Shown here: positions 1-64,000 of the stretch, in pieces
Position numbering within the stretch: the first letter of the stretch is position 1
How the letters are laid out: the number at the start of each line of letters is the position of its first letter
Source: Methanoplanus limicola DSM 2279
GTDB taxonomy: Archaea > Halobacteriota > Methanomicrobia > Methanomicrobiales > Methanomicrobiaceae
Length of the DNA stretch: 64,000 bases
NCBI RefSeq assembly: GCF_000243255.1
Contig: NZ_CM001436.1
Span: forward strand, 1,824,957 to 1,888,956
Direction of reading: 5' to 3'
Made by a program: the position numbers and the translations under genes
The notes under the pieces: generated by a model
What the model was told of the DNA's origin: nothing
Databases searched by the model: none
Seen by the model: only the letters and a program-made list of their open reading frames with translations

Positions 1-165
1 CTCAAGTTCTGTACATGTAACATTCATTGTACTGCTGAGATCATCAACCTCTGTCAACAACTGTCCAATCCTCCTCTGCATCAGATAAATCAGAACCAAA
101 AGAAAAATAATTACAATCCCGAACAGTATTATCAGCCCGGATTCAATCCCAAAAAACATACTCAT
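1..165 (-). CDS. Partial membrane-anchored protein, N-terminal 55 residues
   Basis: The gene runs off the left edge, so only the N-terminus is visible. It begins with ATG at 165, which overlaps the MinD stop codon (ATGA), so the two are translationally coupled. After MSMFFGIESG there is one strongly hydrophobic segment at about residues 11-29, then a basic QRR stop-transfer patch and the start of a polar, probably helical region. This looks like a single-pass membrane protein with a cytoplasmic coiled-coil part. The family cannot be named from this fragment. A second in-frame ATG lies two codons downstream. A membrane partner for the MinD-like ATPase is a reasonable inference from the coupling. 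Confidence 0.6.
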   Translation of the reverse strand, partial: MSMFFGIESGLIILFGIVIIFLLVLIYLMQRRIGQLLTEVDDLSSTMNVTCTELE

Positions 166-953
166 TTTTTACCGCCTTTAACTAATGTTTTTGCAAGTCT
201 GTCAATAAATTTATCTCCGGAAATCTCGGATTTAGTTTCCGGATATTCTTTCCCGGCAATCTTTGCAGCAATTCTACCTATCTCTTTTGAAGCAGATGAA
301 TCGGGGTACTTAATAACAATCGGTGTTTTATAAGCTGCTGCTCTTCGAACGTTTGGATCTTCAGGTATCAGACCAATAACTTTTACGCCAAGCACTTCTT
401 CAATTTTGTGAACGCTTACTTCGGTATTTTCAAGTGTTGCCCTGTTCAGTATAGCCCCCATTACATGACCACCAATCAATTCAGTCAGAATCTTTGTTTT
501 TAAGGCATCGACCATTGATGACAGTTCAGGGTTTACAACAAGAATAACTTCATCTGCAATAGCCAGAGGAATTACACCATCTCTGCTTATACCTGCCGGT
601 GCATCAATAATCAGATACTCACAGTGGTTTACTATCTCACTCATTACATCCCTTAGATGCTCAGGATCCGCATCCTGAAAACCTTTAAGCGATATTCCGC
701 TCGGAACAACTTTTACACCCAGTGGCCCGTCATAAACAGCCTCTGAGACAGGCGCTTTTCCGGCAAGAACTTCATGAAGGGTTACAGGTACATTTTCAAG
801 TCCAAGAAGAATTGCCAGGTTTGCCATCCCCATATCTGCATCCATTATGTACGTCTCTTTCCCATAGGAGGCAATAATTGTACCAAGGTTAACCGTTAGA
901 GTTGTTTTTCCCGTTCCGCCTTTTCCGGAAGCAATAGTATAGGTTTTGACCAT
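162..953 (-). CDS. minD: MinD/ParA-family ATPase
   Basis: A 263-residue P-loop ATPase of the MinD/ParA (SIMIBI) class. The deviant Walker A motif GKGGTGKTT is at residues 10-18, MDADMGMANLA (switch I/Walker A') follows near 37, and YLIIDAPAG (Walker B) is near 113. The family uses ATP-dependent dimerisation, often on membranes, to position division, chemosensory or other cell-surface machines. The C-terminal 25 residues are basic and end in GGKK, which could form a membrane-binding amphipathic tail, as in bacterial MinD. Euryarchaea carry several MinD paralogues of mostly unknown function. The next gene encodes a membrane-anchored protein overlapping by four bases, which suggests that a membrane partner is co-translated. 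Confidence 0.9.
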   Translation of the reverse strand: MVKTYTIASGKGGTGKTTLTVNLGTIIASYGKETYIMDADMGMANLAILLGLENVPVTLHEVLAGKAPVSEAVYDGPLGVKVVPSGISLKGFQDADPEHLRDVMSEIVNHCEYLIIDAPAGISRDGVIPLAIADEVILVVNPELSSMVDALKTKILTELIGGHVMGAILNRATLENTEVSVHKIEEVLGVKVIGLIPEDPNVRRAAAYKTPIVIKYPDSSASKEIGRIAAKIAGKEYPETKSEISGDKFIDRLAKTLVKGGKK

Positions 954-1217
954 GTTATTCTCTGTTTTAAGTTACAAATCCGAATCGGTATTCCGGATAA
1001 CTAATTTTACCGGAGTTTATATTTAAAGATCCTTTTCTCTGTAATTATAGTTAATTGATTCTTATTTGTGCACAATCTGAAATAAAATTTCTTCAGGACG
1101 GGCAATATATCATATTGAATCCTGATTTGGAACTGAATGAAACAGACAGATTCTCTCATATCCGGTAAAATATTCATCCGCAGAAAAACCCCATATGAGC
1201 AGGTGTTCCATCGCAGA

Positions 1218-1754
1218 TCAGTCATTTTTTTCATTCAGGATTTCGCCAGCTAAATCTTCCATTTCACGTCTGAATTTTTCTTTCATTTTAACTATTGAAG
1301 CGCTGTCAAGTCTGGAAAGTTCCTCTTCAAAAAGTGAATCAGGATCATAAGTTATTTTTTTCGGATTATATTCGGAAGAATCCTTTGTTTCTTCAGCCAT
1401 AAATCCTATATCTTTAGTTTTAACTAATAGTGCACTTTCAGCATCGGCTGAATTTTCTTTTTCTGAACCATTCCGGGAATACAATCTGGTCTCCCTCGCC
1501 AGAGGATTAATTTCAGTAATCTTCCTGATGAGAGAACTGTCTCTTAAGCCGATAAATTCAGATGGAATTTCGTCATCTGTGGATTCAGCCCCTGCATCGC
1601 GGCACAGACCCTCATCTTCAGTCAGTATGAGTATCAGGTCGTCTGTTTTTATCAGGCATTTTCCGGTGAAATTTATCATTTTCAGAATTTCAAGAATCCT
1701 GACTAAATCTGTATTGTATATACAGGCTTTCAGAGTATTCTTATCATCATTCAT
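1218..1754 (-). CDS. Hypothetical acidic protein, 178 residues
   Basis: I do not recognise this family. The first 45 residues (ILEILKMINFTGKCLI, then DLILILTED) look like one folded alpha/beta unit. That pattern recalls small domains in which a gliding-motility-type or DUF2226-like fold precedes a linker, but this is only a resemblance. Residues 50-140 are rich in Asp, Glu and Ser and probably disordered. The C-terminal 40 residues (EELSRLDSASIVKMKEKFRREM) form a predicted amphipathic helix. It has no signal peptide or membrane segment. It is divergent from the roadblock/response-regulator pair on the other strand and lies upstream of the MinD gene. The long open frame and clean ATG make it a probable real gene. 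Confidence 0.6.
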   Translation of the reverse strand: MNDDKNTLKACIYNTDLVRILEILKMINFTGKCLIKTDDLILILTEDEGLCRDAGAESTDDEIPSEFIGLRDSSLIRKITEINPLARETRLYSRNGSEKENSADAESALLVKTKDIGFMAEETKDSSEYNPKKITYDPDSLFEEELSRLDSASIVKMKEKFRREMEDLAGEILNEKND

Positions 1755-2050
1755 AAATCACCCGATAAAACTATTACCGCAAAGTAAATTATATTTCCCG
1801 GTTACCATATATGAAACGGATGACTTTTCTAAAGGACAGGACATCTATGGATATACCCCCACAATAAATTTATGCTGCACATTTATCTGAACTTTTTATG
1901 CCCGGCCAATTTGCAGGGATAATATTTACATATTTCTGCATCAATAACACTAATAAGTAATAATTTGAGATAAATTGATTATAGTGATCTTATTGCTACT
2001 AAAGATGAGCAGTTGCATCACCTGATATTTACTCTGAGGTGCCTCAACAG
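1755..2050. promoter_or_regulatory. Divergent intergenic region, 296 bp
   Basis: This AT-rich spacer separates the leftward hypothetical gene (start 1754) from the rightward roadblock gene. It should hold both promoters. TATA-like tracts are visible around 1955-1985 (AATAATTTGAGATAAATTG), upstream of the rightward gene. I see no convincing reading frame: the plus-strand frame across 1528-1890 mostly overlaps the opposite gene. A GAGGTG ribosome site at 2035-2040 serves the ATG at 2051. Confidence 0.4.
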
Positions 2051-2431
2051 ATGAATGAAATTGGTCCGTTAAAAGTTAAAATAAAAGGCTATATTGATGA
2101 AATAATGTCATTTAATGGCATTATGGCATGTGCCATAGTGACGACAGAGGGACAGATAATCGGAAAATCGGAATCAGAAAGGGCACCTTCATCATTTCTG
2201 GGGATAACGGCTGCTACCATGTACGCTTCATCAGAGGCAGCCTGCAGTACTTTTCATATCAGCCGCCCCGGATGTATCCAGGTAGATACATTAAATGGTG
2301 ATGGCAGGATATTAATTAAGAGTTCCGGGAGAAAAATATTAATCGCCACAGTTATTAACAATTCTGCCGATATTAATGAAGTCAGAAAGATGCTCATACC
2401 CATTTCAGAAAAAGTAGGGGAGGATTTGTAA
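2051..2431 (+). CDS. Roadblock/LC7-domain protein
   Basis: About 126 residues. The order of beta-strands and helices, with the MACAIVTTEGQIIG segment near the N-terminus and an LIATVINN strand late in the protein, matches the roadblock/LC7 fold. In bacteria and archaea this fold regulates small GTPases or signalling complexes. An in-frame GTG lies at 2039, but the GAGGTG ribosome site at 2035-2040 is correctly spaced only for ATG 2051, so I chose the ATG. The stop codon directly abuts the ATG of the response regulator, so the two are certainly co-translated and probably act together. Confidence 0.75.
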   Translation: MNEIGPLKVKIKGYIDEIMSFNGIMACAIVTTEGQIIGKSESERAPSSFLGITAATMYASSEAACSTFHISRPGCIQVDTLNGDGRILIKSSGRKILIATVINNSADINEVRKMLIPISEKVGEDL

Positions 2432-3058
2432 ATGAACACAATTTTAGTTGTAGATGACAGCCCTATGATAGTGGATGTTTTTGTAGCCATGCTTGAGAGG
2501 GGTGGCTATAATCCGGTTGCTTCATACAGTGGCCCCGAATGTCTTGATAAATTAAAGGATATAAATCCGGATCTGATACTTCTGGACATTATGATGGAAC
2601 CCATGGATGGCTGGGAAACACTTGAAAATATCAAGACAAACCCTGAAACACGTGAAATCCCCGTCATGATGCTTACTGCAAAGCAGCTCACCCCTGAAGA
2701 GGCACAGGAATATGGTGCATACATAGAAGATTATGTTATGAAGCCGACAACTCATCGCCAGTTGTATGATGCAATTGAATATATCCTTAAAAGGCGTGAG
2801 AAGATTAGTTTTGGCGTTGAGATGGCAAAGAAGGCCGGCATTGAAGATCAGATAATTGATGAATTTGAACGCCTGAGCAGAAGTGTTGATGTATCAAAAA
2901 GGCTTCTTCGCATTCTGGAATCCACATATAGTCTTGATGATGATGATGTCAGAGTAGGAGAGAATATTGAAAGAGCAATTAAAAGTATGGAGATGTCAAT
3001 AAAACTCCAAGAAGAAAGACTTGAACAGATCAATAAATTATTCGGTGTTGATAAATAA
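2432..3058 (+). CDS. Response regulator with C-terminal coiled coil
   Basis: 208 residues. An N-terminal receiver domain (about 1-120) has the acidic pair D8/D9, phospho-acceptor Asp52 in LILLDIMMEPMDGW, the Thr of MLTAK near 82, and Lys104 in YVMKP. All active-site residues are present. After the receiver there is no DNA-binding domain. Residues 125-208 are charged and helical (for example RAIKSMEMSIKLQEERLEQI), which suggests a dimerising or protein-binding coiled coil. It starts immediately after the roadblock gene. No histidine kinase is adjacent, so the phosphodonor is unknown. A signalling output through protein-protein contact, perhaps with the roadblock protein, is inference. Confidence 0.85.
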   Translation: MNTILVVDDSPMIVDVFVAMLERGGYNPVASYSGPECLDKLKDINPDLILLDIMMEPMDGWETLENIKTNPETREIPVMMLTAKQLTPEEAQEYGAYIEDYVMKPTTHRQLYDAIEYILKRREKISFGVEMAKKAGIEDQIIDEFERLSRSVDVSKRLLRILESTYSLDDDDVRVGENIERAIKSMEMSIKLQEERLEQINKLFGVDK

Positions 3059-3443
3059 CAGATCTCAAATACCTCCCGAATAAATTATAAATTATCTGAA
3101 ATAATGCATTGTTTTACAAATAATATTTTTATAACTCTAATTCCGAAAGTCTATCAACAGAAATATTACTCTTAAAAATCCGGATAATTCAAAAAAATAA
3201 ATTTCAATACAGGATCTAAACCCCATATTTTTGTCCAGATACAGTTATTGAAGGCCGGAAAATTATATATCCTATGGAAGTAATTAGTTCTGTCAGGTTA
3301 ATGTAAAGTATTCAGGGCTATTTAACAGGTATTTGCGCGATGAATTTTCATTTTGGAATGGGTGAAATTAAATACATTTAAATCGAGAGATACATTTAAA
3401 TAATCATAATGCATTTTAATAATGCTGAATTAATTTCAATAAT
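3059..3443. other. Gene-free AT-rich region upstream of tRNA-Lys
   Basis: 385 bases with no supportable reading frame. The left part follows the response-regulator stop and contains T-rich tracts that could end transcription (for example near 3123-3130). The right part contains the promoter of the tRNA-Lys/RNA polymerase cluster, including two copies of the 12-mer ATACATTTAAAT at 3372-3383 and 3390-3401. A short GCATT...AATGC inverted repeat follows at about 3411-3425. Confidence 0.5.
3372..3401 (+). promoter_or_regulatory. Tandem TATA-like repeat upstream of tRNA-Lys
   Basis: The sequence ATACATTTAAAT occurs twice, 18 bases apart. TTTAAA(T/A) resembles the archaeal box A. The second copy lies about 45 bases before the tRNA 5' end, compatible with a transcript that begins about 20 bases upstream of the mature tRNA and is trimmed by RNase P. 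The first copy might be an alternative start. Confidence 0.45.
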
Positions 3444-3517
3444 GGGCCTGTAGCTCAGTTAGGCAGAGCGCCTGACTTTTAATCAGGTGGTCGGGGGTTC
3501 AAATCCCCTCGGGCCCG
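3444..3517 (+). tRNA. tRNA-Lys (TTT)
   Basis: A 74-nt cloverleaf. The acceptor GGGCCTG pairs with CGGGCCC with one G-U. The D arm is GCTC...GAGC, the anticodon stem is CCTGA/TCAGG with loop CTTTTAA (anticodon TTT at 3478-3480), and the T arm contains GGTTCAAATCC. The discriminator base is G and no CCA is encoded. There is no intron. It lies 90 bases upstream of rpoH in the same orientation. Confidence 0.95.
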
Positions 3518-3607
3518 TTAGCCACCAAATGTCAAAGTGTGTGGCGCTTTGTATTTTTTTATGGTGATGCATCTGAACAAAACTCGACATTTCAGCAGGT
3601 ATTATTG

Positions 3608-3883
3608 ATGAGCACCAAATATTCTGTATTAAAACACGTGATGGTTCCGGACCATCAGGTTATGAGCGAGGAGGAAGTAAATGAACTTATGTCCTTCTAC
3701 AGGATCACCCGTGATCAACTGCCAAAAATTTACCATGACGACCCTTCCATTAGTGATATCAGGGATGAAAATAACAAGAAAATTGATGTAAAAATCAATA
3801 ACGTAATTCGTATTATTCGTGAAAGTCAGACTGCGGGCAGGGCAGAAGCGTATCGTCTGGTCGTAAAACGGCCTAAGAAATAA
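3608..3883 (+). CDS. rpoH: DNA-directed RNA polymerase subunit H
   Basis: 91 residues, homologous to the C-terminal domain of eukaryotic Rpb5. The sequence HVMVPDHQVMSEEEV and the following EELSKY-like helix region, then IRDENNKKIDVKINNVIRI, fit the family. The C-terminal AYRLVVKRPKK is a near-diagnostic RpoH ending. An upstream in-frame GTG at 3539 would add 23 residues with no counterpart in the family and would sit close to the tRNA, so I chose ATG 3608. It is the first gene of the RNA polymerase operon, followed after 28 bases by rpoB''. RpoH binds the jaw region of the enzyme and contributes to promoter opening. Confidence 0.95.
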   Translation: MSTKYSVLKHVMVPDHQVMSEEEVNELMSFYRITRDQLPKIYHDDPSISDIRDENNKKIDVKINNVIRIIRESQTAGRAEAYRLVVKRPKK

Positions 3884-3911
3884 TTTAAATTCTTTTTAAG
3901 GGTGGTCATTT

Positions 3912-5471
3912 TTGTTGGATAGAAAAATTTTATCACAGTCATATTTTTCCCGCGCCCATGTGGCGAGGCACCAGCTCGATTCATACAATCATTTTCTTGA
4001 ATTCAACCTCCAGAAAGTTGTTGATGAACAGAGAATTATTGAAACTGATGTTGCGCAGAGAGGTAAGGACAACGAGCCTGTATGGGTTGAGCTTGGAAAT
4101 ATTAGAGTAGAAAAACCAGTTGTGCGTGAAGCTGACGGTTCACAGTCAAGCCTTTATCCAAGTGAGGCAAGGCTCAGGAATCTCACATACGCTGCACCAA
4201 TAAAACTTGATATGGTTCTTGTGCAGGGCGATGTAAGACAGGATCCTGTAACAACAACAATAGGTCAGCTCCCTGTGATGGTGGGATCTGCATCATGTAA
4301 CCTCTATGGTCTGTCAGATAATGAAAGAATAGAGCATGGTGAGGATTCGCACGATCCAGGAGCATACTTCATTGTAAATGGTTCTGAAAGAGTACTTATG
4401 ACTCTTGAAGATCTTGCGTCTAACAAGATCATGACTGAGTTTACTGAGCGTTACAGTGAGAAAATATATGTAGCAAAGGTTTTTTCACAGTACAGAGGTT
4501 ACAGAGCACTTGTAATTGTTGAAAGAAACAAAAAGAATCTTCTGGATGTTTCTTTCCCGTCCGTTGCAGGACATCTTAAATTTGTAGACCTTATGCGTGC
4601 ACTCGGGCTAACAAGCGATCATGATGTAGTAAATGCAGTATCAACTGATGAAGATATCCTCACATTCATGCTTCAGAATCTTGAAGAAGGAGAATGCGCA
4701 GATACTGAAGAAGGCATAATGTATGTCGGGAAGAAACTCGCTCCAAACCAGACGCGGGATTATCAACGCAAACGCGCAGAATTTGTTCTTGACAACTACC
4801 TTCTCCCTCACCTGAACGAACTTATGCCGGTTGGCATGAAAGAGGAGGATCCAGGATACCAGGATGCTTTAGAGGGTATCAGACTTGCAAAAGCTCATTT
4901 CCTCGGTCGTATGGCAGAAGCATGTTTTGATCTTGTTCTCGATAAAAGAAGAATAGATGACAAGGACCACTATTCCAATAAACGCCTAAAACTTGCAGGT
5001 GATTTAATGGAAGATCTCTTCAGGATTTCACTCAACCGTCTCACGCGCGATGTCAAATACCAGCTTGAGAGGGCCAGTATGAGACACAGAGATCTCTCAA
5101 TTGCAACTGCTGTAAGAGCAGATGTTCTCACAGAGCGCCTCCTTCATCCTCTGGCTACCGGAAACTGGGTCGGTGGAAGAACAGGAGTATCCCAGCTTCT
5201 GGACAGGGTTGATCATATGGCAGTGCTTTCACACCTGAGGCGCGTAATATCACCACTGTCACGTTCACAGCCGCACTTTGAAGCGCGTGATCTTCACCCG
5301 ACACAGTGGGGACGCATATGTCCATCAGAAACTCCTGAAGGACCTAATTGTGGTCTTGTGAAGAACTTTGCACAGATGGTTGAGATCTCCAAAGGCGTAA
5401 AAGATGAGAAGGCTGTATCAAGAACACTCTACAATCTTGGTGTAGAAGAGCTTAAAAGGGAATTAATATGA
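3912..5471 (+). CDS. rpoB2: DNA-directed RNA polymerase subunit B''
   Basis: 519 residues, equivalent to the N-terminal half of Rpb2/bacterial beta. The methanogen gene is split, as is usual. Recognisable blocks include [14 protein letters not shown], the lobe and fork regions, and near the end [20 protein letters not shown] followed by [14 protein letters not shown], which belongs to the rifampicin-site/fork region. The start is TTG (two adjacent TTG codons at 3912 and 3915), preceded by GGTGGTC at 3901-3907, so a ribosome site supports translation from either. The stop overlaps the start of rpoB' (ATGA at 5468), which implies coupled synthesis of the two halves. Confidence 0.97.
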
Positions 5472-7297
5472 GCACAGGAGTTACTAAAAAATCAAGGGTT
5501 TTCGTAGACGGTGCTCTTATCGGCCTTTGCGACGGACCTGCTGAACTTGTGAGCAATGTCAGGAAAATGAGGCGCCGTGGTGAACTGTCCAATGAAATTA
5601 ATATTTCCTATAAGGAATATAATGGCGACATCATCATCCACACCGATCGCGGAAGGGCAAGGCGCCCCCTTATTGTTGTTGAGGGCGGAAGGCCCCTGAT
5701 GGTAAATGAGGACCTTGATGTTCTCAGGGAAGGCAAATGCGATTTTCTTGACTTTGTTGAGAGAGGACTAATTGAATTCATTGATGCTGAAGAAGAGGAA
5801 GACCTGTTAATTGCAATTAATGAAGATGACCTGACTCCCGAACATACACATCTTGAAATTGATCCCGCTCTGATTCTTGGAATCGGTGCGGCGCATGTTC
5901 CTTTCCCGGAACATAATGCATCACCACGTGTTACCATGGGTGCCGGAATGGTTAAGCAGGCCCTTGGATTTGGTGCTTCCAATATGAAGCTCCGGCCGGA
6001 TACACGTGGCCATCAGCTGCATTACGTTCAGAAACCTCTTGTACACACACAGACCTCCCAGGTAATTGGATCAGATGATCGCGCAGCCGGACAGAACCTT
6101 GTTGTCGGAGTTCTCTCATATGAAGGATTCAATATTGAAGATTCACTCATATTCAACAGAGCCGCCATTGATCGCGGAGTCGGCAGGTCCCATTTCTTCA
6201 GGACATATGATGGTGAGGAGAGGCGCTACCCCGGCGGTCAGCTTGATAAAATAGAAGTTCCTGATGAGGAAGTATCAGGTTCACGCGGACCGGAATATTA
6301 CCAGAACCTTGACTCCGACGGAGTGATAAATCCTGAAACTGAGGTCCATGAAAAGGATATCCTTATTGGAAAGACATCCCCTCCAAGATTCCTTGAAGAA
6401 CCCAGCGGAGAACTGATTGCTGTTGAGAAGAGGCGCGACACATCTGTTACAATGAGGAGCAATGAATGCGGAATTGTTGATACCGTCATTGTAACCGAAG
6501 GTGAAAATTCATCACACCTCGTTAAGGTACGAACAAGAGATCTGCGTGTCCCTGAAGTAGGTGACAAGTTTGCATCAAGACACGGTCAGAAAGGTGTTGT
6601 CGGACTTATTGTTCCTCCGGTTGACATGCCCTTTACAGAAAGTGGTATTGCACCTGATCTCGTCATCAATCCTCATGCAATTCCTTCACGTATGACAGTC
6701 GGACACATGCTTGAAATGATTGGTGGAAAGGTAGGTTCACTTGAAGGCCGAAGAATTGACGCAACTGCTTTCAGTGGCGAACCTGAGGACAGAATTCGTA
6801 AATCCTTAAAAGAACTGGGCTTCTCGCATAATGGCCGTGAAGTCATGTATGACGGAATTACAGGCCGGCAGTTCAAGGCAGACATTTACATCGGCGTAAT
6901 CTATTATCAGAAACTGTATCATATGGTTTCATCAAAGATGCACGCACGTTCAAGAGGTCCGGTTCAGGTTCTTACACGCCAGCCGACAGAAGGTCGTGCA
7001 CGTGAAGGAGGTCTGAGATTTGGAGAGATGGAGCGTGATGTTCTGATAGGACACGGCGCTGCAATGGCTCTTAAAGAGCGCCTGCTTGATGAATCTGACA
7101 AGGTTGAACAGTATGTCTGCGCGAAATGTGGGATGATTGCATTCCTTGACAAAAACCGTAATGTTACAAGATGTCTTGCCTGTGGAAATGAGACAGATAT
7201 TTATTCTGTTGAAATGAGTTACGCATTCAAGCTTCTGCTGGATGAAATGAAGAGTATGTGTATAGCACCAAGGATGCATCTTGAGGATCAGGTATAA
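5468..7297 (+). CDS. rpoB1: DNA-directed RNA polymerase subunit B'
   Basis: 609 residues, the C-terminal half of the beta-like subunit. Diagnostic motifs are [34 protein letters not shown] (hybrid-binding and NTP-contacting lysines), [19 protein letters not shown], and [16 protein letters not shown] (switch/clamp region). The C-terminal zinc finger is CAKCG...CLACG, four cysteines all present. It overlaps rpoB'' by four bases and lies 13 bases before rpoA', with AAGGGGGAT as the next ribosome site. Core catalysis requires assembly with B''. There is nothing unusual in its length. Confidence 0.97.
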
Positions 7298-7310
7298 GGG
7301 GGATTAATAT

Positions 7311-11124
<3,814 letters not shown>

Positions 11125-11167
11125 ATAAGGCCCCTTATTAATTAAATCTAAATTTAGGAGAATTTCA

Positions 11168-11455
11168 ATGGATTTCGAAACGTCTCTCAGACGAGCAATC
11201 AAATCTGGTGCAGTAGTTAACGGACAGAAAGAGACCAGAAACTGTATAGAAGAAGGAAAAGCACAGATTGTGATTGTTGCTAATAATTGTCCCGGAGAAT
11301 TTATAACATATCTTAAAGAAAAAGATGTTTTTGTCCACACATACAATGGATCAAGCATGCAGCTGGGTAAAACCTGCGGTAAGCCGTTTATGGTCAGCGC
11401 CCTTGCAGTTGAGGATGCAGGGGAATCTGACATTCTCTCACTTAAGAGGGCCTGA
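11168..11455 (+). CDS. rpl30e: Ribosomal protein L30e
   Basis: 95 residues of the L7Ae/L30e fold. The motifs VNGQKETRNCIEEGKAQIVI, ANNCPGEF and YLKEKDVFVHTY, then GKTCGKPFMVSALAVEDAG, are those of archaeal L30e, a large-subunit protein that binds kink-turn RNA. TTTAGGAG at 11154-11161 is a good ribosome site. Its place between rpoA'' and nusA is the conserved archaeal arrangement. The stop is two bases before the nusA start. Confidence 0.95.
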   Translation: MDFETSLRRAIKSGAVVNGQKETRNCIEEGKAQIVIVANNCPGEFITYLKEKDVFVHTYNGSSMQLGKTCGKPFMVSALAVEDAGESDILSLKRA

Positions 11456-11457
11456 TT

Positions 11458-11904
11458 ATGGGTGAAATTGTATTGAATGAGCAGTCCCTTCAGCTGATGA
11501 AACAGTTTGAAGATATAACCGGAGCAGGAAGCCGTGACTGTATCATTGATGAGAAGAACGATCGTTTAATCTTCGTCATCAATCCTGGTGACATGGGCCG
11601 TGCAATCGGTAAACAGGGAACAAGCATTAAAAAAGCAGCAGAAGATCTCGGAAAAAAGATCGAAGTTGTGGAATTTTCAAACGAAGCTGAAGAATTCATT
11701 AAGAACTGTTTCCTTCCGGCAAGAGTAATATCTGTTGATATAACTGAAAACGATGAAGGAGAATTTATTGCACTTGTTGATGTTGCAGAGGAAGACCGTG
11801 GAATTGCAATCGGCAAAGGCGGTAAAAATATTTTTAAGGCCAACAAGCTTGCAGAAAGACAACACGATATTGTAAATGTTCAGATCATCACTGATGAGGA
11901 ATGA
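11458..11904 (+). CDS. nusA: NusA-like KH-domain transcription factor
   Basis: 148 residues with two KH RNA-binding domains and no S1 domain, as is normal for archaeal NusA. The KH signature loops are GRAIGKQGTSIKKA near residue 46 and GIAIGKGGKNIFKA near 118. Archaeal NusA binds RNA and is thought to act in transcription termination or antitermination with the polymerase encoded upstream. In most euryarchaea this gene is followed by rps12, rps7, EF-2, EF-1A and rps10; here those genes are missing and an oligo-T tract follows the stop. Confidence 0.95.
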   Translation: MGEIVLNEQSLQLMKQFEDITGAGSRDCIIDEKNDRLIFVINPGDMGRAIGKQGTSIKKAAEDLGKKIEVVEFSNEAEEFIKNCFLPARVISVDITENDEGEFIALVDVAEEDRGIAIGKGGKNIFKANKLAERQHDIVNVQIITDEE

Positions 11905-11912
11905 ACTTTCAA

Positions 11913-11920
11913 TTATTTTT
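11913..11920 (+). terminator. Oligo-T tract after nusA
   Basis: TTATTTTT directly after the nusA stop, followed by further T-rich sequence. Archaeal intrinsic termination uses such U-runs without an obligatory hairpin. It would end the RNA polymerase transcript ahead of the ech operon. Confidence 0.4.
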
Positions 11921-12108
11921 ATAAATCTTATTTACTAGTCTGCATTTTTTAGTATATTAACAGATATTTAATTAGTCAGTATTATCTGTATTCTGATTAA
12001 ATAGATCTATAACGCCGGATATCCGGTCAGCTTATTGCAAAATTAATTGAAATTGGATGTTATTCATTATCATACCAAATTGATAATGATAAATAGTGTG
12101 AAATTAGA

Positions 12109-12125
12109 ATATAAAAAGCAGAGGG
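12109..12125 (+). promoter_or_regulatory. AT-rich element and ribosome site before echA
   Basis: AATATAAAAAG at about 12109-12119 resembles box A and is followed at 12121-12125 by GAGGG, the ribosome site of the GTG start at 12132. The TATA-like element is too close to the start codon to drive a transcript that includes GAGGG, so the working promoter is probably further upstream in the AT-rich stretch between 12020 and 12100. Confidence 0.35.
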
Positions 12126-12131
12126 AACGTT

Positions 12132-14057
12132 GTGGAATCAATAATATTTCTTATTCTCTTTCCGTTGTTTGCCGGATTATTAATGCTTGTCCTGCCAAAC
12201 AACGGGGTCAGGGATACAATTGTCAAAGCTGCGGCAGTTGTAACCTGCCTTGGGTCAATATATCTTCTTTTTGAATATTTTGGCCGTGGTCAGGTATTTT
12301 TTTCTATCGAAAGTGCGCTAATTGATCCGATAATAATTGCGGCTGAGGTTGCAATCGGAATTTTCATTATCGGCATCAGTGTGAAATATAAAAAATATCT
12401 CATTTCAGTGCTTGCAGCAGTGCAGCTTTTAATCATGGGATATACTGAAATTGTCTTTCAGCCGACGCATATGTCAGGTTATGATCTTTTTATTGATGAA
12501 TTTTCATTAATAATGGCACTGATTATAGGTATAATCGGAAGTCTGATCTGTGTCTATGCAACCGGATATATGAGAGACTATCAGAGCCATCATAAGGACA
12601 CACCTGACAACAGACCGCTGTTCTTCTTCCTGATGTTTCTTTTCCTTTCAGCAATGTTTGGAATTGTCTTTTCAAACAATATCATGTGGCTTTTCCTCTT
12701 CTGGGAGATTACAACGCTTTGTTCTTTCCTGCTCATTGCATATGCAAGGGATGAGGTGTCATGGAAGAACGGTTTTTGGGCACTGCTGTTAAATACGGTT
12801 GGAGGTGTTGCATTTGCAGGGGCTATATTATTTGTTAATGCGTATTCCACCGGAAATGACATTTATCTTAATGAACTTCTAAAGGCAAGCCCTGGAGTGG
12901 CACTTGTTGCAGCAGGGTTTATAGGATTTGCCGGGCTTACCAAGTCTGCCCAGTTGCCTTTTTCATCATGGCTTGTTGGCGCAATGGTTGCACCAACTCC
13001 AGTCTCAGCGCTTCTGCATTCAAGCACGATGGTTAAGGCAGGTGTATATGTAATTGTCAGGTTTGCACCTGTTTTTGAGGGAAATCTGGTTGGAATTGCA
13101 TTTGCTGTTATTGGTGCGCTTACATTTCTTGTCGCATCCGGAATTGCCATCAGCCAGAGTAATGCAAAGAAGGTTCTTGCATATTCAACAATTGCAAATC
13201 TTGGACTGGTCGTTGCATGTGCAGGAATCGGTACTGAAGAGGCTGTATGGGCAGCAATACTGCTGATAATATTCCATGCGGTTGCCAAATCACTACTCTT
13301 CCTGGCTGTAGGATCTGTTGAGCACAAGAAGCATTCAAGGGATATTGAGGATATGGGCGGACTTATCGCAACAATGCCAAAGATTGCGCTCATGATGCTC
13401 ATTGGAATGGCCGGTATGTTCCTTGCACCGTTTGGTATGCTTATCTCAAAATGGGCATCCATTCATGCATTTGTCAACGCTATGCCGCCATTCGGAATGC
13501 TGCTGATAGCAATTATTGCTTATGGAAGCGGAATGACAGTCTTTTTCTGGACTAAATGGATGGGAAGACTGATTGAAGTGAAATCTGAGAGAAATCCGAT
13601 TGAAAAGGAAGCTTCAGGTGCGGAGATGGCAGCAATATACTCCCTTGGCGGTCTGACAGTTTTTGCATGCCTTTTGTTCCCGTTAATATCGTCAACTATG
13701 ATTGAGCCTTATATCAACACAGTTTATAATACGGCTTCGCACCTGCTCAGCCTGAACAATATGCTGATCATGCTTATGATGGTGGTTCTTGTAATACTCC
13801 TGCCACTGAGTCTCTCCCACTTTGCAAAGGGCAGGACGCTTAAACCACAGTATATGGGTGCAAGAGCAACCGGAGATGATCTCAGATTCCTTGGCAGTAT
13901 GGGTGTTATGAAGGAGACTGAATTCTCAAATTATTATTTTGAGGATATTTTCGGAGAGGAAAAACTCAATAGAATAGGCAATCTGATGACTATTGTCCTT
14001 CTTGTTGTTCTGTTCATTCTGATATCCTTCTTTATACCTCTGGAGGTGGTAATGTGA
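12132..14057 (+). CDS. echA: Ech hydrogenase subunit A (NuoL/Mrp-type ion pump)
   Basis: 641 residues, almost wholly hydrophobic with at least 14 predicted membrane helices. It is the largest membrane subunit of the energy-converting hydrogenase and is related to NuoL/ND5 and Mrp antiporters. Family landmarks are the helix-8 region TKSAQLPFSSWLVGAMVAPT and PVSALLHSSTMVKAGVY, with the conserved Lys and His. It translocates H+ or Na+ while ferredoxin and H2 exchange electrons. The start is GTG with GAGGG upstream. Its stop overlaps the GTG start of echB. The length matches EchA of Methanosarcina-type complexes. Confidence 0.93.
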   Translation: MESIIFLILFPLFAGLLMLVLPNNGVRDTIVKAAAVVTCLGSIYLLFEYFGRGQVFFSIESALIDPIIIAAEVAIGIFIIGISVKYKKYLISVLAAVQLLIMGYTEIVFQPTHMSGYDLFIDEFSLIMALIIGIIGSLICVYATGYMRDYQSHHKDTPDNRPLFFFLMFLFLSAMFGIVFSNNIMWLFLFWEITTLCSFLLIAYARDEVSWKNGFWALLLNTVGGVAFAGAILFVNAYSTGNDIYLNELLKASPGVALVAAGFIGFAGLTKSAQLPFSSWLVGAMVAPTPVSALLHSSTMVKAGVYVIVRFAPVFEGNLVGIAFAVIGALTFLVASGIAISQSNAKKVLAYSTIANLGLVVACAGIGTEEAVWAAILLIIFHAVAKSLLFLAVGSVEHKKHSRDIEDMGGLIATMPKIALMMLIGMAGMFLAPFGMLISKWASIHAFVNAMPPFGMLLIAIIAYGSGMTVFFWTKWMGRLIEVKSERNPIEKEASGAEMAAIYSLGGLTVFACLLFPLISSTMIEPYINTVYNTASHLLSLNNMLIMLMMVVLVILLPLSLSHFAKGRTLKPQYMGARATGDDLRFLGSMGVMKETEFSNYYFEDIFGEEKLNRIGNLMTIVLLVVLFILISFFIPLEVVM

Positions 14058-14929
14058 GCCTCACTCAGTTTATATTTGATAATCCGTGGATTGGCATTCT
14101 GCTGTTCATTGTACTCTCACCTTTTGTCGGAGGTATCATATTCGGACTTGACAGAATAATAACTGCAAGAATGCAGGGCAGAGTAGGGCCGCCTGTGCTT
14201 CAGCCCATATACGATATTCTCAAGCTTTTTGAGAAAGAGAAGATGGTTGTGCATGAATCACAGAATTTCTGGATATTTGGTTATCTTGTATTCATCATTA
14301 TTACTGGTGCGCTCTTCTTTGCCGGAAGCGACATTCTTCTGGTGATATTTGCGCTCACCCTGGCCCATGTATTCCTGATACTTGGTGCGTTCTCGTCCGG
14401 ATCTCCATATGCACATATAGGTGCCGAGCGTGAACTGATTCAGCTTATGGCTGTTGAGCCTATGATCATCATCGCGGCTGTCGGATTTTATGAAGTCACA
14501 AAATCGTTCAACACATCTGATATCCTGACTTTCGCAGATCCGCTGATTCTGACACTTCCGGGTATATTCATCGGATGCATCTATATCCTGACAGTAAAGC
14601 TGAGGAAATCTCCGTTTGATATTTCCACATCACATCATGCCCATCAGGAGCTTGTAAAAGGATTAAATACTGAATTTGCCGGGTCAACACTTGCAATGGT
14701 TGAGCTTGCCCATCTGTATGAAACGGTATTTCTCCTGGGTTTCCTGTTCCTCTTCTTTGGAATGGCTGCCCCGATAGTCGGAATTATCGTTATTGCAATA
14801 ATATATCTCTTAGAGATATTTGTTGACAATGCAACGGCAAGGGTGAAATGGGGCTTTATGTTTAAAAGCTGCTGGATTATCACTGCTGTGGCCGGAGTAC
14901 TGAACCTTATGGCTCTGTATATCATCTGA
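14054..14929 (+). CDS. echB: Ech hydrogenase subunit B (NuoH-like)
   Basis: 291 residues with about eight membrane helices, homologous to NuoH/ND1. The N-terminal motif RMQGRVGPPVLQPIYDILK is diagnostic of this family and lies at the interface with the hydrophilic arm. ERELIQLMAVEP and RKSPFDISTSHHAHQELV carry the conserved charged residues thought to form the start of the proton path. It starts with GTG 14054, four bases inside echA, with GGAGGTGGT at 14042-14050 as ribosome site. It anchors the EchC/EchE module to the membrane. Confidence 0.94.
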   Translation: MSLTQFIFDNPWIGILLFIVLSPFVGGIIFGLDRIITARMQGRVGPPVLQPIYDILKLFEKEKMVVHESQNFWIFGYLVFIIITGALFFAGSDILLVIFALTLAHVFLILGAFSSGSPYAHIGAERELIQLMAVEPMIIIAAVGFYEVTKSFNTSDILTFADPLILTLPGIFIGCIYILTVKLRKSPFDISTSHHAHQELVKGLNTEFAGSTLAMVELAHLYETVFLLGFLFLFFGMAAPIVGIIVIAIIYLLEIFVDNATARVKWGFMFKSCWIITAVAGVLNLMALYII

Positions 14930-14940
14930 GGTGAAGAGAT

Positions 14941-15381
14941 ATGGCATATATTACAAAATCCCCGTGGATAATACACTATGATGCATCGAGCTGTAATGGC
15001 TGTGACATTGAGGTACTTGCATGCCTGACACCTCTCTATGATATAGAGAGGTTTGGTATCATCAATACAGGAAATCCAAAGCATGCTGATGTTTTCCTGG
15101 TTACCGGTGGTGTAAACGAACAGAATAAGCCGGTTATAAAAAATATCTATGACCAGATGCCAAAACCAAACGTTGTTGTGGCAATCGGTGTCTGTGCACT
15201 CTCCGGAGGAGTGTTCCACGACTGCTATAATCTTGCCGGAGGTGTGGACAAACTGATTCCTGTGGATGTTTATGTCCCCGGATGTGCTGCCAGACCTGAG
15301 GCAATTATTGACGGTGTTGTGAAGGCTCTGGGTATTCTTGAGAAGAAGAAGGAAGATATGAAGAATGCAGGGGGGCAATAA
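14941..15381 (+). CDS. echC: Ech hydrogenase small subunit C (NuoB-like)
   Basis: 146 residues, the [NiFe]-hydrogenase small subunit of the group 4 type. It holds one proximal [4Fe-4S] cluster: SSCNGCDIE supplies two cysteines near residue 18, and IGVCALSGG and VPGCAARPEAI supply the other two. The family lacks the extra clusters of uptake-type small subunits. It contacts EchE, receiving electrons from the EchF ferredoxin path. The ribosome site GAGGTGA overlaps the echB stop. Confidence 0.94.
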   Translation: MAYITKSPWIIHYDASSCNGCDIEVLACLTPLYDIERFGIINTGNPKHADVFLVTGGVNEQNKPVIKNIYDQMPKPNVVVAIGVCALSGGVFHDCYNLAGGVDKLIPVDVYVPGCAARPEAIIDGVVKALGILEKKKEDMKNAGGQ

Positions 15382-15382
15382 G

Positions 15383-15781
15383 ATGACGATTGAAGATCAG
15401 TTATTGAGAGATATTTCAGTAGAGGAACTTCCGGGTGAGGTGAAGAAGAAGTCTGATGACGGCTATCGCCTTGTCCAGATTGGCTGTACAAAGATAGATG
15501 ATATTTTTGAGATTAATTACTCCTTTGAAAAGGATTACAGGTTTGAAAACCTGAGAATTACAATATCAGGAGATACTGTTGTTCCAAGTATTTCAGATTC
15601 TTACTGGGGTTCTTTCATCTATGAAAATGAGATGCATGATCTCTATGATATAAAAGTTAAAGGTATGAATGTTGACTTTAACGGCTATCTCTTTAAGACC
15701 AGTATTCCTCATCCTTTCAATGATAATATTACAGTGAAAAAAGTTCCTTCAAAGAAGAAAAATAACGGAGGCGGAGAATAA
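15383..15781 (+). CDS. echD: Ech hydrogenase subunit D (NuoC-like)
   Basis: 132 residues, soluble, weakly related to NuoC. No metal-binding cysteines are conserved. The protein has alternating hydrophobic/charged beta-strand segments and ends in a lysine-rich tail (KKVPSKKKNNGG). Identification relies mostly on its size and its place between echC and echE. An in-frame ATG at 15365 lies inside echC, whereas AGGGGGG at 15369-15375 is well spaced for ATG 15383. The stop overlaps the echE start (TAATG). Confidence 0.88.
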   Translation: MTIEDQLLRDISVEELPGEVKKKSDDGYRLVQIGCTKIDDIFEINYSFEKDYRFENLRITISGDTVVPSISDSYWGSFIYENEMHDLYDIKVKGMNVDFNGYLFKTSIPHPFNDNITVKKVPSKKKNNGGGE

Positions 15782-16860
15782 TGGGAAGAAGAACGGTTGT
15801 ACCATTCGGGCCGCAGCATCCTGTGCTTCCTGAACCTATTCATCTTGATCTTGTGATTGAGGATGAGAAGGTTATTGAGGCTGTGCCTTCGATAGGATAT
15901 GTTCACAGGGGTCTTGAAAAGCTTGTTGAGACGAGGGAATATAAGGATTATGTATATATCGCAGAGAGGATCTGCGGGATATGCAGTTTTATTCACAGTC
16001 TTGCTTTCTGTCAGGGTATTGAGAATATTATGGGCGTTGAGGTTCCGGAAAGGGCACATTATCTGAGAACTATCTGGTCCGAGTATTCAAGGATGCACAG
16101 CCATCTTCTCTGGATGGGTCTTTTTGCCGATGCAATGGGCTTTGAGAACCTCTTTATGGAGGCCTGGAGAATACGTGAACAGGTTCTTGATGAAATGGAG
16201 GAGACAACCGGCGGAAGGGTCATTCAGGGTTCATGTAAAGTGGGCGGTGTAAGAAGAGACATCTCTGCTGAAAAATTAAAGGAGATGTCATCAAATCTTG
16301 ACAGGATTTCAGCTCAGGTTACTGAGATGAATCATATTTTCTTTGATGACAGTACTGTCATTCACAGAACCAGAGGAGTTGGCTATCTCTCTAAGGATGA
16401 TGCATATAAACTCGGAGCCTGTGGTCCTACTGCAAGAGGTTGTGGTGTTGCAATTGATATCCGTCAGACCGGATATGCGGCATACCCGGAACTTGACTTT
16501 AAACCCGTTGTTGAGAATGACGGAGACTGCTATTCCAGATGTATGGTGCGTGCAAAGGAGGTTGTCCAGTCAGCAGATCTGATCCAGCAGGCGATTGCCA
16601 AAATACCTGACGGAGACATTGATGTAAAGGTTAAGGGCAATCCTGATGGTGAGTACTTCTCAAGGGTTGAACAGCCAAGGGGAGAATGTATCCATTATCT
16701 GAAAGGCAACGGCACAAAATATCTTGTCAGGGAGCGTGTCAGAACACCTACGCTTACAAACATTCCTCCGCTTGTGAAGATGCTTGCCGGATGTGAGATG
16801 GCTGATGTTCCTGTAATTGTCCTTACAATCGATCCATGTATCGGTTGCGCGGAGAGGTGA
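15781..16860 (+). CDS. echE: Ech hydrogenase large subunit E, [NiFe] catalytic
   Basis: 359 residues. It binds the NiFe centre through four cysteines: RICGIC (Cys65, Cys68) and DPCIGC (Cys353, Cys356). All are present, so the enzyme should be catalytically competent as a hydrogenase rather than a degenerate complex I-type NuoD. GPQHPVLPEP and SIGYVHRGLEKL are shared group 4/NuoD motifs. The protein ends just three residues after the last cysteine (AER), so there is no C-terminal extension for an endoprotease to remove. It reduces protons with ferredoxin electrons or the reverse. Confidence 0.96.
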   Translation: MGRRTVVPFGPQHPVLPEPIHLDLVIEDEKVIEAVPSIGYVHRGLEKLVETREYKDYVYIAERICGICSFIHSLAFCQGIENIMGVEVPERAHYLRTIWSEYSRMHSHLLWMGLFADAMGFENLFMEAWRIREQVLDEMEETTGGRVIQGSCKVGGVRRDISAEKLKEMSSNLDRISAQVTEMNHIFFDDSTVIHRTRGVGYLSKDDAYKLGACGPTARGCGVAIDIRQTGYAAYPELDFKPVVENDGDCYSRCMVRAKEVVQSADLIQQAIAKIPDGDIDVKVKGNPDGEYFSRVEQPRGECIHYLKGNGTKYLVRERVRTPTLTNIPPLVKMLAGCEMADVPVIVLTIDPCIGCAER

Positions 16861-16866
16861 TATTTT

Positions 16867-17244
16867 ATGGCTAAAATCACCTTTACAATGGCAAAGAGGA
16901 TATTTAAATCACTCGCCGGCGGGCCTGCAACCCGAAGGTACCCTGCTGTACCGGCAAGGAGATATGAGGCGTCAAGGGGCCATATTGAAATTAATATTGA
17001 GGACTGCATCTATTGCGGGCTTTGCAGCCGGCACTGCCCTGCCAATGCCATTGAAGTATCCAAACAGGAGAGGACATGGCAGATTGACAGGGCAAGATGT
17101 ATAATCTGCAATTCATGTGCTGAGGCATGTCCTAAGGACTGTATATTTACCAGCAATGTCTATCATGAACCGGTAACTGATCCTTATCTTGTAGAGAAGA
17201 TACAGGGGCCTGAACCTGCGCCAAAGCCTGAGAAGAAGGAATAA
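16867..17244 (+). CDS. echF: Ech hydrogenase subunit F (2[4Fe-4S] ferredoxin type)
   Basis: 125 residues with two [4Fe-4S] motifs: CIYCGLCSRHCP near residue 46 and CIICNSCAEACP near 79. Both clusters are complete. It is the polyferredoxin-like subunit (NuoI-like) that passes electrons between soluble ferredoxin and EchC. The N-terminal part contains FPATRRYP-like conserved sequence (PATRRYPAVPARRY). The C-terminus is Lys/Pro-rich. It is the last gene of the ech operon and is followed by an oligo-T terminator. The SD GAGGTGA includes the echE stop codon. Confidence 0.95.
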   Translation: MAKITFTMAKRIFKSLAGGPATRRYPAVPARRYEASRGHIEINIEDCIYCGLCSRHCPANAIEVSKQERTWQIDRARCIICNSCAEACPKDCIFTSNVYHEPVTDPYLVEKIQGPEPAPKPEKKE

Positions 17245-17265
17245 TATTTAATAATTTAATAAATC

Positions 17266-17271
17266 TTTTTT
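17266..17271 (+). terminator. Oligo-T terminator after echF
   Basis: A run of six T followed by CTTATT lies 22 bases after the echF stop in an AT-rich context, as expected for an archaeal intrinsic terminator. Confidence 0.45.
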
Positions 17272-17326
17272 CTTATTACTACATTAACGCCATTTATTAA
17301 TCTGATTACGGCTATTATAGTAAATT

Positions 17327-18355
17327 ATGTTGCCGACAGTGAATGATAATTTCCTTCAGTACCAGGATATTATATGCAGGATTTTTAGTCCGGAATCAGT
17401 ATCTATGATTCTTAATTTTCCTGAAAGTCCCTCTGACGGCTTAAGCAGTCCATATATTGAAGAGTTCATCTCTGATAATATGTCAGCTAATGCAGACGAT
17501 CTTGCAGATTTTCTGATTCTTAAAAGAGATGATAATAAATATTCCCTGACTAAATTTGGTGCTGTTCTTAGATCTAAGTATTTATATCTGCTTTCTGAAC
17601 TTAATGGCAGAAGAAATAATTTATGCAGAGATGTCTCTTACGTGGATATTGGTCTTCTCTCCGGGTATTTACTATCCATCTATGATAGTGAAGATTCTGA
17701 CCAATTACAGAGAGGACTTATTCCGGCAGATGCGATTTCCAAACCCGGAAGAGATGAATTATTATATGATATCTATAACCTTGTCATCCTGATAATAAAA
17801 AATCCGGAATATTTTATGATTCATAATTATGAGAGTCTTCCTGATTTTGCTGTTGAAAATCTCGGCATGCTGCACAGCGCCGTTTTAATATGTGATCCGA
17901 CGGTAAATTACAGGCAGAAGATGGAATTTTACCATGAATTATTAAGAAAGGCTGATCATATACATGGCATTTCAACATGGGGAACGGGGGAGATCGGAAC
18001 TACAATGATTGACTGCCTTAAATCCGGTGCTGAAATAGAACTGGTTATATCCGGAGAAATGGCTTTAAAGCTTATAGAACCTCCTTATTTCAATAATATT
18101 GATGAGTACCGGTATTTTGAAAACCTGAAGTTTTTTGTCACTGATGAGATCATTCCTGTCGGTCTTACGGTAACTGACAAAAAACTGTCCCTGGGATTTT
18201 ACCTAAATGACAAAAGAACATATGATTCAATTCATGACTTCATCTGTGGGTCCTGTTCCTGCCTTAGATGGGGCGAGGAGTTATTTTCATATTATAAAGA
18301 AAGATCTGCTGATTTTGAGGAATATCTGGCTATTAAGGTATTTCTGAAAGGTTAA
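17327..18355 (+). CDS. FilR1-type winged-helix transcriptional regulator
   Basis: 342 residues. The N-terminal ~85 residues form a divergent winged-helix DNA-binding region (LADFLILKRDDNKYSLTKFG, then VLRSKYLYLL). The C-terminal half matches the FilR1/DUF1724 effector domain common in methanogens: ADHIHGISTWGTGEIGTTMI, LKSGAEIELVISGEMALKLI, LSLGFYLNDKRTYDSIHDFI and WGEELFSYYKERSADFEEYL. Such proteins are abundant paralogous regulators; the first studied member controls filament formation and methanogenesis genes in Methanosaeta. It lies downstream of ech but after a terminator, so regulation of ech is only a possibility. It is followed by a seven-T run. Confidence 0.75.
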   Translation: MLPTVNDNFLQYQDIICRIFSPESVSMILNFPESPSDGLSSPYIEEFISDNMSANADDLADFLILKRDDNKYSLTKFGAVLRSKYLYLLSELNGRRNNLCRDVSYVDIGLLSGYLLSIYDSEDSDQLQRGLIPADAISKPGRDELLYDIYNLVILIIKNPEYFMIHNYESLPDFAVENLGMLHSAVLICDPTVNYRQKMEFYHELLRKADHIHGISTWGTGEIGTTMIDCLKSGAEIELVISGEMALKLIEPPYFNNIDEYRYFENLKFFVTDEIIPVGLTVTDKKLSLGFYLNDKRTYDSIHDFICGSCSCLRWGEELFSYYKERSADFEEYLAIKVFLKG

Positions 18356-18392
18356 ATCTCTGAGATGTCAGGTATGTAAATGCCATTTACTG

Positions 18393-18399
18393 TTTTTTT
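18393..18399 (+). terminator. Oligo-T terminator after the FilR1-type gene
   Basis: Seven consecutive T residues 37 bases after the stop codon, between two co-oriented genes. Confidence 0.4.
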
Positions 18400-18443
18400 C
18401 TTATAACGAAGTTCTCTTCATATATGCCTGCCATAGTAAAAAT

Positions 18444-19430
18444 ATGGAGGTCACTATTCTTGGTACTGAATCGCTTGGGGTTCGTGGGCTTTGCTGTCGG
18501 ATTAAAACCGGTGACCGGTGTATTCTGATTGATCCGGGTGTTGCCCTGGGTTATCTCCGGCACGGCCTTCTTCCCCATCCATGTCAGGTAGCAGTCGGTG
18601 ATGCGGTCAGGAAGCGGATTATTGAAGCCTGTTCTGAGGCTACCGATATTGTAATCAGTCACTACCACGGTGATCACCTGCCCCTTGCTGATGCAAATCC
18701 ATATCAGATCCCTTTGCAGGACATTAAATTTCGTGTGGGTGCTAAGTTCTGGTGTAAAGGACCTGATGGTTGTTCAACTGTTTCACTAAGGAGGCGGCTG
18801 GATCTCATTGCTTATATTGGAAAGGACGATCTGCCGGCGGCTGAAGGCAGTGGTGATGCTGTTGTGCAGTGTTCACTGCCGGTTCCGCATGGAATTTCCG
18901 GCAGCCATCCTGGAACAGTAATTATGACTAAGATTAGAGATGTTTCTGATGGGGGGAAATCATTTCTTCATGCTTCTGATATTCAGTTGTTAAACAGGGA
19001 ATCTGTTGATGTTATCCGGAATTTTGAACCGGATGTTGTTTTTGCATCCGGGCCGCCTTTATATCTCGGTCGGCTCTCTGTTGAGGACAGAAATTTTGCA
19101 TGGAAGAATGCTGTTTCAATAGCTGAAATTCCGTCAGTTAAAATTTTCATTCTTGATCACCATCTGCTTCGTTCACATGAAGGTTTTAAGTGGCTAAAGG
19201 CTCTCTTCGCAGAAACTGATGGTATAACTGTTTCAGCCGCAGATTTCATGAAACGAAAACCACTCTCTTTTGAGGCAGATCGTGATGAGCTGTACAGCCG
19301 GTTTAAGGTGCCTGAGAGATGGCATTCTGATTATGCCAGAGGTGATGTCGGTTTTATGGATTTTATTCATCAGTGTAAACTGGAGAATGATCTGGGGAGC
19401 CTAAAGGAGATCAGGGGTATTGAAATCTGA
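18444..19430 (+). CDS. UPF0282-type metallo-beta-lactamase-fold hydrolase
   Basis: 328 residues. The metal-binding motif SHYHGDHLPLAD (HxHxDH) near residue 72 and the following LHASDIQLL and LDHHLLRSHEGFKW blocks define an archaeal family of metallo-beta-lactamase-fold proteins (UPF0282). The substrate is unknown. No obvious ribosome site precedes ATG 18444. A TTCTTATAAC box about 30 bases upstream makes a leaderless mRNA likely. The gene stands alone, between the regulator and the lipoprotein gene. Confidence 0.82.
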   Translation: MEVTILGTESLGVRGLCCRIKTGDRCILIDPGVALGYLRHGLLPHPCQVAVGDAVRKRIIEACSEATDIVISHYHGDHLPLADANPYQIPLQDIKFRVGAKFWCKGPDGCSTVSLRRRLDLIAYIGKDDLPAAEGSGDAVVQCSLPVPHGISGSHPGTVIMTKIRDVSDGGKSFLHASDIQLLNRESVDVIRNFEPDVVFASGPPLYLGRLSVEDRNFAWKNAVSIAEIPSVKIFILDHHLLRSHEGFKWLKALFAETDGITVSAADFMKRKPLSFEADRDELYSRFKVPERWHSDYARGDVGFMDFIHQCKLENDLGSLKEIRGIEI

Positions 19431-19513
19431 TTTATCCGGATGAATTTAAGGATAGGCATTCACTTTGCCGACATAATTTATAATATCAGTGACAATTATT
19501 TTTAAGGCTGAAG

Positions 19514-19972
19514 ATGATGAAAAAACTTATTTTTTTAATTGTTCTGGTTGCGATTGGATTAATTCTGTCTGCCGGATGCATTTATGAACGTGATATTCCG
19601 GGTCCATCGGAAAATGGTGAAGATTCTGAAGATCCATATGGTCTTGATTATATGAATAAGACTGTTGAGGTAGAAGTGGAAGATTCCGGTTATGAAGAGA
19701 GTTACAACACTATGGGTGGTGCCGGTATTCTTGATAAGGCTGAAGGGTATTACAATGAAGAATATGCCCGTGATGCGTATGTCAATCAGGTTACTGTGGT
19801 CAGTCCCGCTGGCACTGATTATTCAGATGAGGACGAGTATGATTACGCCATTGATAATTATGGTAAGACCGGTGGCAATCCTGTAGATGCTATTAAAAAT
19901 CCTGAAAATTATTCTGTTCAGGATAGCGGCACAGTAATTCTGAATACAGATTCAGGAGAGATAGATAACTGA
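19514..19972 (+). CDS. Small acidic lipoprotein
   Basis: 152 residues. It starts with a signal peptide MMKKLIFLIVLVAIGLIL followed by SAGC, a lipobox with Cys at about residue 22, so it should be lipid-anchored on the outer face of the membrane. The mature part is very acidic and low in complexity, rich in Asp, Glu, Tyr and Asn (EYNEEYARDAYVNQV, DYSDEDEYDYAID). No domain is recognised. Two adjacent ATG codons (19514, 19517) are possible starts. Confidence 0.7.
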   Translation: MMKKLIFLIVLVAIGLILSAGCIYERDIPGPSENGEDSEDPYGLDYMNKTVEVEVEDSGYEESYNTMGGAGILDKAEGYYNEEYARDAYVNQVTVVSPAGTDYSDEDEYDYAIDNYGKTGGNPVDAIKNPENYSVQDSGTVILNTDSGEIDN

Positions 19973-20053
19973 CCGGAATTAAAATACTGTGGTGGATCTG
20001 AAAGAGAGATCCACATCATTACTTTTACTTTACAGGCTAAGTTCTTCCGGAAA

Positions 20054-22003
20054 TTAATTTGTAACCGGATTCATTTCCGGTATTACTTTGGATTCTATCT
20101 CTTCATTGTCCGGGAATATGCGTTTTTCAGTACTTATCATTATACTTTCCAGCATATCCTGATAGTTCATTCCTGCAAATCCTGCCATCTTTGCCAGATG
20201 TCCGTCCCAGCACCATCCGGGATTTGGATTGGCTTCAAGAAGCCTTGGAGTGCCGTTTTTATCAAGCCGCCAGTCAAAACGGGCATAATCACGGCAGCCA
20301 AGCCTCGCATACAGTCTGATACAGCTCGCAGTAAGGAATCTCATTACATCTTCCGGAAGTTCGGCCTGTATTGATTTAAGATTCCAGTATGGACTCTCAG
20401 GATCCCATTTAGCTTCATAACCGCAGACTTTTGGCAGATCCTCAGGGAGTGCAGAATAATCCTCTTCTATTACAGGCAGAACTGTGTATTCATCCGGAAG
20501 ATTGCCTATTATTCCTACACTTATGTCCTTTCCGGTCAGGAATTCCTCAACAAGGATTGGTTTTTCAGCTCCGGAAATTTTTCTGACATTGAGTATTGCA
20601 TCCTGAAGCTCATTCACATCGCTGCATATACTGTCTTTTGTTATTCCAACGCTCGAATCTCCATAATTTGGCTTAACTATAACAGGGAAGTGTATCGGGA
20701 ATTCAATAAATGAACTGTCTTCGGGGTTTATCATGAATGCTTTTGGTACCGGTATGTCAAGCTCCTTTGCAATACCACGCACAAGGGATTTGTCATAGCA
20801 GTAAGAAAGACACTGCGGGTTTCCGCCGGAGTATTCTATATCAAGCATTTCAAGTAATGCAGGGATATGAAGCTCTTTTTCCGGGTCATTTGAAAAACCT
20901 TCATCACATAAATTTAATGCAAATTCAAACCTGTTTTTGTTTTTGATAAGGTAACTCATGAGATTCTTATGGCTGTTTACATAGGTGAATTTATAATTCT
21001 TAAGACCGGAAAGTGCATCTTTCAGCTGGGAAATGGTCTTAAAATCATCTTCATCGAATTTGCAGAGAGGTTTTACCTTATCTTCCAGTTCCGGGTCACC
21101 CATAATCACAATTACTGATCTTTTTTTATTGGCCTGTTTCTTCTTAGGTGACCACTCTTTCTCTACAGACGAAGTTATGATTAGGCGGCGTGCCATCATA
21201 CCAAGATCCTGCATTCTCTGTGATTCTGTTATGATGGGTTCATGTATCCGGATATTTTTAAAACCGCATTCTTTAAGCATGGAAGAGATCATTTCAGGGT
21301 TGTAAAGCCGTTCCGCATAGAACTGGTCAGCTATTACCCCCTTGCTGACATGAGTGATAACCTCACGGGTTACAAGCCTTTCATTATCGGAAGATAGTGA
21401 CCTTTCCCTGCATACAAAATAATTTTTGTCTATCCATTCCCAGCTTCTTGGCGTGAAATTTTCTTTCAGGTAATCTCCGTCTGATACATCAAGAAGTAAT
21501 TTTCCACCGGGTTTTAATGTCCTGAACACTTCAAGGAGGACTTTTTTGTCATCGTCGCATGATTCAAAATAGCCAAAGCTGTTACCCGGAATAATAATAC
21601 AGTCGAATGAATCAGTGGAGTAAGGGAGTTTCCTTGCATCGCCCTCCCTGAAATTAATGCTGTAGCCGTCCTTTGCAGCCTGTTTTTTTGCTCTGTTTAT
21701 CAGGTAATGTGACCTGTCAAGACCATAGATATTTTTAAAGCCCCTTGCTGCAAGTTCAACTGAATGCCGGCCCTGCCCGCAGCATAGATCAAGAATTATG
21801 TCATCTTTTGAGAGATCTGTCAGACTGATAAAGCTGTCAGTCTCTTTTGATGTGATCTCACTGTCATCAACAACATCACCGTCTGTTCTGATATAATTGG
21901 CATTAAATATCTCTCTCCACCACTCGGCACGGACATAACTTTCAAGGCTTTCAACCGGACCAAGGAATGTAGTGATTCTGGATTTACCTTTTGCTTTATT
22001 CAT
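20054..22003 (-). CDS. Methyltransferase/D-Ala-D-Ala-ligase-like ATP-grasp fusion
   Basis: 649 residues in two enzyme domains. Residues 1-275 are a class I SAM methyltransferase, with motif I LDLCCGQGRHSVELA at 71-85, an acidic post-I region GLDRS near 94 and FDCIIIPGNSFGYF near 133. Residues 295-630 are an ATP-grasp ligase of the D-Ala-D-Ala ligase type: NLCDEGF near 364, PVIVKPNYGDSSVGI at 440-454, VEEFLTGKDISVGIIG near 485, and the Mg2+ site RDYARFDWRL with LLEANPNPG at 588-596. Both active sites look intact. Archaea of this order lack D-Ala peptidoglycan, so the ligase probably joins another carboxylate to an amine. Neighbours are two isoprenoid-synthase-like genes on the same strand. Confidence 0.85.
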   Translation of the reverse strand: MNKAKGKSRITTFLGPVESLESYVRAEWWREIFNANYIRTDGDVVDDSEITSKETDSFISLTDLSKDDIILDLCCGQGRHSVELAARGFKNIYGLDRSHYLINRAKKQAAKDGYSINFREGDARKLPYSTDSFDCIIIPGNSFGYFESCDDDKKVLLEVFRTLKPGGKLLLDVSDGDYLKENFTPRSWEWIDKNYFVCRERSLSSDNERLVTREVITHVSKGVIADQFYAERLYNPEMISSMLKECGFKNIRIHEPIITESQRMQDLGMMARRLIITSSVEKEWSPKKKQANKKRSVIVIMGDPELEDKVKPLCKFDEDDFKTISQLKDALSGLKNYKFTYVNSHKNLMSYLIKNKNRFEFALNLCDEGFSNDPEKELHIPALLEMLDIEYSGGNPQCLSYCYDKSLVRGIAKELDIPVPKAFMINPEDSSFIEFPIHFPVIVKPNYGDSSVGITKDSICSDVNELQDAILNVRKISGAEKPILVEEFLTGKDISVGIIGNLPDEYTVLPVIEEDYSALPEDLPKVCGYEAKWDPESPYWNLKSIQAELPEDVMRFLTASCIRLYARLGCRDYARFDWRLDKNGTPRLLEANPNPGWCWDGHLAKMAGFAGMNYQDMLESIMISTEKRIFPDNEEIESKVIPEMNPVTN

Positions 22004-22289
22004 TTAATTTATCTTCTCAAAATCTGATGTTAATTTTGCAGGATAAATATTTTGCCGGACCGGACTTAATTTAAAAATAATAACTGATATTTCGGACCAA
22101 AAATACGCCAGAATAATTGTTTTTCCCTCCCAGTGCGCACCGATATAAAATATAACTTCAAAATGCGGTTTATTTCAGGAGTATTCTGTGCTTTTTTATG
22201 TTTTTGCGGGGTCTGGCAGATACACACAAATAAGTGAAAAATATGACTATGCCTTCCTGCATTTGCTTAATTTTTAATAATCCGCACTA

Positions 22290-23774
22290 TTATGAAGAAA
22301 AAGACTTATCATCTGTGAACATCTGCTCATGAACAGCTTTTTTCATATCAAGTGAAATCTGAGTGCACATACCTGCAATTTTGGTTTCAAAATCCGTAAC
22401 CATACAATAATTCCGGCCTGTAAGACATAATTCCCGGATAATATAATTATCCGGGAAATTCATTTCCAGGAACAGTCCGCATAGATCTTTATCTCCGCTC
22501 TTTGCATGAAGTGCTCTTAATGACTGGAATATGCAGGACATATAGAGTTCACAGGCGTCTTTTAATTCCGGATAATCAATAAATGATGTGCGTGATATCA
22601 CCATCATCAGAATCTCAACCGGATGATAATTCAGGGGATTTATTCCGTACTTATAATAATTAAAGGCAGTAATGTTTCCGTTATCTGTATCCTCAAAAAA
22701 ATCACGGAGATCGTCAGGAAGCTGAAATATATTCCCTGATCTCAGGCAGTGTGTAAGAAATTCACCTGAAATAGTATATTCTGCAAGGATTGCAGGAATT
22801 ACCCTCGTATAAGCACACTTTAGTGCTGAATTTACATATAATTCTTCATCTGATATAATATCGCTGTATTGCCATCCCGCACCTTTAACAGAAGCATCTG
22901 CGATGGCCGAATATGCCTTTGCAACCATATTCCATCGCTCTTCTGAAAGTTCATCACGCATTTTAACAACCGCCTTTTCCGAAAATGCCATCAGAGAATC
23001 TTTGGAGTGATTTATTTTTTCCCCTCTCCCGCTCATAAGTATCGCTGAGACATTACTGTAATATTTCTCTTTCTCATCTGAAGAATAGCCCGGATCATCT
23101 ATAATTTCATCAAAAAGATAGGTTATGCCATAGCATGATCCAAGAAGGATCTTCTTTACAAAACTGCTGCTCCGGTTTTCATAGCCATATTTTACAACTC
23201 CAAACATGGAACCGATATATTTTGCAAAAATTCCTCTTTTAAGGTATAATTCAGGACAGTTTTTTATAAATTCTGTTATCTCATCTCTGATAATTTTAGT
23301 TTCATCAGCGGAGATCCCTGTCATTTCACAGCAGATTTCAGCGAGTTTTTCCGTATCAGGAATCCCGTTACCGGCTCCCGTCTTCCGGTGTTTTCTGAAA
23401 TCCGAAAATCCCGCCCTCAGATCTTTTTTAAAAGCCTTTATCTCTTTATTCTGCCTGATTATTCCTTTGTCCCTGACTGATGCAAACCTGTAATATTTTA
23501 CAGCTTCACTGTACATTTCAGAATATTTCTTTAAACTGACCACGTCTGTTCTGAATATTTTATCTGAAAATATTAGGGCATTGTTTATAAAATACCGGAT
23601 TTTAAGCCTTCTTCTCTCAGATTTGATAATATTAATAACAGTTTCCGTATTGTATGATGTCCTGCCATACTTAAGGAGATCATCAAAGTCATCCTGAAGA
23701 AATCTGTAGGATACATCATAAAGGCTTTCATCTTCATTATATCCATTAAGGTTATCCAGTACTGCCTGAATCAT
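22290..23774 (-). CDS. Isoprenoid-synthase-like protein, copy A
   Basis: 494 residues. Two Asp-rich motifs are visible, FDEIIDD (residues 221-227) and FQLPDDLRDFFEDTDNG (350-366), 132 residues apart. That spacing and the FQ..DDL.D form recall the first and second Asp-rich motifs of trans-isoprenyl diphosphate synthases and class I terpene synthases. A preceding LKCAYTRVIPAIL resembles the conserved Lys region before the second motif. The first motif has Glu at its second position. The N-terminal ~170 residues are extra compared with usual prenyl synthases. It is clearly paralogous to the next gene upstream (23829-25289). Substrate and product are unknown; the assignment is by motif inference. 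Confidence 0.65.
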   Translation of the reverse strand: MIQAVLDNLNGYNEDESLYDVSYRFLQDDFDDLLKYGRTSYNTETVINIIKSERRRLKIRYFINNALIFSDKIFRTDVVSLKKYSEMYSEAVKYYRFASVRDKGIIRQNKEIKAFKKDLRAGFSDFRKHRKTGAGNGIPDTEKLAEICCEMTGISADETKIIRDEITEFIKNCPELYLKRGIFAKYIGSMFGVVKYGYENRSSSFVKKILLGSCYGITYLFDEIIDDPGYSSDEKEKYYSNVSAILMSGRGEKINHSKDSLMAFSEKAVVKMRDELSEERWNMVAKAYSAIADASVKGAGWQYSDIISDEELYVNSALKCAYTRVIPAILAEYTISGEFLTHCLRSGNIFQLPDDLRDFFEDTDNGNITAFNYYKYGINPLNYHPVEILMMVISRTSFIDYPELKDACELYMSCIFQSLRALHAKSGDKDLCGLFLEMNFPDNYIIRELCLTGRNYCMVTDFETKIAGMCTQISLDMKKAVHEQMFTDDKSFSS

Positions 23775-23828
23775 TGCTGCCTCATCTCATTTTCTGAATT
23801 ATTCCTGATTTCCCAGAAGATACTGTGA

Positions 23829-25289
23829 TCAATGGCCAAAGACAGGATTTTTACTCCATCCGCCACGCAGATTAACAGCAATATCCGAATATATTTTTGC
23901 GGTTTCAGCTTCAATGTCAATAATAACATCGCTGCATCCGGCGATCATTGATATTTCATCTCTGATTTTCCCTTCCGGAAAATTCATCTCAGTTAAAAGC
24001 TCTCTCAGGTCATCTTCACCTGATTTAAGCTTTAATAACCGGATTGAATGTGTAATCCTCATTATCCAGAGATCTTTTGCATCCGGAATATCTTTAAGAT
24101 TTTCAGCAGAGACCCTGCTTACTGCTGCAAGGAATATCTCAAATGGGTGAATATTCTGTTTTACTGCGCCATAACAGAAGTAGTTGAAAGGTGTTATATT
24201 TCCCTCTTCCATATCGTCAGTGATGTCTCTGAGATCATCGGTAAGCTGAAATATCAGCCCGCCTCTCATGCAGTGCGACATGAATTTCTCATCAACTGTA
24301 TAGCCGCCAAGTATTGCCGGAATAACTCTGGTATATGCAGCCTTTACTGCAGCCACCGAATATAATTCCTTATCTTTTAGCGGGGTACTGTAATTCCAGT
24401 TTGATCCTGCCGCAGTTGCTCTTGCAATGGCAATATATGACTGTGCAACCATCCGGCTTCTTTTTTCATCAAGAATACTGCATATTCCGGTAAATGCCGA
24501 TTCTGAAAATTTCATAAGGGGATCTGCCGAATACTCAATTTCACCAAAATTTCCGGCGTTTAAAATATTCAGGACATTCTGAAAGTATTCTTCCTTCTCT
24601 TCCTTCCTGTATTCTGCATCGTCAAGAATATCATCAAAGAGATATGTTGCCGCAAAGAAACCTGACAGTCTTAAAATATTATTGTAATCCGGATTTTCAG
24701 CCGACTTTGAAAAGAAAATTACACCCAGAACAGATCTCATAAATTTTCCGAATATTCCGGATTCAAGGTATTTTTTAGGGCAGACTTCAATGAACTCATG
24801 AATGTAAGAATATAACCAGATTAATGATTCATCATCTGAACCTATGATACTTTTTGCAGAACTTATAAATTCTTCAGAAGAGCTTAAAAGGATCTTACTT
24901 TTATCACTGTTTTCAGGAAGTAAAATATCTGCCCATCTCTTAAATTCTTTTATGCTGATATCAGTTTTTGGAGATACACCCTGATCTCTCATCAGGGCGA
25001 ATCTGAATAATCTCTCTTCTGCCCTTAAAATCTCTTTTCTCCTCAACCTCTCTTCATTATTGAGGCTGAATTTCCGGTCAGAATAAATAACAATCTCTTT
25101 TAAGCATTTAAGTTTCTGAAGCCTTTTGCGTTCTTTTGTAAGCCTGTCCAGGATTATATCTGGATCATATTCGTTCTCCATGAATGCAGTAAGATTTTGA
25201 TAATCTTCTTCTGCATACTGATATGAAATTATAAATATGTCATTTTCAGGTATATTCCCCAAAAGAGTATCATTTAGCTCTTTTATCAT
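23829..25289 (-). CDS. Isoprenoid-synthase-like protein, copy B
   Basis: 486 residues. The motifs are LFDDILDD (217-224) and FQLTDDLRDITDDMEEGNIT (347-366), separated by 132 residues, with VKAAYTRVIPAILGGY between them. Both match the Mg2+-diphosphate-binding Asp motifs of class I isoprenoid synthases more closely than copy A. The N-terminal ~170 residues are helical and charged and have no counterpart in ordinary GGPP synthases. No signal or membrane segment is seen. It precedes copy A by 54 bases on the same strand, so the two are likely an operon and could form a heteromer. Prenyl transfer, terpene cyclisation or a non-catalytic role are all possible. Confidence 0.68.
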   Translation of the reverse strand: MIKELNDTLLGNIPENDIFIISYQYAEEDYQNLTAFMENEYDPDIILDRLTKERKRLQKLKCLKEIVIYSDRKFSLNNEERLRRKEILRAEERLFRFALMRDQGVSPKTDISIKEFKRWADILLPENSDKSKILLSSSEEFISSAKSIIGSDDESLIWLYSYIHEFIEVCPKKYLESGIFGKFMRSVLGVIFFSKSAENPDYNNILRLSGFFAATYLFDDILDDAEYRKEEKEEYFQNVLNILNAGNFGEIEYSADPLMKFSESAFTGICSILDEKRSRMVAQSYIAIARATAAGSNWNYSTPLKDKELYSVAAVKAAYTRVIPAILGGYTVDEKFMSHCMRGGLIFQLTDDLRDITDDMEEGNITPFNYFCYGAVKQNIHPFEIFLAAVSRVSAENLKDIPDAKDLWIMRITHSIRLLKLKSGEDDLRELLTEMNFPEGKIRDEISMIAGCSDVIIDIEAETAKIYSDIAVNLRGGWSKNPVFGH

Positions 25290-25497
25290 AAAATATCCTT
25301 AATATAATGATTAATCGTCCCCTAAAACATTGCAGATAATATATAATAGTGGACAAAAAATACTGCCCACTCAATCACTATATGGATATTGTTACTGATA
25401 TTATTAAGAATCTTGTTTTTTTTAAGAGACAAAACAGGTCTTTCAGGGTGACTATAAGCATCTGCTTATCCGGCATTTCCTGTTTTAGTTCCTTATA

Positions 25498-27234
25498 TCA
25501 TTTAAATGAATATACCAGCCGCGGGATTTTAATCTCAAAACAGGCCCCTTCTCCATAGATTCCACTTTCACTAATTGTTATTCCTGTAATTGACAATATC
25601 TCCTTTGATAAAAATAGTCCCAGTCCGGTATTTTTACCATACCCTCTCTGAAATATCTTCATCTTCTCTTCATCCGGAATTCCTCTGCCATTGTCCCCGC
25701 AGAATATGATCAGTTCATCAGACCCCTCGGTTGCAGTAAAATTAATCTCAGAGATTGTATCACCATAAGATACTGCATTCTGGATAAGGTTATAAAATAC
25801 TTTTTCAACCATCCGGTCAGCAAAAATCCTGAGTCCCTTTAAATCTGATTTTACTGCGATCTTTTCGGTAGATAACAATGAAGAGGATTTTCCTATTAAC
25901 TCATCAACATCCTGCCATACAGGTTTTTCAACCCCTATGTCCTGATAATCCTTTGAGAAAGAGATCTGGTTCTGTATTGAATCTGAGGCTTTTTTCATAA
26001 TCCTGAAATATTTCAGGTCTTTTTCGTCCGGAGAATCTTCCATAAGAATTTCAAGATAACCCTGCAATGCCGTCAGATTATTGAGTATGTCATGTCTGGT
26101 TATGCTGTTTAAGAGGTTAAGCTTTTTATTCGATTCAATCAGGCTTTTTTCTGAGATCTTCCGGCTTGTTATATTGGAAGAGATGACAGTTACTGCAATG
26201 ACTCTGTCAGTTTCCGGATCTTTAACCGGACAGAACCTTCTGGAAAAATGGTTCTCCCCACAGCAGTACTCGTCAAGGAAATAATCACCTTCAGAAAATA
26301 CCTTTTTTATAATTTCTGCAAAGGATTCGCTCTTCCCTTCCGGATGAAACTCCTCATACCTCTTTCCTGAGTATATCTGCTCCGGTTTCAGTCCGAGCCG
26401 CTCCTGGTGTGCCCGGTTTATAGACAAATAACTGCATTCCCTGTCAACCACATAGACCGATTTATCTTCACCATCAATATTTATCCCTTCTTTCTCTGCC
26501 GGATCAGTTTTTACGGATACAACGTTTACTGCAACTACACTGTCATCCTCAATATTGCTGACAGGTGTAAAGATTCTTCTGAACCTGAATTTATCATCTT
26601 CATATTCTTCCCTGAAGATTTCTCCGGTTTCAAAGATACTGCTGATAATCCCGGAAAACTTTTCATACTCAGGTTCGGTATGGAAATCCTGATATCTTCT
26701 TCCACGGTATAATTCACTCGATCTCCCAAGACGCATCAGGTGCTTTTTATTCATGTAAAGGTAACGGCAGTCAGAGTCAACCATATAAATTGAATCATCC
26801 ATTGATTCTATAAGTGACCTGTATTTTGCATTCCTCAATGATTTACTATTCCTCTCTTCATAAACTTCAGAATATTTACTGAGAAATGATTTTAATTTTC
26901 TCAGTTCCCCGTCTGTATTATCCTCATTTATCAGGTGAATATTCAGCCCGTGACTGATACATTCCCCGATAAATTCCGGTTTAAAACCGGAGATCAATAC
27001 TATATGCGGGGGTGGTCTGACTTCTTTTTTTATTTCCCTTAAAAAATCATGAACATTAAGTCCGTTTTTCCTGCTGTTGATTATAACTATATCAGGATTA
27101 TTATTCTTTATTTCATTCAGGGCTTCCTGAATATCTGTAATTATTTTCAGGCTGAATGGATATTTTTTATCCGTGACAATTTCTTCAATATCAAAGACAG
27201 GAGGTTTATCATCTATAATAAGTACTGAAATCAA
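25498..27234 (-). CDS. PAS-domain sensor histidine kinase with pseudo-receiver
   Basis: About 578 residues. The N-terminal ~115 residues resemble a receiver domain (ISVLIIDDKPP, then DIVIINSRKNGLNV). The normal phospho-acceptor Asp is replaced by Asn/Ser, so it cannot be phosphorylated in the usual way. Two PAS domains follow (about 145-255 and 265-375), the second with the YLSINRAHQERLGL signature. The kinase part has the H-box NSITRHDILNNLTALQGYLE typical of methanogen kinases and an ATPase with FCGDNGRGIP and GLGLFLSKEIL. An ATG at 27258 is in frame, but GGGGAGAAT at 27237-27245 is ideally placed for TTG 27234. No membrane helix: cytoplasmic sensing is likely. Confidence 0.85.
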   Translation of the reverse strand: MISVLIIDDKPPVFDIEEIVTDKKYPFSLKIITDIQEALNEIKNNNPDIVIINSRKNGLNVHDFLREIKKEVRPPPHIVLISGFKPEFIGECISHGLNIHLINEDNTDGELRKLKSFLSKYSEVYEERNSKSLRNAKYRSLIESMDDSIYMVDSDCRYLYMNKKHLMRLGRSSELYRGRRYQDFHTEPEYEKFSGIISSIFETGEIFREEYEDDKFRFRRIFTPVSNIEDDSVVAVNVVSVKTDPAEKEGINIDGEDKSVYVVDRECSYLSINRAHQERLGLKPEQIYSGKRYEEFHPEGKSESFAEIIKKVFSEGDYFLDEYCCGENHFSRRFCPVKDPETDRVIAVTVISSNITSRKISEKSLIESNKKLNLLNSITRHDILNNLTALQGYLEILMEDSPDEKDLKYFRIMKKASDSIQNQISFSKDYQDIGVEKPVWQDVDELIGKSSSLLSTEKIAVKSDLKGLRIFADRMVEKVFYNLIQNAVSYGDTISEINFTATEGSDELIIFCGDNGRGIPDEEKMKIFQRGYGKNTGLGLFLSKEILSITGITISESGIYGEGACFEIKIPRLVYSFK

Positions 27235-27460
27235 ATATTCTCCCCTTTTTTTACTCATGAATACACATCTGTTTTTTTAAATGTACCATATATGTGGATT
27301 TTTCTCAAACATAAATGTCCGGTTTATGCGTGTCACTTTTGATATATAATAACCCATATCAAAGGAAATGCATTTTAAACAATCAAAGCACGCAGGGCAT
27401 AAGTAAAAAAAAGTCAGTCGTGAATAATAGTCATGGATGATGGATAAAAATAGTCACTCA

Positions 27461-27476
27461 TGAACCGGCTGGTTCA
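27461..27476. repeat. Inverted repeat TGAACC-GGCT-GGTTCA
   Basis: A perfect 6-bp inverted repeat around a four-base centre. With the neighbouring hairpin it lies about 110 bases after the helicase stop, and it could be a protein-binding palindrome or part of a terminator. Confidence 0.4.
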
Positions 27477-27485
27477 CAGATGATG

Positions 27486-27509
27486 AATGAAACAGTGTGA
27501 TGTTTCATT
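27486..27509. repeat. Inverted repeat AATGAAACA/TGTTTCATT
   Basis: A perfect 9-bp stem (27486-27494 and 27501-27509) around GTGTGA. It is adjacent to the preceding inverted repeat, and such pairing is unlikely by chance at both places. Function unknown. Confidence 0.45.
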
Positions 27510-27587
27510 GGAGAAGTTTTCATAGGGGAATGGATTACTGAATGCAGAACATATGTGCGAAATTAATTACAACACGGCATAGAACCA

Positions 27588-30500
27588 TTATTTATTATGC
27601 AGCATATCAACAAGGGCTTCTCCGGCAGAGATTATCTTAGCCGGAAGGATGGGGATATTACTGTCAATTCTCAATTCAATCTGTTCGTATAATCTTTTTG
27701 CTTTAATTTCTGCCTCCCCGTCAGTATATCTCCTCAGTTCAGAGAGTGCTTTTAGTGAAGAGTGAGGGTTGGCGCTGTGCAGTTCTTTTAGCAGTTCATC
27801 ACATGCAGAAGAAATCTTACTATAATTTCCGGATTCCGTATTATTGCTTTTATCGGCAGCATTTCCGGTTCCGGTATTCTTTGGTGAATATTTCAGATCT
27901 CCCCCTTCCATATAGTTTCTGCTTTTGGTTTCATTGTTCCCAGTGTAATTTTCACCAGCCAAACCATATCCCCGGCCATATTTTCCGTCATTATTTATAC
28001 CATAAAATCGCGGATGATCAATATCTCCTTTCTTCCATCTGCATATGGACTTATAATCACACCTCCTGCAGATGTCTCCCGGATTTGGACTGAATTCCTG
28101 ACGTCCGATCTTTTGTATATAGTCAACAGCAATATCTTTTGCACTGCTTAGGCTTTCATCGCTGACATCGACATCTTTGAACACACAGTCCTTAATGTAG
28201 GCCACAGAACCGGAATTTACTTTTTCACCTGCACCATTAAAACCAAGAGAGTATAACTGAACCTGAAAAGCAACTTCTTCATCAGTTGCAACAGTGTCTG
28301 AGGTTTTGTAATCCCGAACCTCAATCCCCTCACCGTCTTTAAGGATAATATCTGCCCTTCCTGAAACTGTAGTGCCGTTGGCAGGAAACTCTACTTTTGA
28401 TTCAACATATTTAATGACTCTCATATCCTGTTCATTTTCACTTGCAAACCTTGCAAGCTGTTTTTTTGCAGAAGATTTAATTTTCTGAAGCTTTTCTTCA
28501 TTTACAAAGGGCATTGTAAATCGTGAATCTACCGAGCGTGCAACGGCGTTGACGGGATGACTGCCATTTTTGATCTCTTCAGCAGCTTCATAAAGGCAAT
28601 GATGAAGGGCATTACCATAGCCAATCATCTCTGCAATCCCGGACTGATATCCAAGAACAGAATGAAGCCTGAACATATGCGGGCATCTCCTGTAACTTAC
28701 AAGTTCTCCGACAGTATAGGTAAGATTTTCATCACTCTCCTGTGATGATGATATTGTCATCTCCGGAAGATTATCCATCTCGTTTATATACGGCAATGCA
28801 CCTGTTTTGAGTGCATCTTTTATAAACAGTCCTGGTTCTTTTCTCCTGCTGTTATGGTGGGCATAATAGCTGAGAACAAGAAGATCCTTTGCTCTTGTTG
28901 AGGCGACATAATGGAGTTTTCTCTCTGACTCCATACTTCCTTCATATCTTTCTGCGTCATAAAGCTCTGATGGGATAAATTTCTCTTTAATCTCTCCTTT
29001 CCCTGTTAAAGGGAATATCCCCTGATTCATTGAAGGAACGAAGACTATCGGCCATTCAAGCCCTTTTGCCTGATGTATTGTTACAATCTGAACAGCTTCG
29101 GCAGATTTTACGTCATCGGAAGACTGAACGCCATAATTGTCAGAGGCATAGGCATTGATATATTCAGTCAGCCATGAAAGTATTCTCTTAACCGGATAGC
29201 GTGAGCCTCCCAGGCGGTTTGCAGATTCAAAATCGTTTAGAAGTCCTGAGAACCGGCCAAGGTTTGCGATTATTGAGTATTCATCCTGATTTTTTGGGTC
29301 AAGGTATTTATATCCCAGAATTTCAAGAAGGATATAATAAAAGTCAATCAGGTTTGGAAAACATCCGGACAGAACAGCTTTTTTTAATGCATGGATTTTA
29401 ATGTCATAATTTTTGGAGAGAATATCTCCGGTGGCTCTTCTCCAGTCTGAAATTCCGGATGACAGCAGGTCATCGCCATTGATGAAAGAGTCCCACTTCT
29501 TCTTTTTATAATAGCCGTCTTTATCCAGCCAGATTATAATTTTGGCAATGCCCTCTACCTCCGGACTGTTGAAGAGGTTTACATTTCCGGCGATTATCGC
29601 CGGAATTTCTTCTTCCCTGAATGTTTTTATAAGCAATGGCGCAGATATTTTTACAGACCTTAAAATGACTGCAAAATCCCTGTACCTGCATTTTTCGGAT
29701 TTTACATACATTTTTATCTGTTTTGCAATCCATTTTGCCTCCGATAAATCATTATTGTTCTCTATAATTAATACTCCCGATTCCGACTCACGTGCCGAAA
29801 CGAGGTCATCATAATTTTTAACAAATTCCTTTGCAATTGTGTTTGAGAAGTTTATGATCTCTGATCCACTGCGGCGGTTTTTACTGAGTGATACTGACTC
29901 TGCATCTCTCCCGAAATTTTCAAAACATTTCTCATCCGAACCCCTCCACTGGTAAATTGTCTGCCTTGGATCACCCACTACAAAGAGATTTGCCTCCTTT
30001 CCAATAAGCTCCGTGAGTCTTTCCTGGGCGTGGTTTATGTCCTGGTACTCATCGACTATAAGGTGCCTTACATTTCGTACAATTTCGGGTTTTTCTGTTA
30101 TATGGCTGACAGCAAGATCAACCATTCTGTTATAGGACAGTACCTTAAATCCTGTCATCTCTTTTTCATAGGATTTTACCCATTCTGAAAACTGAGGTGC
30201 TTTTTGTTCAAGTTTGACAGGATCAACAAGTTCAGAATAATAGATATTCAGTGAATCGAGAAATTTCTGACATTCGGCTGCATAATTGCCCCTGTCAGTA
30301 TTTAGAAATTTCCAGCCCGTCCTGAGAAGAAAGGCCATTTCTTTATGTTCGTCAAGTTCGGTGTAATTTCTGTAGCCGCAGTTCTGCTGAAGAAGTTTAA
30401 GGCAGTATCCGTGGATTGTACCGATGTACATATCACCCAGTCTGGCACAGGCTTCTTCTCCGGCAAGTTGTTTAATTTGTTCATAAATCCTGCCCTTCAT

Positions 30501-31586
30501 ACTTCGGGCAGCTTTTTTTGTGTAAGTGAATGCCACAATGGATGAAGGCGGAACTTTCTGCACTAATAAAAGGTGAAGTATCTTTCTCGTGATTACTTCA
30601 GTCTTGCCAGTGCCGGCTCCGGCAATAACCCTTACTTTTCTGCTTTCAGACAATACTGCTTCTCTCTGGTCATCAGAGAGTGGATTTGGCTTTTCAGTGA
30701 TATCTTTTACTGTAAATCCTTCAGCAACGGGGGGTTCATCTGAGTTGTCCTCCGGGATTTTAAATGAAGGGATGAAAATTTTATCATTTCTGGTAGTTTC
30801 AGGGCTGTTCTCTTTAAAAATGTCATCTTTCCCGGATTTGAATCCGTCATCTGAATATATTATATTCTCTTCAGTTTTTACGGGTAATATATCAGATCCT
30901 TCATCTTCATGCCGGCAAAACCCTGTTTTGTCATCGTTTTCTCTCTCCTCTGGATCTTCTGCCATTTCCCCGGAGATTTCGGTTTTTTTATCTGATTCAA
31001 GGTCATATTCTTCAAGATAAAGTTCTTTAACGATGATCTCAAGATCTTCATCGAGAAGTTCATACCCGGTATTGTTGTAGCAGAGTCTTTCAGCAAGAGA
31101 TTCAGCTGTAACAACTGCAAACCAGGGATATGCCCACATATCTATCTGACCTTCAGGGTAAGTACTGCCTTTTCTGAAGTATCCCCATGCAGCTATCCTT
31201 CCTGCTTCTCTCTCGTCAATATATCCAAAATGCTTCTCCCTTATCTTCTGGTACTGTCGGTTAAACTCCCCCCTCTGGGTTATCAGCTGATCAAAGAGGT
31301 TTCTGTGAAGTTCAGTCTCCTCCCCGGAATCTGTAACCACTTTCCAGGGTTTTTGTGGGTAATCATCACCATAAACAGTTCCGCAGTAGTTTTTCAGATC
31401 AAGAATTACGGGGCCGTCCGCTGTCAGAATTATGCTGTCTATCTCAGCTTTTGCAAGTTTGATATTGGTTAAAAGAAATACATTTTCATCCCTGAATTCG
31501 TCTTCAAGAATAGCTGCAACTTCTTTTATCTGTTCACGTTCATGAAAGTGCTCACCTCTTCTCCCCCTGAAATATCTGACCGGCAT
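27588..31586 (-). CDS. NERD-UvrD helicase-RecB nuclease fusion
   Basis: 1332 residues. Residues ~10-70 form a NERD nuclease-like domain (EIDSIIL with Asp50, VILDLKNYCGTV with Asp63 and Lys65). An acidic linker leads to a superfamily 1A helicase: Q-motif PLSDDQREAV, Walker A AGAGTGKT at 322-329, LIVDEYQDINHAQERL, VVGDPRQTIYQWRG, VTIHQAKGLEWPIVFVP and LHYVASTRAKDLLVL. The C-terminal part is a RecB/AddB-type PD-(D/E)xK nuclease: ALHHCLYEA, VSGRADIIL, EVRDYKTSD and AFQVQLYSLG. Cysteines in SYRRCP and CRRCDYKSIC could hold an Fe-S cluster as in AddB/Cas4. The last ~140 residues are low-complexity and unknown. It probably processes DNA ends, in repair or defence. Confidence 0.9.
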   Translation of the reverse strand: MPVRYFRGRRGEHFHEREQIKEVAAILEDEFRDENVFLLTNIKLAKAEIDSIILTADGPVILDLKNYCGTVYGDDYPQKPWKVVTDSGEETELHRNLFDQLITQRGEFNRQYQKIREKHFGYIDEREAGRIAAWGYFRKGSTYPEGQIDMWAYPWFAVVTAESLAERLCYNNTGYELLDEDLEIIVKELYLEEYDLESDKKTEISGEMAEDPEERENDDKTGFCRHEDEGSDILPVKTEENIIYSDDGFKSGKDDIFKENSPETTRNDKIFIPSFKIPEDNSDEPPVAEGFTVKDITEKPNPLSDDQREAVLSESRKVRVIAGAGTGKTEVITRKILHLLLVQKVPPSSIVAFTYTKKAARSMKGRIYEQIKQLAGEEACARLGDMYIGTIHGYCLKLLQQNCGYRNYTELDEHKEMAFLLRTGWKFLNTDRGNYAAECQKFLDSLNIYYSELVDPVKLEQKAPQFSEWVKSYEKEMTGFKVLSYNRMVDLAVSHITEKPEIVRNVRHLIVDEYQDINHAQERLTELIGKEANLFVVGDPRQTIYQWRGSDEKCFENFGRDAESVSLSKNRRSGSEIINFSNTIAKEFVKNYDDLVSARESESGVLIIENNNDLSEAKWIAKQIKMYVKSEKCRYRDFAVILRSVKISAPLLIKTFREEEIPAIIAGNVNLFNSPEVEGIAKIIIWLDKDGYYKKKKWDSFINGDDLLSSGISDWRRATGDILSKNYDIKIHALKKAVLSGCFPNLIDFYYILLEILGYKYLDPKNQDEYSIIANLGRFSGLLNDFESANRLGGSRYPVKRILSWLTEYINAYASDNYGVQSSDDVKSAEAVQIVTIHQAKGLEWPIVFVPSMNQGIFPLTGKGEIKEKFIPSELYDAERYEGSMESERKLHYVASTRAKDLLVLSYYAHHNSRRKEPGLFIKDALKTGALPYINEMDNLPEMTISSSQESDENLTYTVGELVSYRRCPHMFRLHSVLGYQSGIAEMIGYGNALHHCLYEAAEEIKNGSHPVNAVARSVDSRFTMPFVNEEKLQKIKSSAKKQLARFASENEQDMRVIKYVESKVEFPANGTTVSGRADIILKDGEGIEVRDYKTSDTVATDEEVAFQVQLYSLGFNGAGEKVNSGSVAYIKDCVFKDVDVSDESLSSAKDIAVDYIQKIGRQEFSPNPGDICRRCDYKSICRWKKGDIDHPRFYGINNDGKYGRGYGLAGENYTGNNETKSRNYMEGGDLKYSPKNTGTGNAADKSNNTESGNYSKISSACDELLKELHSANPHSSLKALSELRRYTDGEAEIKAKRLYEQIELRIDSNIPILPAKIISAGEALVDMLHNK

Positions 31587-32343
31587 TTTAAATCCCCGTA
31601 TTACTTATATATGTCGTTTATGCTCCAGTCAGGATAATATTTTTGAATTTTATTTCTACGTGACCTGAATCATGAATTCTGAATATCCGGCAGACCAAAA
31701 AAAGTCTCAGGAAACCTGAAATTCCCCGGGACATGAATAACTGAGAGAGAACCGGAGATCTCCTGCTCAGGCAATCAGTAAAAACAGTACAATAATCCGT
31801 TCTTCTCAGCAATCCACTTTATCCCCCATTTTGACAGTCGCATTTCAGATGTAATTCTGGATGAAGCATTAATCCCCCTTAAAGCAGCATTAGAATTCAT
31901 TCTGAACGGCTGAGTCGCTATTTTATATCTGCGAAGGTACGGTCTGTCAGACAGACCGTACTTCAGGGTTTTTCCGGTGAAGATATCCCTTTTAACAGAT
32001 TCCCCCTGCAAATACCCTCATCCACCCGTTTAACTGCCGGAAAAAATACGGCTTAAACATCAGAAGTGAATATTCAGATATTTTTCCACTCCTGCTCAAT
32101 ATTTGCCCTTCCCATAAACTATTCATATCTGTTCCATTCTCCCGGTTCCTTCTCCTGGTTTTATCCCTCAATTTTTCCGGCGGAATTTTTCATTCCCGGA
32201 CATTCAGATTTTCACGGATATAACTCACACCAGACAATATCTGATCATCAATCCAGATCAGCCAATAAATGATTATCAACCCATATCTGATTATACCAGG
32301 ATTTTCAGTAATATCTGAAAGAAAATTAATCTGGTATCTCCGG
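31587..32343. other. Gene-free region upstream of the NERD-helicase gene
   Basis: 757 bases, the longest gap in the window. Small open frames exist (for example 31775-32011 minus, 78 codons), but none has a clear ribosome site or recognisable sequence. The region holds the helicase promoter (AT-rich at 31590-31625) and a strong 25-base palindrome at 31937-31961. Remnants of a decayed gene cannot be excluded. Confidence 0.4.
31937..31961. repeat. 25-base palindrome with 12-bp arms
   Basis: The arm GTACGGTCTGTC is followed by a single A and its exact reverse complement. Flanking GAA and TTC could extend the stem past one bulged base. It could be a dyad operator, a stable RNA hairpin or the scar of a mobile element. 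No target-site duplication was noticed. Confidence 0.6.
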
Positions 32344-32928
32344 CTATGTCCGGAAATTATCATACATTTCTCCGGGAATGGCATCTTCAGGATCTAATTC
32401 TCCTTTACGGACAGATTTTATATTTTTGAGGATATAATCGAGATCCCCGCCGCTCTCTTCGTCTGTAAGTTCTGCGGATTCAGACGTTATACTGATAATC
32501 TCACCTATGATACCATTTCGATCCTTATTCCTCAGGTTCATTTTATTAAGCCATAATTCAAGTTTTTCAGGTTTTGCTGCTGAGAGATTATTCCAGACAC
32601 CGGCATTTTTAAGAGTGATTTCATGCTCTTTTAAAACAATAAGATTTGAAAGTGCCCGTGATTCATTTTCAAGACTCATCTGTGAACTGAGTTTTACCTC
32701 CCTTCTGTATATCAGCGATTCAATCCGCCTGGCAATGCTTACCTCTTCACTCTCACTCTTTGAATTTCCTGCTTCCCGGTATAATTCTTTGATACGATCC
32801 TCAATCAGGAATATTTCGTACCTGAGTTCATCAGATTTTTTTGACAGATGAGCATCACGGATTTTTAAGACATTGAGCGGAAGCTCATAGAGTTCTTTAT
32901 TGCGGCCTTTAAACTGGAAAATTCTCAT
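32344..32928 (-). CDS. Coiled-coil protein, ESCRT-III-like candidate 1
   Basis: 194 residues, predicted almost all helical. A basic N-terminal segment (MRIFQFKGRNKEL) precedes two long helices (about 25-60 and 65-120) that could form a hairpin. A shorter region contains GVWNNLSAAKPEKLELWLNK and MNLRNKDRNGIIGEIISI, and an acidic C-terminal part ends the chain. It shares this order and the xVW..L/I....P....L..MNL....GII signature with the upstream neighbour, so the two are divergent paralogues. ESCRT-III subunits have the same length, charge polarity and helix order. GGAG precedes the ATG, 16 bases separate the two genes, and the opposite strand starts the Vps4-like operon. The assignment is structural inference. 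Confidence 0.55.
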   Translation of the reverse strand: MRIFQFKGRNKELYELPLNVLKIRDAHLSKKSDELRYEIFLIEDRIKELYREAGNSKSESEEVSIARRIESLIYRREVKLSSQMSLENESRALSNLIVLKEHEITLKNAGVWNNLSAAKPEKLELWLNKMNLRNKDRNGIIGEIISITSESAELTDEESGGDLDYILKNIKSVRKGELDPEDAIPGEMYDNFRT

Positions 32929-32944
32929 AAATATTCAGCTCCTC

Positions 32945-33556
32945 TCAGTTATCTTCCTCAAGGCTTTTTTCGAGATTCTTCTCAATAGAGAGGAGACATT
33001 CTGCATCCTCAATGTTGACTGAACCGGTTTCAACACTGCTCCACGCCTCAATAAGCTGTTTTTCAGTTTCATCAAGATCTGCGCCGGATTCAGCCACATC
33101 CATGAAAAATATCTGGTTTAAATCATCAATAATGCCCTCAAATCCTTTACCGGAGAGATTAACCCGTATAAGTGCCCCCTCAAAGTCGTCAGGTGAAATA
33201 TTCTGAATCTTCTTCCAGACCTCAGTCTTCCTCAGGTCACGCTCATATTTCTTTATGATCAAAAGATTGGAGACAAACATAAACTGCCTGTGAAGGGCCA
33301 TGAAATTTTTAACCTTCAGTTTTGCTTCCATATCAAGCTGTTTAAGCTCCTGTATAAGCATCTTCTTCCGGATGAGATCGGACCCTACACCTTCCTGAAA
33401 TTTTAACTTCTTATCTCGTTCAATCCTGTCAATCTCCTTTCTGAGCCTGTTTATCCGGCTCTTAAGTTTAAGTTCCTCCTCCCTCAAATCCCCGGGTTTT
33501 AGTCTGTCAACCGGATTTTTACGCAGTGCTGTAAAGATACTCAGTTCAATCACCAT
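32945..33556 (-). CDS. Coiled-coil protein, ESCRT-III-like candidate 2
   Basis: 203 residues. The N-terminal half is strongly basic and helical (LKLKSRINRLRKEIDRIERD, then IRKKMLIQELKQLDMEAKLK), as in the membrane-binding helical hairpin of ESCRT-III. After LLIIKKYERDLRKTEVWKKI comes NLSGKGFEGIIDDLNQIFF, and the C-terminal third is acidic and ends in a Leu-containing amphipathic helix (EDAECLLSIEKNLEKSLEED). That end could bind an MIT domain, but a perfect MIM consensus is not present. The start ATG lacks a good ribosome site, and a TATA-like AAATATTTATT about 28 bases upstream suggests a leaderless transcript. It is the first gene of the leftward pair. Confidence 0.57.
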   Translation of the reverse strand: MVIELSIFTALRKNPVDRLKPGDLREEELKLKSRINRLRKEIDRIERDKKLKFQEGVGSDLIRKKMLIQELKQLDMEAKLKVKNFMALHRQFMFVSNLLIIKKYERDLRKTEVWKKIQNISPDDFEGALIRVNLSGKGFEGIIDDLNQIFFMDVAESGADLDETEKQLIEAWSSVETGSVNIEDAECLLSIEKNLEKSLEEDN

Positions 33557-33653
33557 TCACCATATTGATTCTACAACATAATAAATATTTCTCCAAAATG
33601 GATATAAAATTTATAATTTATTTTGACTACATCCTATGTGGAGATAACTATAT
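33557..33653. promoter_or_regulatory. Divergent promoter region of the ESCRT-like locus
   Basis: 97 bases between the two divergent units. Leftward box A candidate: AAATATTTATT read on the minus strand at about 33580-33590. Rightward candidates: ATATAAAA at 33602-33609 and TTTATAATTTA at 33610-33620. GGAGAT at 33640-33645 is the ribosome site for ATG 33654. The short shared region suggests coordinated control of both units. Confidence 0.5.
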
Positions 33654-34196
33654 ATGTCCTGTTGCCGAATAAATAATATGGACTACATTGTGTTCGTGGA
33701 TTACTTCTCCGATGCCGAACGCAAACGAATAGATTATGCAATAGAGAGATGGCGTGATAAAGCGGACATAACCCGTGAGAAAGGAATAATAATACGATTT
33801 AAGGATAAGAATATTGATTCCTTTCTGGATGACCTTTACTCCAGACTTGATACCGGAAGAGAGCAGGTCAGGGTATTTGAGGCAGACATGCATGAACCTG
33901 AGATAAGAGCACGTGAAGAAGTGCTCATATATCATTCCTCTGCCGGCAGCGACGTAATTGAAAAATTTCTGGGTTACATAATGGCCAAGATAAATGCCCA
34001 CTATGAATTCAGGCAAAACGGAATTATCCGGTATGCTGCCTCAACAAAGAAAGGCCAGGCAAGGATAGAGATTTCAATATCAGATTCAGAAGCAGGTTCC
34101 AAAACCAGGATCAAAATATCAGGGTATGCCAGCTCTGCAAAATTTCTCCATGACAGGATTGATGAAGAGATGAAAACTTTTCTTGGGGGTTTTTAG
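33654..34196 (+). CDS. Unknown alpha/beta protein, first gene of the Vps4-like operon
   Basis: 180 residues; family not recognised. Residues 9-70 alternate strands and helices (YIVFVDYFSDAERKRIDYAI, then GIIIRFKDKNIDSFLDDL). The central part is EVLIYHSSAGSDVIEKFLGY, and the last part has beta-strands (QARIEISISDSE, TRIKISGYA) and a C-terminal helix. There is no signal or membrane segment. GGAGAT is spaced eight bases before ATG 33654, although a second ATG at 33678 is possible. Its stop (TAG) directly abuts the ATG of the next gene. Co-transcription with a Vps4-like ATPase suggests a recruiting or regulatory partner (inference). Confidence 0.7.
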   Translation: MSCCRINNMDYIVFVDYFSDAERKRIDYAIERWRDKADITREKGIIIRFKDKNIDSFLDDLYSRLDTGREQVRVFEADMHEPEIRAREEVLIYHSSAGSDVIEKFLGYIMAKINAHYEFRQNGIIRYAASTKKGQARIEISISDSEAGSKTRIKISGYASSAKFLHDRIDEEMKTFLGGF

Positions 34197-35783
34197 ATGA
34201 ACAGTGAAGATCCGGCATGCATAAACAGACTGGCAAAACCGTCTAAGCAGGTGCTTAGTGAGGGTCTTTTCATCCGCCATGAGCCGGCAGAAAAGAGATT
34301 ATTGCTCTGGAATCAGATAAAGATCAACAGAGAGAGATTTATTGACGGAGAATGCGGGGATGTGCTGGATGACCTTGATATACATTTCAGAGGAATCTTT
34401 GATGCCTCACTTCTCTGCCTCTCAGCCACATTTAAAGACGAAGGAGCTGAAGCTGTAACTGATATCTTTTCGGGAACTGAGTACAGGGCATATGAACATT
34501 TTGAGCGGATGAGAATTATCGGGATTTACTCCTCTGAAGACTTAAAGAAGAAGATAATCAAAAAAGAGAGTGATGTAATGGAAATTCTGAGAAATTACTA
34601 TCTCTTTGGCGATTCGCAGTTTGATGAAATCTTTGACTCCACTGAAATAAGGCCATCTCTCAGATATTTCTTCCATAAAAAATGGGGTGAAATAAAAACC
34701 AGGATAAATGAAGCAGTTTCGGATCTGATCATCGATTCGGATTATCTTGTAAAGCTTATCAGAATCTGGGAGGATGAAGGCAGAAGAATTGCTGATGTTG
34801 CCGGTGAAAACGAGAGACAAAAGATCTCTGACGAACTCAAATGCCGGGAAGATGAACTCTCAGATGAATTAACAGGAAGGGATGAAGAGATATCCCGCTG
34901 CAAAGAGGATATAGAAGATTTAAGAGACAGGTTAAAAATGGCCGTACCGGATAAAAATCTGAAAGAAAATTTGGCTGAAAATCCCGGCAGATATGTGACT
35001 TCCGGGGAAGCCAGACAGTATGAGATCAATCTCCTGAACAGATTTGGTCATAAATTCTCTGATTTTGTCTCATCGGTTGAAAAGAGATACAGAGTCTGTG
35101 GAATCCGTGAGGAGAAGGTGAATCCGCCTGAGTATTTCAGGGAGAGATTCAATCTTTCTGTAGATGATTATCTCAATATTCCAAGGAACAGTTCGCTAAA
35201 GATAGATCTTATCGAAAAGAAGATATTTGGCAGAAAAGAAAAAGTCCGGATTTATGTTGCCTATGTATCAAGACAGGCAGAATATGCAAAGTATTCCTGT
35301 GACTGTCTGCCGGCAGGGCTAAAAGACCTAAATATTATAATGGATAACATCAGGTCAGACTGCAACGGGAACGGAATCCGGGCCTTTTTATTTGCGGCCT
35401 CACCGACAGGTTTTGATGAGAAATGCAGGTCTATCATAACCGGAAATAACAGTGCACGGAACAGTTACGGCGGAAGTATATCAGTCTGTCTCTACGACCC
35501 TGAAAAAGGCCTTATGTCATATAACTCAGACGATTCTTTCTCCCGTATCTTCTCAAAACTCTGCAATCCGGAACTTTTGGAAGAGCAGAAATCAAGGCTG
35601 AAAGGTGAAGTCGAAAAGAAGATAAAAGAGGATATTGCTGCTCTTGGATGGTGCTCCCTTGAGTCATCCTTTGATAAAAACAGAGACGATTATCTCCAGA
35701 TAAAGCGGCATTTTTACAGCTTTGCTGATGAAAACGGGCACATTGTGAAATATGTTGAAAATTCCGGCCTTATAATGATGTAA
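34197..35783 (+). CDS. Unknown 528-residue protein with central coiled coil
   Basis: No known family is recognised. Residues 1-195 are helical (KRLLLWNQIKINRERFIDGE, then DLDIHFRGIFDASLLCLSAT). Residues ~200-245 form a highly charged coiled coil (ELKCREDELSDELTGRDEEI). Residues 255-528 form an alpha/beta part with KEKVRIYVAYVSRQAEYAKY, IRAFLFAASPTGFDEKC and GGSISVCLYDPEKGL. That last part has a nuclease- or Rossmann-like look, but I cannot name catalytic residues. It starts exactly after the previous stop codon and ends 14 bases before the AAA ATPase, so all three are one transcript. It may be a large scaffold for the complex. Confidence 0.7.
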   Translation: MNSEDPACINRLAKPSKQVLSEGLFIRHEPAEKRLLLWNQIKINRERFIDGECGDVLDDLDIHFRGIFDASLLCLSATFKDEGAEAVTDIFSGTEYRAYEHFERMRIIGIYSSEDLKKKIIKKESDVMEILRNYYLFGDSQFDEIFDSTEIRPSLRYFFHKKWGEIKTRINEAVSDLIIDSDYLVKLIRIWEDEGRRIADVAGENERQKISDELKCREDELSDELTGRDEEISRCKEDIEDLRDRLKMAVPDKNLKENLAENPGRYVTSGEARQYEINLLNRFGHKFSDFVSSVEKRYRVCGIREEKVNPPEYFRERFNLSVDDYLNIPRNSSLKIDLIEKKIFGRKEKVRIYVAYVSRQAEYAKYSCDCLPAGLKDLNIIMDNIRSDCNGNGIRAFLFAASPTGFDEKCRSIITGNNSARNSYGGSISVCLYDPEKGLMSYNSDDSFSRIFSKLCNPELLEEQKSRLKGEVEKKIKEDIAALGWCSLESSFDKNRDDYLQIKRHFYSFADENGHIVKYVENSGLIMM

Positions 35784-35797
35784 ATGGTATTCTGATA

Positions 35798-36997
35798 ATG
35801 AAGGTTGATCTGAGCGGTATTTTCTCTGATGAAATTGTAAAAGCGAGAGATGATTATGAAACTGCCCTAAGCACCGGAGACCGCATTGCTGTATCTGAAA
35901 AGGCGATACATATCAGTAACCTTCTGATTAAAATGGCGGAGAACAACCCGTCACAGAGGGATCATTATCTCAGCGCTGCGAAAAAATGGGATGCAGTCTC
36001 AAAAAATATTCCTCCGGCCGGCAAAACCACTGTAAAAAAAAGAGATGCCGGTCTTACTTCACCGGAGATCTCATCAGAATCTGAAAATATCTCTGAATTG
36101 TCAGAGTTCAGAGCCAGAGCGGAGTCCTGCCTGACCAGAACCACGGTTGTATGGAATGACATAGGTGGGCTTTTCAGGGTGAAACAGCTGCTGATGGAAA
36201 CTGTTGTCATTGCAGGATTAAAGAGGCCTTCTTCAGTAAAACCCTGGAAGGGGGTGCTTTTATTCGGCCCTCCCGGTACAGGCAAGACTCTGCTTGCATC
36301 AGCAGCAGCAGGCAGTCTGGGAGCATCATTTTATGATGTGAAATCAGAGAGCATATTATCAAAGTATTTCGGGGAATCCTCAAAACTGATATCCGCACTG
36401 TATAATTCAGCAAAGGAAAAAGAGCCGTCTATTGTTTTTTTTGATGAGTTTGACTCACTGACAAAGTCCAGAAGTGAAAGCACATCTGAGGCATCGGCGA
36501 AGCTGCTCTCCGGAATTCTGACAAATATGGACGGGCTTTCAGATAAGAAGAATGACCGTTTTGTTCTGACCCTTGCTGCAACAAACACACCATGGGACCT
36601 TGATAAGGCTGTTCTTTCAAGATTTCCAAGAAGAATTTATGTAAGCCTTCCGGACCCTCCGGCAATTAAAGAAATAATTAAGATACATGCCTCCGATCCG
36701 GGAACAGAGAGAGTAAATCTCGATCTGATTGCAGAGATGTCTGCTCTAAACCATTATTCCGGCAGAGACATTCAGAGCCTCTGCCAGCAGGCGATATGGA
36801 ATATGGTGCATGAAAAAAATCCTGAACTCTTCAGGCTTGCTGAACTTCCGTTTGAAGAACTTAACAGAAGAACCCTGAAAGTCAGGCCCCTTGAAAATGA
36901 TGATTTTAAGGCTGCCTTTGATAAGATTAAATCTCCTGTTACTGAGGACGATCTTGAAACCTATGATTCATGGAATATGGAATTTGGTGAAGTCTGA
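35798..36997 (+). CDS. Vps4/CdvC-like AAA+ ATPase
   Basis: 399 residues. Residues ~8-70 form an MIT-like three-helix region (FSDEIVKARDDYETALSTGD, then AIHISNLLIKMAE and HYLSAAKKWDAVSK). After a linker comes one AAA+ domain: VWNDIGGL, Walker A GPPGTGKT (157-164), pore loop SKYFGESSKL (188-197), Walker B IVFFDEFDSL (212-221), sensor LAATNTPWDLDKAVLSRFPR (259-278) and RRIYVSLPD. The C-terminal end, DDFKAAFDKIKSPVTEDDLE then TYDSWNMEFGE, is the Vps4 C-terminal helix. These features place it in the meiotic clade of AAA proteins next to Vps4/CdvC, which disassembles ESCRT-III polymers, rather than with PAN or Cdc48. Confidence 0.85.
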   Translation: MKVDLSGIFSDEIVKARDDYETALSTGDRIAVSEKAIHISNLLIKMAENNPSQRDHYLSAAKKWDAVSKNIPPAGKTTVKKRDAGLTSPEISSESENISELSEFRARAESCLTRTTVVWNDIGGLFRVKQLLMETVVIAGLKRPSSVKPWKGVLLFGPPGTGKTLLASAAAGSLGASFYDVKSESILSKYFGESSKLISALYNSAKEKEPSIVFFDEFDSLTKSRSESTSEASAKLLSGILTNMDGLSDKKNDRFVLTLAATNTPWDLDKAVLSRFPRRIYVSLPDPPAIKEIIKIHASDPGTERVNLDLIAEMSALNHYSGRDIQSLCQQAIWNMVHEKNPELFRLAELPFEELNRRTLKVRPLENDDFKAAFDKIKSPVTEDDLETYDSWNMEFGEV

Positions 36998-37042
36998 ACA
37001 GGCAGTTACAGCAGGAAAAATATAATTTGTCCGGGAAAAAGA

Positions 37043-37561
37043 CTATAGCGCCATTCCGGCTGTAGATGTTCCGTTATATTTCGTCATTATAATCAGTTCC
37101 TCCAGTATTCTGGCAAGGTCAAGCCATATTATCAGACTGCTGTAGTTCCCGTGCTGCTCAGAAAATCCATTTTTTTCACCCACTTTAATAATTCCCTTAA
37201 CATAAGTGTTTAAATCGGATGCCATACTTTCATTGATCTGCTCAACATCCTCCTCTGATATCTGCATTACACTGTGAACTGAATCGACGATAATTCCTAT
37301 TTTTGACCCTTTGCTGTATGCATCTGTTAAAACAATGATGTTTCTGTTTTCAGAAGCTTTTTCAGGCAGTTTAAGCAATTTTGCAAGATTTACAATATTT
37401 GTTATCTCGCCTCTGAGATTAATTATTCCTGATATGTAATCTGCTGATCTCGGAATAGGTGTTATTGGCATCATCTCTACTATTTCACGGGCAAGATTGA
37501 TGTCAAGGGCATATAATTCCCCTCCAAGTTCAAATTCAACGACATCTATTGGTGATGACAT
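37043..37561 (-). CDS. cheW: CheW-like coupling protein
   Basis: 172 residues. The sequence shows the CheW fold: VVEFELGGELYALDINLARE, PITPIPRSADYISGIINLRG and ITNIVNLAKLL, then IIVLTDAYSKGSKIGIIVDS and VHSVMQISEEDVE. CheW bridges chemoreceptors and the kinase CheA. It begins 16 bases after the large receptor gene stop, on the same strand, with GGAGGTG ahead of its ATG, so it should couple to that receptor. The tail after residue 155 is slightly extended. No CheA is in the window. Confidence 0.92.
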   Translation of the reverse strand: MSSPIDVVEFELGGELYALDINLAREIVEMMPITPIPRSADYISGIINLRGEITNIVNLAKLLKLPEKASENRNIIVLTDAYSKGSKIGIIVDSVHSVMQISEEDVEQINESMASDLNTYVKGIIKVGEKNGFSEQHGNYSSLIIWLDLARILEELIIMTKYNGTSTAGMAL

Positions 37562-37577
37562 AATTTACACCTCCAGA

Positions 37578-40500
37578 TCATACTTTGAAGACATCAACCG
37601 ATTTTTTAAGGTCCTCTGCCATCCCTGCGACTTCATCCGCACCGCTTCCAACTTCTTCAGACGAGGCGGAGACTTCCTCAGTCAGTGCAGCAATGTCTTC
37701 GATTCTCTTCATGTTGTTATGAGTTACCTGTGTTGTCTTCTCCATCGTCTGCATTACACGGTTTGTGGCATCTGCCTGATCCTCAGTGGCTTTTGCAATT
37801 TCATTTATTGCCCTGCCGGCATTTTCAGCACCGTTCACCATGCTGTTTAAGGCAATAATTGTTTCATTGACGCTTTCAATGCCGGACTGAATCTCATTAT
37901 ATGCCAGTTTCATAGACTCCGCTGTTTTTGAACTGTCACTCTGAATTCCGGTGATAAGTTTTTCAATACTGTCAGTTGCTTTCTTTGAATCTCCTGCAAG
38001 ATTTCTGACCTCTCCTGCAACGACTGCAAACCCTCGTCCGTGCTCTCCGGCCCTTGCCGCCTCAATTGCAGCATTTAATGCAAGGAGATTTGTCTGGTTA
38101 GAGATGTCGGTAATCAGTTTAATTATATTGCTGATCTCAACCATCTTCCGGTTGAGTGCATCTATCTCTTCAACACTCATCAACGAAATCTTCTCTACTT
38201 CCTGCATCTTGTTATTTGCAACATTTCCAAGTTTTTTTGCCTCCTGTCCCAGTGATGTAACTCCTTCGGCAGATACTTTGACCTCCTGTGATGTACTTGC
38301 AATCTCTTCAATTGAGGCTGAGAGATCAGATATTTCCCTTGCAACATCCTCAATAAACTCTATCTGCCTTCTTGAATCATCGGTTGTCTGCTGGGTGTTG
38401 ACTGCAACCTGCTCTATGGCTCTGGTTACTTCACCTATGCCTTTGCTGGTGTCAAGGATGCTGACACCGACTCTGTTTGCAATATCAATTACTTTTTTAA
38501 CCGGTTCCACTATTGCGTCAAGGGTTTCATTTACTCCTTTTACAATTGCGGCAAAGTCTCCGGAATGCCGTGAAACATCAGCCCTTACAGTAATTCTTCC
38601 CTCTTTTGCAGCTTTTGTAAGCATTCCGGCATCTTCAACCAGGAGATTGACAGCGTCAATACAGAGATTCAGGTTGTTCTTGATCTCGTTGAAGTCACCG
38701 TTGTAAGTATCGGTGATCCTCTCCGGAATGTCGCCACGGCTGATTCTCTCCACATATTCTGCCGATACGTTAAGCGGGCCGATAACTGCGTCAAGCGTAT
38801 CGTTTACACCTTTAACAATTGCGGCAAAGTCTCCGGAATGTCTGGAGGCATCAGCTCTTGTATCAAGCCTGCCTTCAACGCCGGCTTTTGCAAGCATTCC
38901 GGCATCTTCAACCAGGAGGTTGACAGCGTCAATACAGAGATTCAGGTTGTTCTTGATCTCGTTGAAGTCGCCGTTGTAAGTATCGGTGATCCTCTCCGGA
39001 ATGTCGCCACGGCTGATTCTCTCCACATATTCTGCCGATACGTTAAGCGGGCCGATAACTGCGTCAAGCGTATCGTTTACACCTTTAACAATTGCGGCAA
39101 AGTCTCCGGAATGTCTGGAGGCATCAGCTCTTGTATCAAGCCTGCCTTCAACGCCGGCTTTTGCAAGCATTCCGGCATCTTCAACCAGGAGATTGACAGC
39201 GTCAATACAGAGATTCAGGTTGTTCTTGATCTCGTTGAAGTCACCGTTGTAAGTATCGGTGATCCTCTCCGGAATGTCGCCACGGCTGATTCTCTCCACA
39301 TATTCTGCCGATACGTTAAGCGGGCCGATAACTGCGTCAAGCGTATCGTTTACACCTTCAATGAGATTTTTATATTCACCATTTAACTTAGATGAGTCAG
39401 CACGGGCATCAAGTCTGCCCTGAATAGCAGCTTCAGTTAATTCGCGTGTGTCATCAACAAGAAGCTGAATGTTGCCCATCATAGAAATATATGCAGGCAG
39501 GAGTTTATCATTTTCACAACGTCTGCCTATAGACCGGTAGGCCGGAAGTCTTTCAAGATTTCCGTCAGCAATCTGTAAAACAGTCTCCTGAACATAGATG
39601 TTATGATCCACGACATCATTTAAAGCATCACAGACTTCCTTAAAAATACCGGAATAACTGCCTTCTGTCTTTTCAGTAAAGTCATTTAGTTTAATATTCT
39701 GTAATATCTTATCTGCCTCTAAAAGTCCTCCGAGTCCGTCAATACAGAGATTCAGGTTGTTCTTGATCTCGTTGAAGTCACCGTTGTAAGTATCGGTGAT
39801 CCTCTCCGGAATGTCGCCACGGCTGATTCTCTCCACATATTCTGCCGATACGTTAAGCGGGCCGATAACTGCGTCAAGCGTATCGTTTACACCTTTAACA
39901 ATTGCGGCAAAGTCTCCGGAATGTCTGGAGGCATCAGCTCTTGTATCAAGCCTGCCTTCAACGCCGGCTTTTGCAAGCATTCCGGCATCTTCAACCAGGA
40001 GATTGACAGCGTCAATACAGAGATTCAGGTTGTTCTTGATCTCGTTGAAGTCACCGTTGTAAGTATCGGTGATCCTCTCCGGAATGTCACCACGACTTAT
40101 CCTCTCCACATATTCTGCCGATACATTCAGTGGGCCGATAACTGCGTCAAGGGTGTCGTTTACACCTTTAACAATTGCCGCAAAGTCTCCGGTATGTCTG
40201 GAGACATCGGCCCTTGTATCAAGCCTGCCTTCAACGCCGGCTTTTGCAAGCATACCGGCATCTTCAACCAGGAGGTTTACAGCGTCAATACAGAGATTAA
40301 GGTTGTTCTTGATCTCGTTGAAGTCTCCGTTGTAGGTATCGGTGATCCTCTCAGGGATATCACCACGACTTATCCTCTCCACATATTCTGCCGATACGTT
40401 AAGCGGGCCGATAACTGCGTCAAGCGTCTTATTAACTTCGGAGATTATTGTTCCCCACCCTCCGGGGAATTTCCCGGAATCGCCTCTGGCATCAAGTTTT

Positions 40501-40787
40501 CCCTCAACTGCTGATTTTGTCAGTATATTCAGTTCAGATAAAACATTATTTATGATCTCTCCGGTTTCATTGATGCTTTCTTTTAATATTTCAGTATTTC
40601 CGGAGTAAATCTCAGTTATTTTTTCAATATTCTCACCCTTTGAGATAGACTGAATAAAATTATTGGCAAGACTGAGCTGCATTTTTAAATCTGCATTCTC
40701 TCTGATGTAATCTTCCTTTGACATATCCGGATTATATCCTATGAATTCAGAATCATATCCTGATGTATCCGTGTTATTAGTTCCCAT
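37578..40787 (-). CDS. Soluble methyl-accepting receptor with six repeated HAMP-like units
   Basis: 1069 residues and no membrane helix, so it is cytoplasmic. A short N-terminal coiled coil is followed by repeated helical units: the module [20 protein letters not shown] with [20 protein letters not shown] appears six times with a 91-residue period, three copies, then a different insert ([14 protein letters not shown]...), then three more. These are poly-HAMP-like. Residues ~790-1069 form the chemoreceptor signalling hairpin with [20 protein letters not shown] and [20 protein letters not shown]. It should signal to CheA through the adjacent CheW. The repeat copies are nearly identical in DNA, which suggests recent amplification. 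Confidence 0.92.
38655..39358 (-). repeat. Three tandem 273-bp units in the receptor gene, C-terminal-side block
   Basis: Copies start at 38655, 38928 and 39201, each 273 bases (91 codons) apart and nearly identical, with only scattered third-position changes. The shared stretch encodes the [20 protein letters not shown] unit. The third copy is interrupted about 158 bases in, at ~39358. They are in frame, so copy-number change would keep the gene open. Confidence 0.85.
39738..40427 (-). repeat. Three tandem 273-bp units in the receptor gene, N-terminal-side block
   Basis: Copies start at 39738, 40011 and 40284 with a 273-base period. This block is more diverged at its 5' end of the gene (for example CGACTTATCC versus CGGCTGATTC). 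It is separated from the other block by a 0.38-kb insert of unrelated coding sequence. Confidence 0.85.
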
Positions 40788-40832
40788 TTCTCTGCCTCCA
40801 TATGAAATTATTTCCGGAGTTTTTAGATCCGG

Positions 40833-40930
40833 TGTGCGTCGTAAATCCTGACGCAGAATATATTTTAATATGAAAGAATGGCAATAAACTTAATTGATAC
40901 AAAGTATATCTACATATTATACGACGCACA
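40833..40930. promoter_or_regulatory. Inverted repeat in the divergent receptor/HTH-PAS intergenic region
   Basis: TGTGCGTCGTA at 40833-40843 and its exact reverse complement TACGACGCACA at 40920-40930 lie 76 bases apart between the leftward receptor gene (start 40787) and the rightward HTH-PAS gene (start 40972). A further TACGA occurs at about 40935-40940. The HTH-PAS protein could bind here and control both directions. Confidence 0.55.
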
Positions 40931-40971
40931 ACGTTACGATGCCTGTCCAAAAATTGTGAGCTGAACCTGAT

Positions 40972-43260
40972 ATGAAAAACGATGATGATGAAATATACTT
41001 AATCCTTGACATCCTTGAGTCAAATCCTGACGGAGTAATCATTAAAGATATTGCATCCGAACTGAATCTTAACAGAGATACCATTGCCCGACACCTGCGT
41101 GTGCTTCTGATGAAAGGAGATGTTGAAATAAAACAGATAGGTCCTGCAAAAATATATTATAAATCAAAAAGAGTTCCAAGTTCAGTTCTGAAGAACTTCT
41201 GCCCGCACCCGCAGGTATATTTCAATAAATTAATGAGAGTCTGTGAGGTAAACATAGAATTCAGACAGCTTGCAGGACCTGTACCTGAAGTAATTGTCGG
41301 GAAAAAACCCGATGAACTGGGAATTGAACTTCTTCTGGACGAAACAATTGAGTTGCATTATAAAAATGCCCTTAACGGGCGTAAAATCGTAAAATATCTT
41401 TATACACTACTTAACGGAAATAATTATTATTTTAAGGCTGTACTCCTGCCTGTTGTTCTTGAAGACGGAAGAGCAGGATTATGCCTGATATTAATCGATA
41501 AAACAGCATCTGTAGATTCAAAGACCATAAATGAGAAAAGTGAGGATTTTTACAGGGCAATTGTTGAAGATCAGACAGAATATATATGCCGGGTACTGCC
41601 TGACGGAACTTTTACCTATGCCAACCGTGCCTATTGTGAGATGAGAGGAAAAAATCCTGACGAACTTATCGGACGTAAATTTCTCCCGTTAAATCTGAAT
41701 AAAATAATATCAGACAATTTATCAGAGTTCACCGCTGATAATCCGGTTGTTACAGAAGAAATACAGGTCGTTCTCCCAAAAGGTGAAATTTCATGGCAAC
41801 AGTGGAAAATCAGAGGAATTTTTGATGAAAATCAGAAATTAACTGAATTTCAGATGGCGGGCAGGGACTTTACCGAACTTAAACGTGCAGAAGAACAGAT
41901 TAAAATGTACCATTCAAATCTTGAGATACTTGTAAGAGAACGTACAAATGAACTTCAGGCCATAAACAGAGAACTGATTGAAGAAATTTCAGAGAGAAAA
42001 GAGACTGAAGAGAGATTAAATCTCGCTATTGAAGGATCAAAATATGTCTTCTGGGACTGGAACCTGATAACAGATAAAGTAGTATTTGGCCGGAAACTGA
42101 CTGAGATGCTTGGCATCAGCCACAAAGATATGGGTGATAATATTGACTTATGGGCTGCCAGAGTTCATCCCGAAGACCTTGACCATGTAATTCAGTCCCA
42201 GAAAGATCATTTCAGTGGCCTAAATGATTATTATGAGGCCGAATACAGAATGAGACATAGAGACGGTTATTATGTCTGGATGTATGCAATAGGAAAGGTC
42301 AGTTCAAGAAGTTCTGATGGTACACCTATACGGATGTCCGGACTACAGTCAGACATATCTGAAAAAATTCAGATTAAAAAAGACTTTGAACTCCAGAAAT
42401 TACTTCTGAACTCACTTGCACAGGTCTCCGGATTAAAAGAGGCAGCAGAACTATGCCTGAAAAATGCAATAAAATATACTGGCCTGAATTCCGGATGCTT
42501 TTACATATATGATGGTGATAACGATAAATTCAGTTTTCTTTCGTCCTATGGACTGGATAACGGTGAAACAGAATGCCTGACTAATATTGAGTCACATCCG
42601 GAAATTAATCTAAAATATTCAGGCGCAGAACCGCAATATATCAGCATAAAAAATCCTCTCACAAATGACAATGCCAGTCATGGATTAAATGATTATAAAT
42701 CTGTAGCAATAGTTCCTGTAAAGTATAATAATATCCTTGCAGGAATATTCTGCCTGTTCTCAAAGGAATTTGATAATATCCCGGATTCGACCAGAAACAC
42801 TCTTGAATCTGCCTCAGAAATTCTTAACGGAACCCTTCTCAGAATAAAAACTGATGATGAAATGGAAAAAACACAGAAGCACCTTGCTTTTGCATTAAAT
42901 ATTGTTAACATGGCAATTTTTGAAATTAATCTGAAAAATGAGATGATGACATTTTATTATCCCGTCAACAGGATGATAAAGGGTTCTGATTACAGATTGA
43001 AGAAAGTAAAGATACCATGGAAGATATCTCTTCACCCGGAAGATTACGAAAAAGTCACAAAGGCAATTGAAGATCATATTAACGGTTCAGTCCCATATTA
43101 CCGTTCAACGCACAGAGTCATTTCAGATGACGGTTCGGTAACCTGGTACTCAAATTCCGGAAAAATTGTAGAATGGGATGATAAAAACAGACCCCTGATA
43201 ATATCCGGAGTTTCTGCGGACCTGACTGAAGAAAAAATGAGAAGATTAATTCAGGAATAG
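40972..43260 (+). CDS. HTH-PAS-GAF-PAS regulator without kinase domain
   Basis: 762 residues. The N-terminal 65 residues are a winged helix (YLILDILESNPDGVIIKDIA, LNRDTIARHLRVLLMKGDVE). They are followed by a PAS-like region, a PAS domain at ~190-315 (FTYANRAYCEMRGKNPDELI), a coiled coil at ~320-355 and a second PAS at ~350-470 (FWDWNLITDKVVFGRKLTEM with the PAC repeat RHRDGYYVWMYAIG). A GAF domain spans ~475-620, and a last PAS ~625-750 (WKISLHPEDYEKVTKAI). There is no histidine-kinase or receiver domain, so the DNA-binding domain is probably the output: a one-component sensor. It is divergent from the receptor gene across an inverted repeat. Confidence 0.85.
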   Translation: MKNDDDEIYLILDILESNPDGVIIKDIASELNLNRDTIARHLRVLLMKGDVEIKQIGPAKIYYKSKRVPSSVLKNFCPHPQVYFNKLMRVCEVNIEFRQLAGPVPEVIVGKKPDELGIELLLDETIELHYKNALNGRKIVKYLYTLLNGNNYYFKAVLLPVVLEDGRAGLCLILIDKTASVDSKTINEKSEDFYRAIVEDQTEYICRVLPDGTFTYANRAYCEMRGKNPDELIGRKFLPLNLNKIISDNLSEFTADNPVVTEEIQVVLPKGEISWQQWKIRGIFDENQKLTEFQMAGRDFTELKRAEEQIKMYHSNLEILVRERTNELQAINRELIEEISERKETEERLNLAIEGSKYVFWDWNLITDKVVFGRKLTEMLGISHKDMGDNIDLWAARVHPEDLDHVIQSQKDHFSGLNDYYEAEYRMRHRDGYYVWMYAIGKVSSRSSDGTPIRMSGLQSDISEKIQIKKDFELQKLLLNSLAQVSGLKEAAELCLKNAIKYTGLNSGCFYIYDGDNDKFSFLSSYGLDNGETECLTNIESHPEINLKYSGAEPQYISIKNPLTNDNASHGLNDYKSVAIVPVKYNNILAGIFCLFSKEFDNIPDSTRNTLESASEILNGTLLRIKTDDEMEKTQKHLAFALNIVNMAIFEINLKNEMMTFYYPVNRMIKGSDYRLKKVKIPWKISLHPEDYEKVTKAIEDHINGSVPYYRSTHRVISDDGSVTWYSNSGKIVEWDDKNRPLIISGVSADLTEEKMRRLIQE

Positions 43261-43352
43261 ATTTATTCAAAAAACCAGAATAAATTTATTTTGACTGATG
43301 TGCAGAACAATATATTTGCTGCCACATATGCCCGCAATTATCCCTGTGCAGG

Positions 43353-43964
43353 TTATTGGCTGCCGGGTTTAATGTTGCTGTTCATTATTACCTTCAGTGT
43401 TTTTTTCAACCGCTCATTACAGTTATTCTCTAAAGGGGGACCATGACCAAAGAAGATCTTTGATACATCTTTTCTGCACAGATATTCCATCGCCCTAACA
43501 TAATTCTCCTCAAATGTCCACTCACCCGGATTGACTATCACCGGAGTATCTCCTACGAACAGATATCCATTATCTTTGCAGTACAGGCAGACAGAATCCT
43601 GGGTGTGCCCCGGTGTATGTATCACCTCAAAATATTTATCTGCAATCAGAAGGGATTCTCCTCCTTTCAGTATGACATCAACCCCCTTGATGAAAGGCGA
43701 GAAACCATAGACTACAGGAGAGTATTCCTTTTTTACAATCTCTAACAGGGCTGTGTGGTCATAGTGATTATGTGTGATTATTATCTGATCTATCAGTTTT
43801 CTCCCGGGATTTACCTCAATATTACTGAAATTCTCAAAGATTATCTCATCCCGCCCTATATCTATTATCGTATTATTTGAAGGAACTGAACTGAATTCAC
43901 TCTTTAAATAATAGACATTACAGGTATATGTTGTCGGGTTTTCTGTCAGATTTAAGAGATGCAA
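43353..43964 (-). CDS. Metallo-beta-lactamase-fold hydrolase
   Basis: 203 residues. The metal-binding motif ITHNHYDHTALL (HxHxDH) near residue 72, HTPGHTQDSVCLY near 118, YLFVGDTPVI with its bridging Asp and FGHGPPLENN near 180 are all present. This is the glyoxalase II-like subclass. Substrate unknown. GGAGGT precedes the ATG, 17 bases after the CheR stop, so the two genes are co-transcribed. It converges with the HTH-PAS gene. Confidence 0.88.
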   Translation of the reverse strand: MHLLNLTENPTTYTCNVYYLKSEFSSVPSNNTIIDIGRDEIIFENFSNIEVNPGRKLIDQIIITHNHYDHTALLEIVKKEYSPVVYGFSPFIKGVDVILKGGESLLIADKYFEVIHTPGHTQDSVCLYCKDNGYLFVGDTPVIVNPGEWTFEENYVRAMEYLCRKDVSKIFFGHGPPLENNCNERLKKTLKVIMNSNIKPGSQ

Positions 43965-43981
43965 TTATACATACCTCCGGT

Positions 43982-44620
43982 TTAAAACCTTTTTTTCCTG
44001 TATATTCTGGCATTGCTCACCATCTGTTCAAACTTAACAGGTAAATGCTCCGGTATTTTCTGGGTCTGTTCAGTGATAAAAAATCCTCCGTCTGTAAGTG
44101 AGTTATAAAACATCTCAATTACATCACTACGCTGTTTTTCAGAAAAATGAAGAAGGACATTTTTACAGAGAATTATGTCAAAAGGTTCATTTATAACCGG
44201 TTTTAAGGTGAGAAGATCATGATGATGATATTTCACCTGTTTTCTTATATTATCATTGATCACATAATTGCCTGCATTCTCAATATCGGGCATAAAGTTT
44301 CCTGCAAACATATCTGCCGGAATTTTTGATAATTCACCGGCTGTATATGAGCCACGGTTTATTATTGCCTCAAATCTATTATTTGGATCAATATCTGTAG
44401 CACGTATGCAGACATCTGAAAAGACAGATTCATCAAGTGCCTCTCTGAGGATTACTGCAAGGGTATAGGGTTCTGAGCCGTTGGCACAACCGGCGCTCCA
44501 GATATTTATCTTTTTTTGGGGACATCCCTGTGATTTTCTATTGTTATTAATTTCCGGAATAATTACTGAGTGAACCATATTCAGGGTATGGAGGTCACGA
44601 AAAAAGTATGTAGCACCCAT
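43982..44620 (-). CDS. cheR: CheR-type methyltransferase lacking the N-terminal domain
   Basis: 212 residues matching the catalytic domain of CheR: TYFFRDLHTL, KINIWSAGCANGSEPYTLAV (SAM motif I), RATDIDPN, and FDIILCKNVLLHFSEKQRSD. CheR methylates receptor glutamates with SAM. The usual ~70-residue helical N-terminal domain, which supports receptor binding, is missing; an in-frame stop lies two codons upstream of the ATG, so the short start is real. Its probable target is the large soluble receptor three kilobases away. No CheB was seen. A short frame at 44624-44734 precedes it. Confidence 0.9.
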   Translation of the reverse strand: MGATYFFRDLHTLNMVHSVIIPEINNNRKSQGCPQKKINIWSAGCANGSEPYTLAVILREALDESVFSDVCIRATDIDPNNRFEAIINRGSYTAGELSKIPADMFAGNFMPDIENAGNYVINDNIRKQVKYHHHDLLTLKPVINEPFDIILCKNVLLHFSEKQRSDVIEMFYNSLTDGGFFITEQTQKIPEHLPVKFEQMVSNARIYRKKRF

Positions 44621-44972
44621 TGATTATACCCCGCCGGAATTGAAATTATCCGATATTTTTTTACAGGGGTTTTTGCAATGCAGGATATACCTGTCATTAC
44701 CCTGTAAGAATTCAGTAACAATAATTTTTGCCACATTATTCCTGAAAACGAAATTAAATACCATACTCAATGATAATATGGTTGATTCCCGGAATTAAGA
44801 ATGATCCTTATTACAACTTTAACCCTTATGGTCACATATGCAGTTTTATTAATTAAAATTAATCTGCCTGCCGGCGATATAGATCGGCCCTTAATTTAAT
44901 ATTTGTTGAAATATCCGGAGAACAACCACAACTTAGAAATACAATGAATTATAACCCGAAAACGTGGTATAA
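44621..44972. promoter_or_regulatory. Divergent intergenic region between cheR and the Fe-S operon
   Basis: 352 bases. Apart from the short possible frame on the minus strand (44624-44734), a 32-codon plus-strand frame occurs at 44801-44899 with a hydrophobic first half. The right part is AT-rich around 44855-44905 and should hold the promoter for the Fe-S gene at 44973. GTGGTATAA precedes its ATG. Confidence 0.4.
44624..44734 (-). CDS. Possible 36-residue protein ahead of cheR
   Basis: An open frame starting with GTG at 44734 and ending at TAA 44624, three bases before the cheR ATG. CAGGAA lies shortly before the GTG. It would give MAKIIVTEFLQGNDRYILHC followed by a short basic, Asn/Ser-rich tail. 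It could be a small protein, a leader peptide coupling cheR translation or chance. No family is recognised. Confidence 0.3.
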   Translation of the reverse strand: MAKIIVTEFLQGNDRYILHCKNPCKKISDNFNSGGV

Positions 44973-46055
44973 ATGGGTTTTGACAGTTCAAAATGTGACT
45001 TTAATATATGCAGAGGCGAGTGTTTAACCCGCTGCCCTTATGTTTCATACGATGAAACAGGGGCAAAAAATGCAATAAAATCACTAATTAATGGAAAAAA
45101 TGTTCCAATTCTTACAGAATGTATTACCTGCGCAGCCTGCAACGATTTCTGTCCTACAGGTGCAAACCCCTGGGATCTGATAGCCTGGCGCCAGGAGGAG
45201 ACTGATATACTCGGAATTCCGGTTGATGCCAAACCATCCAGCGACTGGCTTAAAAAACCATATTTCGTACGAAAAGGTAAACCCGGAGGACCTCTGATTT
45301 CAATGGGGGGAATTTATGAAGTGGTACCACAACAGGAATTTCTAAGCGGCATTATGTTTGATGATGCTACTATCATCGGAGGCGGAAATCTTGCATGTGG
45401 ATTTACAGAAACTCATCTTGGACGTGCTTCAAGACCAAAGAAAAATTTATCTGTATTTATTGAAAATCTATCACTGGAAGCTGAAAAGTATGGAGTTGAT
45501 GAGATCGTATTTACTCATGACGCATGCTACAATGTGGTTACAACTCTTGCAATGGCTGAAAATATGGAGGTACCGTTCAGGCCGGTTCATATTCTGGAAT
45601 ACCTCCGCAACTGGTTAAAGGAGCATAAAGACAGGATAACACCCCTTAACATAAAAGCAGGTCTTCAGGGAGGATGTACTACACGATATGCCCCTGTAAG
45701 CGGAGATAAGGAGATCTGGTCAGACTGGATTAGTGATATATTTGAGATGATCGGTGTTGAGTCAGTAGAAGCGAACCGGAAATATACCGGAGAGAACAGG
45801 CTATGCTGCGGCTCAAGTATATTCCATTCCCAGCATGAACGGGCGCTTGATATTCAGAAGATGAATATTCAGGATGCCATTGATGCGGGAGCTGAGCGGT
45901 ATGTCTTCATCTGTCCGGCATGCATCGCAATTATGAGAATGACCTGCGGAAAACTTAACCTTGAACCGGTGTATATCACTCAGCTGGTACGGATGGCTCT
46001 CGGCGAGGAACTCGGAGAAGCAGGCACGGCAGCTTTTGGCTATCCGGTCAGATAA
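44973..46055 (+). CDS. Fe-S protein with CCG domains (HdrD/GlpC-like)
   Basis: 360 residues. The N-terminal ferredoxin-like region has cysteines in ICRGECLTRCPY and ECITCAACNDFCPTGANPWD, probably two [4Fe-4S] clusters (the first is less regular). Two CCG-type domains follow: an incomplete first one around GGNLACGFTETHLG and HDACYNVVTTLA, and a full second with RLCCGSSIFHSQ and FICPACIAIMRMTCGKLNL. Such domains hold the noncubane clusters of heterodisulfide reductase HdrB/HdrD. The partner is unknown; the next three genes encode two FMN-type proteins and a ferredoxin, so it probably belongs to a small oxidoreductase complex. Confidence 0.8.
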   Translation: MGFDSSKCDFNICRGECLTRCPYVSYDETGAKNAIKSLINGKNVPILTECITCAACNDFCPTGANPWDLIAWRQEETDILGIPVDAKPSSDWLKKPYFVRKGKPGGPLISMGGIYEVVPQQEFLSGIMFDDATIIGGGNLACGFTETHLGRASRPKKNLSVFIENLSLEAEKYGVDEIVFTHDACYNVVTTLAMAENMEVPFRPVHILEYLRNWLKEHKDRITPLNIKAGLQGGCTTRYAPVSGDKEIWSDWISDIFEMIGVESVEANRKYTGENRLCCGSSIFHSQHERALDIQKMNIQDAIDAGAERYVFICPACIAIMRMTCGKLNLEPVYITQLVRMALGEELGEAGTAAFGYPVR

Positions 46056-46093
46056 CCGGAATTTAAGATCATAAATCTGGGAAGGTAATTAAA

Positions 46094-46579
46094 ATGGTTA
46101 AATTTACGAAAGAAATGAAAGATGGACTCAGAGTGCCCGGAAAGGGAGGTAGTCTTGTTTACCTGTGTACATCAAGTCTGGACGGAAAACCAAATATTGC
46201 GGCAATGCGTTTTGTTGCAACCCATATGGAAGACAAGATCCTTATTGCAGATATGTTCCTCCTTAAGACAAAGATGAACATAAAGGAAAATCCCAATGTA
46301 ACAGTTGCAATATGCCACCCACTGGCAGAGGGACGCTGGTGGGCATTTAAAGGTAAAGCAGTTGACATCGAGTATGGTTTCCCACGTGATTTTGACTGGT
46401 ATGGTGCAAATGCAACTGACATCCTGAATGAATGGGGAGACTGGAATAAATCTGAACCTCCGGAAGAAGTTCCGCCAGACATCGTATTTCCAAAAGCTGC
46501 CCAGCGTGGTGTCGTTGTGGTGCATGTAGAAGAGGCATATTCAATTGAACCTGGCCATGCCGGAGAAAAAATTTTGTAG
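46094..46579 (+). CDS. FMN-binding split-barrel (PNPOx-like) protein 1
   Basis: 161 residues of the pyridoxamine-phosphate-oxidase-like split barrel. The strands SLVYLCTSSLDGKPNIAAMR, KILIADMFLLKTKMNI and NVTVAICHPLAEGRWWAFKG follow the pattern of FMN-binding family members. AGGTAATT precedes the ATG. It follows the CCG Fe-S gene by 38 bases and precedes a paralogue by two bases. Flavoprotein function, perhaps an NADPH- or F420-linked reductase partner, is inference; the substrate is unknown. Confidence 0.82.
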   Translation: MVKFTKEMKDGLRVPGKGGSLVYLCTSSLDGKPNIAAMRFVATHMEDKILIADMFLLKTKMNIKENPNVTVAICHPLAEGRWWAFKGKAVDIEYGFPRDFDWYGANATDILNEWGDWNKSEPPEEVPPDIVFPKAAQRGVVVVHVEEAYSIEPGHAGEKIL

Positions 46580-46581
46580 GT

Positions 46582-47055
46582 GTGATAAAAATGACAGTAA
46601 AACTGACAGAAAGAATGCAGGCATGGATAGAAAAGATGGGCTGCCACCTCTGTGTTGCGACGCCGCAGGGTGTCCCATATGTTACTCTGGGGCGTTTTGC
46701 AAAAGTTACTGAGGAGGATGAAGTTGCATTTGCGCTTGCAAAAGACGAATTATCTATTATTTATCCGGCATTGTCGGTTAATCCCCGGGTTGCCTTTGGA
46801 GTGTCACATCAGGGAGGAATCAGGGCATCTTTTCAGTTTAAGGGAATTGGCCATCTTGTTAAGGATGGGCCATTATATGATGATATTGCAAAGGAGGCTG
46901 AAGCAGTAGATACATATGCTGTGCTGTACGTAAAAATCAGTGAGATATACTGCACAAAACCCGGAGCTGAGGCAGGTCAGCGTCTCGACATCATGGCACC
47001 TGATGATGTCTGCGACTGGGAAAAGAAACGCTGGAAGGACATCCCCAGAAAGTGA
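46582..47055 (+). CDS. FMN-binding split-barrel (PNPOx-like) protein 2
   Basis: 157 residues, distantly paralogous to the previous gene. It starts two bases after that stop, with GTAGGTGTGA as ribosome site. Family-type strands are GCHLCVATPQGVPYVTLGRF, VAFALAKDELS and SFQFKGIGHLV. Two similar barrels side by side suggest a heterodimer, since split barrels dimerise with FMN bound at the interface. The C-terminus is charged (CDWEKKRWKDIPRK). Confidence 0.8.
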   Translation: MIKMTVKLTERMQAWIEKMGCHLCVATPQGVPYVTLGRFAKVTEEDEVAFALAKDELSIIYPALSVNPRVAFGVSHQGGIRASFQFKGIGHLVKDGPLYDDIAKEAEAVDTYAVLYVKISEIYCTKPGAEAGQRLDIMAPDDVCDWEKKRWKDIPRK

Positions 47056-47074
47056 TTATAATACGGAGTGTCGG

Positions 47075-47371
47075 ATGAACAGTGATGTTACAGAAAATCA
47101 GGGAAAAGAAGATAAAAAAATCCCTAAGAAATTTCCCTGGATTATCCCTTTTTCATGTGAGGGGTGCGGGGACTGTGTTGAGGTATGCCCGACAGGTTCA
47201 ATAGAACTCATAGATCTTGGGAAGAAGGTGGATAAAGCATGGATTACAAATCCTGACACCTGTATTGGATGCGGTAAATGCTCACAGGCATGTGTTGTCG
47301 GAGCCGTGCAGATGACTGAATATGTAGATCGTGCAATACAGAGATATAAGGAGAAGAAAAAACCGGAATGA
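47075..47371 (+). CDS. 2[4Fe-4S] ferredoxin
   Basis: 98 residues with two complete cluster motifs: CEGCGDCVEVCPTGSIEL near residue 28 and CIGCGKCSQACVVGAV near 64. The second lacks the Pro after the last cysteine, which is common. An in-frame upstream ATG at 46940 lies inside the previous gene. GGAGTG at 47065-47070 is well spaced for ATG 47075, which I chose. The N-terminal 25 residues are charged and free of cysteine. It should be the electron carrier of the CCG/FMN operon. Confidence 0.85.
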   Translation: MNSDVTENQGKEDKKIPKKFPWIIPFSCEGCGDCVEVCPTGSIELIDLGKKVDKAWITNPDTCIGCGKCSQACVVGAVQMTEYVDRAIQRYKEKKKPE

Positions 47372-47443
47372 ATTATATATGTAAATTTTTTCCGGAAATG
47401 ATTGTTTAAGATCTTCAATTATGAAAATAACGGGGGCAGAAAT

Positions 47444-47794
47444 ATGATCAAATCCGGGTTTGGCTGGATTAGAATCGATGGAAAAGCTTTAGAATATGAT
47501 ATTGTTATCCATACTGATGGCAGTATTACAAAAAGAAACAAAAAGAGATCAAAGAAACTGAAGGGGATATACGGCCATACGCCGCTCACCTCAGAAGAAC
47601 TTGAATTTCTGGAAGATGAGAAGCCCGATATTGTTTACATCGGTACCGGACAGGATGGCGCACTGCCAATAACCCCGGATGCAGAAAAAATACTTGCAGA
47701 ATATAGGGCAGTTATTGGTAATACTCCGGATATCATTCCTGAAATCGAAAATGAGACACGGAGATATTCAGCTGTTATTCACCTGACCTGCTGA
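47444..47794 (+). CDS. Mth938-domain (DUF498) protein
   Basis: 116 residues with the Mth938/NDUFAF3 fold: SGFGWIRIDGKALEYDIVIH, GHTPLTSEELEFL, DIVYIGTGQDGALPITPDAE. The eukaryotic relative NDUFAF3 is a complex I assembly factor; the archaeal role is unknown. TTG 47402 is in frame, but GGGGGCAG near 47432-47439 fits the ATG at 47444. It is co-directional with the ferredoxin gene 72 bases upstream and convergent with mch. Confidence 0.82.
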   Translation: MIKSGFGWIRIDGKALEYDIVIHTDGSITKRNKKRSKKLKGIYGHTPLTSEELEFLEDEKPDIVYIGTGQDGALPITPDAEKILAEYRAVIGNTPDIIPEIENETRRYSAVIHLTC

Positions 47795-47851
47795 TGAAAA
47801 CCGGACTTTTGGGATTCGGCTCCATATTTACACTGACTATTTCTGCGGGTA

Positions 47852-48796
47852 TTAATGCAGGCCGAATGATTCCAGAATTACATCCCCGTTTAAAGAACCG
47901 AAGCTGAAAATCTCTCCTGTTGAGCAGTCGTTAACTGTAATTTCAGCAGGCGAGAATGCAAGTTTTGAGTCAATTTTCAGGAAGTCATACCCTGCCTCCT
48001 TAAATATGCGATAAAAGGGCCTGCCATAGTCCGGCGATGACTGAGAAATCAGCTTTTCATATACAGGATCATATCTGTCAGTTGTCAGGCACACAGAGCC
48101 ATAATATATATTACAGTCATTTGTTGTTCCCATAGCCTCCATCCTGTTCTTCTTCACCGGAGCAATGGGTGAACGTCCGGTGGCATACCTTATAAGGTTA
48201 AGATCTGAACCATTCTCCTCAAGTGAATGGAGAACCATCGTTACAACTCTTCCGGAGATCTGGATTGATCCAACAAGGGAATTTATTGGTGCAATCAGAA
48301 CTGTCAGTCCTGAAGGTTCTATACCACAGATTTCAGCTATATAATCCAGGGTATTTATATCAGGAAATCTGTCAGATTCAAGTGCTATCACAGCAGTCTC
48401 TGATACATCACTATAGCCAATACTACTGTAGGTCTTTTTTGGCTTTTTGGCAAGTGCCCTTGCAGGGCCTGAAGCCATAGCAGAATAACTGTCAGTCTTT
48501 ATAATCCATCCGGCTTTCTGTGATCCAAGACATGCAACAGGAGGATGCTGTATTGTCAGGTCAAGAAAAGGAAAAGGGATTCCGTTAATATGGCCTGTTG
48601 TAATCCCGGCAGTTGCAAGTCCGCCAAGGCATGCCTTTACGTACATTAGTCCGGCCTGATAACTTCCCCTGACATTTACCCCGCAGTCAATAACTGTAGC
48701 TTTGTTTTCAAGAGTATGAGATGATATTTCAAGTTCTGACTGTCTCTGTATCATCTCCTGCACAATCGGTTCTGTAAGCTGATTTATGCTGATCAT
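47852..48796 (-). CDS. mch: Methenyltetrahydromethanopterin cyclohydrolase
   Basis: 314 residues. It catalyses the reversible hydrolysis of methenyl-H4MPT to formyl-H4MPT, an essential early step of CO2-reducing methanogenesis. Conserved blocks include ATVIDCGVNVRGSYQAGLMY, CLGGLATAGIT, PHPPVACLGSQKAGW-like sequence (QHPPVACLGSQKAGW), YSAMASGPARALA and TNDCNIYYGSV. Length is normal for the family. GGAGAT precedes ATG 48796. It is a single-gene unit, with about 200 AT-rich bases upstream holding the promoter. Confidence 0.95.
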   Translation of the reverse strand: MISINQLTEPIVQEMIQRQSELEISSHTLENKATVIDCGVNVRGSYQAGLMYVKACLGGLATAGITTGHINGIPFPFLDLTIQHPPVACLGSQKAGWIIKTDSYSAMASGPARALAKKPKKTYSSIGYSDVSETAVIALESDRFPDINTLDYIAEICGIEPSGLTVLIAPINSLVGSIQISGRVVTMVLHSLEENGSDLNLIRYATGRSPIAPVKKNRMEAMGTTNDCNIYYGSVCLTTDRYDPVYEKLISQSSPDYGRPFYRIFKEAGYDFLKIDSKLAFSPAEITVNDCSTGEIFSFGSLNGDVILESFGLH

Positions 48797-48995
48797 GAAT
48801 AAATCTCCGGTAAAATACCTGTCGTTTCTGATTACAAATAAGTTTCTGTCAGATTATTTTGAAATACTCATCATACAATTTAAAATTGCAACACCACCAT
48901 ATGAATAAGATATTATAGTTTAAACAAACATATTATGATTTTTTAAAAATTAATCCTGATATTTCAAAAATTTAAAGAAGAATTGCCGCGACATC

Positions 48996-49889
48996 CTAAT
49001 AACCACCTGAGATAATCGTCTTTTTACCGGCCTTCATATCATTTCTAAGCCATTTTATCGCCAGAATTCCGGTGAACAAAGTCTGAATTATAATGAAAAT
49101 TATAATGATAATTAATGCTGTATGGACAGATTCAAAACTGCTCAGTGCTATAAGAAAAGCAACCCCTGCATTTCTGTTTGCAGAACTTATTGCCATTGAT
49201 CTCTTCTCTTCTGTAGTAACTCCCCCTGCGTAATATGATATTATTATTGATACTGCTGTAATCATAATAATTGCAATTACCCCGCCTGTGCCTGTAATTT
49301 CAGAGAATAAACCCTGGTTTGACTCGGAAATAAATATCATTGTAAGGGATAATACAATCACCACCGCCCCGGACAGATTAGAAGCCCAGAACGCAAAACC
49401 GGAGAGCCGGTCAGCAATCGCCGGTTTTTCTGCTCTCAGAAGCATACCTGCCAGAATCGGGATTATCTGAATAATTAAAAGTGTTTTTACTACCGGCCAG
49501 GGATCTATTGCCGTTGATTCAGGAATTATCAACATCAGGGTGAAAGGAGTTGTGAAAACTGCAAGAGTACATAAGAGAAACATCAGTCCGGTTGAATGCC
49601 CGACATCACCATTTGCAGCTTCTGTAATTCTTGGAGCATATGACGCACCGGGCGCACACGCCATTGCCAGAAATCCATACATTATGTTACCCCGAATATT
49701 GAGAATTACTGTCAGAACTACTGCAATAAGCGGAATCAGCAGCAGATTGATGAAGAGGGATGCAGTGAGGACACCCTTTTTTAAAAGTGCTTTTTCAATG
49801 CTTTTAAAGGATAATCCAAGTCCGATTGAAAACATAGAGGATATAATAAAGAGATATATCAGTCCAAGTAATATCTGGCCCGTAAACAC
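48996..49889 (-). CDS. Bile acid:sodium symporter (BASS/ACR3-like) family transporter
   Basis: 297 residues with about nine or ten hydrophobic segments. LAMACAPGASYAPRITEAAN and MAISSANRNAGVAFLIALSS are the two half-repeat signature loops of the BASS superfamily. The substrate could be an organic anion, a vitamin precursor or arsenite; there is no arsenic-resistance neighbour, so an organic acid is as likely. The start is GTG 49889 with a TTTAAATATA box about 30 bases upstream, so a leaderless or near-leaderless mRNA is likely. Confidence 0.85.
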   Translation of the reverse strand: MFTGQILLGLIYLFIISSMFSIGLGLSFKSIEKALLKKGVLTASLFINLLLIPLIAVVLTVILNIRGNIMYGFLAMACAPGASYAPRITEAANGDVGHSTGLMFLLCTLAVFTTPFTLMLIIPESTAIDPWPVVKTLLIIQIIPILAGMLLRAEKPAIADRLSGFAFWASNLSGAVVIVLSLTMIFISESNQGLFSEITGTGGVIAIIMITAVSIIISYYAGGVTTEEKRSMAISSANRNAGVAFLIALSSFESVHTALIIIIIFIIIQTLFTGILAIKWLRNDMKAGKKTIISGGY

Positions 49890-50129
49890 AGTATATTATT
49901 ACCGACATCGTATATATTTAAATTAGCCGGAATTAATTGAGATTCAAGAGAGATTCTTCTCTCCAAAAGACTGCAATATAAATATATACCGGAATGTAGA
50001 AAGAACTCCTCTGGAGATGATATGTCAGTTCTCCTGATATATACGGAAATTACCAAATTCATAATAAAATAAGGCTCTTTCCGGAACCAAAAGGTAAAAT
50101 AACCGGCAGAGCACCGAAGTGATAAGCAT

Positions 50130-50285
50130 ATGTGGGGGCGTTTAAGGAGCAATAAGGAAAAAGATCAGGACTTTGGATGTGACTGGCTTTTAGGTTTTGA
50201 GAAGGAGACAAAAGATTATTACAGTAAAAATCCTGAGAAGATTTCTGAGTTTTATACCCGGAACAAAGGCAAAAATATGAAATGA
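50130..50285 (+). CDS. Possible 51-residue basic/charged protein
   Basis: An open frame preceded by AGTGAT, which resembles the GGTGAT ribosome site, eight bases before the ATG. It encodes MWGRLRSNKEKDQDFGCDWL and then a charged helical tail ending KGKNMK. No family is recognised and no signal or membrane segment is visible. It lies 99 bases before the U32-family gene. Confidence 0.4.
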   Translation: MWGRLRSNKEKDQDFGCDWLLGFEKETKDYYSKNPEKISEFYTRNKGKNMK

Positions 50286-50384
50286 ACTGATTTTATCAAA
50301 ATTCGTGAGAAGTCCCATATATCTTCTAAAAGACTGTCAATAAAAAACGGCTTTAATCCTGCAGGGACTAAACGATAATAACAA

Positions 50385-51602
50385 ATGAAAAAGACTGAAC
50401 TGCTGGCACCTGCCGGTGACTGGTCCTGCCTGAAGACGGCTGTTTTAAATGGTGCGGATGCTGTATATTTCGGCATTAAAAATATGAATATGCGGGATAA
50501 TGCCGGCAATTTTGAGATCAGTGAGCTGCCGGTGATTATGCATTATCTGCATGATAATAATAAATCAGGGTATCTGACACTGAATACTATTTTTTACAAC
50601 CATGAACTAAAAAAGCTTGAAAAAGTTGTTATGGCTGCAAAATCAGCCGGTGTGGACGCTATAATCTGCTGGGATATGGCAGTATTTGATCTGGCGAAAA
50701 AAGCCGGAATGTCTGTTCATATTTCAACGCAGGCAAGTGTTTCAAATTACCAGGCATTTAAGTTTTATGCGGATTTGGGGGCCGAAAGAATAATTCTGGC
50801 GAGAGAATGTTCACTATCAGACATATCTGAAATAAGCAGGCTTGCCAGAGCCGACAGACTAAACTGTGAAATTGAAACATTTATTCATGGTGCCATGTGC
50901 GTCAGTATGTCAGGGAGGTGTTTTCTCTCTGCCGATACATTCGGCAAATCTGCAAACCGCGGGCAGTGCCTCCAGCCATGCAGGCGGCTGTACAGAATAA
51001 CGGATGTTGAAGAGGAGGATAATTCGTATATTTTAGGCCATAATTTTGTTCTCAGTCCAAAGGATCTATGCTCAGTTGAAATTCTCCCCGAGCTTGTTGA
51101 TGCCGGAATCAGTTCCTTTAAAATTGAAGGAAGAATAAGACCGCCGGAATACGTTAAAACCACAGTCTCCTGCTACAGAAAAGCTCTTGATGCAGTTTAT
51201 GACGGCAATTACAGCCCGGAACTTGCCGGGGAGCTTAAAGAGAAACTTGCAAAGGCATATAACCGCGGTTTCTCACAGGGATTTTACAAAGGCCTTGAAA
51301 AAGACTGGATTAGCAGCGGGCCATCTGCAACTGAGTCTAAAATGTATTGCGGCGAGGTTGTGAAGTACTACAGGAAAATAGAGGTTGCCGAAATTCTTAT
51401 TCGTGCCGGAAGCCTGAAAACGGGGGATAAAATTCTTATTTACGGCAGGACAACTCCGGCAGATTACAATATAGTTGATGAAATACAGATTGAACATAAA
51501 AAAGTAGAGTCTGCCGTAAAAGGCCAGAACTGCGGGATAAAAATACCTTTTACAGTCCGGCCAAAGGATAAAATATTCATAATCAGAGACGCGGAAGAGT
51601 AA
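50385..51602 (+). CDS. Peptidase U32 family protein
   Basis: 405 residues. The N-terminus ELLAPAGDWSCLKTAVLNGA with DAVYFG, the central signature ETFIHGAMCVSMSGRCFLSA and RGQCLQPCRR are those of the U32 family. In bacteria relatives are TrhP (tRNA hydroxylation) and RlhA (23S rRNA hydroxylation); a true peptidase role is doubtful. Four cysteines (CVS, GRC, GQC, QPC) could bind an Fe-S cluster. An RNA-modification role is inference from the family. The protein ends in a beta-barrel-like domain (DKILIYGRTTPADYNIV). Confidence 0.88.
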   Translation: MKKTELLAPAGDWSCLKTAVLNGADAVYFGIKNMNMRDNAGNFEISELPVIMHYLHDNNKSGYLTLNTIFYNHELKKLEKVVMAAKSAGVDAIICWDMAVFDLAKKAGMSVHISTQASVSNYQAFKFYADLGAERIILARECSLSDISEISRLARADRLNCEIETFIHGAMCVSMSGRCFLSADTFGKSANRGQCLQPCRRLYRITDVEEEDNSYILGHNFVLSPKDLCSVEILPELVDAGISSFKIEGRIRPPEYVKTTVSCYRKALDAVYDGNYSPELAGELKEKLAKAYNRGFSQGFYKGLEKDWISSGPSATESKMYCGEVVKYYRKIEVAEILIRAGSLKTGDKILIYGRTTPADYNIVDEIQIEHKKVESAVKGQNCGIKIPFTVRPKDKIFIIRDAEE

Positions 51603-51652
51603 AAAAAACTCTGACGCATACTATAACCGGAAACTAAACCATTTTTAAAAAA

Positions 51653-52702
51653 TCACGGCTCATGAACCTGTTCAGATTCAGATTCCGGTTCTGAATCCTC
51701 ATCTGCACTACCTTTACTGCTGCGGTCATCTGATTTATTATCCCCGGGATATGCAGTATATTTTTTACTGTTACTGTTGTATTCCTGCCAGAAAATCTTC
51801 TCTTTTCTCCAGATTAAAGCCTCATAAAGCATCAGAACCACCAATACAAGGCATCCTCCAGAGAAGAATGAGAGAACCATCATATGGACCAGATTTGAAG
51901 GCCGGGAATTATCTCCTGAATTATCTGAAGCGCCTGCAAAACCTGAATCCGCATCAGCAGATCTGGCAGTAAGCATGGCTGCCCCTAAATCGCCTGTATC
52001 CTTACCTGCTGCATCCCCGCTGACAACCTCAACCTGTACCTCATTGCCATTTTCATATGCAGCAGCATATGCCTGCACTTCGGATTTCTGACTGCCTTCC
52101 GGCATTTCAGGAGGTACTGCATCCTTCGCAATAACCGGTTCAGGCACAGCAGGCTCTTTTGTCACGCCGGAATCACTATAGCCACCACCGCCACCGCTGT
52201 AGTTCTCAGACACAGCTGCGGCAGGCAGTGCTTCAGAGTCATCATAACCCGGAGAATAAAAGTACGCTGCATCCGGATAGGAACCCTGATTGAAATCTGA
52301 AGAGATCATACCCGGAATAACGCCTGAAATACCAATAACAAACAGAGAAGCAAGAATAAGAAGGCCAAAGACCGAGGCATACTTTAAAAGAAGAGATCGA
52401 AGATCCCTGTTTCCGGCAGAGACGATCACAACCTGCCCGGATGCCCCGTAAACCTTGACTTCACGGCCCTTTTCACTGTATTTTATTCTTCTGACCTCAA
52501 TCATGCCTGAATCAAGAAGATTTTCAACATGATACTTGGCAGTCGTCATTGGAATGCCAAGTTTATCAGTAATATCCGAGAGAGTCATATCTCCTGACTG
52601 GAGAAGAGAGATAATCTCGCCGGAAGTAGGACTGGACATCGCCTTGCCTATCTTTTTGGCTCTCTCATCACCAGGCTCTAAAACTATGACATCCTCAGAC
52701 AT
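51653..52702 (-). CDS. Membrane-anchored winged-helix regulator
   Basis: 349 residues. Residues ~15-80 are an ArsR-type winged helix (SGEIISLLQSGDMTLSDITD, LGIPMTTAKYHVENLLDSG). A hydrophobic helix follows at ~105-130 (LLILASLFVIGISGVIPGMI). An extracytoplasmic low-complexity region, rich in Ser, Gly, Ala and Asp and lacking Cys, runs to ~268. A second helix (FFSGGCLVLVVLMLYEALIW) precedes a charged cytoplasmic tail with DDRSSKGSADEDSE. The DNA-binding domain and both ends are in the cytoplasm, so it could sense an outside signal directly. It starts nine bases before the alaS stop in the same direction (alaS is upstream), so they may be co-transcribed. Confidence 0.82.
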   Translation of the reverse strand: MSEDVIVLEPGDERAKKIGKAMSSPTSGEIISLLQSGDMTLSDITDKLGIPMTTAKYHVENLLDSGMIEVRRIKYSEKGREVKVYGASGQVVIVSAGNRDLRSLLLKYASVFGLLILASLFVIGISGVIPGMISSDFNQGSYPDAAYFYSPGYDDSEALPAAAVSENYSGGGGGYSDSGVTKEPAVPEPVIAKDAVPPEMPEGSQKSEVQAYAAAYENGNEVQVEVVSGDAAGKDTGDLGAAMLTARSADADSGFAGASDNSGDNSRPSNLVHMMVLSFFSGGCLVLVVLMLYEALIWRKEKIFWQEYNSNSKKYTAYPGDNKSDDRSSKGSADEDSEPESESEQVHEP

Positions 52703-52710
52703 TTACAGAA

Positions 52711-55449
52711 TTATTCGAGAAGTTTTTTAATCAGTTGCTTTCCGGAAGAGAGGGCACTGGCTACCTGCATCCGGTCATTTCCGACACCCTGGGCAAGGCC
52801 CTTCTTTCCTCCGCCTCTTCCGCCGAGGATGTTGCATACCGTTTTTACAACCTCAGAGGCATCAACCTTATCTGTACCGGATGCGGAGACAACATGAAGC
52901 TTCTCCTCACCGCCGATTATAAGCCCGACACCCCCCTTATTGGCAAAGGATGTGGCAACAGCCATAAGTTCCTTAGGGGAGGCATTCAGCTCATGGACAG
53001 CAACAGGAACTCCGTTTATATCTTCGGATGTGAGCGAGTTCATCCTGAGATCAGCAAGATCCTTCTGAAGCTTCTCAATATCCTTCCTCTGATCCTTCCA
53101 TTCGGAGAAGAACCTCTCAACAGACTGCGGGAGGTTTTCACGCTGAACACTCAGAGTAGCGGCGGATGATTCAACAATATCCTCAATACCCTGCATATAG
53201 GATACAGCCGAAAGTCCGGCTGCGAACTCCACCCTCTCAATGCCGTCCTGGACATGCTCAACCCTGATAATCTTAATTGTGCCTATCTCCCCTGTGCTTC
53301 GGCAGTGTGTTCCGGCGCATGCCTGTATATCACCAGCAACCTTTACAATCCTGATCTTCTTTCCTGGAGGAACTCCACCCTGATAGAGATCAAAACCATA
53401 TTTTTGCTCCGCCTTTGTCCTGCTCTTCCATTCAATAATTACCTGAATGTTCTGAAGAACTATCCTGTTGGCCGCAATTTCAATCTTCTTAAGCTCAGAG
53501 GGTGTTATATGCCTGAAATGCCGGAGATCGATTCTTGACGAGTCAAAACCTTTCTGTGCTCCTGACTGATGAACATGGTTGCCAAGCACCTCTTTAGCGG
53601 CGCGGAGCAGAACGTGAGTTGCAGTGTGATGCCTCATCATCGTCCAGCGGAAACTCTCATCAACAATTCCCTTTATCTGAACTCCGCGCCTGACAGAGTC
53701 CCCTTTAACCTTGTGAAGAATAACGTCTCCAACCTTTATGGAGTGGATTACCTTCACCATAACATCGTCAGAGATTATCCTGCCGATATCAGACGGCTGC
53801 CCGCCGCCTTCCGGATAAAAGAGCGTCTGGTCAAGAACAATATAATCGTCAAACTGATCTATGACCATTGCATCAAATTCAGTATCTGCAACCTGCTCAT
53901 AGAAGAGCTTCTTTGTAGGCGGAAGTGCATCAATCCTCTCCCTGTATTCTGCGAAGGGATCTTCTTTGACAGCGCCCTCTGTTTCAGAGTGTAGGTCAGC
54001 AATAGCTGAATAGAAGTTGTCCGGAAGATCGACCTCTGCGCCTTCCTCTGCCGCAACGTCTTTTACAATCTCCGGTGGGATGCCATGAGAATCATACAGC
54101 TGGACAATTTCATTTAAGGGGACAGGTTCATTATTTTTCTGATGCTCACGGGCAATCTTCTGAACTATCCTCTTGCCCCTTGCCATTGTCTGATCATATT
54201 TCACAACCTCATTGCCTATGATCTCTTCAACAATACTTAGATCCTGTGAGAATGAATCCAGACCGACAGTCTTCATCTGTGTTACTACGAGATCTGCAAG
54301 GTCAACTTCCATGCCGGTCTCGTTCATCATCCTGAGAGTCCTGCGGATTACAAGCCTGGCGAGATAACCTTCATGTGCATTTGAAGGGACTATGCAGTCG
54401 CCGAGCATATAGGCAAGACAGCGGGTATGATCAGCAATTGCATATACACGCTCAACAGGATCCATAATACCCTGGAGCTTCTCAAAAGTAACGCCTATAT
54501 TTTTCGCAACTTCCTTTCTCATAGAGAGAAGGTTTGAACCGGAAATATCCATCAGACCTGCATACTTTGCATTCAGACCGAGTATTTGGGTGAATTCAGG
54601 ATCATCAAGGAGATGATCAATTCCTGCGTAACCCATCAGGTCATTGACAATTTCCGGAAATACTGCGTCATATATGGTAGGTGAACCCTTGGATGCCCAG
54701 ACAAGCCTCTCAAGGCCATACCCGGTATCGACAATCCTTAGGTCCATCGGATAATATGGCACACCTTCAAGCTCAACAGGAGGTTTGTCACTCTTTGCTT
54801 TGCCAAGACTCATAAAAACAAGGGTTGCAACTTCAAGCCCACCTATCAGCACCTCAACACTCGGCCCGGCATTTCCTCCACCTATCCACGGGTGCTCCTT
54901 ATAGGTCACATCATAAATATTCGCACCAATAGAGGCCAGAAATTCATCACAAAGCCCTACAGTTCTGTCCTTCCAGTAGATCTCTTCCTTTGGCGTATTG
55001 AATGCGTGGTGCGCCATCATCTCGAAGGTTGTCAGATGCCTTCCTGAGCGTCCCACAGAGTCCAGGTCATTAAGCCTTATACATGGCTGTGAGATCGTAA
55101 GCGGATTTGCAGGCGGCGGAACTACTCCGCTGGTAACAAATGGCTGAAAATCAGCGATAGATGCAATTGTAAGGTATATATCATCCCTCCACCTTGCCGC
55201 AACAGGATATCTCTCTATTCTCTTATGGTCATGCCCTTCAAAAAAAGAGAGATATTTTTCCCGCATTTCAGAAATTGAATGAGGTTCAAAGACCGGATTA
55301 CCTATGAAACCATAAGGGACACATGGCGCATCCCCGCAGGTTTCACGTTCGGGATCCCTTGTCCAGAAAGCTGAGCCGCATTTGGAGCAGATCTTTCTGA
55401 CAAATCCCTTTTCTTTAAAATATTCTAGTTGATACTCATCCTCGAGCAT
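52711..55449 (-). CDS. alaS: Alanyl-tRNA synthetase
   Basis: 912 residues of the archaeal type. N-terminal zinc motif CSKCGSAFWTRDPERETCG, class II motifs around FEMMAHHAFNTPKEEIYW and GYGLERLVWA, and the editing domain with MRHHTATHVLLRAAKE and CAGTHCRSTGEIG (metal-binding HxxxH...CxxxH) are present. The C-terminal domain ends in GGRGGGKKGLAQGVG, the glycine-rich motif typical of AlaS. It charges tRNA-Ala. GTGGTAATCT precedes ATG 55449. The stop is eight bases from the start of the HTH gene, which continues the same direction. Confidence 0.97.
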   Translation of the reverse strand: MLEDEYQLEYFKEKGFVRKICSKCGSAFWTRDPERETCGDAPCVPYGFIGNPVFEPHSISEMREKYLSFFEGHDHKRIERYPVAARWRDDIYLTIASIADFQPFVTSGVVPPPANPLTISQPCIRLNDLDSVGRSGRHLTTFEMMAHHAFNTPKEEIYWKDRTVGLCDEFLASIGANIYDVTYKEHPWIGGGNAGPSVEVLIGGLEVATLVFMSLGKAKSDKPPVELEGVPYYPMDLRIVDTGYGLERLVWASKGSPTIYDAVFPEIVNDLMGYAGIDHLLDDPEFTQILGLNAKYAGLMDISGSNLLSMRKEVAKNIGVTFEKLQGIMDPVERVYAIADHTRCLAYMLGDCIVPSNAHEGYLARLVIRRTLRMMNETGMEVDLADLVVTQMKTVGLDSFSQDLSIVEEIIGNEVVKYDQTMARGKRIVQKIAREHQKNNEPVPLNEIVQLYDSHGIPPEIVKDVAAEEGAEVDLPDNFYSAIADLHSETEGAVKEDPFAEYRERIDALPPTKKLFYEQVADTEFDAMVIDQFDDYIVLDQTLFYPEGGGQPSDIGRIISDDVMVKVIHSIKVGDVILHKVKGDSVRRGVQIKGIVDESFRWTMMRHHTATHVLLRAAKEVLGNHVHQSGAQKGFDSSRIDLRHFRHITPSELKKIEIAANRIVLQNIQVIIEWKSRTKAEQKYGFDLYQGGVPPGKKIRIVKVAGDIQACAGTHCRSTGEIGTIKIIRVEHVQDGIERVEFAAGLSAVSYMQGIEDIVESSAATLSVQRENLPQSVERFFSEWKDQRKDIEKLQKDLADLRMNSLTSEDINGVPVAVHELNASPKELMAVATSFANKGGVGLIIGGEEKLHVVSASGTDKVDASEVVKTVCNILGGRGGGKKGLAQGVGNDRMQVASALSSGKQLIKKLLE

Positions 55450-55503
55450 AGATTACCACGCTTATATTCCTGAAATATTCATCTGTGAATGTATTAGGAT
55501 TTG

Positions 55504-55836
55504 CTATTCTGACTTCTTTCTGAAAAAACCGGGTGTATCCGAATACCAGCCTTCAATTTCAGTTTCAGCACGTATATACCGGGCGATTCTCACAGCGATG
55601 ATATGGTAACACTCATTTCCCCTGAATGTAAAATCATCGCATGTACAAAAACCGCCCTCAACAATATAGTCACCGGTTTTTCCCTTAACCACAATAAAAT
55701 CCCGGTATCTGAGCACCCCGCCCTGATCAACCACATCCAGAGCTTTTTTACCTCTGTTGCCAAATTCACGGACAATTTCGCGCCTCAGTTCCGGAGTCAG
55801 CCTGCCGGAGATATCAAGTGCTCTGTAAATATCCAT
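55504..55836 (-). CDS. SWIM zinc-finger protein
   Basis: 110 residues. The C-terminal half has the SWIM pattern GFCTCDDFTFRGNECYHIIA: CxC followed by CxH, which binds zinc. The N-terminus GRLTPELRREIVREFGNRGK is helical and the middle GGVLRYRDFIVVKGKTGDYI is strand-rich. SWIM domains bind DNA or protein, and archaeal one-domain members are poorly studied. It overlaps the Nif3-like gene (ATGA at 55836), so the two are coupled. Small archaeal SWIM proteins are common next to housekeeping genes. Confidence 0.85.
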   Translation of the reverse strand: MDIYRALDISGRLTPELRREIVREFGNRGKKALDVVDQGGVLRYRDFIVVKGKTGDYIVEGGFCTCDDFTFRGNECYHIIAVRIARYIRAETEIEGWYSDTPGFFRKKSE

Positions 55837-56540
55837 CAGTATATACAGATATCAGGTTTTTCCTCAATAAATTCCCAGCCCATTCTTCCGGCAAGGGCCT
55901 TCATACCCGGAGATTCGAGATCATAATGGGTTGATTCAATCAGAGGGATCGGAGATTTCAGCATTATATTATGTTTAAGTTCTGAAGAGAGAAAGGCGTC
56001 TGCCCCCAGTTCACATGCCTCATTGAGAAGAGAGAGATCAAATCCGCTCCCTCCTGCAACAGCCAGTCTGTTAATATCACCAGGATTGCCGTAAACCCTC
56101 AGACTTCCGTTAAGCCGCTCTGAAATTTCATTCAAATCAAGACAGCAGTCTCCGACAACCCCAAGGCTCATATTATCGATATTGGTAAGTCCGAGCAGTT
56201 CAGAGAGCGCATCATTAATTCCACCTTTTGCGTGATCAAAATTTGTGTGCATTACGTAGATATTAACTCCGGAATTAAGCGCTCTTTTGATAATTGAGCC
56301 AGTCTTCCCGTTTATCCTGGTAAGGGCGTCCCAGATCGGGGTGTGGTGAACAACGAGCATGTCACACCCCATATCCGCAGCTTCTGAAACGGAATAATCG
56401 GTCGCATCAAGGGCGCAGGCGATCTTTTGCAGATCTGATTTCCCCTCAATAATCAGCCCGATTCTCTTTTCGTCAAATTCTTCGGCGAGTTCCGGAGGCG
56501 CAATCTCTTCCATGAGAGAGATAAATTCAGATATATCCAT
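55836..56540 (-). CDS. Nif3-like (YbgI family) dinuclear metal protein
   Basis: 234 residues. Nif3 motifs: DMLVVHHTPIWDALTRINGK, VYVMHTNFDHAKGGINDALS (as IYVMHTNFDHAKGG) and ALSELLGL, and FLSSELKHNIML near the C-terminus. The family binds a di-iron or di-zinc site with conserved His, Asp and Glu; in archaea a GTP-cyclohydrolase or RNA-related role is suggested but not certain. An ATG at 56603 is in frame but would add 21 hydrophobic residues that look like untranslated AT-rich DNA. MDISEFI at 56540 begins the family-typical sequence. Confidence 0.88.
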   Translation of the reverse strand: MDISEFISLMEEIAPPELAEEFDEKRIGLIIEGKSDLQKIACALDATDYSVSEAADMGCDMLVVHHTPIWDALTRINGKTGSIIKRALNSGVNIYVMHTNFDHAKGGINDALSELLGLTNIDNMSLGVVGDCCLDLNEISERLNGSLRVYGNPGDINRLAVAGGSGFDLSLLNEACELGADAFLSSELKHNIMLKSPIPLIESTHYDLESPGMKALAGRMGWEFIEEKPDICIY

Positions 56541-56604
56541 AAGTATTGATCTGAATCTGAAGACGTATAATTGTATGATATTACCCACAATAATTATCAA
56601 CACA

Positions 56605-56613
56605 CTTAAATAT
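56605..56613 (+). promoter_or_regulatory. Box A (TATA) element of the homocysteine-synthesis gene
   Basis: CTTAAATAT centred about 27 bases before ATG 56636. That distance places transcription start at the ATG, consistent with a leaderless mRNA and supporting that start over 56612. Confidence 0.5.
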
Positions 56614-56635
56614 GCTGAATTCGAGATTAAATATT

Positions 56636-58141
56636 ATGAAGAAGACCATTGATGAGATCAATGAAAAAATAAGAAACGGCAGCGCAAGGGTCGTTACGGC
56701 AGAAGAGATGCCCGATATAGTTGCCGCACTGGGGGAAGAAGGAGCGCTAAGGGAGGTTGATGTTGTCACAACCGGAACTTTTGGCGCTATGTGCTCTTCA
56801 GGGGCCTTTTTTAACTTCGGTCACGCTGACCCGCCCATCCGGATGGAAAAGTCCTGGCTTAATGATGTGGAGGCATATGCAGGAATTGCGGCTGTAGATG
56901 CATATCTTGGTGCAACCCAGATATCAGAGACGCAGGGGACAAAATACGGAGGTGCTCACGTCCTGGAAGATCTCGTCTCCGGAAAGTCGGTTGAACTGAG
57001 GGCTTCATCAAAAGGAACGGACTGTTACCCAAGAAAGACCATCACAACCGAAATTACCCTTGAGGATATGAACGAAGCAGTGATGTGCAATCCGAGGAAT
57101 GCCTTTCAGAGATATGCCGCGGCAACAAATACCAGCGATGCAACACTCAGGACATATATGGGCACACTTCTGCCCCTTCATGGAAATATCAGCTATTCAG
57201 GTGCAGGTATTCTCTCCCCGATTATGAATGATCCAAAACTTGAGAAGATCGGAAGCGGTGTCCCAATATTCCTCTGCGGTGCCGAGGGAACGATTATAGG
57301 TCAGGGCACGCAGTCATCTCCTGCATCCCGGTTTGCCAATTTAATGACAACCGGAAATCTGAAGGAGATGTCACAGGATTTCCTCCGGGCGGCAACATTC
57401 AGCGGTTATGGGGTTTCTCTCTATGTCGGCCTCGGAGTTCCGATTCCGGTTACTGATATTGAGACTGTCAGAAATACTGCAATAAGGGATGAAGATATTA
57501 CAACATCTATAGTTGACTACGGAGTTCCTGCCAGAAGCCGGCCGACTGTAAAAGAAGTGACATATGCGGAGCTTAAGAGCGGAAAGGTTGAGATAGACGG
57601 GGAAGAGATCAGGACGTCTTCATTGTCGTCATTCAGGAAAGCAAGAGAAATTGCATCTGAACTTGCGAAATGGGTAGAGTCCGGAAGGATGGAGCTTGCA
57701 CTGCCGACACGAAGGACAGATCTCACAAAGCAGGCAGGGCCGATGAGAGAGTCAAGGCGGGCGCCGTCTGTCAGGGAGATTATGCAGAGAAATATCACCT
57801 GTATCTCAGAGACAGAAGAGATCAAAACCGCCGCGAAAAAGCTGATGAAAGGTGAGACAAATCATCTTCCGGTTATAAACAAAGAAGGAAGACTCGTAGG
57901 CATTGTGACCACTTATGACATCTCGAAAGCGGTTGTAAAGATGGGAATTGAAAATACGGTATCTTCAATAATGTCAAGAAAGGTCATCACGACATCCCCG
58001 GGAGAGGCTGTCGATATTGCGGCGATGAAGCTTGAGAAGCATAATATCAGTGCACTTCCGGTTATAGACGGTGAAGGGAAACTGATTGGGCTTTTATCAG
58101 CAATTGATCTTGGAAAGCTCTTTGGAAAGAGGTGGCTGTAA
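56636..58141 (+). CDS. Homocysteine biosynthesis protein (HcyBio/DUF39) with CBS pair
   Basis: 501 residues. Residues ~1-365 are the HcyBio (DUF39, COG1900) domain: MCSSGAFFNFGHADPPIRME, ISETQGTKYGGAHVLEDL, KGTDCYPRKTITTEITLEDM and VPIFLCGAEGTIIGQGTQ. Two CBS domains follow (near 378-495: PSVREIMQRNITCI and VVKMGIENTVSSIMSRKVIT). Homologues such as MA1821 of Methanosarcina make homocysteine from aspartate semialdehyde and sulfide, with a NIL-ferredoxin partner. CBS domains may sense adenine nucleotides or SAM. ATG 56612 is in frame, but the box A spacing and family-typical MKKTIDEIN support 56636. It overlaps the next gene (TAATG). Confidence 0.93.
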   Translation: MKKTIDEINEKIRNGSARVVTAEEMPDIVAALGEEGALREVDVVTTGTFGAMCSSGAFFNFGHADPPIRMEKSWLNDVEAYAGIAAVDAYLGATQISETQGTKYGGAHVLEDLVSGKSVELRASSKGTDCYPRKTITTEITLEDMNEAVMCNPRNAFQRYAAATNTSDATLRTYMGTLLPLHGNISYSGAGILSPIMNDPKLEKIGSGVPIFLCGAEGTIIGQGTQSSPASRFANLMTTGNLKEMSQDFLRAATFSGYGVSLYVGLGVPIPVTDIETVRNTAIRDEDITTSIVDYGVPARSRPTVKEVTYAELKSGKVEIDGEEIRTSSLSSFRKAREIASELAKWVESGRMELALPTRRTDLTKQAGPMRESRRAPSVREIMQRNITCISETEEIKTAAKKLMKGETNHLPVINKEGRLVGIVTTYDISKAVVKMGIENTVSSIMSRKVITTSPGEAVDIAAMKLEKHNISALPVIDGEGKLIGLLSAIDLGKLFGKRWL

Positions 58142-58527
58142 TGAAACTCCTTGTAAGTTTTTCAAAGAAGAAGGGTTCTGAACCCCTTATTGCAAAGATT
58201 GTCCGCGATACGGGCGTTCTTATCAATGTTAACCGGGCATATATCGAATCAATGTCAGGAGAGATGTTAATTGAAGTACCTGACGCTGATTCAAAGATTG
58301 TCTGTGAAAAGCTCATCTCCAGCGGTGCCGAAGTTGAAGTACTTGAGGATTCTGTATTCAGGGACGAGGATGAATGCATCGACTGTGGTGCATGTATAAG
58401 CATCTGCCCACAGGAAGTCTTTTATTTTGATGAAGACTGGCACCTTCATATGAATGAAGAAAAATGTGTTCTCTGCGGCAAGTGCACTGAAGCATGCCCG
58501 CATGGTGCATTATCCATATACGACTAA
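58141..58527 (+). CDS. NIL-domain 2[4Fe-4S] ferredoxin (MA1822-type)
   Basis: 128 residues. An N-terminal NIL domain (~1-75) is followed by two [4Fe-4S] motifs: CIDCGACISICPQEVFYF near residue 80 and CVLCGKCTEACPHGALS near 109. Homologues form the electron-transfer partner of the HcyBio protein in homocysteine synthesis. GAGGTG at 58129-58134 fits ATG 58141, so that was chosen over GTG 58132. The gene overlaps the preceding stop by one base. An oligo-T run follows the stop. Confidence 0.95.
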   Translation: MKLLVSFSKKKGSEPLIAKIVRDTGVLINVNRAYIESMSGEMLIEVPDADSKIVCEKLISSGAEVEVLEDSVFRDEDECIDCGACISICPQEVFYFDEDWHLHMNEEKCVLCGKCTEACPHGALSIYD

Positions 58528-58586
58528 TTTTTTAAGAGAGTGTTTTCTTACAAAATAATAATATGAAATAATTTTTGGCAGGATAC

Positions 58587-58594
58587 TTTTTTTT
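58587..58594 (+). terminator. Oligo-T run between NIL-ferredoxin and UPF0280 genes
   Basis: Eight consecutive T residues, preceded by another six-T run at 58528-58533 right after the ferredoxin stop. They suggest that the UPF0280 gene has its own transcript or depends on readthrough. Confidence 0.4.
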
Positions 58595-58631
58595 AACAGT
58601 TATGCAGTTACAATAATATCCGAAAAAATCT

Positions 58632-59348
58632 GTGGTTATGATGATTAAGGAGCATTTTCAGTATAAGACTACCATCACAACGATAATTTCTGACAGACAG
58701 GATTACATTGAGGTGGCAAAAGAGGCAATGGTTGCCGCAAGACAGGAGATTGAGGGTGTAATCGCCGGAGAACCTCTCTTTATGCCGGCAATTGAACCAC
58801 TTGAGATAACTTCGGATTCAGAGATTATTATGAAGATGTCAGATGCCGCATTCAGTGCAAAAACCGGCCCGATGGCAGCAGTCGCCGGGACAATTGCCTG
58901 TGAGGGAGTCGTTGCCATGAAGAAGGCAGGTGCAGAATTTGCAGTCATTGATAACGGAGGGGATATTGCACTTCTGTCAGACAGGAATGTAAGAATAGGT
59001 CTCTTCTGCGGTAACGCTGAGATCAGCGGAAAGATTGCATTTCTGATGCCACCCAAAAGAGAGATCTACGGTATATGCACATCCTCAGCCACAGTCGGCC
59101 CTTCGATCTCATTCGGGATAGCGGATTCTGTCACCGTCTTTTCAGAGGATGTATCTCTTGCAGATGCCTGGGCGACAGCACTCTGTAATATCCTGACTCC
59201 TGAAAATGCAGACTATGAACTGGAAAATATTGCTGAAAAGGGCATTGACGGTGTATTTGTGGTAATAGGGGATGAGATATTCTCATGGGGCATGGTTCCT
59301 GAAGTTGTCAGCGCCGAATTTGATGACAGTCTGATCACATCCGGATGA
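58632..59348 (+). CDS. UPF0280 (ApbE-like) protein of homocysteine synthesis
   Basis: 238 residues with ApbE-like segments: FSAKTGPMAAVAGTIACEGV, FAVIDNGGDIALL and YGICTSSATVGPSISFGIAD, then DAWATALCNILT. COG2122/UPF0280 homologues, such as MA1715 of Methanosarcina, support sulfide assimilation into homocysteine together with the HcyBio protein and NIL-ferredoxin just upstream. No FAD-transferase activity has been shown for this group as far as I know, although the fold resembles ApbE. MVMM lies at 58632 (GTG), with ATG 58638 a close alternative. Confidence 0.88.
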   Translation: MVMMIKEHFQYKTTITTIISDRQDYIEVAKEAMVAARQEIEGVIAGEPLFMPAIEPLEITSDSEIIMKMSDAAFSAKTGPMAAVAGTIACEGVVAMKKAGAEFAVIDNGGDIALLSDRNVRIGLFCGNAEISGKIAFLMPPKREIYGICTSSATVGPSISFGIADSVTVFSEDVSLADAWATALCNILTPENADYELENIAEKGIDGVFVVIGDEIFSWGMVPEVVSAEFDDSLITSG

Positions 59349-59443
59349 ACCGGCCCTTTAAAACGGAGTTTTTCCTCCCTGAAAGTTAGATCCAGTATTA
59401 AGCAGATATCTGCGCCTGATGATTATACGGCTGAAAAAATTTT

Positions 59444-59839
59444 TTAGTCCGTATTTGTTCTGGCATATTCCATGGCATTCCAGTAAGCAGATTTGCCATA
59501 AAATCTCTTAAGTTCACGGTCCCCGTCACTGACAATAATTATCCCCTTATTGTCCTCTACTCTGAAGTATATCTCAAGAAGACTGTATTCATATATCAGC
59601 AGGCCTTTTTTTAATTCAGATGCAGATGCTAAAAGAAGCCTGTCCTCAACTATCTCTTCTGGTTTTTGCCGGAAGAAAAAATAAAAGACCTGATAAGCAT
59701 TCAGGAAATCTGAATCAAGCATCTCATTCCTGAGTCCTTCATCAAGGTCGTCCAGAACTTCAGAGAGATATTCATAATTTTCATCTGCAAGGGCCAGTAT
59801 TTTATCGGCAAGTTCTGCGAGTTCATAATAGTCAGTCAT
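59444..59839 (-). CDS. Hypothetical acidic protein
   Basis: 131 residues, not recognised. It is rich in Glu, Asp, Leu and Tyr. A helical N-terminal half (LADKILALADENYEYLSEVL, NEMLDSDFLNAYQVFYFFF) precedes three predicted strands (LLIYEYSLLEIYFRVEDNKG, IIIVSDGDRELKRFYG). No cysteine, signal or membrane segment. It is divergent from the small HTH-like gene at 59913. The 12-kDa acidic character and clean ATG make it probably real. Confidence 0.6.
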   Translation of the reverse strand: MTDYYELAELADKILALADENYEYLSEVLDDLDEGLRNEMLDSDFLNAYQVFYFFFRQKPEEIVEDRLLLASASELKKGLLIYEYSLLEIYFRVEDNKGIIIVSDGDRELKRFYGKSAYWNAMEYARTNTD

Positions 59840-59912
59840 GTCGATTCTCTTAATTCTGAATGGAGGTCAGATTAATAAAATATATTGTTATTAGAATTCA
59901 ATATTACTGTTC

Positions 59913-60203
59913 GTGCGTGAAGAAGAAGAGGACTGGCTAATATACCGGATCATATGTTCGAAAAATACTATTTCATATTCCGAACTGAAAGAATGCTCCG
60001 GTTTTGAGGATGAAAATTTAAAACGGTCTCTTAACAGGCTTGAAAATAACTGTCTTATGTCGATGAATGATGATAATATCAAAATATTGTCGGTAAATGA
60101 GATTATTCTCAAAAATCAGATAAAAAATACCCTTAATAGTGATAAAAGTCCGGTGATTTTTGAAAACGGGGTCATTAAGGTCAACCCTGAATATAAGAGA
60201 TGA
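59913..60203 (+). CDS. Small winged-helix-like protein
   Basis: 96 residues. [20 protein letters not shown] and [19 protein letters not shown] resemble a winged-helix DNA-binding core, followed by a polar segment ending [14 protein letters not shown]. The start is GTG 59913. The stop overlaps the trm56 start (ATGA), so it is in the same transcript as the next four genes. It may be a transcriptional regulator of this run, but no target is visible. Confidence 0.6.
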
Positions 60204-60730
60204 AAAATATGAAAGATGTCTGGATATTAAGAATCGGCCACAGGCCTGAGAGAGACCAGAGGGTTACAACCCATGTGGGGCTTACAGGGCGTGCACTTGG
60301 TGCGGGAGGTATGTATCTTGCCTCAGATGACAAGGGAGTGAAGAAATCAATAGAGGATGTTGCAGGCCGCTGGGGAGGGGACTTTAAGGTAGAGAACAAT
60401 GTCTCCTGGAAGAAAGTTATCCGGGACTGGAAGGAGGCCGGGGGAAAGGTTGTCCATCTGACTATGTATGGCATATCTGTCACAGATGCGATGCCTGAGA
60501 TACAGGAATGTGAGAAAGTGCTTGTTGTTGTCGGAGCTGAAAAAGTTCCGGGTGATATGTATGGCCTTGCAGATTACAATGTATCTGTTACTACGCAGCC
60601 ACATTCAGAGATTTCAAGTCTGGCAATATTTATGGACCATCTCTTTGAAGGCAAAACTCTTGACCTTGATTTTGAAGGCGCTGAAATAAAGGTAATTCCT
60701 ACAGAATGCGGCAAGAGGTTTGAGAGTTGA
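60200..60730 (+). CDS. trm56: tRNA (cytidine(56)-2'-O)-methyltransferase
   Basis: 176 residues of the SPOUT class. [20 protein letters not shown] is the archaeal Trm56 N-terminus; [20 protein letters not shown] and [20 protein letters not shown] belong to the knotted SAM-binding region. It methylates the 2'-OH of C56 in the T loop of tRNAs, which archaea use instead of a guide RNA for this site. The ATG overlaps the preceding stop; a second ATG at 60209 is also possible. The stop overlaps the TTG start of the ATP-grasp gene. Confidence 0.95.
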
Positions 60731-61812
60731 AAGGGCGGGTTCTGGTTGCAGGTTTTGCAACCCGCCACGTTGTCTGCTCGGCTTATAAAGCTGGTTATGA
60801 GGTTTATGCGATTGACTGTTTCTGCGATCAGGATCTGCACTGGTACACAAAGTCATGCCGGACTTTTGAGGAGATGGATGAGATGCCGGGGATCATCAGT
60901 GAAGTGGCCGGCAGGAGGAAATTCGATTATTTTGTTGTGACATCCGGCGCCGAGGATATATCTGCGGAAATTCCGGTCTGGGGCACTGACAGGAGGTGTG
61001 CTGAAAAGTTCATCAGTAAGAGAAAAATTCAGGATTTTTTTGAGGAGAATTCAGTTCCTGTTCCGCCCATATCTCCGGAAGGGAAATACCCCGCAATGCT
61101 AAAGCCCGTTAAGGGGGCAGGAGGATGGAGAAACATGATTGTCAGCAATAAGTCTGAGGAGGATGAATGGAATTCACTGTGGCCTGATGTGCCCTATATC
61201 AGGCAGGATGTAATCGACGGCATACCGTGCAGTGTGTCATGTATAGCTTCAAAGTCAGGGGCAAGGGCTGTATCAGTCAATCTTCAGACACTGAGGGGCG
61301 GCGCAGGTGAGAGGGCTTTTGGTTTTTCAGGTGCGGTTACACCTTTTGCTACCGGATATGCGGATGAACTTAAAAGAACAGCGGAGTTTATAGCTGAAAA
61401 GAGCGGCTGTATCGGTTCTCTCGGAGTTGATTTCATACTGTCGGATGGGGGCGCATATGCAATAGAGGTGAATCCGAGGTTTCAGGCAACTCTGGATATT
61501 GTCGAGGGATCTACCGGGCTTAACATATTTGAAGCACATATCAACGCATTTAAAGGTGAACTCCCACCCGCAGTCCCTCACGCGCCGCATGTTTATGCAA
61601 GAAGGATTATATTTGCGGACCGCGATCTTGTGGTAAAGGACGACCTTAAAAAATTCCACCCAAATGTGGCCGACATTCCGTGGCCGGGGACTGAAATTGA
61701 AGAGGGAAGTGCAATTATCAGTGTGTACGGATCAGGAAAAACAGAGGAAGAGGCTGACTCTTCACTGCATAAAAATATATTAGAAATTAACGGATATATA
61801 GACAGATGGTAA
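60727..61812 (+). CDS. ATP-grasp carboxylate-amine ligase (COG2232-like)
   Basis: 361 residues. Conserved ATP-grasp features: [20 protein letters not shown] (first lysine/glycine loop), [18 protein letters not shown], and the Mg2+ site [20 protein letters not shown] with [13 protein letters not shown]. The N-terminal Rossmann-like part is [20 protein letters not shown]. Relatives are predicted ATP-dependent carboligases of unknown product, some of which make archaeal cofactors. It starts with TTG 60727 overlapping trm56 and overlaps tfe by seven bases, so all are translationally coupled. The product cannot be inferred. Confidence 0.85.
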
Positions 61813-62327
61813 CTGCTAAAGAATTACTCGACAGGGACTCAACCCGTGCATACCTTTTCAGGCTTGTCGGTGAGGAAGGAATAGAACTCCTATCCAAATT
61901 TCCGGAGGGCGGAGAATTCAGCGATGAGGATTTAGCTGAAAAAACTGAAATAAACCTGAATAGTGTGAGGCACACTCTCTATACATTATATGGTAAAAAA
62001 CTTGCAGAATACCGCAGAATTAAAAATTCTGAGACGGGATGGCTCACCTATCTCTGGAAGTTAAAGCCCGGAAATATATATGGTACTATTTCAGAGGAGA
62101 TGCTGGAAATTCTGGAGACTCTTGAAGCAAGGGCAAAATACGAGGAGATGAATGACTTTTACATCTGCCCGGTCTGCGGTGTGAGATATACTTTTGATGA
62201 GGCTCTCGGATGTAATTTTATCTGCGGCAACTGTGAGGAGAAGATGGATCACTTTGACAATGAATTAATTTCGGATGCTCTCAGAAAAAGGGTTGATCTG
62301 CTCAAGGAAAATCTCAACGTTGCCTGA
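61806..62327 (+). CDS. tfe: Transcription factor E
   Basis: 173 residues. An N-terminal winged helix ([20 protein letters not shown], then [20 protein letters not shown]) is followed by a coiled coil and a C-terminal zinc ribbon with cysteines in [13 protein letters not shown] and [14 protein letters not shown] is the archaeal TFIIE-alpha homologue; it binds RNA polymerase (including subunit H, encoded at 3608) and stimulates open-complex formation with TBP and TFB. It overlaps the ATP-grasp gene. The four zinc cysteines are all present. Confidence 0.95.
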
Positions 62328-62820
62328 TATTACAGCTGATGAGGCTATAGAGATCCTGAGAAATGCGGGCTGTGAGGAGAAGGTTATCAGCCACTGTATT
62401 GCAGTGAAGGATCTTGCCCTTAAGTTTTTAAAAAAATCCGGAGCAGACAGAGATCTTGTTGAAACAGGGGCGCTCCTTCATGATGTTGGCCGCTGTAAAA
62501 GCCACGGGCTTGATCATGCAGTTATCGGTGCCCGGATATGCCGGGATCTTGGGCTTGATGAAAGGGTTTGCAGGATTGTTGAACGGCATATCGGCGCCGG
62601 AATTACATATGAGGAATGTATAAAAGAGAGGCTTGAACCCGGCAATTACATTCCGGAATCTGTTGAGGAGAAGATTGTCGCACATGCTGATAATCTGATT
62701 AAGGGGACAGGAGAGATTACAACTGAAGAGAGGCTGAAGCGCTCTGATAAGTTATCTCCTGAGGCCGGAAGAAGAATACTCCTGTTATCTGAGGAGATTG
62801 AAAAATACAGGGAAGACTGA
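62320..62820 (+). CDS. HD-domain phosphohydrolase (TIGR00295-type)
   Basis: About 166 residues. HD metal motif: [50 protein letters not shown] and [13 protein letters not shown]. The archaeal one-domain HD proteins of this subfamily are of unknown substrate, probably a nucleotide or phosphate ester. An ATG at 62275 in frame overlaps tfe by 53 bases; AAGGA near 62304 and a short overlap make TTG 62320 more plausible, but the start is not settled. It is the last gene of the run, about 20 bases before a loose T-rich tract. Confidence 0.82.
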
Positions 62821-62935
62821 TCCGGGGCAGAAACAGACTCTGCCCGGATGAAGATCTCACTTTTTTAAAGAATTCATTTCTGAACGGTATAATTTATCCT
62901 TTATTATTCCGGAAATACGGCAAAAAATCAGGTAT

Positions 62936-63439
62936 TTATTCAAGAATTATCTTTCTGACCTGCGGCAGGGATTTTAAGTCGGCATATAGATCTGCCGGGG
63001 GCGCTGTATCAACTATTATCACAAGACGCGGCTCTTCTGATAACAGAGGATCTGTTACAAATATCTGCCTTATCGCAAGACCGTATTTTGTGATTATATT
63101 TACTGCCGAACTGATAATTCCCTTCTCTCTTGCATCATTGACATAGACGGTGATGACGGTAAGTCCGAGCGCATCTGCTACGGCTGTAAGGTCGGGTGTC
63201 ACTTTCATATTCAGGAAAATCTCTTTTATTGCCGCGCTTTTTATTATCCTCTTTGCAGTTGCGTCCACAACACGCCGGTCTGTTCCTGTCTTCTTTGCAA
63301 TGTGTGTTGCAGGTATTTCTATACCGTTACAGATGATTTTCCCGCTTTCAGAGACACCAAATCCATTTTCAAGCAGATATCTGACGACAATTGTCTGTGC
63401 CGGAGAATCTGAGAACTCTTCTAATATCCTTGCCCACAT
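62936..63439 (-). CDS. HTH-ACT amino-acid-metabolism regulator (COG2150-like)
   Basis: 167 residues. Residues ~20-80 form a helix-turn-helix region (PAQTIVVRYLLENGFGVSES, ATHIAKKTGTDRRVVDATAK). Residues ~90-165 form an ACT fold (TAVADALGLTVITVYVNDAR, then EEPRLVIIVDTAPPADLYAD). This arrangement fits predicted archaeal regulators that bind amino acids through ACT. It converges with the HD gene upstream, across a 115-base gap. Which amino acid is sensed cannot be told from sequence. Confidence 0.85.
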   Translation of the reverse strand: MWARILEEFSDSPAQTIVVRYLLENGFGVSESGKIICNGIEIPATHIAKKTGTDRRVVDATAKRIIKSAAIKEIFLNMKVTPDLTAVADALGLTVITVYVNDAREKGIISSAVNIITKYGLAIRQIFVTDPLLSEEPRLVIIVDTAPPADLYADLKSLPQVRKIILE

Positions 63440-63593
63440 TAATATTATTTTGGCATTTTGTTCATAAATACCATTGTTTTTGGAAACTGAATGTTAAGAA
63501 ACGGATTTAAATCCGGAAAAATAATATAAATTCCATCAAAACCCAAATCGGAATCTATTTTAAGTGAAAGATCATTCTTTATAGAGTAACAAC

Positions 63594-63678
63594 GCGAGGA
63601 TTGCCAAGCCCGGTCAAAGGCGCCAGGTTGAGGGCCTGGTCTCGTAGGAGTTCGCAGGTTCGAATCCTGCTCCTCGCA
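63594..63678 (+). tRNA. tRNA-Leu (GAG)
   Basis: 85 nt, class II with a long variable arm. The acceptor GCGAGGA pairs with TCCTCGC, discriminator A, with no encoded CCA. Anticodon stem CCAGG/CCTGG encloses TTGAGGG, giving anticodon GAG at 63630-63632. The variable stem-loop is around CTCGTAGGAG, and the T arm contains GGTTCGAATCC. No intron is present. It decodes CUC/CUU leucine codons. Confidence 0.95.
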
Positions 63679-63683
63679 TTTTT
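63679..63683 (+). terminator. T5 terminator of tRNA-Leu
   Basis: Five T directly after the mature 3' end, the usual stop for a monocistronic archaeal tRNA transcript. Confidence 0.5.
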
Positions 63684-64000
63684 CAGTCAGGTTAAAACCC
63701 GGCAAAGACTTTTATAAAATCTGTTCAGACTGAAATCCGTCAGAGAAGGCGTTATTTTTTACTCAATTATTGTTTATACGGGCTGGAAAATAGATTATTT
63801 CCTCTGATTTCTCTTCGATAAAATGTTGTATTTCTCCTTTTTTTGCATTTCAGCCGGGTAATGTGATACTAAGAGGTATTTTTATTCCTGTAAGTGCGTA
63901 CCCTGTGATTTTTGCTGTACAAAGAAGGGTTTAAACAGGCGGTTTATAGCCTTTGAACATTTTATTGCAGCATGTGAATATATCTCCGGGACTTATGATA
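63684..64000. other. No recognised gene at the right end
   Basis: 317 bases to the window edge. I see no open frame with a ribosome site on either strand. AT-rich runs near 63740-63850 could hold promoters for a gene beyond the edge. Confidence 0.4.

Follow-up and report, generated by a model that had tools for sequence, protein, structure and literature searches.

Why a methanogen that carries FtsZ should also encode a Vps4-type ATPase is the question raised by an ORF of Methanoplanus limicola DSM 2279, located in a 64,000-nt stretch of contig NZ_CM001436.1 (hereafter, the window). The initial annotation of this DNA read the ORF as Vps4/CdvC-type, stated that methanogens of the order (Methanomicrobiales) divide mainly with FtsZ, and proposed a second membrane-remodeling or vesicle system. 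FtsZ genes were indeed present in the organism's own genome, where the family gave two strong matches in frames of about 400 aa together with weaker paralogs, and given FtsZ and the Vps4/ESCRT-III-like gene set described below, a second membrane-remodeling system with a role other than division is a sensible reading. The annotation also called a dedicated Vps4 unexpected. This view was not upheld, as Makarova et al. (2024; PMC10936438) already list such a system in Methanomicrobiales. Their "Main" euryarchaeal clade comprises Vps4, ESCRT-III, arCOG09748 and arCOG08177, often with a Ser/Thr kinase and a phosphatase; since FtsZ co-occurs, its proposed task is to form vesicles or sort proteins (PMC10936438). 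The window cluster is a known kind of system, already described in related archaea, and we consider it likely that its Vps4 is the disassembly ATPase of a Main-type ESCRT system whose role is probably other than division. The features are collected in Table 1.

Table 1. Features of the Vps4/ESCRT-III-like cluster, with positions in the window
Feature	Position	Strand	Basis or remark
ESCRT-III-like B, 194 aa, diverged paralog of A	32344..32928	-	Matched by A profile
ESCRT-III-like A, 203 aa	32945..33556	-	Predicted hairpin, fold matches
Divergent intergenic region, 97 bp, A+T-rich; presumed promoter region	33557..33653	.	Sequence; function inferred
180-aa protein, arCOG08177-like (Cas2-like + TBP-fold per PMC10936438)	33654..34196	+	Conserved family
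528-aa helical/coiled-coil/globular protein with wH-like C-terminus, arCOG09748-like	34197..35783	+	Homologs at other loci
Vps4-type AAA ATPase, 399 aa	35798..36997	+	Walker A/B and pore loop intact; one Arg finger, R275
MIT-like three-helix N-terminal region, aa 7-69	35816..36004	+	AlphaFold2 helices
AAA core, aa 153-283	36254..36646	+	PF00004, E=5.8e-36
Vps4_C/C-terminal oligomerization helix, aa 353-397	36854..36988	+	PF09336, 27.2 bits

Sequence Features and Family Placement of the ATPase

The vps4 ORF starts with ATG and is intact. Its predicted product contains GPPGTGKT at residues 157-164, the pore loop SKYFGES at 188-194 and FFDEFD near 214-219, which includes the Walker B glutamate E217, followed by ATNTPWDLDKAV (residues 261-272) and SRFPRRIYVSLPD (274-286); its C-terminus, DDFKAAFDKIKS...DDLETYDSWNMEFGE, spans residues 368-398. 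All motifs named in the initial annotation, i.e., one AAA domain with GPPGTGKT, the pore loop and the sensor segment, are present in the expected order. Against Pfam, the ORF showed a single AAA domain (124 bits) and a match to Vps4_C at 27.2 bits, above the cut-off of 21.3, which agrees with the Vps4-type C-terminal helix also claimed there. Both profiles were matched by all 23 relatives, and in its own genome the ORF was the sole Vps4_C match. In other genomes, the Vps4_C profile also matches Cdc48 proteins of about 740 aa and was therefore dropped as a stand-alone family marker, so that the family call was based on single-AAA length, the tree and the ESCRT-III neighbors. The catalytic residues, including E217, were invariant across the 23 relatives. 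When aligned by eye to R288/R289 of yeast Vps4, the second Arg finger is kept as R275, whereas the first is replaced by Ser (S274). The AAA core and the C-terminal helix are common to the window protein and to yeast Vps4 and katanin p60, both meiotic-clade AAA proteins, and the best single-stretch PDB match of the C-terminus was to katanin p60; the stretch from the AAA small domain to the C-terminal helix, however, is shorter than in yeast Vps4.

Two search results would suit an unfoldase or proteasomal ATPase of the Cdc48/PAN/FtsH type that merely resembles Vps4. The top NCBIfam score was given by a Cdc48 model (181.8 bits, vs. 170.4 for the CdvC model), and Cdc48 chains led the summed PDB list. 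The summed scores of Cdc48, however, add two AAA domains; per single domain, katanin scored 177.7 bits, whereas the highest value for any one domain in the two top-scoring Cdc48 entries was 139.4. A maximum-likelihood tree was then built from AAA cassettes of the window, related loci, and the Cdc48 (D1 and D2) and PAN genes of the organism itself, together with CdvC, yeast Vps4 and katanin, with reference sequences used as confirmed in PDB alignments. The window protein was placed in a euryarchaeal Vps4 clade with support of 98/97 using all rows, rising to 100/100 once long-branch rows were omitted. A larger clade (99/92) united the euryarchaeal Vps4s with CdvC, yeast Vps4 and katanin, apart from Cdc48 D1, D2 and PAN. 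Constraining the window protein to group with its own genome's Cdc48/PAN was rejected by the AU test (p = 8e-6). Moreover, the genome has Cdc48s and PAN as separate genes, and the ESCRT-III neighbors of vps4 oppose an unfoldase reading, which we regard as very improbable. The profile and tree comparisons proposed in the initial annotation place the AAA domain with Vps4, apart from PAN/Cdc48, and the clustering with those families that it had named as contrary evidence did not occur. The terminal branch of the window protein is long (0.72 and 0.68 in two trees, vs. a median of about 0.15); judged by branch length, this Vps4 appears to evolve faster than its relatives, and its function may therefore have drifted.

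The Gene Cluster and the "Main" System

The genes for the 180-aa protein, the 528-aa protein and Vps4 form an apparent three-gene operon with vps4 last, the 528-aa gene starting directly after the 180-aa gene and vps4 starting 14 bp past the 528-aa gene. The ESCRT-III-like pair, A and B, lies 2-3.5 kb from vps4 on the opposite strand and is transcribed away from the operon. All five cluster ORFs are intact. ESCRT-III genes in the neighborhood constitute criterion ii for Vps4 assignment in the published survey (PMC10936438), and in the window two putative ESCRT-III-like genes adjoin the Vps4 operon. Most related loci that were examined, representing several families of the phylum, also combine an ESCRT-III-like pair with Vps4.

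By gene order, size, domain layout and homology, the 528-aa protein is a putative member of arCOG09748 and the 180-aa protein a putative member of arCOG08177. The former family was described as helical, coiled coil, globular and wH, and the latter as Cas2-like plus a TBP fold (PMC10936438). The 528-aa protein is 31-35% identical from end to end to proteins of 493-651 aa encoded at the corresponding position of other loci; within this family the coiled coil varies in length and the wH-looking C-terminus is conserved. Members of the 180-aa family share 24-47% identity across loci, with 86% to the same-genus copy, and a search of the family profile against the PDB found neither a Cas2 nor a TBP-fold protein. 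The window locus resembles the Main system in gene set, domain layout, host order and FtsZ co-occurrence. It differs in that its immediate neighbors were found to include neither a kinase nor a PP2C or SPFH gene, and in that its ESCRT-III-B and Vps4 are more diverged.

Two flanking genes were recorded. One (27588-31586, minus strand) encodes a 1332-aa fusion of NERD, UvrD helicase and PD-(D/E)XK/Cas4-like nuclease, which is full-length only in the two genomes of the genus and has partial relatives of about 45% in two others of the family. The other (37578-40787, minus strand) encodes a chemoreceptor with nine HAMP_2 repeats of near-identical units; the same-genus copy has 1072 vs. 1069 aa, and the repeats look homogenized within each genome.

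The Small Proteins A and B

The initial annotation had pointed to the proteins encoded at 32344-33556 as candidate partners of the ATPase. A is the most conserved small protein, with 54-66% identity to its seven closest copies, and B is weakly conserved, with 19-27% identity to its counterparts. A profile of A matched B at E=1.2e-11, from which we take the two to be paralogous. An AlphaFold2 model of A (mean pLDDT 76) showed a long hairpin (residues 21-56/61-103) followed by short helices. When this model was searched with Foldseek, a CdvB2 filament ranked first, at a probability of 0.84 but an E-value of 0.32, and the list also held CdvB, CHMP1B, Asgard ESCRT-III and Vipp1. Superposition of the model on the Snf7 core 5fd7 covered 77 residues at 0.9 A, with a Z-score of 6.5. 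Hairpins of helices are a common fold, however, and structural matches to them are easily generic; the VIA-align rows consisted mostly of unrelated long hairpins (PI3K iSH2, bMERB, ABC transporters), and Z-scores near 6.5-7 were therefore counted as support for A, never as proof. A profile of 36 small-protein members had CdvB (9s9j) among its few matches, at E 0.11, and Pfam Snf7 matched none of 14 members of the A/B family. Taken together, this weak fold evidence suggests that A may be an ESCRT-III-like protein, and B, as a paralog of A, may be one as well. The proposed partners thus stand as paralogous helical proteins that usually lie near Vps4, one of them modeled with a hairpin, but not as Snf7 matches. 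The hairpin fold of PspA/Vipp1, in the bacterial ESCRT-III superfamily (PMC8281802), was among the structural matches of A; unlike in the window system, use of a Vps4 has not been reported for PspA/Vipp1 systems.

The MIT-Like N-Terminus

An AlphaFold2 model of Vps4 based on six sequences predicted N-terminal helices at residues 7-26, 29-49 and 51-69, with pLDDT values of about 81-88 across residues 11-70, taken in blocks of ten. The AAA core was poor in the same model (pLDDT about 30-40), and a fold search with the AAA part was taken as weak support only, because the alignment of six rows was shallow. Pfam MIT did not match the window Vps4 N-terminus, and a PDB search with its first 91 residues returned no match. 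A comparison with the MIT domain of CdvC by hhalign yielded a single-pair E-value of 0.006 with a probability of only 6%. The initial annotation had called this region MIT-like and proposed a structure prediction as a check: the three helices were predicted as it expected, but the Pfam and PDB searches were without match and the alignment to CdvC MIT is merely suggestive. On the strength of the modeled helices, "MIT-like" appears a fair description. Elsewhere, in locus L117 (157-1236, plus strand), the gene immediately upstream of ESCRT-III-A encodes a second, shorter AAA protein; its MIT domain is recognizable, with a Pfam MIT match at E 1.2e-5, below the cut-off, and it occupied a long branch in the tree.

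Distribution, Loss and the Question of Division

When 60 genomes were queried with the protein, a close vps4 was found only in the organism's own genome and in three relatives (51-54%). Within the order, ESCRT-III-A was found in 17 of 232 genomes, which represent 7 of 40 genera, its named carriers including Methanogenium, Methanocalculus and Methanocorpusculum. In relatives of the same order, the locus includes SPFH/zinc-ribbon, kinase, PP2C and HEAT/TPR genes, none of which lies beside the window copy. A search of the entire M. limicola genome with the SPFH protein from the same-genus genome found no match, and kinases found in a search of that genome (e.g., in frames of 827 and 591 aa) lie far from the locus. 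In the same-genus genome, the syntenic locus (L114, G001:C1:434000-453999, positions 9394-12574) is missing vps4 between the 528-aa gene and CheW, and its ESCRT-III-A carries an in-frame 97-aa deletion that shortens it from 203 to 106 aa; the remaining genes of the block are intact, with pairwise dN/dS of 0.13-0.18. That genome retains a separate, complete ESCRT system elsewhere (L032). The window ESCRT system is accessory, as its sparse distribution and the same-genus loss indicate.

Two further sequences were encountered in these searches. Genome G035 has a truncated piece of the Vps4 C-terminus (L115:605-928, minus strand), for which no ESCRT-III neighbors were found and which is another apparent relic. 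A contig labeled "Bacilli bacterium" (L040, JAQVAY010000053.1) carries archaeal ESCRT-III/180-aa genes, with 54% identity to window A, and is probably a mis-binned Methanocorpusculum-like contig.

The same-genus copy that lacks vps4 and 97 aa of ESCRT-III-A, the fragment in G035 and the long branch of the window protein would all fit a decaying relic, i.e., a locus on its way out with a Vps4 no longer functional in the cell. Against this stand the five intact ORFs of the window, the invariant catalytic residues, and the pairwise dN/dS of 0.13-0.19 for genes shared with L114, which is similar to that of flanking genes (0.15-0.16), although these pairwise values merge constraint before and after the loss of vps4. 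We therefore think decay an improbable explanation.

Vps4 and ESCRT-III divide TACK archaea (PMC10936438, PMC11796394), and the parts found in the window are homologous to theirs, so that a division system alongside or in place of FtsZ, like TACK CdvABC, had to be weighed. As in Sulfolobales CdvC/CdvB, a Vps4-type ATPase occurs with ESCRT-III-like partners. The window system, however, falls in a separate clade, is patchy and dispensable, and coexists with FtsZ, the presence of which in the same genome argues against an ESCRT role in division. No CdvA was recognized among the annotated neighbors of the window locus. The restriction of ESCRT-III-A to so few genomes of the order and the loss of vps4 at the syntenic site of the same-genus genome, even though the full copy L032 remains there, also speak against such a role, and the accessory status of the system argues against an essential one. 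There seems little chance that division is its function.

A Possible Role in Defense and the TIR Fusion of a Sister Family

PADLOC IetA models matched the Vps4 ORF at 117 bits, the NERD-UvrD-PD-(D/E)XK helicase-nuclease gene comes after the ESCRT-III pair, and in sister-family loci an MIT-like-TIR gene adjoins vps4. These observations could suggest an anti-phage ATPase, either IetA-like or part of an ESCRT module for immunity or membrane sealing after attack. The CdvC model, however, outscored IetA on the ORF (170 vs. 117 bits), no IetS subtilisin-like protease was present among the neighbors examined (NERD-UvrD helicase, CheW, MCP and ESCRT genes), and the partner proteins had no PADLOC match. 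The TIR gene is absent from the window, and the kinase, phosphatase and SPFH partners of relatives suggest regulated membrane housekeeping instead. A defense function of the window ATPase is, in our estimate, unlikely.

The sister-family loci (family f5: L111:14155-14919, plus strand, with counterparts L107, L108, L110 and L112) are of note in themselves. A gene with an MIT-like start adjoins vps4, and in four of the five loci it lies 3′ of vps4; in L108 it stands beside a broken vps4 fragment. The start of this gene is the same MIT-like domain as in Vps4 (hhalign E 1.3e-17), and full-length members continue into a TIR domain (for L111, PF13676 at E 1.4e-21). In L111 the gene that comes next encodes TrkA_N and RyR domains, and L113 has an MIT-like start with no recognizable TIR. 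No MIT-like-TIR fusion beside vps4 was found in the literature searched. One might speculate, at long odds, that Main-type ESCRT is an accessory membrane-guarding module to which exchangeable effectors dock via the MIT-like domain, the polymer serving as a damage or infection platform and not as a division or sorting machine. It is equally speculative that the plug-in effectors would be TIR in the sister family and kinases, SPFH and HEAT/TPR adaptors elsewhere.

Proposed Mechanism and Cellular Role

For the favored reading, a Main-type disassembly ATPase, we infer the following course of events. A and B would polymerize on the inner membrane, and the MIT-like N-terminal bundle would recruit Vps4 to their C-terminal helices. 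Vps4 would assemble into a hexamer via its Vps4_C helix, and its pore, with the SKYFGES loop, would thread ESCRT-III subunits using ATP. Such threading would remodel or remove the ESCRT-III polymer, leading to scission or resealing of the membrane. The other two proteins, of 180 and 528 aa, may serve as adaptors or recruiters; the published interpretation is of ESCRT-II/appendage-like parts. FtsZ occurs in the genome, and relatives can dispense with this accessory system; its job is therefore likely to form vesicles, sort cargo or repair the membrane, and not to divide the cell. An ESCRT-dependent vesicle pathway is reported for Sulfolobus, and vesiculation without ESCRT is reported for M. smithii (PMC12134362). 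In the literature searched, no interaction, polymerization or cellular assay was found for any Main-type euryarchaeal system.

The five-gene cluster provides a clean, compact and stripped-down example of ESCRT in an FtsZ-bearing methanogen. The TIR fusion of the sister family, if functional, would tie archaeal ESCRT to immune-type signaling. In the same genus, the loss of vps4 with its partners kept, in a genome that holds a second full set, constitutes a natural experiment on the role of euryarchaeal ESCRT.
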